From Candidatus Hinthialibacter antarcticus (GTDB lineage Bacteria; Hinthialibacterota; Hinthialibacteria; Hinthialibacterales; Hinthialibacteraceae): a DNA stretch of 64,000 nt. Made by a program: the position numbers and the translations under genes. Shown piece after piece: positions 1 through 64,000 of this stretch (positions are counted from its first letter, which is position 1; every line of letters starts with the position of its first letter). Where the stretch lies: contig JAVCCE010000011.1 in assembly GCA_030765645.1 (NCBI GenBank), positions 186,001-250,000 of the forward strand. Direction: 5' to 3'. The notes under the pieces were generated by a model, which saw only the letters and a program-made list of their open reading frames with translations, was not told the DNA's origin and searched no databases.

Positions 1-717
1 ATACAACGTAGTCTACTGCCCGCGTTGTACGTTGAAGATAAAGAACTTAGCATCCGATCGTATTATCAACCCAATGGAAAAACCGGCGGCGATTATTATG
101 ACTTTATCCTGGCGTCTGATGACGAAGTCTTCTTGGCAATTGCAGACGTCTCCGGCCACGGCAGCCCGGCCGCGTTTATTATGGGCATCACCCGTGCATT
201 ATTACACAGCAAAATCGTACATCATCAATCGCCTGCTGAGATACTTCAGTCGCTGAATGAATATCTGATTCGCTCGATTCGCTCAAACGAATTTGTCACC
301 ATGTTTTTAGGCCGCCTTGATCGAAAAACAAAGAAATTCACGTTTTCAAATGCGGGCCATTTGCCTCCCGTCTGGTTGCGTCCGTCGGATGAAGAAATTT
401 GTGAACTCGAAGAAAGCCGGGGCGTCCCCTTGGGCGTTCTGGATGAGCCGAATTACGATGAAACGCAGATTCAGATGGGGCCAGGCGAAAAAATCGTCCT
501 GTATACCGACGGCGTCGTCGAACTGTTTAACAAAGAACGGATGACATACAGCGAGGAGCGCTTACACTCGCTTCTCAAAGAGAACCGAAACAACGATTCG
601 GTCGATTTATTGGATGTCATCATCCAGGATTTGCAAATGTTCCTGGAACGCGACCTCGACGTACTTCCGGTTGAAGACGATTTGACTGTCGTGGTATTTA
701 CGCTGGATGACTGTTAG
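1..717 (+). CDS. PP2C-type (SpoIIE/RsbU-like) serine phosphatase, 5' end outside window
   Basis: This is the C-terminal catalytic part of a PPM/PP2C phosphatase of the SpoIIE/RsbU class, which dephosphorylates anti-sigma antagonist or other regulatory proteins. The frame is open to base 1 and the residues before the TTG at 25 read QRSLLPAL, the usual lead-in to this domain, so the gene starts upstream of the window. Visible metal-binding and core motifs are GGDYYDF, IADVSGHG, SNAGHLPP, LYTDGVVE and EDDLTVVVF near the C-terminus. In this family such domains often follow a response-regulator, GAF or HAMP sensor module, which would lie outside the window. A gap of about 205 bp separates it from the next gene. 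Confidence 0.9.
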   Translation: MQRSLLPALYVEDKELSIRSYYQPNGKTGGDYYDFILASDDEVFLAIADVSGHGSPAAFIMGITRALLHSKIVHHQSPAEILQSLNEYLIRSIRSNEFVTMFLGRLDRKTKKFTFSNAGHLPPVWLRPSDEEICELEESRGVPLGVLDEPNYDETQIQMGPGEKIVLYTDGVVELFNKERMTYSEERLHSLLKENRNNDSVDLLDVIIQDLQMFLERDLDVLPVEDDLTVVVFTLDDC

Positions 718-922
718 AGCCTTAGTATAAATTTGTGCGGAAAGCGCACTCGTAGGGCCTAGCGATGGATACCGTTACGGAAACTCAATCCGCACAGTAT
801 TCTGGCAACCACTATAAATCCATCACTCCCGATGAATAAGCCTGCAAAGTTGAGTTAAACCTTTTATACTGTGTACGATCTCCTGCTCAGTTCGAGCCGC
901 TTGGGAGGAAAGGCATAGATAT
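718..922. other. Intergenic region, no clear feature
   Basis: This 205-bp spacer contains a TATACT hexamer at 865-870 that could be a -10 element for the downstream operon, but no convincing -35 is seen at the right distance. A GGGAGG ribosome-binding site at 903-908 precedes the ATG at 923. Confidence 0.3.
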
Positions 923-1795
923 ATGATTTTGCGAAAGTCTGGTTTTATGTTAGCGCCCTTCGTCGTTGGCCTGATTGCATTGAATCTTCTGCTCAATCTG
1001 GATGTTTGCGCATTCGATTGGATCAAAGACCCTGACGAAGCATTCAAGCGATCAAAAGACAGCGGCAAACCCGTGATGATGTACTTCTATCATCCATTTT
1101 CATTACGCGAAGACAACAAAGTATTTACGAATGCGCTGGTGCAGCGCTATTCAGATAAGTTAATCGCCGTGCAGATCAATATCGACTCCAACGGCGACTT
1201 GGCCAGCCGCTTTAATGTATATAGCCTTCCCGCCGTCTTGTTTTTTGACGAAAAAGAGCGGGAACTGATCTCGTTTCGCTACGAAGCCGAAAAGCTGCTG
1301 CGCACCCGACTGGTTCAACGCATAAAACAAACCATTGCGAATATTGACGAGTTCACCTTAGTCGAAAGCCAGGTCGAAACGCTCAAAGACAACCCGGACT
1401 TTCTCTACCGATATGCGCGCGGGTTGCGCGACCGGGGGCTATTCAAAGAAGCCGATTCTCATTTCCAACGTCTGTTTGAACACCCGGACGCGTCCATTGA
1501 ATTGAAACAGAAAGCCAAGACGGCTTTTCTCAGCATGTTGATCCTGCAAGCCACCCAACATTTATACAGCCAACGCTATGACGCGGCCATCAATCAGCTG
1601 CAACGCCTGATCGACAAAGTCGACGTACCGTCAATCGTCTATCAGTCGCAATATTTGTTAGGCACCGCGTATTGGGAAGCGGGCGACAAGAAAAAAGCCG
1701 AATCCACGCTAAAAAAATTGATCCGCGATAAAAAATCCGAACCGTTCGCTTCAATGGCAAAACGCTTTTTAGAAGAAAAGGAAGGCAAGCGCTGA
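923..1795 (+). CDS. Exported thioredoxin-fold protein with TPR-like C-terminus
   Basis: The protein has 290 residues with a hydrophobic N-terminal signal or anchor (about residues 7-30). A DUF255-like thioredoxin fold follows (about 35-130, with SGKPVMMYFYHPF and VYSLPAVLFFDEKERE), then a helical tetratricopeptide-like region (about 150-285). The usual CxxC redox pair is missing: the equivalent position reads YHPFSLRED. The cis-Pro-like SLPAV segment is kept. A thiol-disulfide activity is therefore unlikely, and the fold more likely serves binding or a structural role in the periplasm. It is the first gene of a compact run, and its stop codon overlaps the probable start of the next gene. Confidence 0.75.
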   Translation: MILRKSGFMLAPFVVGLIALNLLLNLDVCAFDWIKDPDEAFKRSKDSGKPVMMYFYHPFSLREDNKVFTNALVQRYSDKLIAVQINIDSNGDLASRFNVYSLPAVLFFDEKERELISFRYEAEKLLRTRLVQRIKQTIANIDEFTLVESQVETLKDNPDFLYRYARGLRDRGLFKEADSHFQRLFEHPDASIELKQKAKTAFLSMLILQATQHLYSQRYDAAINQLQRLIDKVDVPSIVYQSQYLLGTAYWEAGDKKKAESTLKKLIRDKKSEPFASMAKRFLEEKEGKR

Positions 1796-2913
1796 GAACC
1801 GTTCACGCTGACTGCCGCCATTATGTTGGCGACCGACCCTGTACGCCGCACAAACAAAGCGGCGTGTTTTGTGACGGCTGCCCCCAATACGATCCGGTCC
1901 AGTCGCGCATTCTCGTCATCAAACTGGGTGCGACCGGCGACGTATTGCGAACGACGGCGTTAATCAAAACGCTGCAATCGCTTTACCCTGCGTCACATCT
2001 CACCTGGGTCTGCGGCGCGGGGTCGCTTCCATTCATCAACAATAATCCTAACATTGATCGTGCACTATTATTTAACGACGCCTCTCTCTTGTTCTTACAG
2101 GCGCTGTCGTTTGATGTTTGCATTAACTTTGATCTTTCGCCCGAAGCCTGCGCTTTGGCGGAATCCGTCTCTGCGCCGACAAAACACGGCTATGGACTGG
2201 CGCCGTCTGGCGCCGTCAAACCGTTTTCGCCCGCTGCGGAAACCGTGTATGAAATGAGCTTGTGGGATGACGTTAAACGCGCAAACCAAAAGACCTACCA
2301 GCAATTGATGGCGGACCTCATCACAGAACAAGCCTCTTACGGCCCGATCCAACTGCATCTACCGGAAGCGTCGCTGGCAGCGGCGGACGCTTTCGCCAAG
2401 TGCGCTCAATTCGATGCAAATAAAATTTCAATTGGGCTTAACGTCGGCGCGGGCGAGCGCTGGCAGCACAAAAAATGGCCGGCAGAAGGCTTCATCGAAC
2501 TGGCCCGGAACGCCCACCAGAAACTCAACGCCCAAATCATTATTCTCTACGGCCCCGACGATGAAGCGCAAGCGCAAAAGGTCATGCAGTCGCTCAAAGT
2601 CCCCTTTATTGACGCCGGGCTATGGCCTTCGATATTAGATTTTTGCGCGGTGTTAAATCTATGCGACGCCGTTGTCACCGGCGATACCTTCGCGCTGCAC
2701 GCCGCGCTCGCTTTAAGGAAAAAGGTGGTATGCCTTGTCGGGCCGACTTCCGCAACCGAGTTGGAATTATACGGTCAGGGAGTTATCCTTCAGGGAGACG
2801 TCGATTGCTTGGGGTGTTACCTCACCCGGTGCGACAAAGAGCCGCATTGCATGAACAGGCTGCCTGCCGACGCCGTATTTAACGCATTAAGCGCTTTACT
2901 AAAACAGGTCTAA
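1792..2913 (+). CDS. Glycosyltransferase family 9 (heptosyltransferase-like), probable CTG start
   Basis: This is a GT-B fold ADP-heptose:LPS heptosyltransferase-like protein (RILVIKLGATGDVLRTT at the N-terminal Rossmann half, LNVGAGERWQHKKWP in the donor half, and VVTGDTFALHAAL). It probably adds sugars to lipopolysaccharide or another surface glycan at the inner membrane. The first ATG/GTG/TTG codon is GTG 1864. The 24 codons upstream of it encode a Cys/His cluster (DCRHYVGDRPCTPHK continuing into FCDGC) that resembles an N-terminal metal-binding extension known in some GT9 proteins. The only plausible start covering it is CTG 1792. That codon overlaps the preceding TGA and follows an AAGGAAGG ribosome-binding site at 1778-1785. 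Function is confident; the CTG start is an inference. Confidence 0.78.
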   Translation: MRTVHADCRHYVGDRPCTPHKQSGVFCDGCPQYDPVQSRILVIKLGATGDVLRTTALIKTLQSLYPASHLTWVCGAGSLPFINNNPNIDRALLFNDASLLFLQALSFDVCINFDLSPEACALAESVSAPTKHGYGLAPSGAVKPFSPAAETVYEMSLWDDVKRANQKTYQQLMADLITEQASYGPIQLHLPEASLAAADAFAKCAQFDANKISIGLNVGAGERWQHKKWPAEGFIELARNAHQKLNAQIIILYGPDDEAQAQKVMQSLKVPFIDAGLWPSILDFCAVLNLCDAVVTGDTFALHAALALRKKVVCLVGPTSATELELYGQGVILQGDVDCLGCYLTRCDKEPHCMNRLPADAVFNALSALLKQV

Positions 2914-2918
2914 CACGA

Positions 2919-3683
2919 ATGACAATCTTTCAACACGACCCACAAGCCAGTTGGCGCAACCACCAGCGGGTACGCTTTATCAAAGGCCTCTACTACACTT
3001 GGCATGACCTGAATGCGCTGAGCGACGCGTTTGTGGAAGAAGGCAAAATCTCTCACGACGCCATCGACACATTGCTTGAAACCCATTTGCGCCAGTTAAA
3101 AGACCTCTCGCACCACCTCTACCGGATGCCCGAATCATGGGAAACCGAACAAAAAAGACAACGCATCCTAGACCGCATTTTGGGCGAACTGTGGCATGAA
3201 CTCGACAAAGCCCGCGACAACGCGCGCCTACTCGAAGCCTATCATACCGAACAAGCCAACTTCACTGCTGACGACGATAAAACCTTACAAGCCCTCGGCA
3301 AACTGAACAGCCAGGTATTAAGCGCCGCAAGAAAAGAATTGCCCGTATTACTTCGCCGGGCCAAACGAATGATGGAAAAGCTGATGCCCTTATTCGAGGC
3401 GATCATTCACGTCTACTCTGACAACCCCGTCGTACTACGTACGCTCTACTTTGAACGCGATGAATTTGAAAAATTGATGGGTAAAAACGCACTGGACCAT
3501 TTTTTTCGACTAATGTACGGTTCGGTCGGCAAAGGCTATGTTTCGCTGATCGAATCACTGGTCGATACCCAACACATTATCCGCGCCAACGCAGCGTTAT
3601 CTGAACTAAAGACTCGCGCACAATCGAATTCCCGCCTACGCCCCTTTGCCAAAGAAGCCGAAGCGCTTATTTCCAATCCCTAG
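2919..3683 (+). CDS. Uncharacterised helical protein
   Basis: This 254-residue protein has no family I recognise. It is predicted soluble and almost entirely alpha-helical, rich in Leu, Arg, Glu and Lys, with no signal peptide or membrane segment and no cysteine cluster. It starts 5 bp after the stop of the GT9 gene, so it is probably co-transcribed and may assist in the same surface-glycan process. Composition matches its neighbours. Confidence 0.6.
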   Translation: MTIFQHDPQASWRNHQRVRFIKGLYYTWHDLNALSDAFVEEGKISHDAIDTLLETHLRQLKDLSHHLYRMPESWETEQKRQRILDRILGELWHELDKARDNARLLEAYHTEQANFTADDDKTLQALGKLNSQVLSAARKELPVLLRRAKRMMEKLMPLFEAIIHVYSDNPVVLRTLYFERDEFEKLMGKNALDHFFRLMYGSVGKGYVSLIESLVDTQHIIRANAALSELKTRAQSNSRLRPFAKEAEALISNP

Positions 3684-3719
3684 TCGTTTGTTCCGAATCG
3701 TTATGAGAATTTGAAATAC

Positions 3720-3800
3720 CTCGGGGTTGGGTTACGCTTGTCTCCGTCGCGGCTTATTGCCGCTGACTACGAAAGCCGCTTCACCCAATCCCCTGCGGCA
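3720..3800 (-). repeat. Structured intergenic repeat, family A copy 1
   Basis: Read on the minus strand, this roughly 80-bp element has outer arms GGGGATTGGGT and ACCCAACCCC enclosing AAGCGGCTTTCG and an inner hairpin GCGGC-AATAA-GCCGC. Two further copies lie at 50188-50270 and 59966-60048, with compensated changes in the inner stem. It sits between convergent genes, downstream of the helical-protein gene. Confidence 0.8.
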
Positions 3801-3914
3801 TTTCAAGCGTAAGCCACAGGGTCTTTTTTAATGAATAACCCCGTCGCAAGCAGCGGGATATCAAACCGTGTAATTATATGCCATCTCAAAACCATTTCGT
3901 TCAAGAAAGGTTTG

Positions 3915-4022
3915 GGGCCTGTCAAAAATGAACCAGCGAATTCTGGCATGGGCGCATCTCTGGAAGCGCCTGTGCATAAGGGCCTGAAAGCCCGCACTGA
4001 AGCGAGCAGAGATGCGCCCATG
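3915..4022 (+). repeat. Structured intergenic repeat, family B copy 1
   Basis: The core is at 3947-4022, bounded by a perfect 15-bp inverted repeat CATGGGCGCATCTCT (3947-3961) and AGAGATGCGCCCATG (4008-4022). It encloses the conserved segment GGCCTGAAAGCCCGCACTGA. Four other copies occur at about 28482, 34998, 43686 and 59681. It lies 3' of the RNA methyltransferase gene in a convergent spacer. The apparent small ORF across it is produced by the repeat. Confidence 0.85.
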
Positions 4023-4116
4023 CCTTTCACAACCAAAACACAAGTTGTTTTGAGATGGCTTCTCGTATTTCTTACACCCCGAAGGGCGAGAAGTTAAACC
4101 TAATGATAAACTTTCA

Positions 4117-5400
4117 TCATTTTTGCAAATGGATCACAGCTTCGAGGTGATAGGTCTGGGGGAACATATCAAACGCTTGCAGCGATTGAATGGAATAGCC
4201 CGCGTCAAGAAATACATTCACATCACGCGCCATCGCAGCGGGATGACACGAGATCATTACAACATCGTTTGAGCCAAATTGCGCCAACGCCCTGCGCACC
4301 GGCTTCGACAGACCGTCGCGGGGCGGGTTTAACACCATCGCATCGAATCCACTTGAATTTCGCCGGACAAACGCCTCAAGCGGCTGCGATAAAAATTGCA
4401 AGTTCTCCGCTTCGTCTTTGCTTTCGTCCCGCGCGATTTCAACTGCGTCCGCATTAATTTCAACGCCGACGACGTAATCAAACCGCCGGGTCAGCATTCG
4501 CGTCAACTCGCCCACGCCGCAATACCCGTCTAGCAACGAACGCTTGGATTGAAACGGCAGCGCCAGTACATAGTCGTACAGCGCCTCGCGTACGTCGGGG
4601 TTGATCTGCCGAAACACGTCTTTGGGTTTGACGTAATTCACCTCGTTACGTGAATAGACTTTCGCCGGATCGCTGGTCTCAGGATGATAATGAAGTACAT
4701 CAATACTGGTCTCCGCCGTAATCAGGCAGAACACCAAGTTTGAAAGCAGGGCTTTCGGAATGCGAACGTCGCTTAATTCAACATGCAACGCGCCGTCGAT
4801 CATACGGAACACCGCGCAAGCCTGATGGGCGCCGTCTTTATCTGGCGGCGGCAATATCGCCTGGCAATCATCCAGCGCCTCTGAAAGCGGTTGCATCGCG
4901 GCGCGAATTTTTGCATGAGCAATCGCGCAATCATTTACCGGGATGTGTTTCGCCGGGTTATACACGCGGTGATAATACAACGCCACTTTGCCGTCGATGC
5001 GGCGCAGCGGCAGCGTCAATTTGTTGCGGTATTCCCAGGGAGGCGAGGCCGCAATCGTCTCACATTCCACATCAATGCGGCCCACGCGGCGGAAGGTTTC
5101 CACCAGCCATTGCCGCTTCCATTCGACCTGTTGTTCATACGAAACATGCTGCAACTGGCACCCGCCGCACTCACCGTAATACGGGCACGACGGCGCCACC
5201 CGCGCTGGATGCGCATTCAACGAGTCGCCGTACGCCTGCAATGGAAGCGCACGGTCGTAGTTCTTTTTTTGGTCAATGATAGAAACGCGCCACGCTTCTT
5301 GCGGCAACGTAAAGGGGACGAACACGGCCTTGCCGTCTACGCGGCCAATGCCCTCGGCCTGGGTCGACAGCGTATCAATGGTGAGGTCGATGTCTTTCAC
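4117..5400 (-). CDS. Class I SAM-dependent RNA (uracil-5-)-methyltransferase, RlmD/RumA/TrmA family
   Basis: The 427-residue protein has an N-terminal TRAM-like beta-barrel (1-60) and then a cysteine cluster CPYYGECGGCQ (about 70-82) matching the [4Fe-4S] site of RlmD-type enzymes. The Rossmann methyltransferase domain shows DGYCGVGELT (SAM binding), GVEINADAVEIA, LNPPRDGLS and the nucleophile segment MISCHPAAMARD. It should transfer methyl from SAM to C5 of a uridine in rRNA or tRNA; which site is not readable from sequence. The GTG start at 5400 overlaps the alaS stop as GTGA, so the two are translationally coupled. Confidence 0.88.
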   Translation of the reverse strand: MKDIDLTIDTLSTQAEGIGRVDGKAVFVPFTLPQEAWRVSIIDQKKNYDRALPLQAYGDSLNAHPARVAPSCPYYGECGGCQLQHVSYEQQVEWKRQWLVETFRRVGRIDVECETIAASPPWEYRNKLTLPLRRIDGKVALYYHRVYNPAKHIPVNDCAIAHAKIRAAMQPLSEALDDCQAILPPPDKDGAHQACAVFRMIDGALHVELSDVRIPKALLSNLVFCLITAETSIDVLHYHPETSDPAKVYSRNEVNYVKPKDVFRQINPDVREALYDYVLALPFQSKRSLLDGYCGVGELTRMLTRRFDYVVGVEINADAVEIARDESKDEAENLQFLSQPLEAFVRRNSSGFDAMVLNPPRDGLSKPVRRALAQFGSNDVVMISCHPAAMARDVNVFLDAGYSIQSLQAFDMFPQTYHLEAVIHLQK

Positions 5401-8057
5401 GCGGGTTGAGCCTGGGACACGATCTCTCTCACGCGGGCCAATGCGTCAGGCAATTTGCTGGCGTCTTTTCCGCCCGCCATGGCGCGGTTTTTACGCCCGC
5501 CGCCGCCGCCGCCCGCAATGGTCGCTGCTTCTTTGACGATCTTGCCCGCATCAAAGGTCTTCGTCAGGTCGTCGCTAACGCCGCAGACAAACGTCACCTT
5601 GCCGTCGCTGGCGCTGGCGAGAAATCCAATGAACGATTTAGCGCCGTTCATCAGGCTGTCCATCGCGGCTTGCAGTTCCTCTTTATCCGAAACGTCAACC
5701 TGCTTTGCGACCAGCGTCACGCCGTTGATTTCTTCGGCGCCGTCGCGAAGATTGACCGCTTCGCCGGAGAGCAATTTCTGTTTGAGTTCTTTATTGTCGC
5801 GTTCGAGTTGCTTGAGTTGGTCGAGCAGGCGGACGACGCGCTCCGGCGATTCGTTGGGAGAGACTTTCAATCCACCCGCGATTTGCGCGAGCAACTGGCG
5901 GTCGCGCTGCGCTTCGAGTACGGCGCGGGAACCCGTCACAGCTTCGATGCGGCGGTTGCCCGCCGAAATGGAACTTTCTGATAAAATGCGGAAAAACCCA
6001 ATTTCGCCCGTGTTACGAACATGCGTTCCACCGCACAGTTCGAGGCTAACGGGGATTTTTTCGTCGCTTTCATTCACGACTTCGACAGTGCGGACAACGT
6101 CGCCGTATTTCTCGCCGAAGAGCGCCATGGCGCCGCGTGCGCGTGCATTGTCAATTGAGTCTTCTTCTATCTTGACCGCGTGGTTTTCATTCACCCAGCG
6201 GTTGACGTGTTCTTCGATAGTCTGAATTTCTTGCGGCTTGACGGATTCATAATGAGTAAAGTCAAACCGCAAATTATCGGGCGACACCATTGAGCCTGAT
6301 TGTTTGATGTGCTCGCCCAATACCTTTTGCAACGCCGCTTGCAGCAAGTGGGTCGCAGTATGATTTTTCATAATCGGGTGGCGCGAGTCAGCGTCGACGC
6401 ATAACCGCACCGCATCGCCTTCTTGCACGGAACCGCGCTCGACTACGCCGAAATGAACGAACACGCCAGCAGCGGTCTTGCGGGTGGTTTCGATTCGCAC
6501 AAAGAAATCTTTGTCGCCCAAACCTTCAATGACGCCCTTGTCGCCGACCTGCCCGCCGGATTCAGCATAAAACGGAGTGGTTTCTACAACGATCTCAATT
6601 TCATTGCCTGCCACGGCGGATTCTTGTTTTTCACCGTTGCGGAAAATCGCGAGAACCTTGCTTTCTTCACGCATGGAGTCGTAGCCAGTGAACTTCGTCG
6701 CAGCGACGTTGATGTCGAGTTCGACTTTGGTTTCGCCGGAGCCTTTCCAGGCGGCCTGGGCGCGTAGGCGCTGTTCTTCCATACAAGTTTCGAACTTGTC
6801 TTCGTCGTATCCTTCAAAGCCGCGTTCGGTAAGAATCTCGCTGGTCATATCCGGCGGAAAGCCATAGGTGTCATATAGCGAAAACGCTTTGTCGCCGGGC
6901 AGCGTCTTGGCTTTGCCTGATTCCAGTTCGCCGATCATTTCTTCGAGGCGAATCAGGCCGCGGTTCAGCGTCTGGCGGAAGGCTTCCTCTTCGGCGGCGG
7001 CGATGCGTCGGGTGAAATTCAACCGCTCAGGCAAATCGCCGTATTCTTTGCCATAGATATTCGAGACGACTTCCATCGCGGGCGAGAACAGGTTGGCGTC
7101 AACGCCGAGGTTCAAGCCGTGGCGAATAGCGCGGCGCATGATGCGGCGCAAGACGTAGCCGCGCCCGGCGTTGCTGGGCGTGACCTGGTCAGTCAGCAAA
7201 AACGTGGTCGCGCGAACATGGTCAGCCAACACGCGAAACGAAACGTCTTTGGTTTTATCGTCGCGAAATTTCAGCCCGCTGAGTTCTTCAAAATATTTGA
7301 TAATGGGATGAAGCAAGTCTGTTTCGTAGTTCGACTCGACGCCCTGCATAATGCAGGCGAGGCGCTCTAATCCCATACCAGTATCGATATTCTTACGGGC
7401 CAGCGGAGGCAGCGAGCCGTCGGGCTGGCGGTCAAATTGGGTGAATACCAGGTTCCAATATTCGGTAAAACGGTCGTCTTCGCCTTCAACGGCGGGGCTG
7501 GCGTCGGCGCGACCGGAGCCGTATTCAGGCCCTTTGTCATAGTAGAGTTCAGAACAAGGGCCGGACGGCCCTAAGATGCCCGATGAAGGCCAAAAATTAT
7601 CCGCCGCGCCCATTTTGACGATGCGGCTGGGGGAAATATCGGTCTCATCCGTCCACAATTTACCGCTTTCGTCGTCGTCTTCGTAGATGCTGACCCAGAT
7701 TTTTTCTTTGGGAATCTTCATCACATCGACGGAAAATTCCCACGCCCAGCGGATCGCTTCGCGTTTGAAATAATCGCCGAAGGAGAAGTTGCCCAGCATT
7801 TCAAAGAAGGTGTGATGGCGCTCGGTGTAGCCCACCTCTTCGATATCGCTGGTGCGGAAGCACTTCTGGCAGGTGGTGGCGCATTTGAGCGCATCGCCCA
7901 TCTCGCCGAGAAAATACGGCTTGAATTGCACCATACCAGCGCTTGAGAACAATAAGGTGGGGTCGTTTTTCGGAACGAGCGAATCGCTGGGCCAAGCCTC
8001 ATGCCCGCGTTCGACGAAAAATTCGCGATAGGCGTCGCGGATTTCTTGCGTCTTCAT
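5397..8057 (-). CDS. alaS: Alanyl-tRNA synthetase
   Basis: This is a full-length 886-residue AlaRS that charges tRNA-Ala in the cytoplasm. The N-terminus carries the class II catalytic core, beginning with IRDAYREFFVERGHEAWPS. The editing domain has zinc-site motifs HTATHLL (about 565) and CGGTHV (about 665), and the C-terminal DHHA1 domain ends in a glycine-rich GGGGGGRKNRAMAGG. Start ATG 8057 is preceded by AAGG. The gene lies 30 bp downstream of the initiator tRNA and is coupled to the RNA methyltransferase, giving a translation-themed transcription unit on the minus strand. Confidence 0.97.
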   Translation of the reverse strand: MKTQEIRDAYREFFVERGHEAWPSDSLVPKNDPTLLFSSAGMVQFKPYFLGEMGDALKCATTCQKCFRTSDIEEVGYTERHHTFFEMLGNFSFGDYFKREAIRWAWEFSVDVMKIPKEKIWVSIYEDDDESGKLWTDETDISPSRIVKMGAADNFWPSSGILGPSGPCSELYYDKGPEYGSGRADASPAVEGEDDRFTEYWNLVFTQFDRQPDGSLPPLARKNIDTGMGLERLACIMQGVESNYETDLLHPIIKYFEELSGLKFRDDKTKDVSFRVLADHVRATTFLLTDQVTPSNAGRGYVLRRIMRRAIRHGLNLGVDANLFSPAMEVVSNIYGKEYGDLPERLNFTRRIAAAEEEAFRQTLNRGLIRLEEMIGELESGKAKTLPGDKAFSLYDTYGFPPDMTSEILTERGFEGYDEDKFETCMEEQRLRAQAAWKGSGETKVELDINVAATKFTGYDSMREESKVLAIFRNGEKQESAVAGNEIEIVVETTPFYAESGGQVGDKGVIEGLGDKDFFVRIETTRKTAAGVFVHFGVVERGSVQEGDAVRLCVDADSRHPIMKNHTATHLLQAALQKVLGEHIKQSGSMVSPDNLRFDFTHYESVKPQEIQTIEEHVNRWVNENHAVKIEEDSIDNARARGAMALFGEKYGDVVRTVEVVNESDEKIPVSLELCGGTHVRNTGEIGFFRILSESSISAGNRRIEAVTGSRAVLEAQRDRQLLAQIAGGLKVSPNESPERVVRLLDQLKQLERDNKELKQKLLSGEAVNLRDGAEEINGVTLVAKQVDVSDKEELQAAMDSLMNGAKSFIGFLASASDGKVTFVCGVSDDLTKTFDAGKIVKEAATIAGGGGGGRKNRAMAGGKDASKLPDALARVREIVSQAQPA

Positions 8058-8087
8058 GAGAGAGGAACCTTATGAGAAGTTGAGAGT

Positions 8088-8162
<75 letters not shown>

Positions 8163-8446
8163 CCAGTTCGAAACACGCCAAAATGCAGCGTAATTTGTCT
8201 GTTTTACAGAAACAAGAGTATAAGAGCGATGGCAACAAGCGCAAAGGTGCACAGTTCACATCAATCATATATATTGAGCGACAAGTCAAAAAAGATCAAT
8301 CAAAAAGAGCAGAACCGTTTCAAATGGTTGCAATCCACCGCTGAATTCACTCAAGGTTTTCCATCTTTCCGACGATGATTACAACATAGCCAGGGAAGGC
8401 GTATTGGATCCACGGACGGATTTTGGTCGGTTGACGAGGTGAGGCG
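8163..8446. other. Intergenic region between divergent tRNA/alaS unit and EF-hand-like gene
   Basis: Apart from the candidate minus-strand promoter at 8217-8244, I see only a ribosome-binding site GAGGTGAGG immediately before ATG 8447. Open frames on the minus strand here have no recognisable protein content. Confidence 0.3.
8217..8244 (-). promoter_or_regulatory. Candidate sigma70-type promoter for tRNA-fMet-alaS unit
   Basis: On the minus strand TTGCGC (8239-8244) is followed after 16 bp by TATACT (8217-8222). The start point would be near 8210, about 48 nt before the mature tRNA 5' end. The -10 is good and the -35 matches only in the TTG. The location supports it. Confidence 0.45.
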
Positions 8447-9598
8447 ATGGATCCGATAGCCGGGCTTTTGGCGACGCCCTTCCACACGAATTCTACGAAC
8501 CAATCTAAGATTGGTCCATCCCGAAACCGTACAGAACCCAATAGTCGACAACGCGTTTCACTTCGGCCTCCGCTTGCCTCTCTAGCCGAGAACAGCGACA
8601 CCGCCGAAGGCAGCACCGAAACGCAGCGTCGCGCGGTTCTGACAGCGAGGGACCGGTTCGAGCGGCAGTCAGCGTCCGCTCAGGAATCCGGCAGGTCTTC
8701 CCTCCTCTCTCGCGCCGGCCATTCGAACACTGCTTCCAGCCCCAATGGCGCTGGAGTTTCTAATACATCGACCCAGCAAGACGACGCCCTGGGCGACGGC
8801 GCACAGGCGGCCCGCAGCGACAAACAAACCGCCGCGTATCTGCAAATGATTCGCAGTCTGTCTAAAGACGACCAGCAAGCCCAACAAGTGCTGGCGCGTC
8901 TAGAGGGGGCCGAAGAAGTCCAAGAACAGACAGACCCGCTATCCACCACCGTTGAGCAGATTAACGAAAAAGTCACGGCCTATTATGAAAGCACATTTAA
9001 CCTGAACATTCACATCGAAGGCCGCATTGACGCCGTCGCATCCTCATCCGCCTCGAACCAAAAAAGCGCTTCCGTCACAGCCGAAGGAGAGGTCAATCAA
9101 TCCGACCCGCTGGTGTTTGACCTCGACGGCGACGGCGTTGAACTCACGACCGCGCGTGACGGCTCGCAGTTTGACATCACCGGAGACGGCAGAAAAGAAC
9201 AGACCGCTTTCGCAACCGGCGGCGACGCTTTCTTGGCGCTCGATAAAAATGGCAATGGTTTCATCGACAGCGGGCGCGAATTGTTCGGCGATCAGAACGG
9301 CGCCAAAGATGGATTTGAAGAACTGCGTAAATATGACGACAACCGCGACAACCGAATTGATTCCCGTGACTCGGTTTATGGTTCGCTGAGATTATTTGCT
9401 GACAGGAATTTCGACGGCGTTTCCCAATCGGGCGAGTTACAATCCTTGCGCGACGCAGGCATATCATCCATCCAGTTGAATGACGTCGAAGCCCATCGCG
9501 ACATCAACGGCGGAACGCAGTTATCAACCGCGTCCTTCACCCGCAACGACGGCTCGCAATCGACCGTCGCCGACGTGAATGTGAATTACCTGGCGTGA
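8447..9598 (+). CDS. EF-hand-like calcium-binding repeat protein
   Basis: The 383-residue protein has a low-complexity, Ser/Arg/Gln-rich N-terminal 170 residues without a signal peptide. A conserved domain from about residue 220 follows, with several Asp-rich loops: DLDGDGVEL, DITGDGRKE, DKNGNGFID, DDNRDNRID and DRNFDGVSQ. This arrangement is the EF-hand/dockerin-like module also found in RTX-type and cell-surface proteins, where each DxDxDG loop binds calcium. The lack of a signal peptide suggests another export route or an intracellular role. No partner is apparent; the next genes are a horizontally acquired island. Confidence 0.65.
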   Translation: MDPIAGLLATPFHTNSTNQSKIGPSRNRTEPNSRQRVSLRPPLASLAENSDTAEGSTETQRRAVLTARDRFERQSASAQESGRSSLLSRAGHSNTASSPNGAGVSNTSTQQDDALGDGAQAARSDKQTAAYLQMIRSLSKDDQQAQQVLARLEGAEEVQEQTDPLSTTVEQINEKVTAYYESTFNLNIHIEGRIDAVASSSASNQKSASVTAEGEVNQSDPLVFDLDGDGVELTTARDGSQFDITGDGRKEQTAFATGGDAFLALDKNGNGFIDSGRELFGDQNGAKDGFEELRKYDDNRDNRIDSRDSVYGSLRLFADRNFDGVSQSGELQSLRDAGISSIQLNDVEAHRDINGGTQLSTASFTRNDGSQSTVADVNVNYLA

Positions 9599-9713
9599 AT
9601 TAGCTGGAGCTCCTTAGACAAGCCTTGGCCTATAAAAAATGATCATTATTTAATATTATAAGTTACTTGGTGTTTTCCGGTCAGACAGTATTTAGAATTA
9701 TGAGGTTTAAAGA

Positions 9714-10682
9714 ATGGATATTAGGAACAAAGTATTTAATGAAGATTGCATCGAAGGCACAAAACTAAAAATACCAGATAATAGCGTTGATTTAATAATT
9801 ACTGACCCTCCATATGGCATTAATGGTGACAAACTTCACAAACATTATAATCGTAAAGAATCATTTGTTATAGATGGTTACACAGAAATTCCAGAATCGG
9901 ATTATCCAGAATTTAGCAATAATTGGATACAACAATCTGAGAGGATTTTAAAGCCTGGTGGTTCAATTTATATAGTTTCTGGATACACGAATTTAGTGCA
10001 CATCTTGAATTCATTAAAGAATACTAAGCTAAAGGAGATGAATCACTTAATATGGAAATATAATTTTGGAGTATACACTAAGACAAAATATGTTTCCTCT
10101 CATTACCACATATTATATCTTATAAAAAAAGGAAAGAAGCACACATTTAATACTAATGCACGTTATGGGCAAGAAGAAAAAAACAAAGATAATGGTTCAA
10201 TGAATTACAAAGACAGAGAAGATGTCTGGATTATTAATAAAGAATACAAACCCGGTGAAACAAAGAACAAAAATGAATTACCAATTAAATTATTAACTAA
10301 AATTATCCAATATAGCAGCAATGAAGGAGACTTAGTTTTCGACTTCTTTCTTGGCGGTTTTTCTACTGCAAAAGTTGCACTTGGTTTATCTAGAGATTAC
10401 AGCGGCTTTGAAATCAACACAAAATCTTTTGAGCATCACTACAAAGAATTACAAAATTTAGAAAAAGGTCATCTATCACATACATTAAGAATCCCGCAGC
10501 AAGATATGTTATTCAGCCAAGGCGAGCCCTGGAATGACACCGATTTAGCCACACTAAAAGACAAATATGAAAAATTAATCTATAAATATAAAACTAAAAG
10601 GAAAGTTATTGAAGAATTGTCTTTAGAGTTTGGTAGAGGCCGCTTTTCATTAACCAATGCCCTTAAGAGAGTTGGGTATTAA
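9714..10682 (+). CDS. Beta-class DNA methyltransferase (N6-adenine or N4-cytosine) of a type II R-M system
   Basis: This 322-residue DNA methylase has the catalytic motif IV DPPY at residues 31-34. The SAM-binding motif FDFFLGGFST (209-218) lies C-terminal to it, which is the beta-class order. The C-terminus (about 275-322) is a charged helical segment that could be a target-recognition or HTH-like part. It would protect the recognition site of the adjacent candidate endonuclease. The gene is strongly AT-rich with AAA/ATT/TTA codon preference, unlike the flanking chromosome, indicating recent acquisition. The start ATG 9714 follows GAGG. The methylated sequence cannot be told from the protein. 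Confidence 0.9.
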   Translation: MDIRNKVFNEDCIEGTKLKIPDNSVDLIITDPPYGINGDKLHKHYNRKESFVIDGYTEIPESDYPEFSNNWIQQSERILKPGGSIYIVSGYTNLVHILNSLKNTKLKEMNHLIWKYNFGVYTKTKYVSSHYHILYLIKKGKKHTFNTNARYGQEEKNKDNGSMNYKDREDVWIINKEYKPGETKNKNELPIKLLTKIIQYSSNEGDLVFDFFLGGFSTAKVALGLSRDYSGFEINTKSFEHHYKELQNLEKGHLSHTLRIPQQDMLFSQGEPWNDTDLATLKDKYEKLIYKYKTKRKVIEELSLEFGRGRFSLTNALKRVGY

Positions 10683-10683
10683 T

Positions 10684-11370
10684 ATGAACGATATAGCAAT
10701 TCAAGAAGGGAAGAATATCGTCCAAAATCTGATCAAATCTCTTCCAAGTATATGGAAGGGAAAAAATTGTATCTTGGAATTAAAAGAAGCTGATTATCAA
10801 TGGAAGCAAATGGAATGGATAGGATGGTACTTTGAATACAAAGCAAAAAAAACAACATTTCAACATTTTGGTGGCTGCAATGGTATTATTTCTGGCAACA
10901 TAAAAATTGATTATTCAAATAAATTTCAATGGGACTTCAAAGCACATGTATTAAATTCGAGTTCACACCCATGGGTAATCTTAAATGACCGAGAAGCCAT
11001 TGAAGAATGCATAAAACTAAAATATGGGATTGGATATATAGTTGCAATTGGCAATGCTGAATACAATGACCTGGACCAATCTTTCAAAATATGGCATGAC
11101 AATCTAAAAGGTGGTAAATCAAAATATGAAAAAGACAGAATAAATAGAGGTGCGCCATCTCGTAAAAGAAAAACATCTTTTGAAATAATTGGTTACAAAA
11201 CAATATTTATTGATAACTTTGATATAATCAGGGAAGGTGAAAATGATTATTTTGATGGTTTTCAACAAGGGATGAGAAATGCAAATGGATCTCCTAGAAG
11301 AGAAAAAATTAAATTAAATCTATCTAAAATACCCCAAAAATTAGTAAACACAACCTTATTTCCAAAATGA
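10684..11370 (+). CDS. Candidate type II restriction endonuclease (unfamiliar family)
   Basis: This 228-residue protein starts one base after the methylase stop (TAATATG); an upstream ATG at 10657 is in frame but overlaps the methylase. I do not recognise the family. By position it should be the cognate restriction enzyme. A possible PD-(D/E)xK site is D76 with D84-F85-K86 (IDYSNKFQWDFK), on the expected beta-hairpin; E51-x-K53 is an alternative. It shares the AT-rich composition and codon use of the methylase, so the two moved together. It ends 62 bp before ruvB. The assignment rests on linkage and this weak motif. Confidence 0.6.
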   Translation: MNDIAIQEGKNIVQNLIKSLPSIWKGKNCILELKEADYQWKQMEWIGWYFEYKAKKTTFQHFGGCNGIISGNIKIDYSNKFQWDFKAHVLNSSSHPWVILNDREAIEECIKLKYGIGYIVAIGNAEYNDLDQSFKIWHDNLKGGKSKYEKDRINRGAPSRKRKTSFEIIGYKTIFIDNFDIIREGENDYFDGFQQGMRNANGSPRREKIKLNLSKIPQKLVNTTLFPK

Positions 11371-11432
11371 ATATATTATTGCCTTATTATACTTCATTCA
11401 ACACTATTTATTTCATATTATAAATAATAAAC

Positions 11433-12467
<1,035 letters not shown>

Positions 12468-12541
12468 GCAGTATACGTCCGTTGTTTTTCGCCGTACGTT
12501 TAGTAATATCAATACAACATTGAACTTCAGGAGAGACACCC

Positions 12542-13963
12542 ATGGCGATTTCCACGCCGCCGCAACCAGACGCGCACAACCACTCAGCGCCGCAGAAATC
12601 CGGCTTTTTTGAAGGGCCGTCCACGCCCGATTACGATAAAATTCTGAATTGCGTTCGATGCGGGATGTGCCTGCCGCATTGCCCTACCTATTCAGAGATG
12701 AAAGTCGAACGCGCTTCGCCGCGTGGACGCGCCGCCTTAATCCGCGCTGTCGCTGACGGCAAGTTAGAAATTAACCAGGGATTTTCCGACCAGGTATTTT
12801 TATGCCTCGACTGCCGCGCCTGCGAAACCGCCTGCCCGTCCGGCGTTCGCATCGGCTACCTGATCGAAACCGCGCGATCACAGGTCGAGCAACACAAACC
12901 GCAAAGCATTTTTTTCCGCATCTTCCGTAATTTCATTTTCAACTGGTTGTTCATGCGCCATTGGCGAATGGAACTGGCAGCGCTGCCGATTCGCCTCTAT
13001 CAACAACTCGGCGTCCGAAGTCTGGTCCACGCCAGCGGTATTCTTAACCTATTGCCGAAGCGCATCCGCTTCATGGAAGCGCTCACGCCCAACGGATTGA
13101 AAAAACCGTTCCGTAAGACGCTGCCTGACGAGGTGCCCGCGATGGGCGATGAGAAAGCGCGAGTCGGATATTTTCTCGGCTGCATGATGAGCATCATGTT
13201 CAACAAAACCACCAACTCGACGGTAAACGTGCTGACCCGAAGCGGCTGCCGCGTCGTCACGCCCAAGAATATCCGTTGCTGCGGCGCACCCCTTTTGTCA
13301 GAAGGCTTTAAACACACAGCGGTCGAGATGATGAAAGACAACATTGATACCTTTTTGAAACTCAACGTTGACTACATCGTGACCGACTGCGCGGCTTGCG
13401 GCGCCGCGATTAAGGAATACGAAGAAATTTTTGAGCACGATCCTGAATACCGCGACAAGGCAAAAGAGTTCAGCGAAAAATGCCGTGAGATTACCGAATT
13501 TCTTGGTGATTGGCAGCATTACGTCCCGCCAGTGTCGGCGCATGAAAACCTCAAGGTCATTTATGACGAACCCTGCCACTTGTGCCACGCGCAACAGGTG
13601 TGGAGCCAACCAAAAAAACTGATCGACGAAACCCCCGGCGTCGAGCGGGTCAACTTGCCCGAGTCGGAATGGTGTTGCGGCAGCGCGGGCATTTACAACA
13701 TCACTCATCACGACATGGCGATGAAAGTGCTCAACCGCAAGATCGACAAGATCGCAGGCACGGGCGCGAACCTGCTGTTGACCGCGAACCCCGGCTGTTT
13801 ATTGCAGCTCGATTTTGGCGTGAAAGAAAAAGGCCTGCCGATGGAAGTCAAGCACGTCATCGAACTGATCGACGACGAGGGCAGCCGCGAAGCCTGGCGC
13901 GACTCCGAAGAAATCCGCTGCAAAACCTGCGGACGCAAACCAAGACCAGGGTGTGAGGGGTAA
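12542..13963 (+). CDS. glcF: Glycolate oxidase iron-sulfur subunit-like (GlcF)
   Basis: The 473-residue protein is the Fe-S electron-transfer subunit of a glycolate or lactate dehydrogenase complex. Two [4Fe-4S] ferredoxin motifs use cysteines 37/40/43/47 and 88/91/94/98. The C-terminal half has two CCG (heterodisulfide-reductase-type) domains, with CCGAPLLSEG and CCGSAGIYN. The flavin subunits GlcD and GlcE are not adjacent, so the partner must be encoded elsewhere. The extreme C-terminus adds RCKTCGRKPRPGC, a small cysteine cluster not needed by the family. A GGAGAG ribosome-binding site precedes the ATG. Confidence 0.85.
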   Translation: MAISTPPQPDAHNHSAPQKSGFFEGPSTPDYDKILNCVRCGMCLPHCPTYSEMKVERASPRGRAALIRAVADGKLEINQGFSDQVFLCLDCRACETACPSGVRIGYLIETARSQVEQHKPQSIFFRIFRNFIFNWLFMRHWRMELAALPIRLYQQLGVRSLVHASGILNLLPKRIRFMEALTPNGLKKPFRKTLPDEVPAMGDEKARVGYFLGCMMSIMFNKTTNSTVNVLTRSGCRVVTPKNIRCCGAPLLSEGFKHTAVEMMKDNIDTFLKLNVDYIVTDCAACGAAIKEYEEIFEHDPEYRDKAKEFSEKCREITEFLGDWQHYVPPVSAHENLKVIYDEPCHLCHAQQVWSQPKKLIDETPGVERVNLPESEWCCGSAGIYNITHHDMAMKVLNRKIDKIAGTGANLLLTANPGCLLQLDFGVKEKGLPMEVKHVIELIDDEGSREAWRDSEEIRCKTCGRKPRPGCEG

Positions 13964-13979
13964 CGAAAACCAAAGGTAG

Positions 13980-14004
13980 GGTGGGCTCGCGCCAGCAGCC
14001 CACC
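13980..14004 (+). terminator. Candidate hairpin after glcF
   Basis: GGTGGGCT (13980-13987) pairs with AGCCCACC (13997-14004), 16 bp past the glcF stop. There is no T-run, so it may instead be a short dispersed repeat. Confidence 0.35.
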
Positions 14005-14085
14005 TCAAGTTGATATCTCCATCTTTTCCCTACTATAAATCCATTATTTGACGTGCTAGATTTAATCCATTGCACGGAGAAAAAA

Positions 14086-14475
14086 ATGGATAAACGATAT
14101 CAGGTTTTTGTCAGTTCGACTTTTGCCGACCTGCAAGAAGAACGGCAACATGTAATTCGTACACTCATGAAAATGGATTGCATTCCTGCGGGTATGGAAC
14201 TTTTTCCAGCGGCCGATGAAGAACAATGGGAATTCATTAAAAAAATCATTGATGATTGTGATTATTATTTGTTAATAATTGGCGGCAGATATGGTTCAAC
14301 GACTAAAGAAGGAGTTAGTTATACTGAAAAGGAATAAGACTATGCAGTTGAAAAAGGAATCAAAGTAATAGCATTAATTCATGAACATCCAGAAGGATTT
14401 TCTAAAAAAAATAGTGAATCCAATCCAGATTTTGCAAAAAAACTAGATTCTTTTCGCGGCAAAGTAAAAGAGGTT
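14086..14475 (+). pseudogene. DUF4062-domain gene, broken by a stop codon and truncated
   Basis: The start ATG 14086 with GGAG at 14076-14079 gives [17 protein letters not shown], the hallmark opening of DUF4062, a TIR/NTPase-associated N-terminal domain common in putative defence proteins. The frame is closed by TAA at 14335-14337. The same frame continues with DYAVEKGIKVIALIHEHPE, the normal continuation of the domain, so a Tyr codon has probably become TAA. The frame is lost near 14475, where an ISL3 transposase fragment begins. The AT-rich composition and missing C-terminal effector part indicate a decayed, acquired gene. Confidence 0.85.
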
Positions 14476-14477
14476 CC

Positions 14478-14800
14478 TTACAAGAATTTGTGCACGAGTT
14501 TGGGTTCAGGAAGGTTTCCGAGTCCGTGATACAGAGCCAGGATGTAGGTTTTCGCCGTCCTGAATCCATAGCACCGATGACTGATGATTTTCGCCTTGTT
14601 GTTCATTCCTTCCACGGCCCCATTATCGATTCGCAATTCGAAGTAATTTAGCAGTCCCTCCTGGTGACGCCGAAGCATCCAGGCGAAATTTCGCATCGGT
14701 TTCAGCCGGGAATGAGTCGCCCACCAGAACCATTTCGCCATCGTCCACAGGCTTAGAAATATCCCCGCGTTTATAGCATAATCTTCGCGAACAATCACTT
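14478..14800 (-). mobile_element. Remnant of ISL3-family transposase (C-terminal fragment)
   Basis: The minus strand encodes about 105 residues of an ISL3 (IS204/IS1001/IS1096/IS1165) DDE transposase: WATHSRLKPMRNFAWMLRRH, then LRIDNGAVEGMNNKAKI and the closing YGFRTAKTYILALYHGLG. The N-terminal two-thirds, including the first two catalytic acids, are absent, so it cannot move by itself. It abuts the truncated DUF4062 gene, suggesting insertion followed by deletion. I did not find intact terminal inverted repeats. Confidence 0.8.
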
Positions 14801-14830
14801 GATTCTTTCTACTATTTGGCGGAGGACAAC

Positions 14831-14998
14831 ATGGGCAAGTATACCTTGGCATGGGCGCTCACCATTGCTGCAATCCAAATTATGACCGTGTGCGCAGACC
14901 CGGTTCCGAGCGACGTTTATCGGGAATACTTATGGTGGAACGAAGACGGCAACGCCCCCGAATTGTTAAAATATCATAAACCGTTCAGAAACTATTGA
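14831..14998 (+). CDS. Short exported-like peptide, possible gene remnant
   Basis: This 55-codon frame has a strong GGAGG ribosome-binding site at 14821-14825, five bases before its ATG. Residues 1-22 look like a signal peptide ending in CAD. The mature part is acidic and aromatic ([18 protein letters not shown]) and ends at a stop that overlaps the sucrose synthase stop codon by a few bases on the other strand. It may be the 5' end of a larger exported protein whose remainder was deleted along with the adjacent IS remnant. No family is recognised. Confidence 0.4.
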
Positions 14999-17376
14999 AT
15001 TGATTCATTGCGTTTTTTCAACATCAATCCATAAAACATTTGTAAGTAGCGTTGGGTTTCTTCACGCTCTAAATTGGTCGCGTGTTTCCAGAAGCCGTAT
15101 ACGCGCGATAGCGTCATCAAACGCTCCGCATAAAGCGGCCAGTTATATCGCTCTTCGACTCGCTTGATGGCGCCTTTCGATATTTTCGCCCAAACCGAAG
15201 GGTCATTTTTGCTACGCTCAAAGAACGATTCAATTTTGTTCGCAGACTCAGCCCCGTGATTGGGATCGATATGGAACCCCGATTCGCCGTCAACGATAAT
15301 CTCTTGCGGGCCGCCGTACAGCGTCGCAAAAGTCGGCAGGCCGGAACTCATGGCTTCGATAACGGTCAACCCAAACGCCTCAAATAGCGCAGGCTGAACA
15401 AACACGCCTCCATTGTCGGCGATATAACGATAAATTTCGCCCGACATGTTTTTGTCTAAGCGCGCGCCGAGCCATCGGATGTTGGAGTCGAGTTGATATT
15501 GGTCGATGAGAGAGTGCATGTATTCAATTTGCTCGCGCTCTTCATGGTCTGATGACTGATTAGGATCAATGTTGCCGCCGACGATCACAAGGTTCGCGCG
15601 TTCGCGCAGCGACTCGCTTTCTCCAAACCATTGCGCTAGCCCCGTTAAATTTTTGATGCGGTCCATGCGCGCCATGCTAAAGATGATCGGCTTATCCCTC
15701 TCGGTTAATTCTCCCCGATGGCCTGGAAATTCTTCACCATATACCATACGTTCAATTTCGGGGTGCAGCTCTTTCAGTCGGCGGCTTTCGTCGCTGTAAG
15801 GAAAAAAGACATCAGAATCAGCGCCAGGAGAAACGATATTAAACTTTGGGTCGTACACGTTGATTCCATTGATAACCCGATACAAACCCGGCAGCGTAAA
15901 TGTCGAATAACTTTCATACTGCCCAACGCTTTCCGCGTTACCGGCGATTTCTTGATAGGTACTGGTGATGATGAAATCAGCCGTATTCATGGCGATTAAA
16001 TCAGCCGTGAATTGACTGGAAAAATGATACTGGCCTTCATTGGTTTGCCAATACAGGTCGGAATATAAATACTTGGTTTTCTCAAGCGCGTGAGCAATAT
16101 TGCACTGAGTTACTTTCAATTGTTCTGACAACAAACTCGCAACCAAGTTCCCGTCTGAATAGTTTCCGATAATCAAATCAGGACGCACACCTAAAATGGC
16201 TAACACTTCCCGTTCTGTGTCTTTTGCAAAACGCTCTAGATAAGGCCAAATCTCAAACCGGGAGATCCAATGCGGGATGACGTCTTCCTGCGCATTTCGA
16301 AAAGGGATACGAACAATCGAAGCGTTTTGTGTACCAACAATCGGTTCCAAGGGTTGGTCGCATGAAGTCTCTCCCGCGTCTGGAATCAAACGGGTCACGA
16401 CAAGAATCCGGGGTTCAAAATTGATCCCCTGTTCCTCTAACCGGTTGCGCATCTCACGTTCGAGCGCTTTGACCTGGTCTAAAATATAAATGACCTGCCC
16501 GCCAGTATCAGGTTTACCCAACACATTGGATTGTCCGAAATATCCATGAGGCGATAAAATCACGACATTGAAGATCATGGGGATGCGGCCCAAAAACGCG
16601 CTCAAGCGTTCGTGATCGGGCGCCTCCAGCAGGTCTGACAGCAACGCAAACGTCTCCATCATGCGTTGAACCGTCCGCCCCCATCCCATTTCAAATCCGA
16701 GTTCCTGCAACGAATGTCCGACCGCGTCCCACTCTGCGTCGTTCGGGTGCTGAGAGAGCAAATCTTGCGCATGGTTAACGGCGTCTTGAAGTTGTCCGAT
16801 CGAATGAAGGCGGTCATTCAACATCAACTGTTGCCCCATACATTGGTGTACTTGTAGAAATTTAAGCAAAAGATCGCCATGCTTCAGCGGATCATTAAAC
16901 AACTTGCTTGACAAATTCCGGTTAAGAAATTCTACGCCTCTACCAATCGAGCGCGGCTCTTGAAGCTTAGGAAATTCACGGTTAAACGGCGACAGGTCGA
17001 TCTCAAGCACCCAGTCGTCTTCTTTTTGATCGGGATTCGAGACGCGCTCTTTTGATTGTAAAAACGCCGATGCGTTTATCATTTCACAGTGCATTTCTTC
17101 GACGTGGATTCGAATGTATTCCCACTTGCCAATTCGAGAACGAAAGGCAAAATCGATCCTCGGCGCTTTCACCACCGCTTCTTGTACGCGGCTGATTAAG
17201 TTGCCTAACGGCGTGTGTTTGAGCGGCTCGTCTGGTGTCGATTCAATTAACGAATCGAATTCATCGCAAAGATCTGAGCGCAATAAAAACGGACGGTCTA
17301 ACGCAATCAGGTTGCGAAAAAACATGTAGACGATGCTGCGTTTGGATTGAAAATACTCTTGTATACTGTGTATCAT
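14992..17376 (-). CDS. Sucrose synthase
   Basis: This 794-residue enzyme carries out the reversible reaction NDP-glucose + fructose = sucrose + NDP. The N-terminal regulatory helices (1-250) are followed by a GT-B/GT4 core with [44 protein letters not shown] and the retaining-GT loop [15 protein letters not shown]. Length matches plant and cyanobacterial sucrose synthases. Its ATG overlaps the stop of the sucrose-phosphate synthase gene (ATGA), so the two are coupled. The reaction with excess sucrose would yield NDP-glucose for glycogen or cell-envelope polymers. Confidence 0.92.
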
Positions 17377-19562
17377 TTATTACCCACCTCTGGAATATTG
17401 ATATCGCCAAAGAACTGAAAATAATCCATCGCTTCCAAAATACCCGCAGCATATTCGCCTTCAGCAAAGTACACCGTGGGGTTCTTTCGCAGCGACTCGA
17501 GTTCTTTGCTATAATTGCCCACCACAACCGATAACCCGTGGCCTTTCAGCATTTCTTCATCATTCCCGGAATCGCCCGCCGTAAGGATTCGCTCCATCGG
17601 TACGCCCCACTTGTTTGCCAAATACCAAACCGCAAGACCTTTTGACGCGCGCAACGGCAGAAAATCTAAATAGGCGTCATGCGAAATAATTATTTTAATC
17701 CGAAACTTGCTTTCTCTCATTTGTTTTTTTATTTCGCGGATTGGCGGCGCCGTTTCAGCGTCATACAGATAACTTACTTTGAATTCGCGCTGGTTGCTTT
17801 CCGGCTGCAACTCAAGACCCGGCACGTTCGCCATATAGTCGCGCAAGCGTTCCGGCTCCCATTTATAATCAATATGGCGGCGCCAATCCATGTCTTGTTT
17901 CAGATCATCGCCATAATGAATCTCGCTGCCGACGGATGTGATTAACACGTCCGGACGCGGCACGTCCCACTCACTCAATACTTCAATCGCGCTTTCCAGA
18001 TGGCGCCCGGTAGCAATGCCGATACCGACCTGGTTGGAATGCGCTCGTAGTTTTTTGACCAATTCCCGCAACGCCTTAGCGTCGCCAAGCAATGTGTTAT
18101 CAATATCGGTAATAAACAGCCGGTCCGCTTCAAGCAAGCGCTTACCGGACGGAACGAATAGAAATGACCCTTTCGTTTTCAGAATATTCCTCCTGATTTC
18201 TTTTAAGTAGGTTTTGGTGTGGCTCTCCCAGGTGTAGTGTTTTTTGACGCCTTTCAATCCATTCTGAGAATAGCGCCTCAATCGCGCCGGATCATTCAGC
18301 ATGGAATAAATCGTTGCGGAGATTCCCTCCGTGTCGAGTGGATCAATCAGTTCGCCGTTCTTACAATGCGCGGTGATGTCGCGCGGGCCGCCGTCATTGG
18401 TCGCGACAATTGGCGTCCCGCAAGCGGCGGCTTCAATCAAGGTCAAACCAAACGGCTCGGTTAACGCGGGGTTCACAAACACACCGCCGCTTTTTGCGCA
18501 CATCCGGTACAAATCAGGAACATCATCAACCGTATGGTGTTTTGGATACGCAACAGAACCATACAAATCATACTTGTCAATGAGATAGAAAATTTTACGG
18601 AAAACGTCGCGTTGTCCAGATTCCATTTCCTTTAGATCGTCGCGATTGCCCGCAACGATGACTAAGTTCGCCAGTTTGCGCAGTTCGGCGTGATTGGCGT
18701 AAGCGTGAATCAATCCGCTGATGTTCTTGCGTTCGTCCGCGCGTGAAATCGCCAACACCATCGGCTTGAATGGATCGCTTAAAAAAGGCCTAAGGTTTTC
18801 CAAATACCCATACGAGCGGACGGACGCTCTGGATGGACTGAAACGAGAGATATCCGTCCCGGGAGGAATCACCACTTTCTGTTGTGGATGATAATTTTCA
18901 TACAGTTTATATTGTTCTTCAATTTCCTGGTTGGTGCTCGTTACGACCATGGCCGCGTTCGACAGAGCCATTTCTTCGGCTTCGATCCGCTCATGTATAT
19001 TGTATTTCGTTTCAATCTTCTCTTTCGCCGCACCCTGCTCAAACAGGCGTTCGCGTTTTACCCGGCCCAGCGAGTGCCCGGTAAACAAAAGCGGGGCCCC
19101 CAGCAATTGCGATAGTTTTCTTCCAACATGCCCGGCATCGGCGTAATGAGCGTGGATGACGTCCGGCAGGCGCCCAACGGAACGAAAATGCTTCAACATT
19201 TCATTGGTGAATTCGTCCAAATAAGGCCATAACATTTCTTTTCGCAAATAGCGTTTTGGCCCGCATTGACACCGGATGATGTTCCCTTTGTCATCTAAGG
19301 GTTCGACAGGCTGGGCATAATCAGAATCAACGCGTTTGTCAAAAATACGGCGCGTGAATAGGTCGACTCTCGCAACATCCGGCTGGCGAGCAAGCGAACG
19401 GGTCAATTCAAGCACATAAGTCGTCTGGCCTCCGGTGTCGGAATCGCGCCCCAGTTCAAGATTGTTCGCTCGAATTAAGCCGTGAACGCTAATTAAAGCA
19501 ATGTACAGTCCGTTCCGTTTTGTGGTTGGTAGTTTTTTTGCTGGTACAAATGAATGAACCAT
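17373..19562 (-). CDS. Sucrose-phosphate synthase with fused C-terminal HAD (sucrose-phosphatase-like) domain
   Basis: The 729-residue two-domain protein is GT-B/GT4 in residues 1-460 ([58 protein letters not shown]). A HAD phosphatase domain fills about 485-720 ([30 protein letters not shown]). It should make sucrose-6-phosphate from UDP-glucose and fructose-6-phosphate. The HAD part keeps the catalytic DxD(N)T nucleophile, a Ser/Thr-type site and the Mg-binding GDSGND, so it may release free sucrose. It is the first gene of a two-gene operon with sucrose synthase. AAGGAA lies about 10 bases before the ATG. Confidence 0.92.
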
Positions 19563-19903
19563 CGCGTTATGTTCCTTTTTATATATCGTACTTGGGCCTG
19601 CTTGGGGCGATTTCTGTTGAGATCGCTCGACCGAACAAAAATCGCCGCGCTAAAGAATTAAACCACTAAAATAATTAATTGTGAATTGGATTTTAGCTAA
19701 ATCGAAAACATGGCATCGAAAAAAAACGATGTCATATATAAGAGGCGGACAAGAATCGCTAAATGAAGATACTGGCCTCTTCGGCGTTTTTGTATAGTTT
19801 TTTTTGATCGGATACCATCATGAATACGGATATTATAACAGAAAATCACGATTTTTAAACTGTTTATTAAAATCGCTCTGGTCTATGCTGCGTAAAATTA
19901 CGG
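19563..19903. other. Intergenic region between addA end and sps start
   Basis: This 341-bp AT-rich spacer holds an imperfect inverted repeat ATGGCATCG (19710-19718) and CGATGTCAT (19727-19735) with an A8 loop. On the minus strand its T8 loop and following GTTTTCG could form a weak terminator for addA or an operator for sps. A second pair AAGAGGC and GCCTCTT is widely spaced. No protein-coding content is seen. Confidence 0.35.
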
Positions 19904-22900
19904 TTATGCAGGAAGAGCCGTCGTATCTGAAATGGGGAAATACGCATCCAGATGCACAAAGAAAACGCCTCGCTCAACAACGGGTTCGTTGACGATGCGC
20001 GCCCATTCTTCTGCGTACGCGTTAATTTGAGGTGAGTAATATTCGCCCCTTTGCTGCATTGTTTTTTTAGTGATTTTGTCTGTTTTATAATCAATAACCA
20101 CCCAGCCATTTTTTTCTTTAAACACCAAATCAATCACGCCTCGCAAAAAGACGGGAACGTCAGTTTCCTGCTCCGATTGCCGCATCACTTGAAAAGGAAT
20201 TTCCGTAAAAAACTGCATTGCATTTTTTGCGCGTTTCAGAATTGATGACTGCGAAACGGAATGCAGCAATGCAACGCCTCGCTGCGTCGTCTCGTCATCC
20301 ACATCCATCGCCTCGCTCAACCGCTGCGCAGCGCTTTCAATGTCTAGAGTGGAATCTTGCAAATGCAAACGCAATAATGCGTGAATGTAATTGCCCCATT
20401 CCAAGGCGGATTCATTTCCAGCGCTTTTTTGTGAATACTGGTTCCTCGGCGTTGATGATGTGATCAAATCTTTGGCGCCCAGCGTAATGTATGTTGGGTC
20501 GGCAAGGCGCTGCCAAACAGCGACAGGCGACGAGATGCGCATCGGCGCTTTTCGTCTTGGCTTGACTGGTTTTATTGGAACCGCTTTTTCATCCTCAGGA
20601 TACTCGATTACATCCTTCAACAGTTTGTTCCAGGGATTGGATGTAGCCCGCTTCACGCGTTGTGAAATAATCATTTGATGTTTTGCTCGCGTCGCGGCGA
20701 CGTAGAGCAAGCGGTGAAATTCAGCGTCAAGAAACTGTTGTTCGGTTTCAGCCAACTCCTCCCACTGCATCGGATAAGCAAGCGGGGCGCGGTGAAATCC
20801 GAACGGGCTGGGTTCATCAATGAAAAAATAACCGGATACGCGATCTTGCTCTCTAACAATATGGGCCGTTGGCTTCCTGTTTGAATATCCATTGGGGTCC
20901 GCAAGAATAACGACCGGCGCTTCAAGCCCTTTCACTTTATGCAAGTTCATAATTTGCACGCCAGGATCGAGCGGGGGCTGCGCTTCGATTCCATCAATCA
21001 CTTCTTCGCCACAATCAAGCGCATGAAGATACGCAAGCATATCCGCCACCGACGTCCATTCATGCTGGCGCGACCGGATGACCTCGACCAGTTTCGCCAA
21101 GCCTCCGGCCAAGTGGTTCGAGTCAGGCTGGACGCTGCACCAAGCGTACAACCCCAGATCATCAATGATTGCCTGAAGCGCAACCACCAACGGTGCATTG
21201 TTGAAATGGGCGGCATATTGTTTCAAGCGGAAAAACACATCGACAAAATAGAGATTGGCTTCCTGCAATTCTCCGGGGATTTTTTTTGCGTAATGAAACG
21301 CACCGCCAGCTTGTTTGAACGCAAACAGTTCCGGGTCGCTAAACCCAAACAGATCGCTGCGCAACAACGCGACAAGCGCAACCGGGTTATCCGGCTCAAT
21401 GACGGCCCGGATGCAAAGGGCCAACCAATGCAGCGCCTCGTTGTCATTCAACGCGCCGCCGCCCGTCACTTGATGCGGAACGCCGAGCCGCTGCAACGCA
21501 TGGGCGTACATCGCCATGTTTTGTTTTTTGTAAGTCACGATCATAAAATCGCCTGCCTGGCGGCGCTGATGTTTCATATCCCGTTGAATGATGGCAGCCA
21601 CTCGTTTTGCATCATGCAGAACGATTTCATCTTTTGTCGCACACTCTTCGGGAGCGCTCAACGCGAATACATCGGCGTGATCCTTGCCCTGCAACGAAGT
21701 TGGCGCTTCGAGTGGGATATACTGCGGAGACTCAGCGGTTGCATCACCGGGGAAAAGCGGCTGAAACACTTTATTCACCCAATGAAGAACAGGCGCGTCC
21801 GTACGAAAATTTGTGGTGAGTGCCCCCACGCGCCCGCCGTGTTTTTGAATGATCGCCTTCACTTGGTTATACACTTGAATGTCGGCGCGACGAAAGCGAT
21901 AAATGGATTGCTTCGGGTCGCCGACGACAAACAAAGATCCCGGCGCAGGTCGACAATGCCCCCAACGAGTTTCGACAAGGTTTTCTCCCGTCAATAACAG
22001 CATCACTTCCGCTTGGATCGGATCGGTGTCTTGAAATTCATCCACCAGCAAATGCGTGATACGCTCTTGAAAATACTGGCGGACGGGTGCGCTATTACGC
22101 AACATTGCGGCAGTGCGCAATAACAAATCCTGAAAATTGAGCACGCCCAACAGACGTTTTTTTTGTTCATAAAATGCAACCGCCGATTGAAGCGCACTTA
22201 ACGCAATATGGTAGCGATATGAAAAAAATGCATGCAGCAACGGTTGATATTGCTGACAAAATGCTTCCCAACGGTCTCGTTCGTCTTTGGCTTGTTGATT
22301 GCCGCGCGGCCACTGCTTTTGAATAACCTTAACCGCCTTACAATTTGTTAAAACATCAATCACATCTCCCGGTTTGCGAAAGTCAACAAAGCGAACCATG
22401 CGCGCAAGTTTTACATACAAAAGCATCAATTCATCATTGCCGACGTCTTGGGGAAATTCCGGTTGTATTTCCTCAATGTGTTTCACATAGTCTTGAATAT
22501 CCGTGACAAACGCCTGCGCGTCCGGCAAGGCGCGTTGTTCGCTGGGCCATTCATCGACGTCCGGGTAATTGGTAATCGTAAGAAACGCTGATTTGAGTTG
22601 ACCAATATTCAGCCCCACTTCATCCAACTGCGCGAGGGTCGGCGAACCGTCTTCACAATACAAAGAATCAGCGTACTCTTCCCACGACTGGCGGCGCAAC
22701 ACGCGATCCGCATCATCATCCAATTCAGAAAATGAAACATGCACGCAGGCTTCAACCGGCCTTTCACGCAAGAGCCGCGCACAAAATGAATGGATCGTCC
22801 CGATAAAACATTGCTCGATGCGCTGCAACGCGTTCGCCAAGCGCTCGCGCTCTTCTCCGTGGGCCTGGCGCGTTTCGTCTTCGAGTTTTACTTGGAACCG

Positions 22901-23119
22901 CGAGCGCAATTCCGCCGCCGCTTTTCGGGTAAAGGTGATAGCGGCCAATGTATCAATCGAGCATTTTCCTTGTTTGAGCAACGCCAACATACGGCCAATC
23001 AACGCGGTTGTTTTACCTGTGCCCGCGCCCGCTTCGACAAGAAAATTTTCATCAAGCGTCGTTACGATTTCCTTACGAAACACATCGTCCGGTAAGACGC
23101 CGTTTGGCTTAGCATTCAT
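19904..23119 (-). CDS. addA: AddA/RecB-like helicase-nuclease
   Basis: The 1,071-residue UvrD-type superfamily 1 helicase has a C-terminal nuclease. Walker A is GAGTGKTT (31-38), Walker B LLVDEFQDTDP (about 370), and motif VI lies near LLYVAATRAKHQM. The C-terminal RecB-type nuclease core shows GVIDLVFKEKNGWVVIDYKTDK (Asp...Asp-Tyr-Lys). With AddB it should resect double-strand breaks for RecA loading. Start ATG 23119 has AAGGAG ten bases upstream and overlaps the end of addB by 11 bp. ruvB lies about 10 kb away. Confidence 0.88.
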   Translation of the reverse strand: MNAKPNGVLPDDVFRKEIVTTLDENFLVEAGAGTGKTTALIGRMLALLKQGKCSIDTLAAITFTRKAAAELRSRFQVKLEDETRQAHGEERERLANALQRIEQCFIGTIHSFCARLLRERPVEACVHVSFSELDDDADRVLRRQSWEEYADSLYCEDGSPTLAQLDEVGLNIGQLKSAFLTITNYPDVDEWPSEQRALPDAQAFVTDIQDYVKHIEEIQPEFPQDVGNDELMLLYVKLARMVRFVDFRKPGDVIDVLTNCKAVKVIQKQWPRGNQQAKDERDRWEAFCQQYQPLLHAFFSYRYHIALSALQSAVAFYEQKKRLLGVLNFQDLLLRTAAMLRNSAPVRQYFQERITHLLVDEFQDTDPIQAEVMLLLTGENLVETRWGHCRPAPGSLFVVGDPKQSIYRFRRADIQVYNQVKAIIQKHGGRVGALTTNFRTDAPVLHWVNKVFQPLFPGDATAESPQYIPLEAPTSLQGKDHADVFALSAPEECATKDEIVLHDAKRVAAIIQRDMKHQRRQAGDFMIVTYKKQNMAMYAHALQRLGVPHQVTGGGALNDNEALHWLALCIRAVIEPDNPVALVALLRSDLFGFSDPELFAFKQAGGAFHYAKKIPGELQEANLYFVDVFFRLKQYAAHFNNAPLVVALQAIIDDLGLYAWCSVQPDSNHLAGGLAKLVEVIRSRQHEWTSVADMLAYLHALDCGEEVIDGIEAQPPLDPGVQIMNLHKVKGLEAPVVILADPNGYSNRKPTAHIVREQDRVSGYFFIDEPSPFGFHRAPLAYPMQWEELAETEQQFLDAEFHRLLYVAATRAKHQMIISQRVKRATSNPWNKLLKDVIEYPEDEKAVPIKPVKPRRKAPMRISSPVAVWQRLADPTYITLGAKDLITSSTPRNQYSQKSAGNESALEWGNYIHALLRLHLQDSTLDIESAAQRLSEAMDVDDETTQRGVALLHSVSQSSILKRAKNAMQFFTEIPFQVMRQSEQETDVPVFLRGVIDLVFKEKNGWVVIDYKTDKITKKTMQQRGEYYSPQINAYAEEWARIVNEPVVERGVFFVHLDAYFPISDTTALPA

Positions 23120-26100
23120 CGTTTCGCAACTCCTTCATTGGCGCCAATCGGTCGGTTTGAGGGTTTTGTAATTTCGCCGCGCTGCATTGCGCCAGTGATT
23201 CAACATCACCGCAGATCGAGTTGAATTCACAAAACGTGCAGTCTTCGGGGTCATCCGTCGCCAAAAATGCGCCCATTGAAGCGATTTGGTTTAGAGACAA
23301 AAGAACATTGCCCGCTTGCGTCAATTCATTCGCCGACCAGGTGAGCCGCTCGCCCTTCCCTTTTTCGCTAGGGAAAAAATAACCGAATTGTTCGATTTCG
23401 GCGTCAGCGGAGACGCGCCGTTTTAACCATTGGCGCGCCATCGCCGTATAAAGCGCATGTTGAATCACGCGCCCTTGTTGAAGCGCATCCCATTTTTTCT
23501 TCTGTTGCCGTTTTCCATATTTATATGACCCTCCGGTCTTGTAGTCCCATATCGCAAACCGGGCGTCGGTTGGGTCGCCGACGGCGTCAATACGGTCGAT
23601 GATTCCACGCGCTTTGATCTGCGCGCCGTTTGGCAGCGAAACCACCACCGCCTCATCATTTTCGTATCCAATTTTTGCTTCAACATATTGGGGCGTTAGT
23701 GCCAGCTGAAGTTCTTCTTCTGAATAAAGAAAATACTCGATGCAAGTCATGAGTTGGTCGCGTTGCCGTGAGAATGAGTGCTCTGCTTTGGGAGGATACG
23801 ACGCTCGATACGACTCCAACTCGCGATCAGCCATGTCAATTAATTCCTGGCGATGCGCGGCGTACGAAACAGGTTCATTGTTCTTGATTCGCTCCGCAAT
23901 GAACCTCTCGAATAATCCATGAACCAAACTCCCGAATGCAAGCGCATCGAGCCATTGCTCTTCTTCAACCGTGACCGACTCTGGCTCCTCGATCTGCAAT
24001 CCATATTGAAAAAAGAACGCCAATGGACATCGCCCCAAGGTTTCCAATGCGCTGGCGGATGCAATGCGTCCACTCGTAAAATTTAACAACACGCCAGCGT
24101 CTGCAACCCAACCGTCATAAACGGTAAACTCGTTGCTTTGTCGATGCTGCCGGGCCCGCATCCCTTTTTGAACATGAGAATAACGCTCGAAAATCCATTC
24201 CACTGAATTGCATCGACCGCCTGCGGCATTCAACAAATCCATATCCCGCTCATTAACGCATTGCCCCTCCACACCTGGAGCAAACGACGCAGGCGCGCCC
24301 AACCATTTTTTCAGCGACGAATAATCGGCCTGATGGTCTCCACTGATAATTTGATGAACCGACAACACAAGCGGGCTGGCAAATTGCTCGCGACCATCCA
24401 CAACATTGAAACTAGAGAAACTCAACGTCGCTTTTCCCGGCAAACGCTTTAATAAGCGATGGAGAATTTGGATTTTTCGTTGAATCCGGCCCCGCGAAGT
24501 AACAAGCCCCGGCGAAATCGCCGCGCGCTCTTTATCTAATACGACCGGGTCTTGCGACCCCGCCCCGGGAAAGCGCCCATCATCAAGCCCAACAATAAAT
24601 AGATAGGGACGGTCGGTGTGACCGCCGCTCAAATAATGAGACGCGTGTATATGCCCCGGTTTCGGCCCGCTTTTTAAAACCGACAACGACCTGGGAACAG
24701 ACGCAACCAGTTCCCATCCATCGACGCTTTTAATGTTGGGGTCTGCACGAATGATCTCGAACAATTGTTTGAGTTGATTCACGAGGCGCTCGCGCCCCTG
24801 TCGATGAAAGTCGGAACCATCCGAGGTGAAACGTTCACAAAATTGCAGCGATTTTTGGACGATGTCGCTCAACAGACCGCTTGCATGGGGTGTGGTTGCA
24901 AGCAGCGCGTCAATTTCATCCAGAAGCAAACCATATTTAGAAATTTCACGTTCGAGATAAAGCCGATAACGAACGGGGGATGTTGCCGGAGTATTTTCAT
25001 CGTCAGTTGTTTCTATGTTATCCAATTGCAAATGCAGCGACTGAATTTTGTCGCGGATGCAAGCCAAGGTCCTCTCGCGGCCAAACCCAATTGGCAACCG
25101 CCGAACCGCCTGCGCCATTTCGTCATGGGAAAAGGTAGACGCATCGTGTTGAAGCAAATGGTCTTGATAGAGTGAAACCAGCGCCGATTGAAGATAATCT
25201 TGCGATATCCAATGAATCCAAGCCAACAGGGCTTTGCCGGGTTTTGAATACGTCGCCGGGACGCCGTCCACAAAGGTGATTGGTAAATTCATGCCGTGCG
25301 CTTCGTCCGTCCAATGCGGCTCAAACGATAATTCATACAGCAATGGAATGTATGTTTCCGAATCGGTAAAAACGATTTCAATTTGATCGAGTGGGATTTT
25401 ATTTTGCAAGCATCGCCGAAAAATTTCGCGCACTTCATTCGCTTCGCCAATCGCGTGATAAAGGCTCACGCTTCCATCTTGAAATGAGGCTGCGGCATCC
25501 CCCGGTTGCTCAATCCAACGCAACAAATCAATATCGCGTTTTGGCTTCGGCGGCTTTCCCTCATCAACAACATCCGCATGACGGGCCGATAATGCATGTA
25601 TAAATTGGCGCTCTTTGGAATTAAGTTCGACATCCTCAGGGATAAATAAAACCAGTTCATTGTTTATTTCGACATGCTCGCAAGCGATTCGCAACGCTTC
25701 TGCGTAATCAATTAAATTCGCCTCATGCAACGCCGCAGCAAATTGTTTCATCAGCGTATGAAGCGTCTGGGCTTTCAAAGGCGACTCAAATAACTCGTCG
25801 CTAACATCTTCCCCGCCCGAGGCCCGCAAATCTTGCAGCGAATCATGGATGCGCTCGAACAACGCCAGGTTGGGTTCTAATGCGCCAAAATAATTATTTT
25901 CAGGATCAAGTTGGCGCCAGATTGATTCAATCAGCATTACCCCGCGCATTCGCGAAGCAAACCGCAGTTCCTGTTTTACAAGATACGGCGTGATCGCATC
26001 TAAGACGGCGCCCTGGATGGTTTTGCAATGCAGGTTGACCAGCGGGCGCCCCTGCTTCGTGGCCGCGTCGATCCACTGCCACCCGACGCGCAAGGTTGGC

Positions 26101-26171
26101 GCCAACAACCACTTCTCCTGGAGCGGATGATCGGCGCACATTTGCACGATGGTTTGGACGATCAGATTCAT
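23109..26171 (-). CDS. addB: AddB-like nuclease/helicase subunit
   Basis: This 1,020-residue partner of AddA has a degenerate helicase fold over most of its length and a PD-(D/E)xK nuclease in its last 300 residues (GIIDRIDAVGDPTDARFAIWDYKTG). A probable [4Fe-4S] staple is formed by Cys in LGRCPLAFFF together with CTFCEFNSIC near the C-terminus, as in AddB and Cas4-like nucleases. The N-terminus lacks an obvious Walker A, consistent with AddB/RecC proteins that recognise Chi rather than drive unwinding. The upstream gene of a two-gene operon; GGAG precedes the ATG. Confidence 0.82.
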   Translation of the reverse strand: MNLIVQTIVQMCADHPLQEKWLLAPTLRVGWQWIDAATKQGRPLVNLHCKTIQGAVLDAITPYLVKQELRFASRMRGVMLIESIWRQLDPENNYFGALEPNLALFERIHDSLQDLRASGGEDVSDELFESPLKAQTLHTLMKQFAAALHEANLIDYAEALRIACEHVEINNELVLFIPEDVELNSKERQFIHALSARHADVVDEGKPPKPKRDIDLLRWIEQPGDAAASFQDGSVSLYHAIGEANEVREIFRRCLQNKIPLDQIEIVFTDSETYIPLLYELSFEPHWTDEAHGMNLPITFVDGVPATYSKPGKALLAWIHWISQDYLQSALVSLYQDHLLQHDASTFSHDEMAQAVRRLPIGFGRERTLACIRDKIQSLHLQLDNIETTDDENTPATSPVRYRLYLEREISKYGLLLDEIDALLATTPHASGLLSDIVQKSLQFCERFTSDGSDFHRQGRERLVNQLKQLFEIIRADPNIKSVDGWELVASVPRSLSVLKSGPKPGHIHASHYLSGGHTDRPYLFIVGLDDGRFPGAGSQDPVVLDKERAAISPGLVTSRGRIQRKIQILHRLLKRLPGKATLSFSSFNVVDGREQFASPLVLSVHQIISGDHQADYSSLKKWLGAPASFAPGVEGQCVNERDMDLLNAAGGRCNSVEWIFERYSHVQKGMRARQHRQSNEFTVYDGWVADAGVLLNFTSGRIASASALETLGRCPLAFFFQYGLQIEEPESVTVEEEQWLDALAFGSLVHGLFERFIAERIKNNEPVSYAAHRQELIDMADRELESYRASYPPKAEHSFSRQRDQLMTCIEYFLYSEEELQLALTPQYVEAKIGYENDEAVVVSLPNGAQIKARGIIDRIDAVGDPTDARFAIWDYKTGGSYKYGKRQQKKKWDALQQGRVIQHALYTAMARQWLKRRVSADAEIEQFGYFFPSEKGKGERLTWSANELTQAGNVLLSLNQIASMGAFLATDDPEDCTFCEFNSICGDVESLAQCSAAKLQNPQTDRLAPMKELRNDEC

Positions 26172-26210
26172 GGCATTTATTCTCCAAAGAATGTTTTGAA
26201 GCGCATTGCG

Positions 26211-26216
26211 TATAAT
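26211..26216 (+). promoter_or_regulatory. Candidate -10 element (TATAAT)
   Basis: A perfect TATAAT lies 145 bp upstream of the DUF1080 gene at 26362, in the spacer divergent from addB. No matching -35 is evident, so this is weak. Confidence 0.25.
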
Positions 26217-26361
26217 ACAACCATAAATGCCGCGCTTGCACCTTCAATACGTTCAACAAAGTATTTGGAAAACAAATTTTCAGCAAACTTGATTCGCACT
26301 CGCATTGTTTGATAAGATGATAACCACTCATTAGAAACCAAGATGCTGAAGGATACCTGAA

Positions 26362-27177
26362 ATGAAACGACTATCCCTTTCCCGTTTAATCATCACCCCC
26401 CTATGTTTCGCGCTTCTGATCGCTGGCCCTTTTTCTCATACTTCAACAGCGGCGGATGCGGACTCTGCATCAACATCCATCGGCGTTGGCGCGGCGGCTC
26501 CTGAAAGCGCCGAAATGCTCATTGATGGAAGCCGAAAGCTTCTCGACCAAAAATGGACGTATTGGGAAGGCCCTCGCTTCAACTCATCGCTGCCCATCAA
26601 ATGGAAAATCGTCGATGACCCGGTTGATGACGGCAACGCGCTGATGACCGACGACCCGGCAGCGGCGGGCGGACTATATGGCGCCGCCGATATCGTCACC
26701 AAAAAGAAATACCGCGACTTTCGTTTGCATGTTGAATTTTTGATTGTACACGAAGGCGGAAACAGCGGCGTCTATTTACAAAACCGCTATGAAATCCAGG
26801 TACTCGACGGCGACAAAGGCACGCACGGCTTGGCCGCAGTCATCAATGAAGCCGCCGGCCCCTACGACGCCTATAACGGCGTGGGAAAATGGAACGCCTA
26901 TGACATCGTCTTTCGCGCCGCGCGTTTCAAAGAAGGCAAACTGACTGAAAAAGCAATGGTCAGTATGTATTTCAACGGCGTGAAAGCGCATGAAAACGTG
27001 AAGATCCAAAAAGTATGGGGCGGGCCGAATTCAGGCATCGACGGCGGCAATAACGACGGCGCAGGAATCACAGATGTCCCCGGCGGCCTCAAACTTCAGT
27101 GCGAAGGCCACGAGGTGCTCTATCGAAATACCTGGATCAAAGAGTTAGACATCAACGAACCAGATACGCAGTTCTAG
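26362..27177 (+). CDS. Exported DUF1080 (3-keto-disaccharide hydrolase-like) protein
   Basis: The 271-residue protein has a signal peptide (1-31, ending near STAAD) and a concanavalin/LamG-like beta-sandwich of the DUF1080 family (about 60-262). Conserved stretches are KYRDFRLHVEFLI, GGNSGVYLQNRYEIQVLD and a C-terminal VLYRNTWIKEL. Some DUF1080 members cleave glycosidic bonds of 3-keto-glycosides made by Gfo/Idh/MocA oxidoreductases; others only bind. It stands alone here, between addB and an MFS transporter that could import sugar products. Confidence 0.85.
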   Translation: MKRLSLSRLIITPLCFALLIAGPFSHTSTAADADSASTSIGVGAAAPESAEMLIDGSRKLLDQKWTYWEGPRFNSSLPIKWKIVDDPVDDGNALMTDDPAAAGGLYGAADIVTKKKYRDFRLHVEFLIVHEGGNSGVYLQNRYEIQVLDGDKGTHGLAAVINEAAGPYDAYNGVGKWNAYDIVFRAARFKEGKLTEKAMVSMYFNGVKAHENVKIQKVWGGPNSGIDGGNNDGAGITDVPGGLKLQCEGHEVLYRNTWIKELDINEPDTQF

Positions 27178-27273
27178 CGACATTGAACGAAGCCTCCGCT
27201 TGCTCACTCGAAACGGCTTGCGGAGGCGACGCGCATTGCCAATCGAAAACCATTTTCGGATAAAGGCACGACC

Positions 27274-28410
27274 ATTTCCTCATCGCCCCAGTCTTTTGAT
27301 CTCGCCAAACAATGGCTGACGGTTGCGGTGTTTTTTTTCGCAGACGGATTTCTGTTTGGCGCATGGGCGTCTCGCATCCCGCTCCTTCAAAACAGACTGG
27401 GGCTTTCTGAGGGCGAATTGGGCTTGCTATTGCTCACGCTGGCGGCGGGCGGCGTTGCGGCAATGATGATGACCCCGGCGTTGCTGCGGCGGCTGCAACC
27501 AAGAACCGCCAGCAGCCTCATCGGTTTGCTGGTTTCCATTTTCTTTATCCTGCCTCACCTGGCCCCGACGGTCTTAAGCGCGGCAATCGCCATTTTCTTT
27601 TTTGGAGCCTGCAACGGCAGTTTAAACGTCACCGCCAACGCGGACGCAGCGGCAACCGAAAGCCATTGCGGTCGGACCTGGATGTCAGGATTCCATGGTA
27701 TTTTCAGCATCGGCGGCCTCATTGGCGCGGTTGCGAGTTCGCTGTTAATTTTTGACGACGCCAATTCAATCGCCCCTGTCATACTGCTCAGCGCCATTGG
27801 ATTTGGATTGTTTTTCCCTACGCTGTTTGTGAAGCCAACAGAACAAAATTTCTCCGCGCAGTCGTCAACAACAAACAACGCCGATTGCTCCGTTCCTATA
27901 TTTCTTTTGGCAGCGTTGGCATTTGCCTGTCTTGTATCAGAGGGAGCGATGGCGGATTGGTCTGCGTTGCTCATGCACAAAAGCGGAGCCTCCAACCAAC
28001 TCAGCAGCCTCGGCTACGGCGCCTTTGCGGCGGGGATGGCGTTGCTGCGTTTTTCGGGCGATTGGCTGACCGCGCGATTTGGTCAAACCCGCGTCATTCG
28101 CCTCGGCGCACTGGCGGCGACGGCGGGGCTTCTACTCGCGTTGCTTGCGATGCGTCCTGGCGTTTTACTCGCGGGCTTTTTCTGCGTCGGCGCGGGCCTC
28201 GCCAATGTGGTACCCGTGCTGTTTCGCATGGCGGCGCGATCAAGCGCGCGCACGCTGGCTGTGACAACCGCGTTTGGCTACGGCGGATTTTTGATAGGCC
28301 CTGTCTTGGTCGGCGGGCTTGCAGACGTCGCCTCATTGCGAGCAGCTATGTTTGTTGTTCTGTTTTGTTGCGCAACGATTGTGCTGCTGTCCCGCCGACT
28401 ATCAATCTAA
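27274..28410 (+). CDS. MFS transporter (sugar/fucose permease-like), start uncertain
   Basis: This 12-helix major facilitator has the first-helix motif FFADGFLFGAWASRIP and the loop QNRLGLSEGELG, like YbjJ/fucose-permease relatives. It may import a sugar or export a metabolite. The first ATG/GTG-type start, GTG 27328, falls inside the first membrane helix (WLTVAVFFFADGF). The same frame upstream encodes plausible N-terminal residues (SSSPQSFDLAKQWL), so the true start is probably upstream, perhaps ATT 27274 or ATT 27235. No ATG, GTG or TTG is available there without leaving the frame. Confidence 0.75.
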   Translation: MSSSPQSFDLAKQWLTVAVFFFADGFLFGAWASRIPLLQNRLGLSEGELGLLLLTLAAGGVAAMMMTPALLRRLQPRTASSLIGLLVSIFFILPHLAPTVLSAAIAIFFFGACNGSLNVTANADAAATESHCGRTWMSGFHGIFSIGGLIGAVASSLLIFDDANSIAPVILLSAIGFGLFFPTLFVKPTEQNFSAQSSTTNNADCSVPIFLLAALAFACLVSEGAMADWSALLMHKSGASNQLSSLGYGAFAAGMALLRFSGDWLTARFGQTRVIRLGALAATAGLLLALLAMRPGVLLAGFFCVGAGLANVVPVLFRMAARSSARTLAVTTAFGYGGFLIGPVLVGGLADVASLRAAMFVVLFCCATIVLLSRRLSI

Positions 28411-28481
28411 AATTGCAAAGCGGTTGCCATCAACATGTTCGGAATGGTTTTAGGCGCAACCAGCAACAATCACAATGAAAA

Positions 28482-28630
28482 CGGATTCAGGCATATCAAT
28501 AATTGACAAACCGATTCAGGCATGGGTGCAACTCGGCGAGCGCCTGCGCATAAGGGCCTGAAAGCCCGCACTGAAGCGAGCAGAGTTGCGCCCATGCCAC
28601 TTGCAGCGAAAGTTCAGTTCAATTTACGAA
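28482..28630 (+). repeat. Structured intergenic repeat, family B copy 2
   Basis: The core at 28521-28596 has arms CATGGGTGCAACTC and GAGTTGCGCCCATG. The 5' extension CAGGCATATCAATAATTGAC and the 3' tail CAGCGAAAGTTCAGTTCAAT are shared with copies 3-5. It lies in the convergent spacer between the MFS and DUF1080 genes. Confidence 0.85.
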
Positions 28631-28640
28631 AGAACCAAAA

Positions 28641-29264
28641 TTATAGTTCGCGGATTTTCACGTTTCGGAATTTGACCATGGAATGCTCATCATGGTTTTG
28701 CAGCCCGATGTGACCAACCAAACGACGGTCGCCGGTATGCGTAACGACTTGTTCGCCATTCAGTGTGATCGAAATCTGTTGTCCGAACGCGCGAATGATC
28801 GCATGGTTCCATTCGCCAGTCGGCTTGATGACGTTCTTGCTGATGCCGACCACGTCATACAAGCCGGAGTTTTTCTCATTTACATCGCGGCCATGCGCGT
28901 CTGTGATCTGCATTTCATACCCGGTGAACGCGGGGTTCTTTTCTTTCGCGCAGCGGAAAAACACGCCGCTGTTTCCACGTTGATTGATAGCGTATTCCAG
29001 CGACAATTCAAAATCGCCATAGGCTTTTTTCGTACGCAAATAAGACCCGGTTTCTTCTGGATTGGTCGACCAGTTTACTCCATTGCGACCAATTAACGCG
29101 CCCTCTTCAATGCTCCATTCGCCGCCTTCAACTTGCTCCCACTGGTCAAGCCCGGCGCCGTCAAACAACGTCGTCCAACCATGCGCAGTTTGCTTGGCAG
29201 TCGTTGCGCAAGACAATGAAAACAAAGTAAGACAGATTACGACTACGGATTTCACATGATGCAT
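28641..29264 (-). CDS. DUF1080 lipoprotein
   Basis: The 207-residue protein has a lipoprotein signal ending in LFSLSC (acylated Cys about 19) and one DUF1080 beta-sandwich domain. The domain shows WTTLFDGAGLDQWEQ, YGDFELSLEY, NSGVFFRC, GYEMQITDAHG and a final FRNVKIREL, all standard for the family. It is probably membrane-anchored and acts on, or binds, keto-sugar glycosides at the cell surface. AAGGAG precedes the ATG. It is monocistronic, flanked by repeat B2 downstream. Confidence 0.87.
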   Translation of the reverse strand: MHHVKSVVVICLTLFSLSCATTAKQTAHGWTTLFDGAGLDQWEQVEGGEWSIEEGALIGRNGVNWSTNPEETGSYLRTKKAYGDFELSLEYAINQRGNSGVFFRCAKEKNPAFTGYEMQITDAHGRDVNEKNSGLYDVVGISKNVIKPTGEWNHAIIRAFGQQISITLNGEQVVTHTGDRRLVGHIGLQNHDEHSMVKFRNVKIREL

Positions 29265-29433
29265 TTACATAACTCCTTACGGTGAAAAATAGTACAAAGT
29301 TTTCGTAGTGTACCACGAACCTCATCATCGGCTAGTTCGCTTGCGCTCTCTTCATACATGACTCCAATACCGTTTTCGTATGAACCTTAAATATGCTAAA
29401 CTCCCATTACGACTTAATTCGTTGGAGGCAAAC

Positions 29434-30546
29434 ATGAAACGCAATTCGGCGCTCCTTATCATCAGTTGTCTTGTCGGTGTTATGGCAACGAACGCAGCGG
29501 AACTTCAAGGCCGCTTTCAACAAGTTCCGGTTGATAACCCCCGTTATAGCAACAATGAACTCTTCCGCGCATTCGAGCGCTTTGAAAGCCCGCGCATTCA
29601 TCAACTGCGAGAAAAATATCATCTAGATGATGTCGTCAAAGGCGAAGCCGATGAATGGCGCCGTATGTTGCTGCTTCGCCATTGGATCAAATCTCACATC
29701 AAAATCGAAAACGATAATCCCACCCAAACCCGCGGCGACGCCTTCGCGATTCTCGACGCCGCAATGTTAGGCGGCGGGTTTCATTGCGCCCATTTCAGCA
29801 TCGTCCAACAAGCAGTCTTAAACAGTTACGGCTACATTACCCGGCGCCTGGGCTGCGGCCCCGGCTTGATCGACAACGGCGGCCATCATGGCGTCAACGA
29901 AGTATGGATCAATAAATTATGTAAATGGGCGATTATCGACGCCAAGTACGATCTGCATTTCGAGAAGAACGGCGTCCCGTTGTCCGCGTTGGAAATTAGG
30001 GATGAAATCTGGAAAGACGGCGGCAAGAACGTCGTCCGCAGTTTCGGCCTGGACGGCGCACCTGAAACCGATGAGTATCCCGGCGACTTCGGCCCGTCCG
30101 CCGAGACCTATCGTTGGTGCAGTTGGGAAAACACCACCAACCGCTTTACCTCGTTTCCCAATCCGTCCAATTCGATCACGATTATGCTGGACGATACCAT
30201 TTTCCGCAACAATAAGTGGTATCGCGACGGCAGCCCTCATTGGGCGTACGACACGCCCTACCTTGTCACCACCACGCGGCGCGACTGGATCGAATGGACG
30301 CCGAACGTGGTTCGTTCGCAAGTCGAAATCAGCGAGAACAAAGCGGAGATATTTCTAACGTCATTCACTCCAAATCTTAAAACGTATCAGATCAAAGACA
30401 CACAAGGCGCTTGGATTGACTGTGTGGAAAATCTGGAAATTTCTTTATTGAAACCGACGAACGAGTTTACGTTCCGAACGACGAACAAATTCGGCGTCAC
30501 CGGCCCCATCCATATCGTACGAATTGATTGGGTTGAAGAAAAATAA
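29434..30546 (+). CDS. Exported transglutaminase-like protein
   Basis: This 370-residue protein starts at ATG 29434, chosen because GGAGG (29424-29428) sits five bases upstream and a signal peptide (MKRNSALLIISCLVGVMA) follows. An in-frame ATG at 29380 lacks these. Residues about 110-200 form a transglutaminase-like core: Cys in GGGFHCAHFSIVQQAVL, His in HHGVNEVWI, Asp in AIIDAKYDLHFE, giving a Cys-His-Asp triad. Such folds act as peptidases or amidases or bind peptidoglycan or peptides. The C-terminal half is beta-rich. No operon partner is evident. Confidence 0.7.
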   Translation: MKRNSALLIISCLVGVMATNAAELQGRFQQVPVDNPRYSNNELFRAFERFESPRIHQLREKYHLDDVVKGEADEWRRMLLLRHWIKSHIKIENDNPTQTRGDAFAILDAAMLGGGFHCAHFSIVQQAVLNSYGYITRRLGCGPGLIDNGGHHGVNEVWINKLCKWAIIDAKYDLHFEKNGVPLSALEIRDEIWKDGGKNVVRSFGLDGAPETDEYPGDFGPSAETYRWCSWENTTNRFTSFPNPSNSITIMLDDTIFRNNKWYRDGSPHWAYDTPYLVTTTRRDWIEWTPNVVRSQVEISENKAEIFLTSFTPNLKTYQIKDTQGAWIDCVENLEISLLKPTNEFTFRTTNKFGVTGPIHIVRIDWVEEK

Positions 30547-30559
30547 CGGCAGGTATCAA

Positions 30560-31639
30560 TTATCGCAGCCAGCGGTCTAAATTTTCTTTAACGAATTCAT
30601 CATCGTTAAGGTGTGGATACTCACGATAGACGCGGTCGATCTCTTCCATCTGTCCTGGCGATAACGCTTCATTTGGATTCAAACAATGACGGTTCGCGAG
30701 CAAGCCTTGCCGCCGCAAAATTTCGTGGATGCCAGGAATGCAACCAGCGAAACCATTCACCGGATCAAACACCGCCGCGTTGACATCAGTAACCTTCCAA
30801 GCGAGTTCAATCATATTAGTCGGAAGCAAATCCGATTGCTGACGAAGCGCTTTAATGCACTCCAGTTGTTCAACGGCGCGTTTTGTCCAAAATGCCCAAT
30901 GCCCTAAGAGTCCGCCGACGAATTGCAAGTGGCGAACGGAACTGCCGCCGCAACATTCAAACGTAGACAGTAAATCATAAATAATGGCGTCATCGTTTCC
31001 AGTATAAAATGCGATCTCATCACTCCGCCCGCTCGCCGCGGCCCCGCGCATAACGTCAAGCGTTTGATAGCGCTGAAACGGCGCGACTTTCACCGCGACC
31101 ACATTCGGGATTTCACAAAAGCGCCGCCAAAAATCGACTGACAACACGCGGCCTCCAACAGACGGCTGCAAGTAAAATCCCATCAGCGGAATGACTTCCG
31201 CAACGCATTTCGCATGTTCAATCAGTTCGTCGTCGCTTGATTCTTTCAGAGCGCTTAAACTTAACAAACCGATGTCAAATCCACAGTCGCGCGCCAACGC
31301 GGCTTCACCGCAGGCCTGTTGCGTTTGTCCGCAAACGCCAGCGATTCGGATAATGGGTTTATCGGAAGCGTCCCTCTCAAAATTGCAAATGGTTTCATTT
31401 GCCAACGACAGAACGGGTTCTAGTAAATCGTGTTGCGGTTCGCGAATTTCAAACTGGGTGGTATGCACACCGATCGCGACGCCGCCAGCGCCGCTGTCAA
31501 GATAATAGCGGGTTAGTGCGCGTTGCCGCCGCTCATCGAGTTCACGGTTTTCATCAAGCGCCAATGGGTGCGCAGGGACCACCTGCCCTTGGCGCAAAGC
31601 ATCCATAATTTTGTTATGCGGCATTGGACAAGCGCTCAT
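30560..31639 (-). CDS. Dihydrodipicolinate synthase-family (DapA-like) aldolase
   Basis: The 359-residue protein is a TIM-barrel class I aldolase/lyase of the DHDPS/NAL superfamily. It opens with QGQVVPAHPLALDENRELDE and carries the probable Schiff-base lysine in VVAVKVAPFQRYQ. It is longer than DapA and lacks obvious DapA specificity signatures, so the substrate is likely a keto-sugar acid rather than aspartate semialdehyde. ATG 31639 overlaps the stop of the epimerase gene (TGATG). It is the last gene of a four-gene operon. Confidence 0.78.
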   Translation of the reverse strand: MSACPMPHNKIMDALRQGQVVPAHPLALDENRELDERRQRALTRYYLDSGAGGVAIGVHTTQFEIREPQHDLLEPVLSLANETICNFERDASDKPIIRIAGVCGQTQQACGEAALARDCGFDIGLLSLSALKESSDDELIEHAKCVAEVIPLMGFYLQPSVGGRVLSVDFWRRFCEIPNVVAVKVAPFQRYQTLDVMRGAAASGRSDEIAFYTGNDDAIIYDLLSTFECCGGSSVRHLQFVGGLLGHWAFWTKRAVEQLECIKALRQQSDLLPTNMIELAWKVTDVNAAVFDPVNGFAGCIPGIHEILRRQGLLANRHCLNPNEALSPGQMEEIDRVYREYPHLNDDEFVKENLDRWLR

Positions 31640-32688
31640 CAAAATTTCCCCGTGCGGCTGCTATATTTTGTCGGCTTGTTCCAAGTGGGCATTTCCCGCC
31701 GCACCCAATCCGCAAGCCAGTCAACCATCTGCTCGATTGACACCGTTGGTTCACCATATTGACGAATGCACTTTGAGGCATTGCTTAACAACGCCGTACA
31801 TGACTCTTCGCCCTCAAAGCATGGCTGTTTGTGAAAGCGGTCGCCAAATTGTTCCGCCAACACGCGAACCGATAATGTTTTGCGTCCGGTCAAGTTGAGA
31901 ACCGACGGCGGCGACTGGCATTCTTGCAGTGCAAGCAAAGCATAAGCGTTGGCGTCTCCCTGCCAGATCACATTGACATGCCCCATGCTCAAATCAATCG
32001 GGGTTTCCTGATAGACGCGCATGGCAATGTCGAGCAATACGCCGTAGCGCATTTCAACCGCATAATTTAATCGCAGCAGTACGATCTCGCTTTGATTGAT
32101 TTGCGAAAAATATTCAAACACCCGTTCCCGCGCCATACACGATTGGGCATACTCGCCCAATGGATTCAGCGGCGCCTCTTCCGTGCAGCCGCCGCTTTCG
32201 ACAGGCACAAACGGATACACATTCCCCGTCGAGAACGCCGCGATGCGCGATTGGTCGAAGCGCTCCGCTACCATGCCCGGTAGGTAAGCGTTCATCGCCC
32301 AAGTGTCGGCTTCATTGCCGTGCGAGCCGAACTTTTTGCCCGCCATATAAATAATATTTTGGGCTGACGGCAAGCGCTCAAGCGAGGTGCGATTCAACAA
32401 ATCACATTGAATGGTCTCGACGCCGTGATGAAGCAGGTCGGCATGAGTTTCACTGTTGCTAAAGCGGGACACCGCAATCACTTTTCGGTCGGGGTTGGAT
32501 AGATGAAACGCATTGCGGGCCATCTTCGCCAATGTCGGCCCCATCTTTCCGCCTGCGCCAAGAATAAGCAAATCGCCTTCGATCTTCGAAAAATAGGCAC
32601 CCAGTTCTTCGCGCGGCGTCGAAAGCAACTCCTCTAAATGCGCCTCATTTTTAATTTGTTTTGGAAGTCGAGTCACGTTATTTTTCAT
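31639..32688 (-). CDS. NAD-dependent epimerase/dehydratase family protein
   Basis: This 349-residue protein has an extended SDR Rossmann fold: the nucleotide site is LLILGAGGKMGPTLA (about 45-60) and the fold contains a downstream INFRMNYA-like segment (EIVLLRLNYAVEMR). The usual YxxxK motif is partly changed (EYAQSCMARE has Tyr but no Lys four residues on), so the catalytic reaction may differ from a standard epimerase. It is third in the operon, 15 bp after the GNAT gene. It probably acts on a sugar or sugar-acid intermediate. Confidence 0.72.
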   Translation of the reverse strand: MKNNVTRLPKQIKNEAHLEELLSTPREELGAYFSKIEGDLLILGAGGKMGPTLAKMARNAFHLSNPDRKVIAVSRFSNSETHADLLHHGVETIQCDLLNRTSLERLPSAQNIIYMAGKKFGSHGNEADTWAMNAYLPGMVAERFDQSRIAAFSTGNVYPFVPVESGGCTEEAPLNPLGEYAQSCMARERVFEYFSQINQSEIVLLRLNYAVEMRYGVLLDIAMRVYQETPIDLSMGHVNVIWQGDANAYALLALQECQSPPSVLNLTGRKTLSVRVLAEQFGDRFHKQPCFEGEESCTALLSNASKCIRQYGEPTVSIEQMVDWLADWVRREMPTWNKPTKYSSRTGKF

Positions 32689-32703
32689 CTCGTTTCAAAT
32701 CAT

Positions 32704-33567
32704 TCAACCAAGTTCAGGGCCGCTCATGCCATACACATATTTCGGCTGACCCGGAAATTGGTTCTCACCGCGAACCATACGAATAAACATCCGCTGCTGA
32801 ATAAATCCCCATTCTTGCAGCATGGTTTCCGCATGGGGGTTTGGAGACACAATATCGACAAACACTCTGTCCGGCTTTCTCTGATGTAAGCCATGTTGAA
32901 GCAATCGCTGCGCAACATCGCGATTGACGGCAACCCAAGGGCCAATGTGAAACGCGTTTTCACCTTCTCGCGCCATCATATATCCCAAAATGTTATCACC
33001 GTCTTTCACCCAATACGCCAGTTCCGGCCCATACTGCAAATAAGAAGCGAGAACGGCTTTGCGGTCGTCGCCAAAAATATCGCAATCAAATTGCGCAATT
33101 TCATCTAAGTGTTCAATAGAAAAACTCCGGCACGTACTTTCGTTTCCACTGATATTTTGAATGGATCCGCATTCATACCGCGCGCCAGTATATTCATCTT
33201 GAAAGCCCAGCGTATCATAAAGCATCTTGCCTTGCGGCGTCGCATCAAGTTTGACAGCCAAACCGCGCCGTTCGAGATGTTCAATACCTTCCAGCAATAA
33301 CAGGCGGCCAATGCCTTTGCGGCGATAATCAGGATCAACAATCACCATCGCAACCCAGCCGAAGTGTTGATAGGCGACGGTGCAAACTGTCCCCACAATT
33401 TTGTTGCAATGCGTCGCAACGAAACAACCTGCGGGGTTCAATGCAAGAAACCGTATCCAGTCTTCCAAGCGCTGGTTCCAGCCGATTTGCTGCTTGAGCC
33501 GCTGGCAATGCGGCAGATCGTCTTGGACCATGGTACGCAGTTGAATTGCACTCTGGTTTTCATCCAT
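32704..33567 (-). CDS. GNAT-family acetyltransferase, two-domain
   Basis: The 287-residue protein has an N-terminal GNAT domain (1-140) with the acetyl-CoA loop VDPDYRRKGIGRLLL. A second, GNAT-like domain (about 150-280), as in YitH-type proteins, follows. It presumably acetylates an amine of a metabolite or protein. It is the second gene in the operon, 10 bp downstream of the Tat-exported oxidoreductase. The link to sugar metabolism is contextual only. Confidence 0.78.
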   Translation of the reverse strand: MDENQSAIQLRTMVQDDLPHCQRLKQQIGWNQRLEDWIRFLALNPAGCFVATHCNKIVGTVCTVAYQHFGWVAMVIVDPDYRRKGIGRLLLLEGIEHLERRGLAVKLDATPQGKMLYDTLGFQDEYTGARYECGSIQNISGNESTCRSFSIEHLDEIAQFDCDIFGDDRKAVLASYLQYGPELAYWVKDGDNILGYMMAREGENAFHIGPWVAVNRDVAQRLLQHGLHQRKPDRVFVDIVSPNPHAETMLQEWGFIQQRMFIRMVRGENQFPGQPKYVYGMSGPELG

Positions 33568-33577
33568 AAAAAGTCAC

Positions 33578-34864
33578 TTATACATCTTCCGTCAACACAA
33601 ACGGTTCGCGATAGGTGCGCCATAACAGTTTGTTGGCCTGATCGGCGCCCAAGCCAGTGAATCGCTGCTCTTCGCCGTCAAATTCCAAATTCAGCCGCGT
33701 CCGGTATGCGATATTGGCAATATGACAAAGCGAAGTCGATTTATGTCCAATCTCGATATCGGCGTTGGGGCGCTCGCGGCTTTGTATGCAATCAATAAAG
33801 TTTTGATAATGGTTGCCGGGGTCGGCGTCTTGTTGTTCGATCACTTCGCCGTCAAAATCGACCGCCTTCCAACCGGCGCCGTCGGTCGTCAACACGCCGT
33901 CTACACCATAAAAAATCACTCCGAATGCTTTGCCGTCAAAGCCTTGCGGGTTCCAGGTTCGATGTTCCCAAGTCACGGTCGCATCATCAAATTCAAAGGT
34001 CGCGATCTGGGTATCGGGCGTTTGTTGGGCATCGTCAAAAAAGTGCTTGGCGCCTCCCGCGCAAGCCCGTTTAGGAAACTCAACGCCAAGTCCCCAACGC
34101 GCCATGTCGAGCGCGTGGATGCCGTTGTTGCCGCACTCTCCGGTTCCATAATCCCAAAACCAATGCCACTCATAGTGAAAATGGTTGGGGTTGAATTCCT
34201 GCTTGGGCGCCGGCCCTAACCAAAGATCATAATCGACGCCCTTGGGCGCTGGCGCATTTGGGGCGCGTCCAATGTTGGGGCGCCGACTGACGATCCAGGC
34301 GCGCGCCATGTGCACATCGCCGATCAGGCCGTCGCTCAATCCCTTCATCGCTTTTTGCATCGCGATGGAGCTGCGGCGTTGTATCCCGAGTTGGACGACG
34401 CGATCATACTTTCGCGCAGCTTTCACCATCAAGCGCCCTTCGGTTAAATTATGCGACGCGGGTTTTTCGCAGTAGACGTCTTTGCCCGCCTGACAGGCAT
34501 AAATAGTTGCGATGGCGTGCCAGTGGTCTGGAGCGGCGACAACGAGTGCGTCGATTTCATCGCCTTCGAGCATCTTGCGAAAATCGCTCTCAGCCCGAGG
34601 CCGCTTGCCCGTCATTTTTTCAACGGAATCTTGCACAGGCGGAACCACGCGTTCATCCACGTCACAGACCACAACAACCTGACAATTTTTGCATCGTGAA
34701 AATTCTTTCGCCAACTGGGCGCCCCGGCTGCGGACTCCCATGATGCCCAAGCGCACGGTATCGTTTGCTGATGAGTGATTGGCGGGTATCGTCATTCCAG
34801 CCGCGACGGCGCTTGTTGCAATAATAGAAGATTGATTTAGAAAATCCCGGCGTGATTGCGTCAT
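33578..34864 (-). CDS. Tat-exported Gfo/Idh/MocA oxidoreductase
   Basis: This 428-residue protein starts at the second in-frame ATG (34864), which has GGAG six bases upstream; the ORF extends to an ATG at 34876. Twin-arginine signal SRRDFLNQSS is followed by a Rossmann domain (VRLGIMGVRSRGAQLA), the catalytic EKPASHNL segment and a C-terminal Gfo/Idh domain with NHYQNFIDCIQSRERP. It oxidises or reduces a sugar hydroxyl with NAD(P) bound before export. It leads the operon with GNAT, epimerase and aldolase genes. Confidence 0.9.
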   Translation of the reverse strand: MTQSRRDFLNQSSIIATSAVAAGMTIPANHSSANDTVRLGIMGVRSRGAQLAKEFSRCKNCQVVVVCDVDERVVPPVQDSVEKMTGKRPRAESDFRKMLEGDEIDALVVAAPDHWHAIATIYACQAGKDVYCEKPASHNLTEGRLMVKAARKYDRVVQLGIQRRSSIAMQKAMKGLSDGLIGDVHMARAWIVSRRPNIGRAPNAPAPKGVDYDLWLGPAPKQEFNPNHFHYEWHWFWDYGTGECGNNGIHALDMARWGLGVEFPKRACAGGAKHFFDDAQQTPDTQIATFEFDDATVTWEHRTWNPQGFDGKAFGVIFYGVDGVLTTDGAGWKAVDFDGEVIEQQDADPGNHYQNFIDCIQSRERPNADIEIGHKSTSLCHIANIAYRTRLNLEFDGEEQRFTGLGADQANKLLWRTYREPFVLTEDV

Positions 34865-34997
34865 TGAAATCTCCATTTTGTCTAAATAGATCGCTCAGTT
34901 TAACATAGAGACCATCTGTTGCGTAAGTTTTTACCCCTCATTACTAAACAGTTTCCATTCAACTAAAAAGCGCTTCTTCCGTAAATTGGATACTTAA

Positions 34998-35395
34998 TTA
35001 TCAATTTGAATTGAGATTTCGCTGCATGGGACATGGGTATAACTCTGCTCGCTTCAGTGCCAATGACATTGGCTTAAGCCATGATCTGCAAATAGATCGT
35101 GATTTTGCCCGGCGTATAGTGTGTGTCATTGCGAGCGAAGCGAAGCAATCTCGCTTAATTGATGGGTGAGATTGCCGCGTCGGCCTTTGGCCTCCTCGCA
35201 ATGACACTGTCGAAGGGCTTTGGTGTTCTTCAGTCAATGACATTGCCTTCAGTGCGGGCTTTCAGGGACCAATGCACAGGCGCTCCCAGAGTAGCACCCA
35301 TGTCTGAATTGGTATGTCAATTTTTGATATGCAGGGATACGTTTTCGCCACCAAAATCATGGTCATTCATCAATGTAAGTTCTCACTTACTGGAT
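34998..35395 (-). repeat. Structured intergenic repeat, family B copy 3 (interrupted)
   Basis: Read on the minus strand this copy has the 5' extension (CTTATCCAGTAAGTGAG, GCATATCAAAAATTGAC), the core bounded by CATGGGTGCTACTCT and AGAGTTATACCCATG (35032-35302) and the 3' tail CAGCGAAATCTCAATTCAA. The core is split after TTCAGTG by a 186-bp insertion (35061-35246). Confidence 0.85.
35061..35246. mobile_element. MITE-like insertion in a family B repeat
   Basis: The insert is about 186 bp with no coding capacity. It is flanked by a 9-bp direct duplication CTTCAGTGC at 35052-35060 and 35247-35255. Its ends form imperfect inverted repeats: CAATGACATTGGCTTAAG at 35061 pairs with the complement of the last 18 bases, matching 15 of 18. 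Internally GTCATTGCGAG...GCAATCTCGC and GAGATTGCC...CTCGCAATGAC form a long palindrome. The uninterrupted repeat copies show the empty site. Confidence 0.85.
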
Positions 35396-35409
35396 AAGAT
35401 TTGAAACGA

Positions 35410-38400
35410 TCAATACATCATCCAATTTTGAATATCTGTGACCGTATTCTTCTTGCCAGGGTTGGGCTGCCCCGCTCCCCAATTTTGTGGATCGTTCCCT
35501 GAGCGGCCCCACGAGATTCGCTGCAATGAGTCGCCCGTGCCGTCAGCGTCACGCGTCCAGGGCGTCCGGTCGTAATAAATCACTTCATCAACAATCCCCC
35601 ACGAAAGAGTTCCATCGTTGGGATCAACGTCCAGTAATTTCTCCAAAGCAATGCGTTCGCCCTGGTTCGATAGGTTCCCAACGTATGGGCCAGCAGCAAT
35701 GACATTCGTTATCTCTATTTCATAGCGCGTCACAAACGCTTGCCACTCCGTTTGATTGTCAGGATCAAACGGCACGATCAGCAATCGGCCTTCGGCGGGA
35801 ACCACGGCGTCATCAGGAAATACAAAATCTACGCCGCCGTCCAGTCGCCAGGGGCCGTTTTTATTCATCAACACAATGTCTTGCGAAGTCTGATTATACA
35901 ATTCAATGTATTCGCCCGCGTCGCCAATCTGTCCCTCGACTTCTTCGGGGTGATACATCAATTCGTCAATTAATACTGCCGCCTGGCTCAAACCATTGAT
36001 CTGATTTCGCGAAGGCGCCATAGAAACCCAATAAGGGCTTTCGCCGTCCCGTCCCCAGGTGACATCAATTTCTTGCGCCTTAAACGAAACGCTATCGACG
36101 ACATAATCGTCGCCTGGCTGCCCCGGAAGATATGAAAGATAGAGCGATTCGCCGTTGCTGCTGATTCCAAACCCCTCGCCATTTTGGTTGAAACCAGACT
36201 GCGCATCAAACACGACTGTCTCGCCTGGGGCGATATCCATCACGGGCAGCGCCCATTTGGCCAAGTTTGAATCATCGTCGCTTAGATAGAAGTCAGCGGT
36301 GTTAATTATAGTGAAATATGGATTATATATTTCGATCCAATCATTGCCGTCTTCGGTCATGGCGGCGATTTCATTAATGACAAACGTTTGAATCGGCTCA
36401 GGATCGCTTGTTCCCGGCGACCCGCCAATATGAGCGCCCGCCCGCCAATTGCCGCCGTAGTCCAAGAAACCGTCTTGACCAGAATCAATCGTAAATTGAG
36501 CAGGAACCAACGAATGACCTCCACCATCCGCTGACATAGGCCAACCGCGCCCGTCAGAAAATTCAAACGCAATCAAATCATCGCCGTCAATGGTCGTTTT
36601 TAACGTAATTTTTTCGCCCGAGTTGGATAACTTTCCGCTATACGGTCCAAATATAACGATTGAAGAGCCTAAACCGTAGTATGCACGAAAGGCGTTACGC
36701 TCCTCTTCATTTGCAGCAAGAGCGACCAATAAATAAGTCTCCGGCGCCAACTCCGCTTCGGTCGGGAAGGTATATGTGATCCCTTCCGTAAACGAGAAGC
36801 CTCCCAGTAAAACCGAAGATGTAGGATGCGAATTATACAATTCGATGAATTCATATTCGCTTCCATCGGGCGGGTTATACATCACTTCTGTTACACGCAA
36901 ATAATCGCTGGCAATTTGGTTTGCCCCCGCGTCTTGCGCTTTGAACTGAATCGGCTGCGACCAATGGCTCCATTTGCCTTCGCTGTCTTTCATTTTAACG
37001 CGGACGCGATACGTCCGCCCTGCAACAATTCTATCAGCCGGAACGGTGATCTGATTTTGAAACGCCGTCAGTTCTTCCGATTCCCAAACCGCATTGATTT
37101 CGTATTTCAACGGTTCCGTCAATCCATGCAACACCGGCTTCGGTTCAGGCTCTGTGCCGGGGTTTGGATTCGGCGTCGGCTCCGGTTCAGGCGGGTTCGC
37201 ATTGACCGCAACCAAGCCCATGTCAAAAAAGCAGTCAGAGCTTCGGTCAAGATATTGGTTAATCACTTGCACCGCGACCACATTGACGCCCTCGACCAGA
37301 TATTCTTTGGGATCGGGCAATTCGATGGGAACATATTCCGTATTCTCGCGGTGTTCCGCCAGCGCATCAAACGGTAGTTCTTCTTCGGTGACATGCTGCT
37401 GCGCGACATGGACGCCGTTGATCCACATATTAAATCCATCATCAAACAAGACCACGGCGGACAATTCGCCTATGTCGTCTAAATTGCTGACTTCAAACAT
37501 CTTTCTCATATAGATGGTAGTGTAGTTATATCGCATGTCCGTCAATTCGGTCGCGATAAAATCTTCGCCATATCCAATCGGGGCTTGCCGGTTCCTCCAA
37601 GCATCATCAAAGTCCAACGCGCGCCAAAGATTGCGAGGCTCTGACGGCTCTGTCGTTCCTCTGAAATAATTCCAGGATTCCATCGGCCCAAACAGCACGA
37701 TAAACTCGCCATTCTGCGGCCCTCCAGCGCCCGTATCCGCAGGGTCCCATGGAACCGAATAAGGCTCGACCTCCGCAACCCGCCACTTCATCGCAGCAAA
37801 TGAACCGCCGTTCGCGTCGTTAAAATCACTGGTTTCAAATGTAAGAGTGTCAAGCGAAAACCCCTCATTCAATGCAGTAAGAGCCGGCGTTTGAGGAACG
37901 CCTTGGTCTCCATCTAAAATTCTTGTATCAATTCGCTGCCCTTGAGAGACGACATAGTCTTTCATGATTTTCAACATGCCGGGAAAATCATCCGTCTCCG
38001 AAATATTATAAAAACGGCCTTGCCCGGATTTTTGTGGATTATTCATTCCCCGGTTCGCCGCGTCCCGGCTCATCACCCAGTGGTAATCCCACATCGCCCG
38101 GTCAGCGTCAACGAATGATTCACCTTCGGGATGATAAATAAACGAAGCGAACTCATCAATCAATTGCCCGGTTTGATCGGGGTTATAGAGCAGATCGCGC
38201 AGCTCACGCATACGGTTCTGGTAGTCAAGTTCGATGCCGTCTTGGCGTAAGATTCCTGCTTGTTTGAAGGGGTCGTCTCCCTGGCCAAACATATTGTTCG
38301 CCCAGGTTAAATCCAGGTCCCAGGGAAGTTGAAACCACTCGTTGGTTTCTGGATTTAAATAGAAGTAATAATTTTTGCCGCTGGCGATATCATATTGGTG

Positions 38401-40167
38401 AATGCCTTCAACAATTGAACGGTAGTTGGCATAGCGTTCGATATCCGTATTTTCCCGCCACCAATCTTCAGTGGAATTAGACCGGTAACTTTGCATAAAA
38501 CCACGCAGATCAGAGCCATCCGCAACGCCGAGAGGCGATTGATTGCGGATCTCGCCGGAGCCGCCTTCCATTTTATATATATTGCCGTCTGGCAAACCGT
38601 GTTCGTCTAAAAAGCGCCCGTCGACTTGTTCGGTCGCGAGATATAATCCCCAAAAATCGCCGTCATATTGCGTTCCGCCTTGCGTCATTGGCGAGTGCGC
38701 ATCATTGAGCAAACCGTCTTCATTCTCTTCATCAATGATTCTGAAATGGACGAAATTCGTGTTCGAACTTTCGATGCCCGCCATGCTGAATAATTTGAAG
38801 CCCACGGATTCAAACATTCCCTGTTCGCCGCGATGCAGGTAGTCGCCTTGTTGAATGTTGGCGCCGAGATTGACCTTATTCCACGGAAAATCGTACTTGC
38901 GCCCATAATTATCACGGGCTTGAAACGAATGCCCCCGGTTCATATTAAACTTCCACATATTCTTGCCCATCGCGTAGCGCCACACTCCGCCGCGCGCCCG
39001 CATGAGCACATGGTCATACACCACGCCGTCATAAACCAGCGTTCCCTGATAGCGGTAATCGTTACCCGAGTAACGATCAAGCCAGGTGCAATCTTCCACT
39101 TCTTCTTTGCTGCAAACGAGGTGATAAATGGGAAGCGAATTGAGAAGTTCGGGGCTATACGTTACCTCGTTGGTTTGACCAGGACGGTCGGCGCCGGTCC
39201 ACTCGGGCGCGCCGTCATAAACGAAGTAGGCGAAGTTTGGCTGGGGGTCGTCACCATACGGAACCGTCAGCGCATTGCCTAACCTATCTTCAACAGTAAT
39301 GCGGTAGCGCATCAAACTGCGGTGTTGTTGCATTGACGCAGGTAACACAACCGTGAAGATAAAATCTCCTGCGATCACATCGCCGTCTACACCGGAATCA
39401 TTCATCGCCATTTGCTGCCACTGCATCTCATACGACGCGTCATCCAGCGCGATGTAACGCCCCGGTTTCACTTCTTGATAGAGCAAGCGAACGCCAGCCA
39501 TTCCATCGGAGTCGCTGACTTTTGCGGTGATGACGACATCATCATTTGAGGTCGGCTGCGATGGCTTGTGCTCGACCTGACGAATGTGCGGAGGGACGTT
39601 TTCAGTCAATACGGAATTTTGCTTGTATGGAGTTGGAGAGGCCGAACGCCAGCTGCCCGCCAAATTATTATCAAGCGACGGATTCAGTAATTGAATAGAA
39701 TAACTTGTGCCAGTATTTCGCTCTGAAACCGGTTCGCCGACCGTCGGCCAGGGAAAGCCGAGCTGATAATCAACTTCATCTTCGACTTGCCCATCAGCGC
39801 GGCGCAGTTCAATTCGCTCGCCGCCATTCGCTAAGCGCCCCTGAAACGGGCCTTTAATTCGAGAACGCGGCAGGCTGAATTTGCTTGAAACCGCCGAAAC
39901 GTCCTGCCCGACGATGAGATAACCGCCTGCAACAATTTCTGCGCCCGCTTCAAACTGAAATTCGACCGCGTTGCGAACCGACCAGCCGGATAAATCAACG
40001 CTCGAGTCTCCGGCGTTATAGAGTTCAATAAATTCAACCCATTCCGTCTTGAGGTCAGGATCAAAATGAATTTCGTTGATAACAACATCTGCTTGAGAAA
40101 GAGTGGAAGTGAAAAAAAACAGTATCGCAATGATTTTGCAAAAACGGTACGTTGAAAAACGGTCCAT
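35410..40167 (-). CDS. Very large secreted protein with lamin-tail and CotH domains
   Basis: This 1,585-residue protein begins with a signal peptide (1-26) and an N-terminal lamin-tail domain (27-160, VVINEIHFDPD, IELYNAG). A CotH-like kinase domain follows (about 340-700; HVLMRARGGVWRYAMGKNMWKF, GDFWGLYLATEQVDGRFL), then a beta-rich region ending in a Pro/Glu linker (EPEPTPNPNPGTEPEPK), and three more lamin-tail-like repeats (about 1100-1560). CotH kinases phosphorylate surface proteins in spore coats. It ends DIQNWMMY, like the C-terminus of the 1,089-residue protein at 50360. GGGGAG precedes the ATG. Confidence 0.82.
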   Translation of the reverse strand: MDRFSTYRFCKIIAILFFFTSTLSQADVVINEIHFDPDLKTEWVEFIELYNAGDSSVDLSGWSVRNAVEFQFEAGAEIVAGGYLIVGQDVSAVSSKFSLPRSRIKGPFQGRLANGGERIELRRADGQVEDEVDYQLGFPWPTVGEPVSERNTGTSYSIQLLNPSLDNNLAGSWRSASPTPYKQNSVLTENVPPHIRQVEHKPSQPTSNDDVVITAKVSDSDGMAGVRLLYQEVKPGRYIALDDASYEMQWQQMAMNDSGVDGDVIAGDFIFTVVLPASMQQHRSLMRYRITVEDRLGNALTVPYGDDPQPNFAYFVYDGAPEWTGADRPGQTNEVTYSPELLNSLPIYHLVCSKEEVEDCTWLDRYSGNDYRYQGTLVYDGVVYDHVLMRARGGVWRYAMGKNMWKFNMNRGHSFQARDNYGRKYDFPWNKVNLGANIQQGDYLHRGEQGMFESVGFKLFSMAGIESSNTNFVHFRIIDEENEDGLLNDAHSPMTQGGTQYDGDFWGLYLATEQVDGRFLDEHGLPDGNIYKMEGGSGEIRNQSPLGVADGSDLRGFMQSYRSNSTEDWWRENTDIERYANYRSIVEGIHQYDIASGKNYYFYLNPETNEWFQLPWDLDLTWANNMFGQGDDPFKQAGILRQDGIELDYQNRMRELRDLLYNPDQTGQLIDEFASFIYHPEGESFVDADRAMWDYHWVMSRDAANRGMNNPQKSGQGRFYNISETDDFPGMLKIMKDYVVSQGQRIDTRILDGDQGVPQTPALTALNEGFSLDTLTFETSDFNDANGGSFAAMKWRVAEVEPYSVPWDPADTGAGGPQNGEFIVLFGPMESWNYFRGTTEPSEPRNLWRALDFDDAWRNRQAPIGYGEDFIATELTDMRYNYTTIYMRKMFEVSNLDDIGELSAVVLFDDGFNMWINGVHVAQQHVTEEELPFDALAEHRENTEYVPIELPDPKEYLVEGVNVVAVQVINQYLDRSSDCFFDMGLVAVNANPPEPEPTPNPNPGTEPEPKPVLHGLTEPLKYEINAVWESEELTAFQNQITVPADRIVAGRTYRVRVKMKDSEGKWSHWSQPIQFKAQDAGANQIASDYLRVTEVMYNPPDGSEYEFIELYNSHPTSSVLLGGFSFTEGITYTFPTEAELAPETYLLVALAANEEERNAFRAYYGLGSSIVIFGPYSGKLSNSGEKITLKTTIDGDDLIAFEFSDGRGWPMSADGGGHSLVPAQFTIDSGQDGFLDYGGNWRAGAHIGGSPGTSDPEPIQTFVINEIAAMTEDGNDWIEIYNPYFTIINTADFYLSDDDSNLAKWALPVMDIAPGETVVFDAQSGFNQNGEGFGISSNGESLYLSYLPGQPGDDYVVDSVSFKAQEIDVTWGRDGESPYWVSMAPSRNQINGLSQAAVLIDELMYHPEEVEGQIGDAGEYIELYNQTSQDIVLMNKNGPWRLDGGVDFVFPDDAVVPAEGRLLIVPFDPDNQTEWQAFVTRYEIEITNVIAAGPYVGNLSNQGERIALEKLLDVDPNDGTLSWGIVDEVIYYDRTPWTRDADGTGDSLQRISWGRSGNDPQNWGAGQPNPGKKNTVTDIQNWMMY

Positions 40168-40526
40168 TGAATCTCCCCATACGCCATATCACGTTCACAG
40201 TGCGTAAAAATTATAATATTCAACAATAGCACAACAATTATTATATGAAAACAAGGAGAATTACACCCGTCTTCAGCGAATCCTGTTCAAATGTCCGCAC
40301 ACAACACGACTTAACTTCTTACGAGATATTTTATATACTCCTGAGGTGTAGCAACTATTAATTGTGAATTGATTCTTTTCTTTTATTTGTCGCATTTTTT
40401 TATATGACGAATTCCTTTTTTCCTGCTGGAACCGTCTTCTATATGTCATCTCATCTGTCCATTTGGTTTGGAGAAATATCCCTTAGCGGAAACAACGGGA
40501 AACCTATGCGCAGGAGCAATTTAACC
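40168..40526. other. Intergenic region upstream of GH51
   Basis: This is an AT-rich spacer of about 360 bp between divergent genes. An open frame from ATG 40404 runs into the GH51 gene, but the better ribosome-binding site and signal peptide lie at 40527. I see no hairpin, repeat or clear promoter pair. Confidence 0.3.
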
Positions 40527-42470
40527 ATGAAAAAACGATTCATCACCACACTGTTAGCCGTAACCATGCTCATTCTTCCTTGTATCGCCGCAGCGGAAGA
40601 ATCCGTCACCATCCACGTCAACAAAACCGGGTTCCCCATATCCAAATACATTTACGGGCAATTTATTGAACACCTTGGGCGCTGTATCTATGGCGGGATA
40701 TGGGCGGAGATGCTCGAAGACCGCAAGTTTTATTACCCCGTCACCGATGATTACAACCCCTGGAAAACCACCAACGAAGGCGGCTATTGGGGCGGCGGCG
40801 ATTTTAAAGTCGTTGAGAACTCTCCCTGGAAAGTCATTGGCGAAGCCAACACGGTCAGAATGATTGAACGCAATGCGTTCGTCGGCGAACACACGCCTGA
40901 GATCAACATCAACCAATCGTCAGGCATCGAACAACTCGAACTGGCATTGCGAAAAGGCAAAGAATACGACAGTTATGTCATCGTATCCGGCGACCACAGC
41001 GCGGCGCCCATCGAAGTGCGCCTGGTTTGGGGCGACGGCGAGAGCCAACGAGAGGTCTTCACCATTGATTCAATTGGGCGCGACTTTGTAAAACACCCGT
41101 TCCGCTTTTCTGCGGGCGCTGATACAGAACATGGGCGCCTCCAGATTGTCGGATTAGGCAAAGGCAAATTCAAAATTGGAACCGCGTCTCTCATGCCCGC
41201 CGACAATGTAAAAGGTTTCCGCCCTGACACCCTGCAACTGATGCGCGAACTCGACTCGCCGGTCTATCGCTGGCCCGGCGGAAACTTCGTCAGCGATTAC
41301 AACTGGAAAGACGGCATCGGCGACCGCGACAAACGCCCGCCGCGCAAAAACCCCGCGTGGACCGGCATCGAACACAACGACGTCGGCATCCACGAATTTA
41401 TGGATTTATGCGAAATCCTCAACACAGAACCCTTCATCGCGGTCAACACCGGTTTAGGTTCGATCGAATTGGCCGCCGAAGAAGTCGAATATTGCAACGG
41501 ATCCACCGACACGCCAATGGGAAAACTGCGCGCTGAGAACGGGCGTGAAAAACCCTACAACGTAATCTGGTGGGCGGTTGGAAACGAAATGTACGGCGAC
41601 TGGCAAAAAGGCCACATGCCGCTGGAAGAATACGTCCAAAAACACAACCGCTGCGCTGAAATGATGTACAGCGTCGACCCAACCATTCAACTGATTGGCG
41701 TGGGCGCAGTCGGCAACTGGACAGAAACCATGCTCAAAGTGTGCTCAGGCCACATGGATTTACTCAGCGAACACATCTATCAGAAAAGCAAAGACGACTT
41801 AGTCGAGCATGTCAGCCTGATTCCAAATGCAATCAAACACGTCGGTGAAGCCCATCGCAAATACCGCAAAGACATCGACGGCCTCGCGCCCAAAGACATC
41901 CGCATCGCGATGGACGAATGGAACTATTGGTATGGTCACTACAAATACGGCGAACTCGGCTGTCAATATCATTTGCAGGACGGCTTGGGCATCGCAGCGG
42001 GCCTGCACGAATATTTCCGTTATAGCGATGTCTTCTTTATGGCCAATTACGCCCAAACCGTCAACGTGATCGGCGCGATCAAAACCAGCAAAACCGACGC
42101 GCAATTTGAAACGACTGGCTTGGTTCTCAAAATGTACCGCCACCACTTCGGTGAAATCCCCATTCGCATCTTGGATGCGCCGGAACCGCTGGACATCGCC
42201 GCCGCCTGGACGGCTGATTACAAATCCATCACCGTTGCCGTCGTTAATCCGACAGAGAAATTCGTCGATATCAGCGTCAATTTAAAAGGCGCGTTCCTAC
42301 AAGATGTTGGTCGCATCTGGCGAATCGCTGGAACAGACAAAATGGCGCACAATACTCCCGGTGAACCTGAAGTGGTTTCAATCAAAGAGGAACCCGTCAC
42401 CTGGAACCAAGGCAAACTGACGCTGTCGCCGATCAGCGTTTCATTGTACAAATTTGACTTGGACAACTAG
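40527..42470 (+). CDS. Exported GH51 alpha-L-arabinofuranosidase
   Basis: The chosen start ATG 40527 has AGGAG (40512-40516) and opens a signal peptide (MKKRFITTLLAVTMLILPCIAAAEE). The 647-residue product has the GH51 architecture: an N-terminal module, then a TIM barrel with acid/base Glu in WWAVGNEMYG and the nucleophile Glu in MDEWNYWY. A C-terminal beta-sandwich follows. It should release arabinofuranosyl residues from arabinan or arabinoxylan in the periplasm. A GH43-like gene follows 72 bp downstream on the same strand, forming a hemicellulose or pectin side-chain unit. Confidence 0.92.
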   Translation: MKKRFITTLLAVTMLILPCIAAAEESVTIHVNKTGFPISKYIYGQFIEHLGRCIYGGIWAEMLEDRKFYYPVTDDYNPWKTTNEGGYWGGGDFKVVENSPWKVIGEANTVRMIERNAFVGEHTPEININQSSGIEQLELALRKGKEYDSYVIVSGDHSAAPIEVRLVWGDGESQREVFTIDSIGRDFVKHPFRFSAGADTEHGRLQIVGLGKGKFKIGTASLMPADNVKGFRPDTLQLMRELDSPVYRWPGGNFVSDYNWKDGIGDRDKRPPRKNPAWTGIEHNDVGIHEFMDLCEILNTEPFIAVNTGLGSIELAAEEVEYCNGSTDTPMGKLRAENGREKPYNVIWWAVGNEMYGDWQKGHMPLEEYVQKHNRCAEMMYSVDPTIQLIGVGAVGNWTETMLKVCSGHMDLLSEHIYQKSKDDLVEHVSLIPNAIKHVGEAHRKYRKDIDGLAPKDIRIAMDEWNYWYGHYKYGELGCQYHLQDGLGIAAGLHEYFRYSDVFFMANYAQTVNVIGAIKTSKTDAQFETTGLVLKMYRHHFGEIPIRILDAPEPLDIAAAWTADYKSITVAVVNPTEKFVDISVNLKGAFLQDVGRIWRIAGTDKMAHNTPGEPEVVSIKEEPVTWNQGKLTLSPISVSLYKFDLDN

Positions 42471-42542
42471 GGAGAAGGATCAGACAAACCAGATTGGGAC
42501 GCCCGCTGGGAGCATCTCAAAAAAATGCCCTTGAGGAATACG

Positions 42543-43604
42543 ATGAAAAAGTTACTTGTCCTCACCATCTTGTTCGCATCTGTAAGCGCGGTCAATACAT
42601 TTGCAGATGATGAAATTTATTTGCTTTCATTCTTCAAAGACAACGGTCAGGCGGGCGTCTTTCTCGCCTATAGCGAAGACGGCCTCAAGTTCACCACCTT
42701 GAATGACGACAAACCCATCTTTGCTCCACCCGAATGGGAAAATCAAAACCTGACCCGCGATCCGTCTATCGTCTTTCACGACGGCGTGTTTCACATGGTT
42801 TGGACAAGTAACTGGGACGGGACCGTCTTCGGCGCCGCAACGTCGAAAGACTTAATAACCTGGTCTAAGCCAATTAGGGTCAAACCATTTGCTGATTGGC
42901 CTAAAGATGACATGCCGCGCAACACTTGGGCGCCCGATCTACATCGCGACCCAATCCGAAATGACTTTTTTATCCTGTGGTCGTCTTCAACCAAAAGCGT
43001 CGAAGGAACCGGCGGGCATGACTCTGGCGGTTTAGAAAATGGTCCTGATAAAAAGATCAAAGAAGATTTGCGATATCACCGCACGTTTGCGTCACGCACG
43101 AAAGATTTCAAAACATTTTCGCCCGCGCAATTGTTTTTTGACCCCGGCATGAGTGAAATCGACGCTTCAATGGCGTTTGATGATCGGGATACGAACAATG
43201 AGGCTGACGACCGCTGGGTGATGGCGGTCAAACACGAGCAGATCAGAGAACTCGGCGGCAAGAATATTCGTATTACAACCACTGGCGCTCAGCTGCCTCT
43301 GATATCACCCGCAATCTTTCATTCGCCGCATGATCCAGCCGCGATCTGGTCGCAGCCAGTCGCGGGGCTGGATTCAACCGTACAACCCCGACACATGGTT
43401 GAAGGCCCGACGCTGCTCAAAATTGGCAAAGAGTGGCGCCTATACTTTGACCGCTTTGACATGCGGGAAAACCGTTTTGGACTTGCAACATCGAGCGATT
43501 TAGCCATCTGGACAGACCGTACGGATGATTTGAGTATTCACCCCGAAGCGCGTCATGGTACAGTATTTCTCGCGTCGAAATCGGCGGTTGGATTTTTGAA
43601 TTAG
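42543..43604 (+). CDS. Exported GH43-like five-bladed propeller glycosidase
   Basis: This 353-residue protein starts at ATG 42543, preceded by TTGAGGAA and followed by a signal peptide (MKKLLVLTILFASVSAVNTFA). The beta-propeller fold of GH43/GH32/GH62-type enzymes is seen in NLTRDPSIVFHDGVFHMVW, MPRNTWAPDLHRDP and a later EGPTLLKIGKEWRLYFDRF. The Asp in RDPS is the usual general base, and a Glu in VEGPTLL may be the acid. Its specificity is probably arabinan or xylan-related, given the adjacent GH51. It is likely co-transcribed with GH51. Confidence 0.82.
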   Translation: MKKLLVLTILFASVSAVNTFADDEIYLLSFFKDNGQAGVFLAYSEDGLKFTTLNDDKPIFAPPEWENQNLTRDPSIVFHDGVFHMVWTSNWDGTVFGAATSKDLITWSKPIRVKPFADWPKDDMPRNTWAPDLHRDPIRNDFFILWSSSTKSVEGTGGHDSGGLENGPDKKIKEDLRYHRTFASRTKDFKTFSPAQLFFDPGMSEIDASMAFDDRDTNNEADDRWVMAVKHEQIRELGGKNIRITTTGAQLPLISPAIFHSPHDPAAIWSQPVAGLDSTVQPRHMVEGPTLLKIGKEWRLYFDRFDMRENRFGLATSSDLAIWTDRTDDLSIHPEARHGTVFLASKSAVGFLN

Positions 43605-43619
43605 ACAGACGAATAATGA

Positions 43620-43650
43620 GAATCGCTATCATGTAAAATGATAGCGATTC
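43620..43650 (+). terminator. Hairpin downstream of GH43 gene
   Basis: GAATCGCTATCAT (43620-43632) pairs perfectly with ATGATAGCGATTC (43638-43650) over a 5-base loop, 16 bp after the stop. There is no T-run immediately after, so it may be an intrinsic terminator or RNA-stability hairpin. Confidence 0.55.
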
Positions 43651-43685
43651 CATATAATTCCCATCCCTCTGACCTAATATTTTCG

Positions 43686-43856
43686 GTTCATCCGGTAAGT
43701 GAGTTTCAAAAATTGATGGATAGCCATTATTTTGTTTAGAAAAACGTATTCAGGCATGGGATGCAACTCTGGAAGCGCCTGTGCAAAACCCGCACTGAAG
43801 CGAGCAGAGTTGTACCCATGCCGCATGCAGCGAAATTTCAATTCAATTTATAAAAA
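43686..43856 (+). repeat. Structured intergenic repeat, family B copy 4
   Basis: The core at 43755-43820 has arms CATGGGATGCAACTCT and AGAGTTGTACCCATG and lacks about ten bases of the usual centre (GTGCAAAACCCGCACTG). The 5' part GGTTCATCCGGTAAGTGAG and 3' tail CAGCGAAATTTCAATTCAAT match copies 3 and 5. It is in the leader region of the gene at 43979. Confidence 0.82.
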
Positions 43857-43978
43857 AGTACCCAGTTTTCGGAAAAACCAAAATAATTACAAATTTAATG
43901 GAACAAGCGTGAACTCAATTCGTGACTCAGTAGTATACCGATTTTCATATACTGTTCGTGATTTAGGAGGAATTTGGG

Positions 43979-44653
43979 ATGAAACGCTTTATTCAAGCAA
44001 TATGGTTGTCAAGTTTTGTACTACTCATCGTAGGTGGCGTGAATGTTCAGGCGCAATTGGTCGGCGACATGCGGGTACAATCAGCGTTACTACTCAGCGA
44101 CGCGCTGTTGCTTGATCAGGCGACAACCGACAATATCGTTGAAAAATATTCAGAAATCAGCGGCAAATTATGGCAGGAAGCGCAAAACAGCGGACAAGAT
44201 TTTCAAAGCATGAGCGATGAAGAACGCCGCAAAGCCTTTAGCGACTTCCGCAAAAAAACCATTGTCGGAATGCATGAAGGCCTCAAAGACACACTATCAG
44301 AAGAACAGTTGAAAGAAGTCGAACCCGTAATGATGGTACGGGTCTTCTCTCCCTCGCCTGAGTTGCGCGCCCTTCGCCTGACAGAACTCAAAGACGAACA
44401 AAAGACGCAACTTCAACCGTTAGCGCTCTCTGTGACAAAAAAGATGGTCCCATCAAATTTTGCTTTCTTTGGGTCGCAAATGTCTGAAGAAGAACGCGAA
44501 AAAGCGCAAACTGCATTTGACGAAGAGTTAGCAAGTTTCAAGAAAAAAATAAATGCAGTATTGAATGAAGAACAAAAAGCTGCATGGCAGGAAAAAATCG
44601 ACGCCATTAATAAAGAGATCGAAGAATTACGCGCACAGCGGCAAAACCGCTAG
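43979..44653 (+). CDS. Exported helical protein (Spy/CpxP-like)
   Basis: The 224-residue protein has a signal peptide (1-25, ending VQAQL) and a helical, charged mature part. Segments such as LSEEQLKEVEPV, LKDEQKTQLQP and LNEEQKAAWQEKI resemble LTxxQ motifs of periplasmic Spy/CpxP chaperones. It could bind unfolded envelope proteins or act in a stress response. A strong ribosome-binding site AGGAGG precedes the ATG. A well-formed terminator follows. Family assignment is by pattern only. Confidence 0.6.
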   Translation: MKRFIQAIWLSSFVLLIVGGVNVQAQLVGDMRVQSALLLSDALLLDQATTDNIVEKYSEISGKLWQEAQNSGQDFQSMSDEERRKAFSDFRKKTIVGMHEGLKDTLSEEQLKEVEPVMMVRVFSPSPELRALRLTELKDEQKTQLQPLALSVTKKMVPSNFAFFGSQMSEEEREKAQTAFDEELASFKKKINAVLNEEQKAAWQEKIDAINKEIEELRAQRQNR

Positions 44654-44681
44654 ATCAAAGATCAATCATTATCATACTAAA

Positions 44682-44718
44682 AAAGGCGAGGCCGTTTGGC
44701 CTCGCCTTTCTCTTTTTT
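44682..44718 (+). terminator. Bidirectional intrinsic terminator
   Basis: AAAGGCGAGGCC (44682-44693) pairs with GGCCTCGCCTTT (44698-44709) over GTTT. T-runs lie on both sides: CTCTTTTTT for the plus strand and, on the complement, TTTTTTAG. It ends the gene at 43979 and the DUF1552 gene, which converge. Confidence 0.9.
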
Positions 44719-44731
44719 GATATAACAATTT

Positions 44732-46117
44732 TCAGATAACGGTTAACGTTCCGTTTGAGTCACCAAACCGGGCCAACTCTTCGACGCCCATTTTGTTCGC
44801 CATACTGACAAACAGGTTTGACATCGGGGTTCGGTCTAATTGCAAATATCGCCCCGGGTGCAGCGTCCCGCCGCCGCCGCCCGCAACCACCACAGGAAGA
44901 TTATCGTGATTGTGGCGATTGCCGTCGCCGTTGCCGCATCCATAGACGATCATTGAATTGTCTAACAGCGAGTTGCCGTCAACATCTTGGGTGTCGCGCA
45001 TGTGCTGCAAGAAGCGGGCGAAATGCTGCATGTAATATTGGTCGATCTGGGCGATTTTGTCTAACTTGTTTTTATCTTTGCCGTGGTGTGAAAGGTAATG
45101 GTGTCCTTCGGGAATTTCGATTTGAGTGAACGAACGGTTTGAGCCGTCGCCCGCGAGCAGCAACGTCGCGATACGGGTCGAATCGGTTTGAAACGCCAGC
45201 AGCGTCATGTCATACATGACTTCCATATGATGACCAAAGTCTGAAGGGATGCCTGGCGGCGTTTCAATTTCCGGCTCATCGAAATCGCCCAAGCGCTCCG
45301 CCCGTTCGATGCGCTGTTCAATTTCACGAACGCCAGTCAAATATTCGTCCAGTTTTTGTTTATCCTGGCTGCCGAGACTGACCTGCAAAGCGCGGGCGTC
45401 TTCCATCACAAAATCAAGCACCGAGCGCTGCGTCTGTTGGCGAATGTGATAATTCTGCTTGCGCTCGCCGATCTCTCCGCCGCCGAACAGGCGTTCAAAC
45501 ACCAAGCGCGGGTTCGGTTCAGGCGTCATTGGCGTTGTTTCAGAACGCCACGATAAATTGAACTGATACGCGCAGGAATATCCTGAGTCGCATCCCCCCG
45601 ATTTCCGTACGGAATCGCAGGTCAATTCCAGCGATGGAAAGCGAGTCAGGTGTCCAATTTCACTGGCGATGGCTTGGTCGATGGAAACGCCCAGATGAAT
45701 ATTGCTGCCGTCAGTCTTGCGCGCCCGCACTCCGGTCAGAAAAGTTGCGTTAGCGCGGGCGTGGTCTCCCGGCCCGTCGGCGCCGGCGGTGGCGTTGCGA
45801 TGCTCCAGGCCCGAAATCACTTGGACGTGCTTCTTGTGTGGCTCCAGCGATTCCATGGTTGCGCCAAACTGAAATTCCGTTCCCGAACCGGTCGGCCACC
45901 AGTTTTCTTGGTGGGCGCCGTTGGGGAAATACACAAACGCTATGCGTTTCGGAGCGGATTGTTTTGGAGACGGCAGCCAATCGCCCGCAAGCGCGGATTT
46001 GACCGTCAATGACTCAAACGCGGGCAAAGCAACGGCAACCCCAAGACCGCGCAAAAAGTTCCTGCGGTCCATGAGCGCCTGCGGTTTGATGAATGGGTTC
46101 TTATTCCTTTGATTCAT
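44732..46117 (-). CDS. Tat-exported DUF1552 protein
   Basis: This 461-residue protein is of the DUF1552 family, always found beside DUF1588/1592-type cytochrome proteins in Planctomycetota-like genomes. Its function is unknown. The start ATG 46117 is chosen for AAGGA seven bases upstream; a GTG at 46132 is in frame. The twin-arginine signal is MDRRNFLRGLGVAVALPAF. Characteristic stretches are RIAFVYFPNGAHQENWWP, ATFLTGVRARKTDGSNIHLGVSIDQ and SMIVYGCGNGDGNRHNHDNLP. It follows the DUF1592 gene closely in the same operon. Confidence 0.88.
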   Translation of the reverse strand: MNQRNKNPFIKPQALMDRRNFLRGLGVAVALPAFESLTVKSALAGDWLPSPKQSAPKRIAFVYFPNGAHQENWWPTGSGTEFQFGATMESLEPHKKHVQVISGLEHRNATAGADGPGDHARANATFLTGVRARKTDGSNIHLGVSIDQAIASEIGHLTRFPSLELTCDSVRKSGGCDSGYSCAYQFNLSWRSETTPMTPEPNPRLVFERLFGGGEIGERKQNYHIRQQTQRSVLDFVMEDARALQVSLGSQDKQKLDEYLTGVREIEQRIERAERLGDFDEPEIETPPGIPSDFGHHMEVMYDMTLLAFQTDSTRIATLLLAGDGSNRSFTQIEIPEGHHYLSHHGKDKNKLDKIAQIDQYYMQHFARFLQHMRDTQDVDGNSLLDNSMIVYGCGNGDGNRHNHDNLPVVVAGGGGGTLHPGRYLQLDRTPMSNLFVSMANKMGVEELARFGDSNGTLTVI

Positions 46118-46140
46118 AATCCCGTCCTTCACAACAGAGC

Positions 46141-48529
46141 TTAGGATGAACGTAATTTGTTCGGTTGTTCTTGTGCTGGATTGCGTCTCTGTTGAAATGG
46201 AGCCGATTCAATGATGCCGAACAGCAGTGATGAAAAATGTCCGTCTTCTTTTTCGATGCGGTCAACAATTTGGTCAAGGGAGTGTTCATCTCGGTAGGTC
46301 ATCCCGCGACCGATGGCATAGGTTAGCAGTTTTTCAGCCACACAGCGATAAAATTCTTCGCGATGGTTTTCCTGAATGATTTTCTTTACGTCGAAGACAT
46401 TTTGAAACGACTCGCCCGTGATTAACTCACCAGACGCGTCAATGGGACGCTCATGCTCCTCATCGCGCCACACGCCTAACGCATTGAAGTTTTCCATCGC
46501 GAGTCCAAGCGGATCAAATCGGGTATGGCACGATGCGCACATGGGGTCTCTGCGGTGCTGTTCCATCAACTCGCGCATGGTCGGCGTTTCGTTTGATTTT
46601 TTTCTTCGACTCTTCCAAATCAGGCACCTGCGGCGGCGCACCCGGCGCAGGCGAACCGAGTATGTTCTCAACGATGAACAAGCCGCGCTTTACGGGAGAC
46701 GTCCGCGTCGGGTTTGAGGTCACCGTCAGAATCGCGCCTTGCGTCAAAATGCCGCCGTAGGGACTACCGTCTTCTAAATCCACCTTGCGCATCCGCTTCC
46801 CTTCGACGCCTTTGACGCCGTAATGCTTCGCGAGTTCCTCGTTTAAAAACGTATAATCGCTGTCAAGAAGATCAACCAGGCTGCGGTCTTCTTTCATAAT
46901 GTGTTCAAACATCATTTCGGTTTCTTGTCGCATGGCGATGCGAAGGCTTTTTGTAAATTCCAAGCGTTCTTCGCCGCGTTTGCGCTGAGGCAACCCCAAC
47001 GCCTGCCGCACATTGATCGGGATGGTTTCAACATCGCGCACTTGCAGCCATTGTCCGACGAAGTTTTGAATGAACGCCTCGCTGCGTTCATCTTTGACCA
47101 AACGCTCAACTTGTTCGCGCAACTGGCTGCGCAATTCTCCGCGCTGCGCGAGTTCAAACAGCTGCTTGTCGGGCATGGTCGACCATAAAAAATACGAAAG
47201 CCGCGAAGCCAGCGCATATTCATCTATCGGTTGGCCCGGCCCTTCGTTTGCCTCGACCTCCGCGCCTTCAAACCGAAACAAAAACCGGGGCGATGCCAAC
47301 GCGGTTATCATTGCCTGCGCGACGCCTTCTTCAAACGAACGTCCCGGCAAGTTGTATTGCGCTTCCGCGAAAGCAGCCAATTTATTTAGAGTGACATCGT
47401 CAGCGGGGCGGCGAAATGCGCGGGCGGTAAAGCGCTTTAACACTTCACGCGCATACGCCAAACGCTCGCCCGCCCCGGCAGGCGCTTCATCCAGATGAAA
47501 AAACCGCTCGTAATTTTTGGGATGCGACCAATATTTGCGGTCCATCGGGCCTTGGATCGTAACGGTGTTAATTTCAAAATCGAGTTTGTTTTTTTGCTTG
47601 CTTTTTGTGACGAAAGGAACCACTTCAAACGCCAATTGATGGCGCCCTTCTTTAAAGGTCTCATCAAATTCGTAAGTAAACACTTTGTTGTCATGCCACG
47701 CGTATGTTTCATTCAATCGCTCATCGCCGTTCACGCGATACACGACGCGGCACTCGCCGGGGTCAAAATCAAACGATCCATCGACTTCTAATTCAACGAT
47801 CACTTTATATTCGCCGTCCTGATCGGCCTTGAACGAACGCGCAACGGTAATCTCATCATAGAAGGTCATCTTGTCGCCGTTTTTATTGCCGTCTTCGGTT
47901 TTAAATTGGCGACCCGAGTAGCGGGCTTGGGGCAAAATTTTTGAAATCTTCGGGACCGCCCGCTCGACGATGTCTTCGGCGGCTTGTACATATTTTTCCA
48001 ATAGCAGCGGCGAGATGCTTAATACGTCTCCGATGGTATCGAAACCGTATCCAGTATCATCCGGGGGAAACTCCGCCGTCGCGTTGTAATCAACGCCCAT
48101 TAAATCGTTGACGGTGTTTCGGTATTCCTGACGGTTCAGCCTGCGTAAAGTGACGTGGCCTGGGTCAACGTGATCGGGGTCAATCTCAAACACATTATAT
48201 TTGATAAAACGATAGACGGCTTCGTATTCTTCCTGGCTCGGACGGAAGATGGAGCTGGGCGGCATGATGCCGGAACGAAGGTTGTGCAATACCTTGCGCC
48301 ACAGTTCATGATCTTGTAACAGTTCGGCGTCAGACTCATAGTCAAAGAATGAAATGCCGCCGACGGTTTCGCCCTCGGCATGGCACACAAAACAAGAGTT
48401 TTCAAAAATGGGTTTGATTTCAGTTTCAAATTGTTTGACAACAGGAAGGGCATCGCTCCAGGCAGAAAACGAAATGAGAGCAAAAGAACAAAGAGAAATC
48501 CATATACGGCTATTGACTGTTTGAATCAT
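46141..48529 (-). CDS. DUF1587/1592/1595/1588/1585 cytochrome-like protein, frameshifted at an A7 run
   Basis: The gene spans about 795 codons, with a start at ATG 48529 (AAGG six bases upstream). Its signal sequence precedes a cytochrome motif CFVCH and helical DUF1587, DUF1592, DUF1595 and DUF1588 domains. The reading frame ends early near the run of seven A residues at 46597-46603 (minus strand). The rest of the protein, with CASCH, PLGLAMENFNALGVW and DUF1585, is in the +1 frame down to 46141. Removing one A restores a continuous family-like sequence (ESKKK then SNETPTMREL). It may be a pseudogene, an assembly error or a transcriptional-slippage site. Confidence 0.85.
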
Positions 48530-48644
48530 AGTAAACCTTGGTCGAATCTTGACAAGAGAATGTTCCAAGTGAGATAGATAGATAACAAAGATGCAGGATT
48601 AATAAAAACGATACAGATTTCAGAACAAAATAAAAGGGGAAATC

Positions 48645-50162
48645 ATGAAATTGCCACTCAAACCCGCCGCGTTATGTTTAGTATTTCTCACTGGAATTCT
48701 TCAACCCGTTTTGTCGGCAGAACATTCTGCGCTCTGGGGGAAAGCAGGTGAATTGTGGTCAATTGACAACCGCCTGCCAGATGTCTCGTACGCGGGCTAT
48801 CACTGCGGCGAGAAAGCGATACCGACAATCAAAACGGTTGCGAACGTTAAAGACTTTGGCGCCATAGGCGATGGCAAACACGATGACTCTGACGCATTTC
48901 AAAAAGCGTTGTCTCAGGTTGAATCCGGCGCCATTCTGGTTCCCAACGGAAAATATCTGATAACCAATATTCTTGAAATCAACCGCCCGGGAATCGTGTT
49001 ACGCGGCGAATCGCGCGACGGCGCCGTTCTCTATTGCCCCAAATATCTCAATGACATCAAGCCCAACTGGGGCGCGACCACATCAGGCGAAAAAACGTCG
49101 AATTATTCCTGGTCGGGAGGCATTATCGTTCTCAAGGGAAATTATCAGAACAAACAACTCGCAACCGTGACCCAACCCGCCAAGCGTTATGACAAATGGA
49201 TTCAAGTCTCTGACGCAGGCAGCCTCAAGGTAGGACAATGGATCGAAATTCGCCAGAAAGATACGAAGCAAGATACGCTAGCGATCCATCTGTATACCAA
49301 CGACCCAGGGAAAACCGAAAAAATATTGGGGCGCACCCGCGCTTCGCTGACAACCCGCATCCAAAAAATTGACGGCAATAAGGTCGAGTTAGAACGCCCG
49401 CTGCGTTTTGATATTCGCGCCGAGTGGAACCCCGTCGTCTTGCAATTCAAACCGTCCGTAACAGAGTGCGGCGTCGAAAACCTGACTTTTGAATACCCCG
49501 TCACTCCATACAAGGGACATTTTACCGAACTGGGATATAACCCGATCGCGCTTTCTGACGTGGTAAATTGCTGGGTGAATAACATCCGCATCCAAAACGC
49601 TGACAGCGGCGTCTTTATCAGCGGGCGTTACTGCACCCTACAGAATATTCTGTATGAATCCGACCGGCCCGCTGACTCGCGCGGCGATCAAGGCCACCAC
49701 GGCATCTATATTTCTGATGACGACAATCTGTTTACCCACTTTAACATTCAAACGTCTTTCATCCATGACCTGACTTTGAGCCATTGCGCGGGCAACGTCA
49801 TCTCAAACGGCAAAGGCAAAGACCTCTCGTTCGACCATCACAAGCGCGTCCCCTACGCCAATGTTTATACGAACATTGACGCTGGGTTAGGGGCCCAAGT
49901 CTGGCGCTGCGGCGGCGGGGCGGCGCTAGGAAAACACTGCGCAGGCTTCGGCACGTTCTGGAACATCCGCGCACAGAAGACGATTCAATATCCAAGAAAA
50001 GATTTCGGCCCGGCTTCGATGAACCTGGTGTTCATTCAATCAGACCAAAAACCCATTACAGAGAAAAACGGTTTGTGGTTTGAAACCACAAACTCAAACG
50101 CCGTCCATCCGCCAAACATTCACGAAGCCCAACTGGCGAAACGCTTAGGAAAAGCAAATTAA
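48645..50162 (+). CDS. Exported pectate-lyase-3 type beta-helix protein
   Basis: The 505-residue protein has a signal peptide (1-24) and a right-handed parallel beta-helix. The hallmark opening of the Pectate_lyase_3/GH28-like family is present: VKDFGAIGDGKHDDSDAFQKAL, then PNGKYLI. Such proteins cleave or bind polygalacturonate or other glycans. Further down, HHGIYISDDDNLFTHFNIQ and an Asp/His-rich tail fit a surface-exposed active groove. AAAAGGGGA precedes the ATG. It lies divergent to the cytochrome gene. Confidence 0.82.
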   Translation: MKLPLKPAALCLVFLTGILQPVLSAEHSALWGKAGELWSIDNRLPDVSYAGYHCGEKAIPTIKTVANVKDFGAIGDGKHDDSDAFQKALSQVESGAILVPNGKYLITNILEINRPGIVLRGESRDGAVLYCPKYLNDIKPNWGATTSGEKTSNYSWSGGIIVLKGNYQNKQLATVTQPAKRYDKWIQVSDAGSLKVGQWIEIRQKDTKQDTLAIHLYTNDPGKTEKILGRTRASLTTRIQKIDGNKVELERPLRFDIRAEWNPVVLQFKPSVTECGVENLTFEYPVTPYKGHFTELGYNPIALSDVVNCWVNNIRIQNADSGVFISGRYCTLQNILYESDRPADSRGDQGHHGIYISDDDNLFTHFNIQTSFIHDLTLSHCAGNVISNGKGKDLSFDHHKRVPYANVYTNIDAGLGAQVWRCGGGAALGKHCAGFGTFWNIRAQKTIQYPRKDFGPASMNLVFIQSDQKPITEKNGLWFETTNSNAVHPPNIHEAQLAKRLGKAN

Positions 50163-50187
50163 TATTAAAAAGCAGCCCATTCAAAAT

Positions 50188-50270
50188 GTCGCAGGGGATT
50201 GGGTGAAGCGGCTTTCGGAGTAACGGCCCTGAAGGCCGTACGGAGACAAGCGCAACCCAACCCCGAGGCA
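50188..50270 (+). repeat. Structured intergenic repeat, family A copy 2
   Basis: It contains GCAGGGGATTGGGTGAAGCG, an inner hairpin ACGGCC-CTGAA-GGCCGT and the closing arm ACCCAACCCC. Its inner stem differs from copy 1 (GCGGC/GCCGC) while keeping pairing. Confidence 0.85.
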
Positions 50271-50303
50271 TTTGTTCTACGAAGGCGCTTTTGTCATCAC
50301 AAA

Positions 50304-50334
50304 AAAGCGGGCGGTCAAATTGACCGCCCGCTTT
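50304..50334. terminator. Bidirectional hairpin terminator
   Basis: AAAGCGGGCGGTCAA (50304-50318) pairs with TTGACCGCCCGCTTT (50320-50334). A leading A6 run supplies a T-run on the complement for the minus-strand gene, and TTTGC follows on the plus strand. It separates converging genes. Confidence 0.7.
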
Positions 50335-50359
50335 GCATTAGTATTTAAACCAAACGTAA

Positions 50360-53300
50360 TTAATACAACGCCCAGTCAACCACATCCGTGAAGGCTTCCA
50401 ATTCGCTTAATGTGAAGTAATTGAACTGGCCTTCGACATAGCTATCGACTCCCCACACTTTTGAGAAGAAACCAACCCGGGTCGGCGTACGCGACTCAGA
50501 CAACGGAGCGCCCAGCAACTGCCAGGGACGCCCGGGCAATTGTGCGCTGAATATCAGTTCACCGGTACGTTTTGTCACGGCCAGTTTCGCGGTCGCATCA
50601 CCCGCGTCAAGCAAATCATACCAATCAAATACGTCTGTTAATTCATGGTATGACAATGACCCAAACTGACCGACGTTGGTCAGTTCTACGCGGATGTTTT
50701 CGTTGTAGAAGCCAAACAGATATTCATCGTTTGAGATATCGGCGTCATCGCCCTGGTTGTACGTAACGGTCATGCCCATGTTGATATTGGCCCAATCAAA
50801 GGCGTCAACCAAAGTCAGTTCCGTCTCAATACGCCAATCGCCGTCTGGGATATCGGTGCGAAGCAGCATCGGCGCCCGGCGGCCTGCGGCGTATTCATCC
50901 AAACGGGCCCCATCGCCAAATGCGTCTGCGGTAAAGGAGACGTTCCCGTCTGCTACGTGAATATCAACGCCTTCTTCGTAATCCACGTCGAGCGCGGGAT
51001 CGCTGCCATATTCAATCATCCATTCGCTAGACAAATTGGCGCCGTCAAAGTTATCGGTCATATCGCTTGTGGACTGACCGAACAACCACAACTGATTAAA
51101 GACGCTGCCGTCGCCTTTAACGCTGTCTGCAATCGGCAAGCCAATATCAGCCATACCGTCAAACAACAAGAAGCGCAAACCTTCCGGCGGCGCGACTTGA
51201 TAGGTCACGCTAGTCGAAGTGGTGGTCGGGTCTAACTGCCAAATGATCCGGTCGCCGACCATCTGTCCACCGTTGCTAATGTTGCTGACTTCAACGCCTT
51301 CAGGAACAGACTCTTCAATATATGGCGTATAGGTTCCATATAATGACTCAGCATTAAGAGAAACATCAAACGATGTGCTTGGCGCAAATGAACCATCAGC
51401 GGTTAATGAACGTTCAACGCGACCGATACCATCCACTCGAACCACTTCCATACGGCCGATGCTATCGGGCACCGTCGGGCCAGGGATTGCCAGAACAATC
51501 GACTGTACGCCGCCGCTGACTTCAAACGGTCCAACGCTAAAGAAATTGTAAGCATTGAAGTCTGTTGGCGTCGCCAGAATTTCACCTTTAAACTTGTTGT
51601 TCACATAGACGTCTACCGGGCAGTTGTTGCCTTGGCCCCATGTATTGACGCTTAAGTTCAAAACCAAAACCTGTTGGCCTTCGCCCAAGTCAAATGTATA
51701 ACGGAACCAGTCGCCCTGAGAGATGCGGTCGCCGCCAACGCCGGCGTTGGTATCGCTGGCGCCATGTTCAAATGTGATTTCGTCTTGATCGCGATAATCA
51801 TCAAACGCATAACTTTCGTTATCTCGCGGTGCGCCAGGATTGGCAAAGCGGAAGTCTGCGTCCTGCGGGAACGTAAACGACGTGTCAATCGCAGGTTTGG
51901 TCCCGTCTCCGGGCCGCGTATAGGCGGCATCCGTTGCGACGCCGTCCATCCCCTGGGTATATCGTTCGCCGTATGCGTATTCCGCCGGGTAGTTCTTGCC
52001 GTCGACCGGGCTGCCGCTAAAGTCGATGTCAATCGTTTCGCGGTATAGATAAGGAAGTTCAATCTCAATCGCGGTATCGCCTGCAATGCGCTCTTCGCCG
52101 TCGCCTGAATCGGCGCTGCCTGAGAAATTCGCAACGCGATTGCGAATTAAGCGCGGCGGCATCGCGTTATAGGTTAAAGTGACCGTTTCAGATTGGTTGG
52201 TAAACGACCAATAAATGTTTCCGTCGCTTAATACGCCGCCGTTTGAAATATTGGAAGCAGTCCAGTTTTCAGGGATGCCTTCAATAATACTCATTGAGGG
52301 AATGCTGCCCGTCACCGTCACTTTGAGTTCAACCGGAACAGCAGTGTCCGCCTCAAATTTTTCTTGGGTTATCGAACGCTCAAGAATCGCGCGATTATCG
52401 GCGAGCCCGCGAATGGTGAAGTTATCGACATAATGGACGCCTGCGTCGCCGCCATCATGATTATTGCCTAACTGAACATAACGCGGTCCATCGCCAAAGG
52501 CAGGAAAATCGCGTTCATCAACTAGAATATAACCGCCTTCGCCACGATCTTTATACAAAAAGACAATATGATCGCCCGTCACTTCAAACCGCAAACGGTG
52601 CGGCGGCGAACCAAGCGGTTCGGTTATATCAATCGGGCCTCCCGTCGGGATGGTATCGCTTCCATTAAAGTAGTGGGTATTGGCGCGCAAAAAATAATTA
52701 TGACGATCAAAAATACTTTCATCTACGCCAACTAACGGCCAAACGGAAAAACGCGCATTGACGTCAGCCGGATGGAAAAAGTCAAATTCCATCACATAAT
52801 TGAGAGGAAGTTCTTCGTCCAAACGAATCCATTGGTTGTTGCCGCCGCCGCTTAACCATTCGATGCGGCCGTTCACAGCCCGCGCGGTGCCGCCGCCGAA
52901 GTCGATCCATTCCGGCCAGGCTTCCCACGGCAGGTCGCTGCTGGGGTTGTTGAAGTTATTACTATAGTTAAACAAGTTTTGTGATGTATAACTCAAGACA
53001 AAGTTGTCAACATAATGTACGCCCGAGTCGCCGCCGTCATGGTTATTACCTAACTGAATAAAACGCTCGCCTTCGCCAAACTCAGGGAAGTCGCGTTCGT
53101 CAACTAAAATCCAGCCGCCTTCGCCCCGGTCTTTATACAAGAACACGACATGGTCGCCGCTTACTTCAAAACGCAACCGGTGCGGTGCAGCGCCAACCGG
53201 TTCGGTCATATCAATCGGACCGCCCGTAGGGATGGTATCGGCGCCATTAAAGTAGTGGGTATTGGCGCGTAAGAAGTAATTGTGGCGCTCAAAAATGCTT

Positions 53301-53629
53301 TCGTCGACTTTCACCGCAGGCCAGACCGAAAAACGCGCATTGACATCCGCCGGATGGAAGAAGTCAAATTCAAACGTATAGGTGTCAGGCAACGCTTGAT
53401 TCAGCCGAATCCATTGGTTGTTGCCGCCGCCGTTCGTCCATTCGATGCGCCCATTGACGGCGCGCGCCGTACCGCCGCCAAAGTCGACCCATTCAGGCCA
53501 TGCTTCCCCCGGTAGTTCGCTGCTGGGGTTTTCAAAATCGTTTTGATATTGAACTGCGGCTTGCGCCCCCCATGAGGCTCCTAAGATAACGAGACACACG
53601 AACACAAAATTCCAACTAAGTCGTTTCAT
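50360..53629 (-). CDS. Large exported beta-rich protein with internal tandem duplication
   Basis: The 1,089-residue protein starts at ATG 53629, which has GGGAGGA upstream; the TTG further up overlaps that ribosome-binding site. After a signal peptide (1-25), two copies of a roughly 194-residue domain run from about 28 to 215 and 222 to 409. Each shows EAWPEW, FHPADVNARFSVWP, HNYFLRANTHYFNG and LGNNHDGGD, a LamG-like sandwich. Further beta domains (about 440-1060) include malectin-like stretches. The end DVVDWALY resembles that of the CotH protein. Substrate unknown; a surface or carbohydrate-binding role is plausible. Confidence 0.72.
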   Translation of the reverse strand: MKRLSWNFVFVCLVILGASWGAQAAVQYQNDFENPSSELPGEAWPEWVDFGGGTARAVNGRIEWTNGGGNNQWIRLNQALPDTYTFEFDFFHPADVNARFSVWPAVKVDESIFERHNYFLRANTHYFNGADTIPTGGPIDMTEPVGAAPHRLRFEVSGDHVVFLYKDRGEGGWILVDERDFPEFGEGERFIQLGNNHDGGDSGVHYVDNFVLSYTSQNLFNYSNNFNNPSSDLPWEAWPEWIDFGGGTARAVNGRIEWLSGGGNNQWIRLDEELPLNYVMEFDFFHPADVNARFSVWPLVGVDESIFDRHNYFLRANTHYFNGSDTIPTGGPIDITEPLGSPPHRLRFEVTGDHIVFLYKDRGEGGYILVDERDFPAFGDGPRYVQLGNNHDGGDAGVHYVDNFTIRGLADNRAILERSITQEKFEADTAVPVELKVTVTGSIPSMSIIEGIPENWTASNISNGGVLSDGNIYWSFTNQSETVTLTYNAMPPRLIRNRVANFSGSADSGDGEERIAGDTAIEIELPYLYRETIDIDFSGSPVDGKNYPAEYAYGERYTQGMDGVATDAAYTRPGDGTKPAIDTSFTFPQDADFRFANPGAPRDNESYAFDDYRDQDEITFEHGASDTNAGVGGDRISQGDWFRYTFDLGEGQQVLVLNLSVNTWGQGNNCPVDVYVNNKFKGEILATPTDFNAYNFFSVGPFEVSGGVQSIVLAIPGPTVPDSIGRMEVVRVDGIGRVERSLTADGSFAPSTSFDVSLNAESLYGTYTPYIEESVPEGVEVSNISNGGQMVGDRIIWQLDPTTTSTSVTYQVAPPEGLRFLLFDGMADIGLPIADSVKGDGSVFNQLWLFGQSTSDMTDNFDGANLSSEWMIEYGSDPALDVDYEEGVDIHVADGNVSFTADAFGDGARLDEYAAGRRAPMLLRTDIPDGDWRIETELTLVDAFDWANINMGMTVTYNQGDDADISNDEYLFGFYNENIRVELTNVGQFGSLSYHELTDVFDWYDLLDAGDATAKLAVTKRTGELIFSAQLPGRPWQLLGAPLSESRTPTRVGFFSKVWGVDSYVEGQFNYFTLSELEAFTDVVDWALY

Positions 53630-53731
53630 TGCTATTCCTCCCAATAAGGTATGTCGATCTCAAAAAAATGACGTAATTGCAACTATATAGAAATAAATGA
53701 GTCATTTCAAGAATAATTTCATGTTGTCCGT

Positions 53732-53771
53732 TAAATAGCCAAAACTTCTCATAAATAGCCAAAACTTCTCA
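53732..53771 (+). repeat. Tandem 20-bp direct repeat
   Basis: The unit TAAATAGCCAAAACTTCTCA occurs twice without spacer at 53732-53751 and 53752-53771. It lies in the divergent spacer between the 1,089-residue protein gene and the DUF4832-like gene, where it could be a paired operator or a slippage product. Confidence 0.8.
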
Positions 53772-53875
53772 CAATCCATTGTCGCGCTTGAATCTTTTTG
53801 GTAATTTAAACGCAAATAAATTGCGTTGCTCTCATTTTTTAGCGCCCATACATTACAAAAAAGGCTCAGAAATCA

Positions 53876-55366
53876 ATGAATAAAAATAGTTCTTTTCTAT
53901 TTCCTCAAATTCTATTCCTGCTAATCATGGTTCCTATCGCAGAAAGCCGTGAATTTGATCTCACGAAATTCCATGACAAGACACTTGCATTAGAGAACCC
54001 GCATAAAGGTTGGTATCACCACTTCCCCGACAACCATATTAACAAATATCAGATTAAAGATGACTCGCATCTATTGAACTTCCCCGGCATGGACCACATC
54101 TACATCCGCCTGTCGTGGGCGTATCTCGAGCCGCAAGAGGGAAAATACAACTGGGAGACCATCGACTCCATCATCAATAAATGGAAACAACACGGCCTCG
54201 GCTACTCGTTCCGCATCAGTTGCAAGGAAACCTCCACCGACCGCATCGAACAGCAGTTCGCCACGCCCAAATGGGTCATGCAAGCCGGAGCCGAAGGCGG
54301 CTATTTCCGCAGCGGCGAAGAAGTCGGCGACGACGGCCCCTGGGAGCCCAATTTTGACGACCCTGTCTATTTAGATAAACTCGACCATTTTCTCGCGGCG
54401 TTTGCGGAGCGCTACGACGGCGCCCCCGGGCTGCGCTACATCGACGTCGGCAGCATCGGCGATTGGGGCGAAGGACACACCCATTCGGGCAGCCGCAAGC
54501 AATACAATTTTGAGCAGCGCAAAAAACACATCGACTTATATGCAAACCATTTCAAGAAAACGCAAGTCATTGCCACCGATGATTTTGTCTATAGCGTTCC
54601 CGACTTGGACGAACGCAAAAAAATGCACGAATACGTTGTCAGCAAGGGCCTTTCTTATCGCGACGACAGCATTCTGGTCGATTGGTATATCACGGCGAAT
54701 TCAGATACATACACCGTACGAAGCCCCGAATATTTCGACGCCGTCTATCGAAAAACGCCGACGGTCTTCGAACTGGAACACTACAGCGGCGTCAAGCGGC
54801 AAGGCAACTGGACGCCGACGCCTGGCTCGTCATTAGATCAATTTGGCGAGGGCAAACTGGGGGCGGATTATTTTCGCGGCGCATTGGAATTGCTTCACGC
54901 GACTTACATTGGCTACCACGGCGACGCCCACGACTGGCTGAGCGACAACCCTGAATTGACCGTGGAGTTACTGAACCAATGCGGCTATTGGTATTTTTTA
55001 AACCGAGTTGAGACGCCGGATATTTTCACGGTCGGTCAAGAAAACGAAATTCGTATTGAATGGAAAAACAAAGGCGTCGCACCCGCATATCATCCATACA
55101 AACTCATGCTTCGTTTTGAAGGAGGCGGGACATTTGGATTTGAACTTGATGCAGGAAATCTTGAATGGCTGCCAGACCAAACGGCTATCGTGGATTATGA
55201 AATCAACCTTCCCAAATCCTGCACCCCTGGAGAATACACGCTGAAACTCAAACTCTATTCGCCCGATGCGAAAGAAGACGTCAAGTTGGCGCTAGACCCA
55301 ACCCTCATAGACAACGAAGGCTTTTACACAATCGGTAAAGTAACAATCGTTCATTTCGATGGGTGA
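53876..55366 (+). CDS. Exported TIM-barrel glycosidase-like protein (DUF4832 type)
   Basis: This 496-residue protein has a signal peptide (1-23) and a TIM barrel with NPHKGWYHHFPD, IYIRLSWAYLEPQEGKYNWE and GSIGDWGEGHTH. The Glu in GDWGEGH sits where clan GH-A enzymes have their acid/base. A DUF4832-like C-terminal beta domain follows. It resembles beta-galactosidase-like hydrolases (GH42-like), but no family can be assigned surely. AAAGG precedes the ATG. It is likely a secreted polysaccharide-active enzyme. Confidence 0.68.
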   Translation: MNKNSSFLFPQILFLLIMVPIAESREFDLTKFHDKTLALENPHKGWYHHFPDNHINKYQIKDDSHLLNFPGMDHIYIRLSWAYLEPQEGKYNWETIDSIINKWKQHGLGYSFRISCKETSTDRIEQQFATPKWVMQAGAEGGYFRSGEEVGDDGPWEPNFDDPVYLDKLDHFLAAFAERYDGAPGLRYIDVGSIGDWGEGHTHSGSRKQYNFEQRKKHIDLYANHFKKTQVIATDDFVYSVPDLDERKKMHEYVVSKGLSYRDDSILVDWYITANSDTYTVRSPEYFDAVYRKTPTVFELEHYSGVKRQGNWTPTPGSSLDQFGEGKLGADYFRGALELLHATYIGYHGDAHDWLSDNPELTVELLNQCGYWYFLNRVETPDIFTVGQENEIRIEWKNKGVAPAYHPYKLMLRFEGGGTFGFELDAGNLEWLPDQTAIVDYEINLPKSCTPGEYTLKLKLYSPDAKEDVKLALDPTLIDNEGFYTIGKVTIVHFDG

Positions 55367-55442
55367 GATTGTCCAACAAGCCTTCTCGCCCCACCATGAC
55401 AACGATTCATTAAACCGTAGGGGCGCACCACGCTGCGCCCTA

Positions 55443-55527
55443 TGGGGAGGGCGAGTCTCCCGACGAGCCGCGTAGTTACGCAACATTTTCTTTCAATCGC
55501 GGCTCACCAGGAGGTTCGCCCTCCCCA
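55443..55527. repeat. Long imperfect inverted repeat
   Basis: The 30-base arm at 55443-55472 (TGGGGAGGGCGAGTCTCC to GAGCCGCG) is complementary to 55498-55527 (CGCGGCTCACCAGG to CCCTCCCCA) at 25 of 30 positions, around a 25-base loop. It lies between converging genes. Confidence 0.75.
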
Positions 55528-55544
55528 AATAATTACGGTGGTTT

Positions 55545-56540
55545 CTACACAACGACCCAGCCGTTGTCTTTGACGCTCTGTTGGATTGCGTCGATGACCT
55601 TCATGTTGTTGACCGCGTCTTCCATCGGCGTTGGAACGGGCTTGTTGTTGAGAATCGCGTCGGAAAACAGATCGCCTTGAATGGTATATTGGTCACAGAT
55701 ATCAAACACGATCTCTTTGATCTTTTCTGAATGCTGATGCCACATCTTGCAGGGGCGGTCAGGCGGCGCGTTGAAGGGAATCTCAATTTCGACGCGGCCT
55801 TGCGTCCCGTATAAGTTGACTCGTTGATACGTCTCCAACTGGGTCGCGCAAATAAACGACGCCATGCCTTGTTTAAAATCGAGTAGCGCCGATGACAATC
55901 GGTCTGACTTGAAGTTCTCATCCATTTCTAACTGTCCGCAAACCCGCGTCGGCTCATCGCCGAAAATAAAGCGCGACAGCGAGATGCAATAACATCCGAT
56001 ATCCATGAGTCCGCCGCCGCCTTCGACGCCAGGCATGTTGCGCACGTTTTTTGGATCAAGATTGTGATAGGTGAAGACAGACTGAATCGCCTTCAGTTCG
56101 CCGATGGAGCCGTTATCGACCAGTTCCTTCGCTTTGACCCATTGGGGATGATGGCGATACATGAAGGCTTCCATCACCTTGAGTTCAGGATGCGCCCTGG
56201 CGGCGTTGAGCAGGCGTTGCGCGTCGATTGCCGAAAGCCCGACCGGCTTTTCACACAGCACATGCTTGCCCGCTTCGAGCGCTTTGATCGACCATTCGAC
56301 GTGAAGATGGTTGGGCAGCGGATTATAAATTACGTCGATGTCCGAATCTGCGAGCAGGTCTTCATACGAACCATAGGCCTTGGGGATTTCTAAATTCTTC
56401 GCAGCCGCTTTGGCTGTCTCAAGCGAACGCGAGGAGATTGCGTCAATCGTACAAAGTTGACATTGCTTCATCGCCGGAACGACTTTGGTTTGCGCAAAAT
56501 TCGAAGTGCTTAAAACACCCCATCGAAGTTTTTTCATCAT
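55545..56540 (-). CDS. Cytoplasmic Gfo/Idh/MocA oxidoreductase
   Basis: The 331-residue protein has the N-terminal Rossmann motif LRWGVLSTSNFAQTKVVP, the catalytic Lys in HVLCEKPVGLS, and a C-terminal Gfo/Idh domain with MEDAVNNMKVIDAI. It has no signal peptide, so it acts in the cytoplasm. ATG 56540 or 56537 is possible; the second is better spaced from GAGG. It lies 4 bp after the GH97 gene, which suggests that the sugar released by GH97 is oxidised, or its keto form reduced, by this enzyme. Confidence 0.85.
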   Translation of the reverse strand: MMKKLRWGVLSTSNFAQTKVVPAMKQCQLCTIDAISSRSLETAKAAAKNLEIPKAYGSYEDLLADSDIDVIYNPLPNHLHVEWSIKALEAGKHVLCEKPVGLSAIDAQRLLNAARAHPELKVMEAFMYRHHPQWVKAKELVDNGSIGELKAIQSVFTYHNLDPKNVRNMPGVEGGGGLMDIGCYCISLSRFIFGDEPTRVCGQLEMDENFKSDRLSSALLDFKQGMASFICATQLETYQRVNLYGTQGRVEIEIPFNAPPDRPCKMWHQHSEKIKEIVFDICDQYTIQGDLFSDAILNNKPVPTPMEDAVNNMKVIDAIQQSVKDNGWVVV

Positions 56541-56544
56541 GACC

Positions 56545-58416
56545 TCAATTTGTATTTTGTTTCGCTATACGAATTGCGATTCCGTCATTTTTCACCAGGT
56601 GAAGATTCAATAGTGTGGTGGAATTGACTGGTTGTTTTGATATGGCGACTTTGGTGCGCGTGTTTAGTTGCTTGTCGGTTGAATACATCGTCGCCTCATA
56701 TTGAACGCCCTCTTCTAAAAATGAAAGAGACGCGCGAATGTCGCGTGGAGTCGCGGCGTTCATGCAGCCAATGAACCACTCGTCGCCGCTGCGCCGCGCC
56801 ATCACGGCATATTCGCCAATCGCTGCGTCTAACACGCGGGTATCATCCCAGACGGTCGGGACCTGCGCGAAGAACTCGATCTCGCGGTTGTCTTCTTGCT
56901 CGATTTCTGCAGGCGAATCATACCAATAGACAAATTGCCAGGGGCTGTAAAAACAGACGGCTTTCGCCAATTGATAAGCATGGGATGCATTCTCGATCAC
57001 GCGTGGATCATAGTAACAAATGGTATTATCGCCCGCACCCGCCAGCATACGGGTGAAGAAAATCGTTAGGGTTTGATCATTGGTCGGCTTGGTTTCGTCG
57101 CCGCGAATGCCTTCTTGCGTCATCAAATTCGGGTAGGTGCGCGAATAGCCCGTCGGGCGGTATTCGTCATGAATATCCACCATCAGCTGGTGGTCAGCCG
57201 CTTTGCGAACAGCGTCATGAAGCCAAGCGGTCCATTTTTGCGAACCGACATTGACGAAGCCGTATTTAACGCCCGCGATTCCCCATTTCTTGTAGAGCGG
57301 CAAAATCACATCGAGCTGCTTTTCTAGCGCCCGGCGATTGACGTACACGATTACGCCGATGTCTTTTTGTTTCGCATATTCAATTACTTTGTGCAAATCC
57401 AGCGGCCCCGGCGAACGGTCTGGGTCAACTGTGATCGTGGTCGCGTCGGAGGCGTCATCGTATTCAAGCCCATACCAACCTGCGTCAAATTCGATGTACT
57501 GCAAACCATTCCGCACAGCGAAATCCACGCAGGCCATTCCCCCCGTCGTCGTAAGCGAGGTTTCACGAATCACCTTGCCCGGCTTGATCCACGATGCGTC
57601 CTCAATTGCGCATGGATCATTCAGATTTAAAATCAAGTCATTATTTTCCAACAACGCGCCCGCCGATTCAGCGATCATCACCACCCGCCACGGCGTCCGG
57701 TACGGCGCCTCCGCGTGAACGTCGCTGCTCAGCGCAGTTATAACACCCGGCTGCCCTTCTCCGGTGGGATCAAACTTGGTTCGCGCATAATCAACCAGCC
57801 GCGCTTCGGCGAGAGAGACAAAGCAATCATCGCTGACTTGAACCGTCAAAGGACGCTCGCAACCGTTTTTGATTTTGGATATCGGGCGTTTCTCATATAG
57901 CCCTTGCGCGCTATACGTCGCCCAGGCGGGAGAATCGTTTTCAAATTTAAATTCGGTATTCTCGCTCTCAATGGTAAACGATTGCAGCGCATCCTGTTTG
58001 GGAAATTCATAACAAAACGCTACGCCTTCGTTATATACGCGAACATGAATATTGATTTTGCGATGCGGCTCATTTTTTTCAGCGACCGTAATTGTCAATT
58101 CGTTGTAGCGGTCGCGAACCTGGCTGCGCTCACCGTACACGGGCTTCCAAGTCGAATCTTGCAATTTCACGTCTGACGCAGAGACCGAAAGGTGTTCTTC
58201 AAACAACTCTTGCCCCGAAAACCGAAATGCGATTTGAGACGGGGCGATGATAACTTTTTCATTAGACTGAATCGCATAAAACAGACAATCCGATTGCGAC
58301 CCGGTCGATTTTATGAAAAAATTTGCCTCAATCTCTCCATTAGGAGACGCGATCTCAACCGCTTGAATATTGGATGCAAAAAACAGACACAAGGTGCTGA
58401 ACACACAAAACTTCAT
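56545..58416 (-). CDS. Exported GH97 glycoside hydrolase
   Basis: The 623-residue protein has a signal peptide (1-19) and the GH97 architecture: an N-terminal beta-supersandwich, a TIM barrel (about 270-560, FDAGWYGLEYDDAS, GVIVYVNRRALEKQLD, MVDIHDEYRPTGYSRTYPNLMTQEG) and a C-terminal beta domain. GH97 includes alpha-glucosidase and alpha-galactosidase. The catalytic residues are not certain. AAGGAA precedes the ATG. It forms an operon with the Gfo/Idh gene at 55545. Confidence 0.88.
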   Translation of the reverse strand: MKFCVFSTLCLFFASNIQAVEIASPNGEIEANFFIKSTGSQSDCLFYAIQSNEKVIIAPSQIAFRFSGQELFEEHLSVSASDVKLQDSTWKPVYGERSQVRDRYNELTITVAEKNEPHRKINIHVRVYNEGVAFCYEFPKQDALQSFTIESENTEFKFENDSPAWATYSAQGLYEKRPISKIKNGCERPLTVQVSDDCFVSLAEARLVDYARTKFDPTGEGQPGVITALSSDVHAEAPYRTPWRVVMIAESAGALLENNDLILNLNDPCAIEDASWIKPGKVIRETSLTTTGGMACVDFAVRNGLQYIEFDAGWYGLEYDDASDATTITVDPDRSPGPLDLHKVIEYAKQKDIGVIVYVNRRALEKQLDVILPLYKKWGIAGVKYGFVNVGSQKWTAWLHDAVRKAADHQLMVDIHDEYRPTGYSRTYPNLMTQEGIRGDETKPTNDQTLTIFFTRMLAGAGDNTICYYDPRVIENASHAYQLAKAVCFYSPWQFVYWYDSPAEIEQEDNREIEFFAQVPTVWDDTRVLDAAIGEYAVMARRSGDEWFIGCMNAATPRDIRASLSFLEEGVQYEATMYSTDKQLNTRTKVAISKQPVNSTTLLNLHLVKNDGIAIRIAKQNTN

Positions 58417-58619
58417 GGCAATTCCTTTTCTTGTTCATCATTTCAAAATATCCGAAAACCATAGCAAATTTCTTTGCATTTGTATATTTATACAGATTCA
58501 GGCTGCTTTTTGTATGAGTAGTAAAAAAATAATCCAAATCGGCCCGCGCCGCGTTAATTCGCCCGGCAGTTCGTCTATAATCAAAAAAATGCACAACAAT
58601 TTCTATTGTAAGGAAAGCA

Positions 58620-59639
58620 ATGATGCGTATTGGAATTCTTGGCTTCGGCTTCATGGGAAAAATGCACTTCAACCATTATCAGGAACACCCGGGCGCAACC
58701 ATAGTTGCGGTTTGCGATGCGGCGATTGATTCAATCAAAAACGCAGACAGCGAAGCAGGTAACCTCGAGGGCGCAGACAAACCTATCGACCTCAGCGAGG
58801 TTGAATTATATTCCGATTTTGGCGACATGCTGGCGTCCGCCAAACTCGACGCGGTCTCGATTACGCTGCCGACCTTTATTCATGAAAAATTCACTTGCCA
58901 GGCGTTAGAGGCGGGCGTTCATGTGTTATGCGAAAAGCCGATGGGGCTGACCGTTGCCGAATGCGACCGCATGTTGAGTTCAGCAAAGTCTTCAGAAAAA
59001 ATATTACAAATCGGCCACTGCATCCGCTTCTGGCCGGAATACGCCAAAACCAAAGCGATTATTGATAGCGGCGAATACGGCAAATTGATTGCGCTGTCGA
59101 TGCGCCGACTGGCTGCGACTCCAACCTGGAGCCATGACAACTGGTTGATGAGCGAACAACGCAGCGGCGGCGTCGCGCTGGACCTGCATATCCATGACAC
59201 AGACTTCGTTCAATATCTTTTGGGTGCGCCGAAAGCGGTTTCCTGTTACGGCTCACACGCTTCGTCCGGCATCCTGGCGCACCTCTCCACCAGTTATGTG
59301 TATGACGACGATGTTTTAGTCACGGCGGAAGGCGGCTGGATGATGAAGCCCGGCTTTGGTTTTGAAATGAGTTTCAACGCCGTACTCGAAAACGCCACCA
59401 TCGTCTTCGACATCAACCGCGACCCTGCGTTCAAAATCTGCCCGGCGGAAGGCGACCCCATCACGCCGGAATACGACCAGACCGACGCCTACCGCGCACA
59501 GATTGATTATTTCATCCATTCGATCAATGGCGAAAAGCAAGATGAAGTGGTGACCGTCGAAAGTTCGCGCCGCGCCGTGCAAATCATCGAAGCGGAACTA
59601 AAATCAATCGAGACGGGCGCTCCAGTTGCGTTGGCTTAA
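58620..59639 (+). CDS. Cytoplasmic Gfo/Idh/MocA oxidoreductase
   Basis: This 339-residue protein has GILGFGFMGKMHFNHY (Rossmann) and HVLCEKPMGLT (catalytic Lys). The C-terminal domain shows SGGVALDLHIHDTDFVQYL and RAVQIIEAELKSIETG. AAGGAAAG precedes the ATG (58620 or 58623). No signal peptide. It is separated by about 445 bp containing two repeats from the sugar isomerase at 60085, and may still belong to the same functional cluster. Confidence 0.87.
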   Translation: MMRIGILGFGFMGKMHFNHYQEHPGATIVAVCDAAIDSIKNADSEAGNLEGADKPIDLSEVELYSDFGDMLASAKLDAVSITLPTFIHEKFTCQALEAGVHVLCEKPMGLTVAECDRMLSSAKSSEKILQIGHCIRFWPEYAKTKAIIDSGEYGKLIALSMRRLAATPTWSHDNWLMSEQRSGGVALDLHIHDTDFVQYLLGAPKAVSCYGSHASSGILAHLSTSYVYDDDVLVTAEGGWMMKPGFGFEMSFNAVLENATIVFDINRDPAFKICPAEGDPITPEYDQTDAYRAQIDYFIHSINGEKQDEVVTVESSRRAVQIIEAELKSIETGAPVALA

Positions 59640-59680
59640 CAGGCTTGTTTTTTATTACGCTTAAAAAGATAGTTAAATAG

Positions 59681-59886
59681 GGTTCATCCGGTAAATGAGT
59701 ACTTACATTGGTGGATGGTCATAATTTTGATTTAGAAACGGGCTCCGGCATATCAAAAAATGACAAACCAATCAGGCATGGGGGGAACTCTGGGAGCGCC
59801 TGTGCATAAGGGCTTGAAAGCCCGCACTGAAGCAAGCAGAGTTGTACCCATGCCTGATACAGCGAAAGATCAAGAATTCACGAAAA
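59681..59886 (+). repeat. Structured intergenic repeat, family B copy 5
   Basis: The core at 59777-59852 has arms CATGGGGGGAACTCT and AGAGTTGTACCCATG. The 5' part GGTTCATCCGGTAAATGAG and the tail CAGCGAAAGATCAAGAATTC match the other copies. Family A copy 3 follows it within 80 bp. Confidence 0.85.
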
Positions 59887-59965
59887 AGCGTCAACAAAGC
59901 GTAAATCAATTAGTGATAAAGTATCCAAATGCCGGAAGAACCTTAAATAGTAACTACATAAACGA

Positions 59966-60048
59966 AAGCCGCAGGGGATTGGGTGGAGCGGCTTTCGGAG
60001 TAACGGCCTGAAAGCCGTACGGAGACAAGCGGAATCCAACCCCGAGGC
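59966..60048 (+). repeat. Structured intergenic repeat, family A copy 3
   Basis: It shows GCAGGGGATTGGGTGGAGCG, an inner hairpin ACGGC-CTGAAA-GCCGT and the arm ATCCAACCCC. It is immediately upstream of the sugar isomerase gene. Confidence 0.85.
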
Positions 60049-60084
60049 GGTCTCACGAAACAACAGAATCAGAGGAAATGAACT

Positions 60085-60906
60085 ATGCGAAAATGTTTAG
60101 ACTGGCCGGTTTCAGTATGCAGTTGGTCGTTTCAACAAGACGTCCAGGACGTTGCGGCAGCATTAAAAAAATTAGACGTCGGCTATATCAACCTCGCCCT
60201 TTTGCCCGCGCTTCAAGACAACGGCGCCGAGTATCTTGAGTTCGTCAAGCAACAGGATTGGACCATCAGCGCGACCATGATTAATTTTCCGTGCGAAGAT
60301 TACTCGAGCCTGGAGAGCATTCAGGCCACCGGCGGCATCGCCTCCGATGAGCATTGGGAAGAAAACCAGAAACTCGCCCAAGGCGCCATTGACCTCACCG
60401 CCGAGTTAAATACCGAATACCTGCTGATGCACTTCGGCTTCCTCGACCACACCCAGAAAGAATACGCGCAAAAATTCTATGACCGCACCAAAATTTTGGC
60501 GGATTACGCGTCCGAAAAAGGCGTAAAGTTCATCATGGAAACCGGTCAGGAAAGCGCAGAAGACCTCAAGCATTTTCTAGAAGAAATAAACCACCCCGCG
60601 CTATACGTCAATTTCGATCCGGCAAATATGATTCTTTATAATAAAGGCGTCCCCGCCGAAGCGATCAAAGTGCTGGCGCCGTGGATCCGCCACGTCCATA
60701 TCAAAGACGCCACTCTCACCAAGACGCCTGGAACCTGGGGCGAAGAAGTGCCCTGGGGCGACGGCGAAGTCGGCGCGCATAACTTCTTGACAATATTGAA
60801 TGCGCTCGGCTACAAAGGCGCCGTCGCCATCGAACGCGAAGCAGGCGACGACCGCTTTGGCGACATCAAACTCGCGGCGGAACGCATCAGCGCATTTCAA
60901 GTGTAA
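60085..60906 (+). CDS. Sugar phosphate isomerase/epimerase (AP2-endonuclease-like TIM barrel)
   Basis: The 273-residue protein is of the xylose-isomerase-like TIM-barrel superfamily. Metal-binding acidic/His residues appear in [36 protein letters not shown] and VAIEREAGD. It should isomerise or epimerise a keto-sugar. It is the first of four genes closely spaced on this strand with a NagB-like enzyme, Tat-exported Gfo/Idh and DUF1080 protein, which supports keto-sugar catabolism. GAGG precedes the ATG. Confidence 0.85.
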
Positions 60907-60928
60907 TTCTTTCAAGGAGAGATCAATC

Positions 60929-61858
60929 ATGTCGCGAAAACACAGCATTCTTGCGCCAAACTGGTGGGACTTTACAACGCTGGACGACGACCTATTAGAC
61001 GAAGCGGCGCGGCTAACGCCGGACGATATGCTGGCGTTGTCGCGCGACGGCTTTCGCGTCGTTTTTTATGATACCCTCGAAGACTTTTACCTCGCCGAAG
61101 CGCTCGAATATATCACTGCATGGAAACAAGCAACGGCGGACGACCCGGTCGGCGTTTGCGGCCCCATCGGCCCGACCGAGCAGTTGCCTCTGGTTGCGCG
61201 ACTGGTGAATGAGTTAGAACTCAACTTGCAGCACGCCCATTTCTGGGGCATGGACGAATGGGTGCTTGACGGCAATTCAGTCAGCGTCGATCACCCGCTT
61301 TCGTTTGAAAAAGCCGACCGGGAATTGTGCTTCGACCTCATCAATCCAAAACTCGTAATGCCAGACAAGAACTTACATTTCCCCAAAGCCGATACCATTC
61401 AATACGTCCAAAGTTGGAACGGCGTACGCTGTGCGGTGATGCAAGGCGGCCAGGGCGATATTAAACACTGGGCGTTTAATGATCCCGTCAAACGCGCAGG
61501 ACAATACGCCGACGCGCCGCCCTCGCCAGACGATTACCGCCAACTCTCAACCCGCGTGGTTGACCTGCACCCGGTCACGGTCATGCAAAACGCGCGCACC
61601 AGCGGCGGCGGGGTGGTAACTGGCGTCCCCACCCAAGCGGTCACGGTGGGGCCGGTGCAAACCTGGCAGGCGGAGAAAATCTCGATCTGGCAAGCGGGCG
61701 CGCATGATAATCCGTTCGGCATGAGACTGACGGCTTTGATGATCGGCAAGCAACTCGCCGACAGCAGCGTCCCCATGTCGCTTTTAGCCGACCACCCCAA
61801 CGTACAATTCAATTTCTATCGCGGCGGACTGGGGACTTGCGACGTGGAAATGCACTAG
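60929..61858 (+). CDS. NagB/6-phosphogluconolactonase-family sugar enzyme
   Basis: This 309-residue protein starts at ATG 60929 with AAGGAGAG upstream, after a spacer of 22 bp; an earlier in-frame ATG overlaps the isomerase gene. It resembles glucosamine-6-phosphate deaminase: [24 protein letters not shown] (equivalent to the GHIAFNEP loop) and [12 protein letters not shown]. Both the loop and the C-terminal lid are divergent, so the substrate may not be glucosamine-6-phosphate. It could act on an amino- or keto-sugar phosphate produced by its neighbours. Confidence 0.78.
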
Positions 61859-61905
61859 GCAAGGCACGGGCGCTCGACATCGCGGCCAATCTGTTGGAGA
61901 ATAAC

Positions 61906-61947
61906 ATGCAACCGTTTATCTTCGACATTGCAGGAGCGCAACCATGA
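61906..61947 (+). CDS. 13-residue leader ORF overlapping the next gene start
   Basis: ATG 61906 with GGAGAATAAC upstream encodes MQPFIFDIAGAQP and ends at TGA 61945-61947, overlapping the ATG of the Tat-exported oxidoreductase (ATGA). It also contains that gene's GGAG ribosome-binding site. It may couple translation, be a vestige of a removed gene, or be chance. Confidence 0.35.
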   Translation: MQPFIFDIAGAQP

Positions 61948-63248
61948 AAACGCAAACCATCAAACGCCGTTCGTTTCTTCAATCGGGCCTGGCGGCGCCG
62001 CTGATCGTACAAGCATCAACCCTAGGCTTATCGCGGCATGTATCCGCCAATGACAAAATCCAAGTCGGCTGTATCGGCGTGGGCCCGCGCGGCACGGACG
62101 GACTGCGCGATTTACTGCGCAATGACAACTGCACTGTGACTGCGTTGTGCGACGTGAAGAGCAACGTGTTAAAAGAAAAGACCGACCTCGTCAACCAATT
62201 TTATGACAACCAGGAATGCAAGCCCTACCATGATTTTCGCGAACTGGTTAAGCGAAAGGACATCGACGCGGTGTTGGTCGCGACCTGCGACCATTGGCAC
62301 GTTTTGACCTCTCTCGCCGCCGTGCGGTCGGGCAAAGATGTGTATATGGAAAAACCGATGGGGCTTTCGCTGGAAGAAGATCAGGTCATGCGCGCCGAAG
62401 TGCAAAAACACAAACGCATCTTTCAATTTGGAACGCAACAGCGCTCGGATGCACAGTTTCGACGCGCCTGTGAGATCGTACAAAACGGATTAATCGGCGA
62501 GTTAAAAACCATTCGCGTGTGGTCGCCGGGCAGCGCATCGGGCGGCCCGACCCAGACGGCGCCCGTTCCGCAGTGGCTCGATTATGACCGCTGGCTCGGC
62601 CCCGCCCCCAAGGTCCCGTATACGGAAAACCGCTGTTCGAATGAATGGTGGTGGTATATATCAGACTATGCGCTTGGCTTTATCGCGGGTTGGGGCATTC
62701 ACCCGATTGACATCGCGCTGTGGGGCGGCGAAGGCAAATTCACCGGGCCGTGGACAATTGAAGGGACCGGTGAGTTTCCTAGCGAGGGCGTGTGCGACAC
62801 CGCCATGCACTGGGACATTGACATTCAACTCGGCAGCGGCGTGAAACTCGAGTTCAAAGGCCCACGCATCCCTCAGGACTGGATCGAACGCTATGGCGAG
62901 AACGAAGGCCACGGCACCGCGTTTGAAGGCAGCGAAGGCTGGGTGTACGTGCGGCGCGGCAAGATGGTTTGTTCGAGAGAAATCACCGACGCCGACATCA
63001 AGACGCCGCTCTATCAAAGCGCCAACCACGTTGGCAACTATCTCGATTGCGTACGGTCGAGAAAACCAACCATCAGCCCGGTCGAGGTTGCGGTGCAAGG
63101 CGACGCGCTCTGTCATGTGAGCGACATTGCCATTCGGTTGCAACGAAAACTGACGTTTGATCCATCAACAGAAACATTCATCAACGACGCCGATGCAAAC
63201 AAACGGCTAAAGCGCCCCATGCGGGCGCCTTGGTCATTGCAGGCCTAA
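61944..63248 (+). CDS. Tat-exported Gfo/Idh/MocA oxidoreductase
   Basis: The 434-residue protein opens with a twin-arginine signal (IKRRSFLQSGLAAPLIVQAS), then a Rossmann domain (IQVGCIGVGPRGTDGL), the catalytic VYMEKPMGLS and a C-terminal Gfo/Idh domain (WWWYISDYALGFIAGWGIHP, NHVGNYLDCVRSRKP). It resembles the enzyme at 33578. It likely binds NAD(P) before export and oxidises sugars in the periplasm. Its product could feed the DUF1080 gene 30 bp downstream. Confidence 0.9.
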   Translation: MKTQTIKRRSFLQSGLAAPLIVQASTLGLSRHVSANDKIQVGCIGVGPRGTDGLRDLLRNDNCTVTALCDVKSNVLKEKTDLVNQFYDNQECKPYHDFRELVKRKDIDAVLVATCDHWHVLTSLAAVRSGKDVYMEKPMGLSLEEDQVMRAEVQKHKRIFQFGTQQRSDAQFRRACEIVQNGLIGELKTIRVWSPGSASGGPTQTAPVPQWLDYDRWLGPAPKVPYTENRCSNEWWWYISDYALGFIAGWGIHPIDIALWGGEGKFTGPWTIEGTGEFPSEGVCDTAMHWDIDIQLGSGVKLEFKGPRIPQDWIERYGENEGHGTAFEGSEGWVYVRRGKMVCSREITDADIKTPLYQSANHVGNYLDCVRSRKPTISPVEVAVQGDALCHVSDIAIRLQRKLTFDPSTETFINDADANKRLKRPMRAPWSLQA

Positions 63249-63278
63249 ATCAAAGAAGAAATCATGGGAGAAGCAAGA

Positions 63279-64000
63279 ATGAAATTACGCTTTCGTTTTA
63301 CTTTCGCGATGATTATATCTCTCGTTTTATGCGTGGGCGCCTTTGCCGCTGACGACGAGGGGTGGATTCCACTCTTTAACGGCAAAAACCTCGACGGTTG
63401 GACGCCGAAAATAAAAGGCTACGACTTGGGCGACAATTTTGGGAATACCTTTTACGTCGAAGACGGCGTCATCAAAGTAACGTATGAGAAGTACGACAAA
63501 TTTGACAAGCGCTATGGACACCTGTTTTTTAAGGAACCGTTTTCTAGTTATAAGTTCCGCCTTGAATACCGCTTTGTCGGCGAACAGTGCAACGGCGGCG
63601 AAGGCTGGGCGCTGCGCAACAGCGGCATCATGCTGCATTGTCAGGACCCTGCGACAATGACCAAAGATCAGGATTTCCCTGATAGCATCGAAGTGCAACT
63701 GCTGGGCGGCAATGGTAAAGACGACCGCTCTACCGCCAATCTTTGTACGCCGGGAACGCAAGTGGTGATGGACGGCAAACTCATCAAACAACATTGCACC
63801 AACTCCGCATCCGAAACCTACCACGGCGAACAATGGGTGACTTGCGAGGTTGAGGTGCATGGCTCGGGCAAAATCATCCACAAAGTCAACGGCGAAAAAG
63901 TGATGGAATATGAGAAATCGCAAAAAGACGACGGGACGCTAATCGAAGGCGGCTATATTTCCGTGCAATCCGAAAGCCATCCCTGCGAATTTCGGAATAT
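63279..64000 (+). CDS. Exported DUF1080 protein, 3' end outside window
   Basis: The frame is open from ATG 63279 (GGGAG upstream) to the window end, 240 codons without a stop. A signal peptide (MKLRFRFTFAMIISLVLCVGAFAA) precedes DUF1080 motifs GWIPLFNGKNLDGW, FSSYKFRLEYRF, NSGIMLHCQ and DSIEVQLLGGNG. It should bind or hydrolyse 3-keto-glycosides, paired with the Tat-exported oxidoreductase just upstream. Only the C-terminal end, probably about 15-30 residues, is missing. Confidence 0.88.
   Translation, partial: MKLRFRFTFAMIISLVLCVGAFAADDEGWIPLFNGKNLDGWTPKIKGYDLGDNFGNTFYVEDGVIKVTYEKYDKFDKRYGHLFFKEPFSSYKFRLEYRFVGEQCNGGEGWALRNSGIMLHCQDPATMTKDQDFPDSIEVQLLGGNGKDDRSTANLCTPGTQVVMDGKLIKQHCTNSASETYHGEQWVTCEVEVHGSGKIIHKVNGEKVMEYEKSQKDDGTLIEGGYISVQSESHPCEFRN

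Follow-up and report, generated by a model that had tools for sequence, protein, structure and literature searches.

Four same-strand genes at the right-hand end of a 64,000-nucleotide stretch of Candidatus Hinthialibacter antarcticus DNA (the window) raised the question of whether they form one conserved operon, and which sugar its most divergent member acts on. The original prediction described them as a candidate keto-sugar catabolic operon, and all four genes were confirmed in position and family. They encode a TIM-barrel isomerase (60085-60906, plus strand; 273 aa, PF01261, E 8e-28), a NagB-like protein with a divergent NagB fold (60929-61858, plus strand; 309 aa), a Gfo/Idh oxidoreductase with a twin-arginine start, referred to here as Tat-Gfo (61944-63248, plus strand; 434 aa, PF01408 and PF19051), and a DUF1080 protein (63264 to the window end at 64000, plus strand; 253 aa, PF06439). 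The DUF1080 gene extends 25 bases beyond the window, with its stop at 64025 in the contig. The intergenic gaps of 22, 85 and 15 bp are short, so co-transcription of the four genes is plausible. Promoter-like and terminator-like sites in our scans showed no excess over shuffled DNA.

The NagB-like protein was as divergent as had been anticipated. PF01182 was unmatched even at an E-value of 10, no Pfam family was found, and the score against TIGR00502 (nagB) reached 21.3 bits, under the curated cut-off of 236.9. A PDB profile search with the family returned NagB-type chains only, mostly GlcN6P deaminases and one of the 6PGL type, with a best E-value of 5e-25. For the AF2 model (pLDDT 88), the top Foldseek matches were nearly all GlcN6P deaminases, at E-values near 1e-14 and query-based TM scores of 0.6-0.65. 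As modelled, the protein has the GlcN6P-deaminase fold, which it shares with NagB (EC 3.5.99.6; PF01182, TIGR00502; PDB 1dea/1cd5, 7lqn, 3hn6) over most of the chain, but it carries about 40 extra N-terminal residues. The window genome encodes two other PF01182 proteins, one of which is a canonical NagB by sequence; the NagB-like protein is thus not a stand-in for NagB. A GTDB scan confirmed at least 586 NagB-like loci. The best 80 of these, retained as best matches rather than as a random sample, encode proteins with 72-82% identity to that of the window over the full length, and belong to Planctomycetota, Verrucomicrobiota, Bacteroidota, Balneolota, Armatimonadota, Kiritimatiellota and other phyla. 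In an alignment of 85 members, 106 of the 309 residues were practically invariant. The phyla were intermixed with support in the tree, which suggests horizontal transfer of the gene, with caution because most of these genomes are binned.

The active site combined conserved catalytic residues with an altered phosphate site. E. coli NagB binds the 6-phosphate through its phosphate loop, R172 and K208. Of these elements, the NagB-like protein kept only R172, as R223. The TGxTP loop motif was replaced by PIGPTEQ (residues 79-85; 61163-61183, plus strand), invariant in the 85 members, and the K208 position was occupied by the invariant D260 within the motif AHDN (residues 258-261; 61700-61711, plus strand). 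The loop is two residues shorter than that of NagB in the HMM alignment and ungapped in the MAFFT alignment, and we claim only the change of motif. An aspartate that never varies where NagB has its lysine points to a D260 site free of phosphate. R223, whose NagB equivalent also contacts the phosphate, is retained, and this makes an anionic substrate possible, with a phosphate elsewhere or a uronate. D109 and H180, the equivalents of the proton-transfer Asp72 and the ring-opening His143, were invariant in the 85 members, and N221 corresponds to N170. The catalytic loop, located by alignment to E. coli NagB, comprises 13 residues (174-186; 61448-61486, plus strand). An 11-residue loop from which altered specificity had been proposed is present, and aligned without gaps to the E. 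coli loop GNDGHIAFNEP. D141 of E. coli NagB is lost from the family, the position being variable and occupied by I178 in the window's protein, and E148 is replaced by D185. These two changes imply that the chemistry may differ from that of NagB. The proposed change of specificity gained support and is probable.

The neighbourhoods of the NagB-like gene pointed to a different partner from those predicted in the window. A PIG-L/LmbE gene lay no more than 400 bp from it in 64 of 85 loci, on the same strand in 63. Its position varied, being downstream in two loci (L105 and L116) and on the opposite strand in another (L084), and the place beside the NagB-like genes, whose proteins had a lowest pairwise identity of 59%, was taken by two PIG-L lineages with identities as low as 28%. 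The two lineages and the variable order argue against one old neighbourhood that was merely inherited. The distance matrices of the NagB-like and PIG-L proteins were correlated (r=0.69, 0/2000 permutations), as the common history of the species would in part predict. Two Chitinophagaceae loci (L072 and L100) nested among Verrucomicrobiota for the NagB-like gene and carried a Verrucomicrobiota-type PIG-L. In a distant NagB-like clade with 29% identity (L034), a PIG-L gene was directly upstream, and in another distant clade (L037), PIG-L and Gfo/Idh genes were found divergently nearby. About one fifth of the loci examined had no PIG-L gene nearby. Pedosphaera-type clusters with genes for a Tat-signal protein and sulfatase-like proteins, named by sequence reading, were among them.

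The PIG-L neighbours carried the HPDD zinc motif and a later histidine, with H13, D15, D16 and H118 conserved in at least 95%. This motif pattern is shared with known PIG-L/LmbE de-N-acetylases (BshB1, 6p2t; diacetylchitobiose deacetylase, 3wl4 and 8bgn), and the partner is probably a sugar de-N-acetylase. GlcNAc conjugates and chitobiose are the substrates of the solved relatives, but 5cgz, a hydratase, is also among these, so not all PIG-L members are deacetylases. Unlike in these systems, the PIG-L gene is here paired with a phosphate-site-altered NagB-like gene, a pairing on which our literature searches returned nothing relevant.

In about 16-20 loci, mostly from Phycisphaerae, genes for a PfkB kinase, a DUF4432 protein and an MtlD-like dehydrogenase followed downstream. 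The Phycisphaerae order was FAD oxidoreductase, xylose-isomerase-like, PIG-L, NagB-like, PfkB, DUF4432 and MtlD-like. A Prolixibacteraceae cluster (L102) also had such downstream genes, and comprised DegT, Gfo/Idh, PIG-L, NagB-like, amino acid permease, DUF4432, PfkB-like and MtlD-like genes. The best family matches of the MtlD-like proteins were mannitol-1-phosphate dehydrogenases, with weak ones to uronate reductases, and one cluster kinase weakly matched KDG kinases.

In the window's own lineage, the conserved unit extended to the left of the four genes and not to the right. A gene for a second Gfo/Idh oxidoreductase (Gfo5; 58620-59639, plus strand), which resembles IolG and UDP-GlcNAc 3-dehydrogenase and lacks a signal peptide, belongs to this unit and had been missed in the original prediction. 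The order Gfo5, isomerase, NagB-like, with PIG-L before the last gene in some cases, was common to L030/L043 and L050, and was spread out in L045. The full series Gfo5, isomerase, PIG-L, NagB-like was seen in L050, and isomerase, PIG-L, NagB-like in L042. Among the nearest relatives, then, the isomerase gene stayed with the NagB-like gene, usually with PIG-L between them and in some with a cytoplasmic-type Gfo/Idh gene upstream. Strong isomerase orthologues were found in only two of six same-family genomes (G000 and G001), directly upstream of the NagB-like gene in both. The isomerase is a xylose-isomerase-like TIM barrel, probably a ketose 3-epimerase or isomerase, and its E-D-H-E metal ligands were apparent by eye. 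The window's lineage kept the Gfo5, isomerase, NagB-like order without an adjacent PIG-L gene. Its genome encodes a stand-alone PIG-L protein elsewhere (248 aa, L125), 50% identical to the NagB-like-adjacent PIG-L of a same-family genome (G004). In this lineage PIG-L may be supplied in trans.

Chitin, peptidoglycan and mucins yield amino sugars, a major source of nitrogen and carbon, and the textbook route for their use requires GlcNAc-6-P and NagA/NagB. With a de-N-acetylase as the partner, the simplest chemistry would begin with deacetylation; the free sugar would next undergo isomerising deamination, and the resulting ketose phosphorylation. We therefore lean towards the NagB-like protein being a cytoplasmic isomerising deaminase for an amino sugar that is not phosphorylated at position 6, fed by PIG-L deacetylation and with the ketose phosphorylated afterwards. 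From the gene linkage, the fold homology and the residue changes we infer the deaminase chemistry, the phosphate-free substrate, the order of the steps and the identity of the sugar. The substrate might be glucosamine, galactosamine or a close derivative. The PIG-L family enzyme would strip the N-acetyl group, H180 of the NagB-like protein would open the ring, and D109 would shift the C2 proton, with ammonia and a ketose as the products. The ketose would then be phosphorylated by a kinase, which in many clusters is PfkB. In the window's lineage, the TIM-barrel epimerase/isomerase and a Gfo/Idh enzyme might act on a neighbouring step, with PIG-L coming from elsewhere in the genome. Several observations count against this scheme: the retained R223, the changes at D141 and E148, the missing PIG-L neighbour in the window's lineage and in about a fifth of the loci, and the hydratase among the PIG-L relatives. 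We know of no free-hexosamine isomerising deaminase activity.

Three other substrates or activities for the NagB-like protein have to be weighed against this phosphate-free deamination. It might be an ordinary GlcN6P-type deaminase whose phosphate-site residues have drifted while the substrate is still 6-phosphorylated. The retained R223 and catalytic D109 and H180 agree with this, as do the fold and the best matches, but the lysine-to-aspartate change and the replaced loop motif run through all 85 members, D141 is gone, the window genome also encodes a canonical NagB, and the solved relatives of the PIG-L partner use GlcNAc conjugates or chitobiose rather than GlcNAc-6-P; we regard this reading as unlikely. 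The retention of R223 despite the loss of the lysine might instead indicate an amino-uronic acid or other acidic amino sugar, with R223 binding the carboxylate and the MtlD-like and PfkB proteins processing a keto-uronate. The weak matches to uronate reductases and KDG kinases fit such a substrate, whereas the mannitol-1-phosphate dehydrogenases that the MtlD-like proteins match best are a better fit for fructose-type ketoses. No uronate-specific gene was seen within the window, and an acidic substrate seems rather improbable to us. As the NagB/6PGL fold also includes 6-phosphogluconolactonases, and the PIG-L relatives include the hydratase, the protein could conceivably be an isomerase or lactonase for a non-amino sugar, with PIG-L doing something other than de-N-acetylation. 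This is very improbable, because in sequence and fold the protein is closest to deaminases and not to lactonases, and the recurrent PIG-L pairing fits deacetylation followed by deamination.

The reading as a keto-sugar operon assigns a role to all four genes: Tat-Gfo would make 3-keto glycosides, the DUF1080 protein would cleave them, and the isomerase and NagB-like proteins would process the product. The single strand and tight spacing accord with it. So does the resemblance of Tat-Gfo to glycoside 3-dehydrogenases, as its nearest solved relatives are 8tdf and 8tdh, and it scored 141 of 750 bits against NF058561 (the glycoside 3-dehydrogenase BT_2158 family), far under the curated NCBIfam cut-off. 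DUF1080 enzymes are capable of hydrolysing 3-keto glycosides (PMC9007349). Tat-Gfo and DUF1080 are distant relatives of the components of the BT2156-BT2160 type of pathway, in which a glycoside 3-dehydrogenase acts with a DUF1080 hydrolase; unlike in that pathway, their linkage to the NagB-like gene was not conserved. Within 6 kb of the NagB-like loci, Tat-Gfo-like genes occurred at 13 and DUF1080 genes at 5, the window's counted. Tat-Gfo orthologues (58-67%) of four same-family genomes (G001-G004) had no DUF1080, isomerase or NagB-like gene within about 1.5 kb to the left or right, and two of these genomes (G001 and G004) carried the Tat-Gfo orthologue and the NagB-like gene on different contigs. 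The window genome contains 33 DUF1080 places and 11 strong Tat-Gfo matches, a large paralogous family, so chance adjacency is likely and a single such pair next to a sugar gene carries little weight. Tat-Gfo and DUF1080 are neighbours of the NagB-like gene, not conserved partners, and PIG-L is its strong association. Comparison of the neighbours across relatives was the refutation test proposed with the original prediction, and by this test the four genes do not hold together as one conserved operon. We consider the keto-sugar scheme improbable. The broader proposal of an amino-sugar route gained support from the PIG-L deacetylase gene beside the NagB-like gene in most relatives, while the 3-keto-glycoside link found none as a conserved feature. 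We also tried Tat-Gfo as a GH109 alpha-N-acetylgalactosaminidase and rejected this assignment: 2ixa and 6t2b matched the Rossmann part only (E 1e-6 and 1e-5), and the C-terminal domain is PF19051.

Taken with its neighbours, the NagB-like protein is probably a NagB-fold enzyme that acts on amino sugars lacking a phosphate, within a PIG-L-linked system that is widespread. More tentatively, and with somewhat less than even confidence, the system may represent a widespread undescribed amino-sugar catabolism of Planctomycetota, Verrucomicrobiota and Bacteroidota that dispenses with phosphorylation at the outset: PIG-L would de-N-acetylate the free sugar, the NagB-fold enzyme would deaminate and isomerise it while still unphosphorylated, and the ketose alone would be phosphorylated. 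If this reading is true, the conserved pair, with its NagB relative short of most of the phosphate site, would account for how many uncultured bacteria use amino sugars. The NagB-like family, which Pfam does not name, gives annotation pipelines a weak match at best. PIG-L and the NagB-like protein make a directly testable two-enzyme hypothesis.

Some minor features flank these genes. A dispersed hairpin element of about 85 nt (59965-60048, plus strand) lies in the gap that separates the Gfo5 gene from the isomerase gene. We considered and rejected a riboswitch ahead of the isomerase gene, since this leader hairpin is a dispersed element of the window's genome; it was absent from 14 of 14 relatives, and Rfam gave no credible match. 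An 83-aa open reading frame (59760-60011) spans dispersed repeats and is unlikely to be a gene. The gene after DUF1080 in the contig encodes a stand-alone SIS-domain protein. We rejected it as a pathway member, as it matches the KdsD/GutQ kind, is preceded by a terminator-like hairpin and 0.2 kb, and has counterparts in the vicinity of just 2 NagB-like loci, with that of the window counted.

A dispersed hairpin element of about 85 nt was found at window 59965-60048, between the Gfo/Idh gene and the isomerase gene, and again at window 50185-50269, at window 3714-3803 on the minus strand, and at positions 10130-10215 of L009, another locus examined. Its pattern matched 26 times in the Candidatus Hinthialibacter antarcticus genome and had no match in 14 relatives. 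The outer flanks of the element differed from locus to locus; each pair, however, was more complementary to its partner than swapped flanks were (permutation, 0/5000), as if the element sat inside pre-existing palindromes or came with a compensating basal stem.

A second dispersed repeat, about 70-130 nt long with the pattern AAAGCCCGCACTGAAGC...CCCATGCC, occurred in at least five places (window 3906-4057, 28480-28631, 35003-35346 on the minus strand, 43785-43855 and 59736-59887). The window also carried a 300-nt direct repeat (52419-52718 and 53001-53300), whose copies were 82% identical at a spacing of 582 nt and possibly represent a duplicated coding module.

Among the loci L034-L040 we noted at least two other NagB-like subfamilies (23-30% identity), with the motifs MDEW/MDEY and HIAFWE. 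A PIG-L gene lay 5' of the NagB-like gene in L034, and a divergent Gfo/Idh gene was present at L037 and L039. In the Pedosphaera-type Verrucomicrobia loci (L104, L103, L107, L109 and L115), PIG-L was not found near the NagB-like gene, which was preceded on its 5' side by genes for a long protein and a Tat-signal protein and by a sulfatase-like gene. In the window, a Gfo/Idh gene was located directly behind a GH97 gene that resembled a retaining alpha-galactosidase (274/800 bits), the pair occupying 55545-58416 on the opposite (minus) strand.
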